This document shows, piece by piece, positions 1-5,928 of a DNA stretch of 5,928 bases. The notes under the pieces were generated by a model, which worked only from the letters and a program-made list of their open reading frames with translations, did not search any database and had not been told where the DNA came from. The first letter of the stretch is position 1, and every line of letters starts with the position of its first letter. The position numbers were made by a program, and so were the translations under genes. This DNA is from Pseudomonadota bacterium. Lineage in GTDB: Bacteria > Pseudomonadota > Alphaproteobacteria > Rhizobiales > Xanthobacteraceae. The DNA lies in NCBI GenBank assembly GCA_021779635.1, contig JAJYAH010000468.1, positions 1 through 5,928 on the forward strand, given 5' to 3'.

Positions 1-1077
1 GGTCGCCCGAATGTCGCGCAAAAACAGCAGCACCACGATGACGGCGAGAATGGCGCCTTCGAACAGCGTTGAGATCGCTGCCTCGTAGTTGCCTTTGGTA
101 AACTCCACCGAGGTGTCGATCAGCTTGAGATCGACATCGGGATAGGCAATTTTCAGCGCGTCGATCCGCTTCTGAACGGCGGCTGCGACCACCACGTCGC
201 TGGCGCCCTTCGACCGCTTGATGCCGAGCGCCACCACCGGCTCGCCGTTGAAGCGGGCAAATGTCCGGCGGTCGGCGATGGTGTCGGTGACGGTGCCGAG
301 ATCGTCCAGACGTACTTCGCCGCCTCCGAACAACGGAATCATGGTTCCGGCGAGTTCGTTGAGCGTCTTGGCGCCGGCCAGCGTCCGGATCGCCTGGTCG
401 TTCTTGCCGATCTCCGCCCGGCCGCCGGCAAGGTCGACATTGGTGCCGCGCAGGCTTTGGCTGACATTGACGGCGGTCAGGCCGGCCGCCTGCAGCCGGT
501 CCGGATCGAGCGAGACTAGAATCTCGCGCTCGACACCGCCGATGCGCTCGACCTGGGCGACGTTACGCACGCCCTGCAGCGCGCGTTTGACGACGTCGTC
601 GACGAAATAGGACAATTGCTCCGGCGTCTTGCCCGGCGATATCGCGGCATAAGTGACGATCGGCAGGCCGATGACGTCGACGCGCTGGATCAGAGGCTCG
701 TTGACGTTTTGCGGCAGGTTGCTGCGGACGCGGGTGACGGCGTCCTTGACGTCGTTCAGCGCCCGGTCGGTGTTGGTCTCAAGGGCGAACTGGATCGTCG
801 TCAGCGACAGCCCGTCGGTGATCGACGATGAAATGTGCCGCACGCCCTCGACGCCCGATACGCCGTCTTCGATGGTCTTGGTGACCTGGGATTCCAGTTC
901 GGCCGGCGCGGCGCCGAATTGCGATACCGCGACCGAGATCACCGGGATGTCGGCGCTGGGCAGGCGCGTCACGGCGAGCTTGGTGAAACTCAGCCAGCCC
1001 AGCACCAGCAGGATGATCGAAAACACGACGGAAGGCAGCGGGTTGCGGATCGACCATGCCGAGATATTTAAAGCCAT
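1..1077 (-). CDS. RND efflux pump inner-membrane permease, N-terminal part (AcrB/HAE1-like)
   Basis: This is a proton-driven RND exporter subunit of the inner membrane; only the first 359 residues are visible and the gene continues past the left edge. RND permeases are usually about 1,000-1,050 residues. A cytoplasmic N-terminus and TM1 (about residues 13-32, SVVFSIILLVLG) are followed by the first periplasmic porter/docking region. It includes RLPSADIPVISV, a stretch typical of the first porter subdomain, and FALETNTDRALNDVKDAV. The visible part ends in TM2 (about 338-353) followed by FLRDIRAT, equivalent to FLQNFRAT of AcrB. The proton-relay residues lie outside the window, so activity cannot be judged. 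The ATG at 1077 shares its A with the adaptor's TGA stop (TGATG), so translation is probably coupled to that gene. The substrate is unknown; HAE1-type (hydrophobic compounds) fits better than a heavy-metal CzcA type, but that is inference. Confidence 0.95.
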   Translation of the reverse strand, partial: MALNISAWSIRNPLPSVVFSIILLVLGWLSFTKLAVTRLPSADIPVISVAVSQFGAAPAELESQVTKTIEDGVSGVEGVRHISSSITDGLSLTTIQFALETNTDRALNDVKDAVTRVRSNLPQNVNEPLIQRVDVIGLPIVTYAAISPGKTPEQLSYFVDDVVKRALQGVRNVAQVERIGGVEREILVSLDPDRLQAAGLTAVNVSQSLRGTNVDLAGGRAEIGKNDQAIRTLAGAKTLNELAGTMIPLFGGGEVRLDDLGTVTDTIADRRTFARFNGEPVVALGIKRSKGASDVVVAAAVQKRIDALKIAYPDVDLKLIDTSVEFTKGNYEAAISTLFEGAILAVIVVLLFLRDIRAT

Positions 1078-2006
1078 CAGCGTACCCGCGTTCGATCGAG
1101 GTCCTCGGCGAACATGGTCTTGATCTGGTCGCCGTCATGCAACGAGCTGCCGGCGTCGGCCACGACGATTTCGCCGACATCGAGGCCCTGAAGGATTTCC
1201 GTGCTCGTATCGGACACCAGTCCGACCCGAACCTTCCGCGTCTCAACCGTATTTCCTTTGACCACCTGGACGGTGAGGTGGTCAATGGCAGTACGGGGGA
1301 TCGCGACCCCGCAGCTGCGTCTGGCATCAATGTTGGCGCGGGCGAACATACCGACCTTGAGCGAGGGGTTCTTGGGGAGCGATATCCGGACGTGGCCAAG
1401 CTGGCTGGTACGATCGATTTGCGGCGAAACCAGCCTGACGTGCCCCACGAGGTCCGGCGCATCGTCGCGGCTTACCCGCACCGTCACTCCCGGACTGAGC
1501 TTCAACATGTGGACGGCCGGCACTTCGGCGTCGAGTTCAATTTCGTCGTTGACGGAAATTCGAAACATCGGTCCGGCCTGCGGCGAGGCCGGCGCTCCGA
1601 CGATGGTGCGGACCTGGGTAACCAATCCGGCGGCCGGAGCGCGCAACGAGGTCGGTGCCGGTTTCGCGCCGCCGGCGGGACTTCCGGGTTGCGTCGGCGG
1701 TGGCGTCAGCCGCGCCAATTCCTGATTATCGCTGACCATGTCGCCTTCATGGACCAGAAGTTCCGAAACCTTGGACCCTTCCTGGTCGACGCCGACAACC
1801 GCTTCCCTGCGGGGCACGAAAAATCCAGTGACCCGCACGGTGTCGGAGAAGCAGGCATTGGTGGATTTTGTCACGATGACGAGGGCGTCGCCCGGCGTTT
1901 CCTTTTCCTCGGCGTGCGGCCGGTGCTCGATCCAGTAATACCCTCCCGCCAAAGCCGCGACACCGACCACTGCCAACGCAGGCTTGAGATATTCGGAGAG
2001 CATCAT
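1077..2006 (-). CDS. Short RND periplasmic adaptor (membrane fusion protein, HlyD/AcrA family)
   Basis: This adaptor would link the RND permease encoded directly downstream to an outer-membrane channel, which is not encoded in the window. Its 309 residues are short for the family, usually about 350-420. An N-terminal membrane anchor (about residues 8-26, no lipobox cysteine) leads to the first lipoyl half-motif (about 58-100, with VSELLVHEGDMVSDNQELARL). The second lipoyl half follows (about 120-150, SLRAPAAGLVTQV), then a beta-barrel (about 151-227, with LKVGMFARANI) and a membrane-proximal domain (about 228-298, with VAIPRTAI). Between the two lipoyl halves, where AcrA has a long coiled-coil hairpin, there is only a Pro/Gly linker of about 19 residues (101-119). 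The start is one of two adjacent ATGs (2006 or 2003); neither has a clear Shine-Dalgarno sequence. An inverted repeat upstream at 2059..2082 suggests repressor control. The family call is firm; the substrate is unknown. Confidence 0.93.
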   Translation of the reverse strand: MMLSEYLKPALAVVGVAALAGGYYWIEHRPHAEEKETPGDALVIVTKSTNACFSDTVRVTGFFVPRREAVVGVDQEGSKVSELLVHEGDMVSDNQELARLTPPPTQPGSPAGGAKPAPTSLRAPAAGLVTQVRTIVGAPASPQAGPMFRISVNDEIELDAEVPAVHMLKLSPGVTVRVSRDDAPDLVGHVRLVSPQIDRTSQLGHVRISLPKNPSLKVGMFARANIDARRSCGVAIPRTAIDHLTVQVVKGNTVETRKVRVGLVSDTSTEILQGLDVGEIVVADAGSSLHDGDQIKTMFAEDLDRTRVR

Positions 2007-2036
2007 CGCCGCATCAATCCAGACTTGAGTCGCAAC

Positions 2037-2065
2037 AGTATGCCCCGAAATGCCGCCAATGACAG
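2037..2065 (-). promoter_or_regulatory. Possible promoter of the adaptor-RND operon
   Basis: On the minus strand CTGTCA (2065..2060) and CATACT (2042..2037) are separated by 17 bp, and each matches the sigma-70 consensus at four of six positions. Transcription would begin near 2030, about 24 nt before the ATG. The -35 lies inside one arm of the inverted repeat, which makes biological sense for repression. The elements themselves are weak, so this is tentative. Confidence 0.3.
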
Positions 2066-2082
2066 GGGTCGAAACCTGTCAT
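2059..2082. promoter_or_regulatory. Candidate repressor operator (inverted repeat ATGACAGG-N8-CCTGTCAT)
   Basis: Two exact 8-bp arms, ATGACAGG (2059..2066) and CCTGTCAT (2075..2082), flank an 8-bp spacer. The element lies 53-76 bp upstream of the adaptor start and is followed on neither strand by a T-run, so a terminator is unlikely. Dyads of this size and position are typical operators of TetR- or MarR-type repressors of RND efflux operons. No regulator gene is present in the window, so its binder is unknown. Confidence 0.5.
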
Positions 2083-2133
2083 GGTGCGTGCAATAACCGC
2101 AAAAACGTCCGGTCGGACAGGCCCGTGACCGCT

Positions 2134-2168
2134 AGAACGAATGAGCGTCCCGCAAGGCTGCGGGACGC
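2134..2168 (-). terminator. Probable intrinsic terminator after the OmpA-family gene
   Basis: A perfect 10-bp GC-rich stem (arms 2145..2154 and 2159..2168) closes a 4-nt loop. Read on the minus strand, it is followed by TCATTCGTTCT (2144..2134), which is moderately T-rich. It begins 82 nt past the OmpA stop codon and before the adaptor promoter region, so it would separate the two leftward transcription units. The tail is not a pure T-run, hence some doubt. On the plus strand the flank is not T-rich and no gene points at it. Confidence 0.65.
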
Positions 2169-2250
2169 ATCGTAGCTGCAAATCCTTGCTCGGCGTCACG
2201 GCCGCTTCACTTCGGAGGTTGCCTGGACCGGAGATCACCCGGGCCCGGAG

Positions 2251-2910
2251 TTACTGGGACGCGGTCGTTTTGTTCGCCATGTTGACGACCTGCACGCGGC
2301 GGTTCACGTCCGCCGTCGGGTGGCTCGGGTCCTTGAGCTTCGTCTTGCCGTAGCCGACGGTCACAAGGTCGGACCCGGCAATGCCGAACTTATCGGTCAG
2401 ATAGCGCTTGATCGAATCTGCACGCCGCTCGGACAGGTCCTGATTGTAAGCGTCGCTGCCGACCGCGTCGGTATGGCCTGCGACGATGAAGGTCGAACCT
2501 TTCAGATCCGGATTGGTCAGTGCCCGCCCCAGCGTCTGAACCGAGGACAGCGATCTTCTGCTGATATCGGCCGAATTGTAATCGAAGTTGATTTCGAGAT
2601 CGATGTTCGGCTTGTCCTTGGCGATGGTGGCGATTTCTTCGCGCTCGGCGGCCGACAGCGAGCGCGTAGCCCGGTTACGGATGGTCTGAACGAAACGTCC
2701 CTCGGCGGCGACCGCTTCGGGGTCAGCCTTGGGGCCCACCGACAGGCCTCTGGTCAAATGGGGCTTGGCCGGGGTCAGCGCCTGGAGGATTTGTCCCTCC
2801 GTGACGTCGTCAGCGGCGGCGGCTGTTCCGATGCCGACGGAAAACGCGGCACCAATCGTCACGATCGAAAGGATCGCGGCAAGATTTCTCCTTCCACTTA
2901 TTTTCGACAT
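2251..2910 (-). CDS. Secreted OmpA-family peptidoglycan-binding protein
   Basis: This 219-residue envelope protein has a Sec signal peptide (about residues 1-33, ending TAAAA before DD) and a short helical region (about 34-100). The C-terminal OmpA-like domain (about 104-211) includes INFDYNSADI, VAGHTDAVGSDAYNQDLSER and NRRVQVV. D148 and R163, 15 residues apart, fit the pair that binds the diaminopimelate of peptidoglycan in OmpA domains. There is no N-terminal beta-barrel and no lipobox, so it is probably a soluble periplasmic, wall-bound protein. The open frame extends upstream to an ATG at 3048, but the added 46 residues are not signal-like. The ATG at 2910 has an excellent AGGAGGG (2924..2918) seven bases upstream, which decides the start. 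It lies 150 bp downstream of the caspase-like gene on the same strand, probably as a co-transcribed partner. The family is firm; the role is inferred. Confidence 0.93.
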   Translation of the reverse strand: MSKISGRRNLAAILSIVTIGAAFSVGIGTAAAADDVTEGQILQALTPAKPHLTRGLSVGPKADPEAVAAEGRFVQTIRNRATRSLSAAEREEIATIAKDKPNIDLEINFDYNSADISRRSLSSVQTLGRALTNPDLKGSTFIVAGHTDAVGSDAYNQDLSERRADSIKRYLTDKFGIAGSDLVTVGYGKTKLKDPSHPTADVNRRVQVVNMANKTTASQ

Positions 2911-2917
2911 CGCCAGT

Positions 2918-2924
2918 CCCTCCT
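2918..2924 (-). promoter_or_regulatory. Strong Shine-Dalgarno that fixes the OmpA-family start
   Basis: AGGAGGG on the minus strand ends seven bases before the ATG at 2910. It is the clearest ribosome binding site in the window and argues against the upstream in-frame ATG at 3048. Confidence 0.85.
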
Positions 2925-3060
2925 GCGCTGCGCGCACATTCTCAATATATTGCCTTTGCAAATAGGCCGCCGCGAACCGGTCGCGCGCGGCTGCTGGTGC
3001 TTTGTCTCCGGCGCCCGCCTCAGGGTTCGAGGGAACGCCGACCCTCAATTCAAATTATCG

Positions 3061-4551
3061 TCAATCTACCCCGTAACTTGCGAATTCCTTGACAATATTC
3101 GGGTCCATGGCTTTGGCATTGGAAACGTCCAGTTCGCCCTCTGAAATCGAACCATTGCGCTGCTTGGCGAGCCCGCGCCCGTACAGCGACGACGTCAGTC
3201 TTGGATTGATCTTGAGCGCGGCGTCAAAATCGGCGATCGCGTTCTTGGCCATGCCGCTCTTCAAATTGAGCAGGCCGCGGCTGTCGAGGGCATCGACAAA
3301 GTTTGGGCGCAACCGGAGCGCTTCGTTGCAATCCTTCAATGCAGCCTGCAGGTCGCCGATGACGGTACGCGCCCAGCAGCGGTTGTTGAAGGCTTCCACA
3401 TCCTTGGAGTTCAGCCGCAGCGTGTCGCTGAAATCATTGATGGCAAGGTTGTACGCTCCCTTGCTGGCGAAGACCTGTCCGCGCCGATAGTACGTGTTGG
3501 GGTCGTTGGGATTTTTGGCAATCTTGTCGGTCAGGTCTTTGATGATCGGGTCTTCGCTGAGCGATGGGGCGTCTTTCTTTTCCAGCGGCTCGTCCTTCTT
3601 TTCAACCTGCTTGTCGGCGGGCGGAGTCGGGGGTTCGGACGGCTTTGTCGGCGGCGGTTCGTAGTGCGGCGTCGGTGCCGTTTCGTAGTGCGGTGTCGGC
3701 GCGGGTTCGTGGTGCGGAGTCGGCACGGGTTCGGGAATTGGCTGGGGAGGGTTCATCGCCTGCGGGCCGGGCGGTTGCGGTGGCGCGCCCGAACCCGGGA
3801 TAAATGAAAAGTCCTCCGCCAGGGAGGACGAAATCCAGGGCACCTGCTCGCTGCGGGATGCGCGGGTGACGCCGACGCGGGTCCGATTGAGCGTTTCTTC
3901 GGCCATCAGGTCGGGGACACGAATTTCCTTCAGCAATTCCTGCACGAACAGGCTGTGGTCGCTGCCATTGTCGCTGATGACGGAGCTGAGCGCCGCCGAA
4001 TACATCACCAGCGTTCCGTTTGGCGCGATCACCGGCGCCAGGCCCGCGGAGAAGCTGCGGAACCGGCGTTCGAACGGATTGCGCCGGCTGGCGTCGATCA
4101 GGGCGATCTTGACGCCTGCCCCGCGATTGTTGATTTCACCCAGCACCGTCTCCAGGCTGAAGCCATCGCGACGAACATCCGGTTCGGTCCAGATCTGTGC
4201 ATCGACCGGGATCATATAGCTCTGGCGCGCCGACTGGACGCCAAACCCGCTGAAGAAAATCAGCACGATCGAACCGGGCTTGATGCGCGCGTAAAGGTGG
4301 TCGAAGGCGCGCCGCATCGCGTCGCCCGTCAGATTTTCTCCGACCTCGACGCTAAAGCCGTCGCGCTTGAGTTCGTCGGCGACGTCGCGGGCGTCGTTGA
4401 TGGGCTCCTTGAGAGGCGCCTCGGCGTCGGGGTATTTCGCGTTGCCGATGACCAGCGCAAACCGGTCCGCGTGACTGTCGGCGGCGACCGACGGAACGAT
4501 CGATACCACTGATAAAATCAGGATCACAAGCAATGCGAGGCGGATTTTCAT
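3061..4551 (-). CDS. Secreted caspase-fold (peptidase C14) protein with Pro-rich linker and TPRs; predicted pseudocaspase
   Basis: The 496-residue product begins with a Sec signal peptide (about 1-24, ending SVAA before DSHADR). A caspase/metacaspase p20-like domain follows (about 29-250), with RFALVIGNAKY, EPINDARDVADELKRDGF, SYMIPVDA and NPF all matching bacterial family members. The usual SGHG and DAC motifs read SGFG and DAS instead. Phe103 and Ser155 replace the catalytic His and Cys, and no cysteine occurs before residue 391, so protease activity is not expected. A Pro-rich linker (about 254-312) contains three PTPH repeats, followed by a charged Lys/Glu/Asp stretch. Four TPRs (about 352-487) end the protein; its only cysteines, C391 and C408, lie in TPR2. 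It is probably a periplasmic binding or scaffold protein acting with the downstream OmpA-type product. A promoter candidate lies at 4623..4653. The ribosome site is weak, but the signal peptide supports the ATG at 4551. Confidence 0.94.
   Translation of the reverse strand: MKIRLALLVILILSVVSIVPSVAADSHADRFALVIGNAKYPDAEAPLKEPINDARDVADELKRDGFSVEVGENLTGDAMRRAFDHLYARIKPGSIVLIFFSGFGVQSARQSYMIPVDAQIWTEPDVRRDGFSLETVLGEINNRGAGVKIALIDASRRNPFERRFRSFSAGLAPVIAPNGTLVMYSAALSSVISDNGSDHSLFVQELLKEIRVPDLMAEETLNRTRVGVTRASRSEQVPWISSSLAEDFSFIPGSGAPPQPPGPQAMNPPQPIPEPVPTPHHEPAPTPHYETAPTPHYEPPPTKPSEPPTPPADKQVEKKDEPLEKKDAPSLSEDPIIKDLTDKIAKNPNDPNTYYRRGQVFASKGAYNLAINDFSDTLRLNSKDVEAFNNRCWARTVIGDLQAALKDCNEALRLRPNFVDALDSRGLLNLKSGMAKNAIADFDAALKINPRLTSSLYGRGLAKQRNGSISEGELDVSNAKAMDPNIVKEFASYGVD
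3658..3729 (-). repeat. Three tandem 24-bp repeats coding the PTPH linker
   Basis: Copies at 3658..3681, 3682..3705 and 3706..3729 each start TTCGT on the plus strand and differ at only a few positions. They encode the eight-residue units EPVPTPHH, EPAPTPHY and ETAPTPHY in the linker between the caspase-like domain and the TPRs; a degenerate EPPPTKPS unit follows. Copy number may vary between strains through slippage. Confidence 0.85.
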
Positions 4552-4622
4552 ATGACGTCAGTCCAGCCAACAACGCGCCGACCCCAGCTTGCGCCTCGGC
4601 GACCTTACCTCACGAAAATGGC

Positions 4623-4653
4623 ATTATCAAACCGGGCTCCCAAGTCTTGTCAA
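4623..4653 (-). promoter_or_regulatory. Sigma-70-like promoter for the caspase-like/OmpA unit
   Basis: On the minus strand a perfect TTGACA (4653..4648) is followed after 19 bp by GATAAT (4628..4623), five of six matches to the -10 consensus. The spacer is 2 bp longer than ideal, which often means activator dependence or modest strength. Transcription would start near 4616, giving a leader of about 65 nt before the ATG at 4551. Confidence 0.55.
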
Positions 4654-4675
4654 CTGCCAGCCAGCGCCGCCGCGG

Positions 4676-4698
4676 ACCGCGACAATTAACCGCGACAA
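4676..4698. repeat. Tandem direct repeat upstream of the leftward promoter
   Basis: ACCGCGACAA occurs at 4676..4685 and again at 4689..4698, with TTA between (13-bp period). It starts 23 bp upstream of the TTGACA element of the caspase-like gene, a position where activators such as response regulators bind. The core GACAAG recurs at 4712..4717. The repeat is exact; its function is inferred. Confidence 0.5.
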
Positions 4699-4836
4699 GG
4701 CCTTCAATCATGACAAGCACTTCGGTCCTGCGCGTGATCCCGGAATGAGCCGGTGATCGATGTGCTGCGGCCGTCGCGCTGGTCGCACGCGCTCGCAGAC
4801 GACTGTTTCTGAAGCCCTCGGACGTGGCGATGCGGT

Positions 4837-4856
4837 AATGTGACCCATCTCACATT
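4837..4856. promoter_or_regulatory. CRP/FNR-family binding site candidate (AATGTGA-N6-TCACATT)
   Basis: Two exact 7-bp arms, AATGTGA (4837..4843) and TCACATT (4850..4856), surround a 6-bp spacer. The core TGTGA-N6-TCACA is the E. coli CRP consensus, and CRP-like proteins of alphaproteobacteria can use similar sites; it does not match the FixK/FNR core TTGAT-N4-ATCAA. The site is centred about 170 bp before the hydrolase start and about 230 bp from the predicted leftward start of transcription, so the rightward operon is the likelier target. I could not place a matching -10 with confidence. Confidence 0.6.
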
Positions 4857-5015
4857 GGGCGGGGTCTCGCGCTCGACGTCCCCTAAATCTTCGGCCGGAT
4901 GCTGCGGTTCAAGCTGATTTTCATGCTTCCGTTGCAAAGCCGCCGGTTTACCTTTGCGGATGACAATGGCTTGGTGAGGCGATCGGCTAATCAGCAAGCA
5001 AGAAAAGTGGAACCG

Positions 5016-5822
5016 ATGGCAAACACCTACCAAATCTACGCCCTCCGCTATGCGACGATGTCGCCCCGTACGCCGCACCTGAATTTTCTGATTCCGGATC
5101 CGCATGAGACGACCGCGCAGGATCTCGACTATTTCGTCTGGCTGATCCGGGGCGGCGGCCGCGACATCCTGGTCGATACCGGGTTCAACGCCGAAGAGGC
5201 GGGTCTGCGAAATCGCAAGCTCACGCTCGATCCGGTCGATGCGCTCGAGCGCTTTGGCGTAAGGGCCGACAGCATCAGGGACATTGTCGTCACCCATCTG
5301 CATTACGATCACGCCGGTAATCTCGACCGTTTCCCCCAGGGGCGGTTCCATCTGCAGGATCGCGAGATGAGCTACGCCACCGGGCGTTGCATGTGCAACG
5401 GCATGCTCCGGCATCCGTTTTCGATCGAGCATGTCACGCTGATGGTGCGTCACGTCTACGGCGAGCGCGTCAGCTTTCATTCCGGCGATGGCGAGGTTGC
5501 CCCGGGCGTGACCGTGCATCGGGTCGGCGGCCATTCCGACGGCCTGCAGGTGGTGCGGGTGGAGACCGAGCGTGGCCCCGTGGTGCTGGCCTCGGACGCC
5601 GCGCATTACTACGCCAATCTGCAGCGCCGCAGCCCGTTTCCGATCGTCTACAATGTCGGCGACATGGCGCAGGGCTGGGAAATCGTCGAGCGGCTCGCCG
5701 GCCATCCTGATCGCTTCATTCCCGGCCATGATCCGATCGTGAGCGAGATCTATCCCCGTGCCAGCGACAAGGTCGATGCATTTGCGTTGCACCTGAAACC
5801 GTCGCGCTCCTTTGTCAGATAG
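5016..5822 (+). CDS. Metallo-beta-lactamase-fold hydrolase, N-acyl homoserine lactonase-like
   Basis: The 268-residue product resembles the AiiA/AttM group of dinuclear-zinc lactonases. The metal motif HLHYDH (residues 94-99; ligands H94, H96, D98, H99) lies in VVTHLHYDHAGN. It is followed by H173 (GGHSDG), the bridging D194 (SDAAHYY) and H238 (IPGHD), so the full ligand set is present. ILVDTGF (51-57) is the usual strand before the metal site. No signal peptide is seen, so it is probably cytoplasmic. The frame is open from an ATG at 4899, but MANTYQIYALRYATM at 5016 begins where the family begins, with purine-rich AGAAAAGTGGAA just upstream. The next gene, a hydroxyacid dehydrogenase, lies 18 bp downstream in an apparent operon, which favours a catabolic lactone substrate over pure quorum quenching. 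Acyl-homoserine lactones remain possible, because substrate cannot be read from the sequence. Confidence 0.92.
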   Translation: MANTYQIYALRYATMSPRTPHLNFLIPDPHETTAQDLDYFVWLIRGGGRDILVDTGFNAEEAGLRNRKLTLDPVDALERFGVRADSIRDIVVTHLHYDHAGNLDRFPQGRFHLQDREMSYATGRCMCNGMLRHPFSIEHVTLMVRHVYGERVSFHSGDGEVAPGVTVHRVGGHSDGLQVVRVETERGPVVLASDAAHYYANLQRRSPFPIVYNVGDMAQGWEIVERLAGHPDRFIPGHDPIVSEIYPRASDKVDAFALHLKPSRSFVR

Positions 5823-5840
5823 CGCCAAGCGAGCAAACGG

Positions 5841-5928
5841 ATGACTCAGTACAAGACGATCGGCTTCATCGGTCTCGGCGTGATGGGCGAGCCGATCTGC
5901 CGCAACCTCGTGAAGAAGAGCGGCGCAG
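5841..5928 (+). CDS. NAD(P)-dependent beta-hydroxyacid dehydrogenase, N-terminal fragment (HIBADH family)
   Basis: Only 29 codons are visible before the right edge. They contain the dinucleotide-binding start GFIGLGVMGEPICRNL, which matches the conserved FIGLGxMGxPMxxNL of the 3-hydroxyisobutyrate / tartronate-semialdehyde / gamma-hydroxybutyrate dehydrogenase family. These enzymes oxidise a hydroxyacid to a semialdehyde, or reduce the semialdehyde, in the cytoplasm. The ATG at 5841 lies 18 bp past the hydrolase stop, so co-transcription is very likely. Its Shine-Dalgarno is weak (AGCGAG region). The catalytic lysine and substrate motifs lie outside the window, so the exact enzyme cannot be named. 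Confidence 0.9.
   Translation, partial: MTQYKTIGFIGLGVMGEPICRNLVKKSGA

What the first reader, a model, noticed from the sequence alone, without database searches (positions are those of the whole stretch)
4087..4245. Caspase domain with both catalytic residues replaced
The caspase-fold framework is intact (LVIGN, NDA, PVDA, NPF), but the catalytic His position reads Phe103 (TTT, 4245..4243) and the Cys position reads Ser155 (AGC, 4089..4087). No cysteine exists anywhere in the domain, so a shifted nucleophile is unlikely. The reading frame is clean over 496 codons, so this is not a decaying gene. Prokaryotic pseudo-caspases with substituted dyads, often Tyr-Ser, are known; a Phe-Ser version that is exported and joined to TPRs would be a distinct non-proteolytic, probably ligand-binding form.
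Basis: partly seen in the sequence, partly recalled or inferred. Interest (0 to 1): 0.75.

Follow-up and report, generated by a model that had tools for sequence, protein, structure and literature searches.

The report
Dead bacterial caspase with TPR tail
A soil-bacterium protein keeps the shape of a caspase but has lost both catalytic residues; this type was already described in 2019, though related bacteria sometimes fuse it to a working caspase domain, which hints that it partners or controls a live protease.

Summary
In detail: ORF 3061-4551(-) encodes a Bradyrhizobium-type caspase domain (residues 30-248) behind a signal-like N terminus, followed by TPRs, with Phe103 and Ser155 in place of His and Cys and no Cys in the domain. 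The class is not new: Klemencic et al. 2019 (PMC6426788) list Phe-Ser among the commonest dyads of Rhizobiales pseudo-orthocaspases and report that it consistently comes with C-terminal TPRs. Nor is Phe-Ser a distinct form: in 89 pseudo-clade genes Ser is fixed, while the His column is Phe in 59 and Tyr in 30, needing 12 changes on the tree. The gene is under purifying selection (median dN/dS 0.10), has a strong match in 93 of 98 Bradyrhizobium genomes and stands near an OmpA-family gene in 75 of 80 loci. Only 9 of 45 host genomes hold reaction-centre genes, against the published photosynthesis idea for this clade. By-product: 13 of 336 retrieved proteins join exactly one His-Cys domain to one or two dead domains, the live halves coming from several lineages. 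This suggests a partner or regulator of live orthocaspases. Function is untested.

The parts
3061..4551 (-). pseudo-orthocaspase-TPR gene, 496 aa
4480..4551 (-). signal-peptide-like N terminus, about residues 1-24
   Evidence: read from the sequence; inference, no prediction program run
3808..4464 (-). caspase domain, residues 30-248 (Peptidase_C14)
4243..4245 (-). codon 103 TTT, Phe at the catalytic His column
4087..4089 (-). codon 155 AGC, Ser at the catalytic Cys column
4393..4395 (-). Asp53, acidic specificity-pocket column, kept in 84 of 84 pseudo rows and 47 of 47 His-Cys rows
   Evidence: aligned to Asp of MALT1; pocket role recalled and from PMC6426788 section 17
4093..4095 (-). Asp153, second acidic pocket column, kept in 84 of 84 and 47 of 47 rows
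4225..4227 (-). Arg109, pseudo-clade signature (84 of 84; Gly in 45 of 47 His-Cys rows)
4081..4083 (-). Arg157, two residues after Ser155, pseudo-clade signature (84 of 84; Asn or Asp in 47 of 47 His-Cys rows)
   Evidence: not kept in all tandem proteins
3562..3786 (-). low-confidence Pro-rich linker, about residues 256-330
   Evidence: low pLDDT
3076..3549 (-). TPR array, about residues 335-492
2251..2913 (-). OmpA-family gene just downstream, same strand, 220 aa
   Evidence: PF00691 E 2e-21; homologue found in 75 of 80 loci

Best explanation
The protein is an exported pseudo-orthocaspase. Its caspase fold no longer cuts peptides; it is kept as a binding module. My preferred mechanism is that the dead domain pairs with, or occupies the partner or substrate site of, one of the live His-Cys orthocaspases of the same cell, as cFLIP does with caspase-8, while the TPRs bind a further protein, possibly near the OmpA-family neighbour at the cell wall. 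Shown: loss of both catalytic residues, strong conservation, synteny, fold, coexistence with live paralogues, and fused dead-plus-live relatives. Inferred: lack of proteolysis, periplasmic location, pairing with a live caspase, and the tie to the OmpA protein.
For: Dyad lost in all 89 pseudo-clade genes compared, never His or Cys. Median dN/dS 0.10 for the window against 88 relatives, so not a relic. No His is among the columns conserved in 97% or more of the 84 pseudo rows, so a Ser-His catalytic pair is unlikely. Ser155 is coded by both TCN (84) and AGC (4) among 88 relatives, as expected if Ser itself is selected. Five genomes examined hold 6 to 21 PF00656 matches each; of 30 fetched, 19 are His-Cys. 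Of 336 retrieved proteins 15 have two or three caspase domains: 11 with one live and one dead domain, 2 with one live and two dead, 2 dead-dead, none live-live. The live halves of nine fusions do not form one clade (p-AU 4.75e-61), so pairing arose more than once or the live partner was swapped. Fold match to MALT1 over residues 26-255. OmpA-family gene nearby in 75 of 80 loci.
Against: Fusions are rare: none among 173 caspase ORFs of the fetched loci, and no single match of the fusion P0123 spans both halves in the listed part of 98 genus genomes. The fusions were found with queries that contain a dead domain, so the missing live-live class may be ascertainment. The dead halves of the nine fusions may be one clade (p-AU 0.126). 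The model of fusion P0123 gives no confident domain arrangement (pTM 0.47). The genomes were not shown to keep one particular live caspase next to this gene. Klemencic et al. thought regulation of true orthocaspases unlikely (Discussion).
Confidence: 0.4

Rival explanations
1. Stand-alone binding module: the intact acidic pocket binds Arg/Lys peptide ends or another basic ligand without cutting, and the TPRs pass the signal on or scaffold an envelope complex; no live caspase is involved.
For: Asp53 and Asp153 kept in 84 of 84 pseudo rows. Klemencic et al. found the acidic pocket kept in cyanobacterial pseudo-variants. Envelope-type neighbours in most loci. The TPR form itself has no fused live domain.
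Against: Says nothing about the dead-live fusions.
Confidence: 0.35
2. Ser-based enzyme: Ser155 acts as nucleophile with another base.
For: Ser155 invariant in 84 of 84 pseudo rows and in both Ser codon families.
Against: Phe, which cannot act as base, is interchangeable with Tyr at column 103; no His column conserved at 97% or more; one relative has Gly (P0093) and one Ala (P0124) in place of Ser.
Confidence: 0.06
3. A role in photosynthesis, as proposed for pseudo-orthocaspases in general by Klemencic et al. 2019.
For: Published argument from distribution (abstract and Discussion). Rhodopseudomonas hosts are phototrophs (4 of the 9 positives).
Against: 36 of 45 searched genomes that carry this gene have no Photo_RC match.
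Confidence: 0.04
4. Decaying relic without function.
For: Both catalytic residues lost.
Against: dN/dS about 0.1, strong match in 93 of 98 genus genomes, clade-specific invariant residues.
Confidence: 0.02

Closest known systems
Rhizobiales Phe-Ser pseudo-orthocaspases with TPRs (Klemencic et al. 2019, PMC6426788)
   Same: Same dyad, same order (Rhizobiales), same C-terminal TPR architecture (text and Figure 4 legend).
   Different: The paper ties each dyad to an architecture and says Tyr-Ser forms mostly lack identifiable C-terminal domains; here Phe and Tyr alternate at one syntenic TPR gene.
SyOC, pseudo-orthocaspase of Synechocystis PCC 6803 (PMC7889975)
   Same: Caspase homologue with the dyad replaced; deletion raised tolerance to H2O2 (abstract and Discussion).
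   Different: Tyr-Gly dyad per PMC6426788 Table 1, cyanobacterial, and not compared by sequence here.
MALT1 paracaspase
   Different: MALT1 is an active His-Cys protease of animals; no Ig domains were found here.
Caspase-16 of mammals (PMC12198278, abstract only)
   Same: A dead N-terminal and a live C-terminal caspase domain in one chain, the layout of 10 of the 15 tandem relatives.
   Different: Animal protein from exon duplication; the window protein itself has no live domain.
cFLIP long form with caspase-8
   Same: Dead caspase domain that pairs with a live one; described in PMC6426788 Discussion.
   Different: Resemblance in idea only; no pairing was tested here.

Membership tests
Peptidase family C14 fold (PF00656) | significant match over the curated cut-off | tested here: met
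   123.7 bits against 21.4; MALT1 fold match
Active orthocaspase | His-Cys catalytic dyad | tested here: not met
   Phe103 and Ser155
Pseudo-orthocaspase (Klemencic et al. 2019) | p20 domain with one or both dyad residues replaced | tested here: met
Pseudo-orthocaspase (Klemencic et al. 2019) | no separate p10 domain | not tested
   The paper's p10 profile was not available; the fold match spans the whole MALT1 caspase domain, so p10-like structure may be present.
Phe-Ser TPR class of Rhizobiales | Phe-Ser dyad with C-terminal TPRs | tested here: met
Paracaspase | Ig-like domains beside the caspase domain | tested here: not met
   only C14 and TPR families matched in Pfam
PADLOC defence caspase (PDLC02987) | membership of an anti-phage system | tested here: inconclusive
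   weak match, 27.2 bits, E 5.4e-7; neighbours are envelope-type genes
Proteolytically inactive protein | no peptide cleavage in an assay | not testable with these tools
   needs purified protein

The most novel reading that the evidence does not exclude
Bacteria of the Bradyrhizobium group run an exported two-member caspase system in which a dead caspase domain controls or completes a live one, as caspase-16 and cFLIP/caspase-8 do in animals. The usual arrangement is two genes; several lineages have fused the pair into one chain. The TPR protein of this window would be the free dead partner, tied by its TPRs to the cell envelope.
Probability: 0.3. Interest if true: 0.75.

Novelty: new member of a known kind. 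Interest (0 to 1): 0.35.

Why it matters
As a finding it is mostly a confirmation: a published class of pseudo-orthocaspase, with the added facts that Phe and Tyr are interchangeable, Ser is fixed, and the photosynthesis link fails for this clade. The dead-plus-live tandem relatives give a concrete, testable lead for what these widespread proteins do: bind a live orthocaspase and set its activity in the bacterial envelope.

Tried and rejected
Sequencing error or strain-specific loss: rejected, since relatives share the state. Shifted Cys nucleophile: rejected, no Cys in the domain. Serine catalysis: disfavoured (no conserved His). Photosynthesis role: disfavoured. Intramolecular dead-live dimer geometry in fusion P0123: the model gave pTM 0.47, so nothing can be said. 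Whether Arg109/Arg157 plug the acidic pocket: not testable, as the tool gives no coordinates. Alignment A2 was dropped because the single pseudo domains seem to have been laid on the live half (low identities); A3 was used instead. The RND query was in a wrong frame; it was redone (72 of 80 loci). Literature: searches found no paper on fused dead-live bacterial caspases; these searches cover only the open-licence library and the terms used. The dyad tree was a quick one; one search repeated it on 89 rows with bootstraps under a simpler model and again gave 12 changes.

Full report

Where it comes from. The nearest named loci are Bradyrhizobium and relatives; no whole genome is held for the window. 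The gene has a strong match (E at most 1.5e-110) in 93 of 98 genomes of the genus. In a sample of 150 genomes of the order, 4 have a match with E at most 1.2e-232; the best in genomes other than these is 8.4e-42. So the TPR form looks confined to the Bradyrhizobium, Rhodopseudomonas and Tardiphaga group named.

Is it a distinct Phe-Ser form? No. In 80 loci the matched gene is Phe-Ser in 54 and Tyr-Ser in 26. In the careful tree of 89 pseudo-clade genes (59 Phe-Ser, 30 Tyr-Ser, dyad columns masked) the label needs 12 changes, 9 forced by supported branches, 11-12 in bootstrap trees. The quick tree of 140 rows with 47 His-Cys and 3 Tyr-Ala domains puts the Phe-Ser and Tyr-Ser rows in one clade (SH-aLRT 100; 90 rows, one of them, L104, the same gene as L012). 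The swap is one base: TTC 43, TTT 15, TAC 22, TAT 8 among 88 relatives; Ser is TCN in 84 and AGC in 4. A further 30 loci drawn by a fusion query were all Phe-Ser. 24 of 27 Tyr-Ser ORFs in the 80 loci also carry the TPR part; of the other three, one is a single-domain paralogue, one (L067) lies at a contig end and one (L064) is a short frame.

What is conserved. In 84 pseudo rows (five single-domain paralogue rows counted apart) Asp53 and Asp153 are kept in 84 of 84, as in 47 of 47 His-Cys rows. Clade-specific residues are Arg109 (84 of 84; Gly in 45 of 47 live rows), Ser111 (82 of 84; Asn in 47 of 47), Arg157 (84 of 84; Asn or Asp in 47 of 47), Trp121 and Glu161-Arg162-Arg163-Phe164 (each 84 of 84). 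No His is among the columns conserved at 97% or more (all). In the tandem proteins Arg157 is not always kept. Median dN/dS of the window against 88 relatives is 0.10.

Surroundings. An OmpA-family gene lies 147 bases downstream in the window (PF00691) and a homologue was found in 75 of 80 loci; a HlyD-family gene in 74, an RND transporter in 72 and a divergent metallo-hydrolase in 68. Misses include loci that end near the gene. Asplund-Samuelsson et al. 2012 already noted OmpA domains in 14 metacaspase operons (PMC3501461, passages only).

Live caspases in the same cells. Five genomes hold 14, 21, 6, 8 and 9 PF00656 matches (some are fragments). Of the 30 fetched, 19 are His-Cys, 3 Tyr-Ala, 4 are the TPR gene and 4 a single-domain pseudo paralogue.

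Dead-live tandems. Among 336 proteins retrieved by three capped searches 321 have one caspase domain, all Phe-Ser, and 15 have more: ten dead-then-live, one live-then-dead (P0126), two live-dead-dead (P0125, P0237), two dead-dead (P0002, P0003); none live-live. Dead here means that the Cys is missing; in P0128 and in the last domain of P0237 the His is kept. The dead halves of P0128 and P0238 have the residue signature of live domains, so they seem to be separate losses (nearest rows). Two of the tandems bear Bradyrhizobium isolate names (P0123, P0127). The live halves of nine fusions cannot be held together in one clade (p-AU 4.75e-61); the dead halves can (p-AU 0.126). The mammalian caspase-16 has the same dead-then-live layout (PMC12198278, abstract). 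Limits: all queries held a dead domain, so live-live tandems may have been missed; 0 of 173 caspase ORFs in the fetched loci are tandem; the model of P0123 leaves the domain arrangement open (pTM 0.47).

What was known. Klemencic et al. 2019 describe 582 alphaproteobacterial pseudo-orthocaspases, 561 of them from Rhizobiales, name Tyr-Ser, Tyr-Ala and Phe-Ser as the commonest dyads there, and say Phe-Ser proteins consistently have C-terminal TPRs (I read the abstract, Results parts 1 and 2 of 3, section 17 and the Discussion). The same paper links pseudo-orthocaspases to photosynthesis and holds that within Alphaproteobacteria only photosynthetic organisms carry them; 36 of 45 searched genomes with this gene have no reaction-centre match, which speaks against that for this clade. 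It also judges regulation of true orthocaspases unlikely, against my preferred mechanism. A pseudo-orthocaspase of Synechocystis affects H2O2 tolerance (PMC7889975, abstract and Discussion).

Judgement. Ordinary as a discovery, since it is a member of a published class. The interchange of Phe and Tyr corrects the idea of a separate Phe-Ser form. The dead-live tandems make a partner or regulator role the best single guess (0.4), with a stand-alone binding scaffold close behind (0.35).

Noticed in passing
P0004, P0093, P0121-P0124, P0126-P0129, P0238, P0125, P0237: Proteins that join one intact His-Cys caspase domain to one or two dead ones; live halves of several lineages.
   Followed up: yes
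P0002, P0003: Two Phe-Ser domains in tandem in one chain, without TPRs.
   Followed up: partly
L102, L103, L109; L057 about 660-1740: A single-domain pseudo-caspase paralogue (Tyr-Ser or Phe-Ser) lies about 5 to 20 kb from the TPR gene in the genomes where both places were read; similar spacing (up to about 26 kb) for further matches whose dyads were not read.
   Followed up: partly
L099, L100, L108: A separate Tyr-Ala pseudo-caspase family in the same genomes.
   Followed up: no
window 5016-5822 (+): Divergent metallo-beta-lactamase-fold hydrolase; below-cut-off likeness to quorum-quenching lactonases; homologue in 68 of 80 loci.
   Followed up: no
window 1-2006 (-): HlyD-family and RND transporter genes with overlapping stop and start near 1077; conserved with the locus.
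   Followed up: partly
window about 3625-3711 (-): Imperfect PTPHYE-type repeats in the Pro-rich linker between caspase domain and TPRs.
   Followed up: no
L064: Tyr-Ser relative whose open frame is only 396 aa although the tblastn match spans query residues 1-495, possibly a frame break.
   Followed up: no
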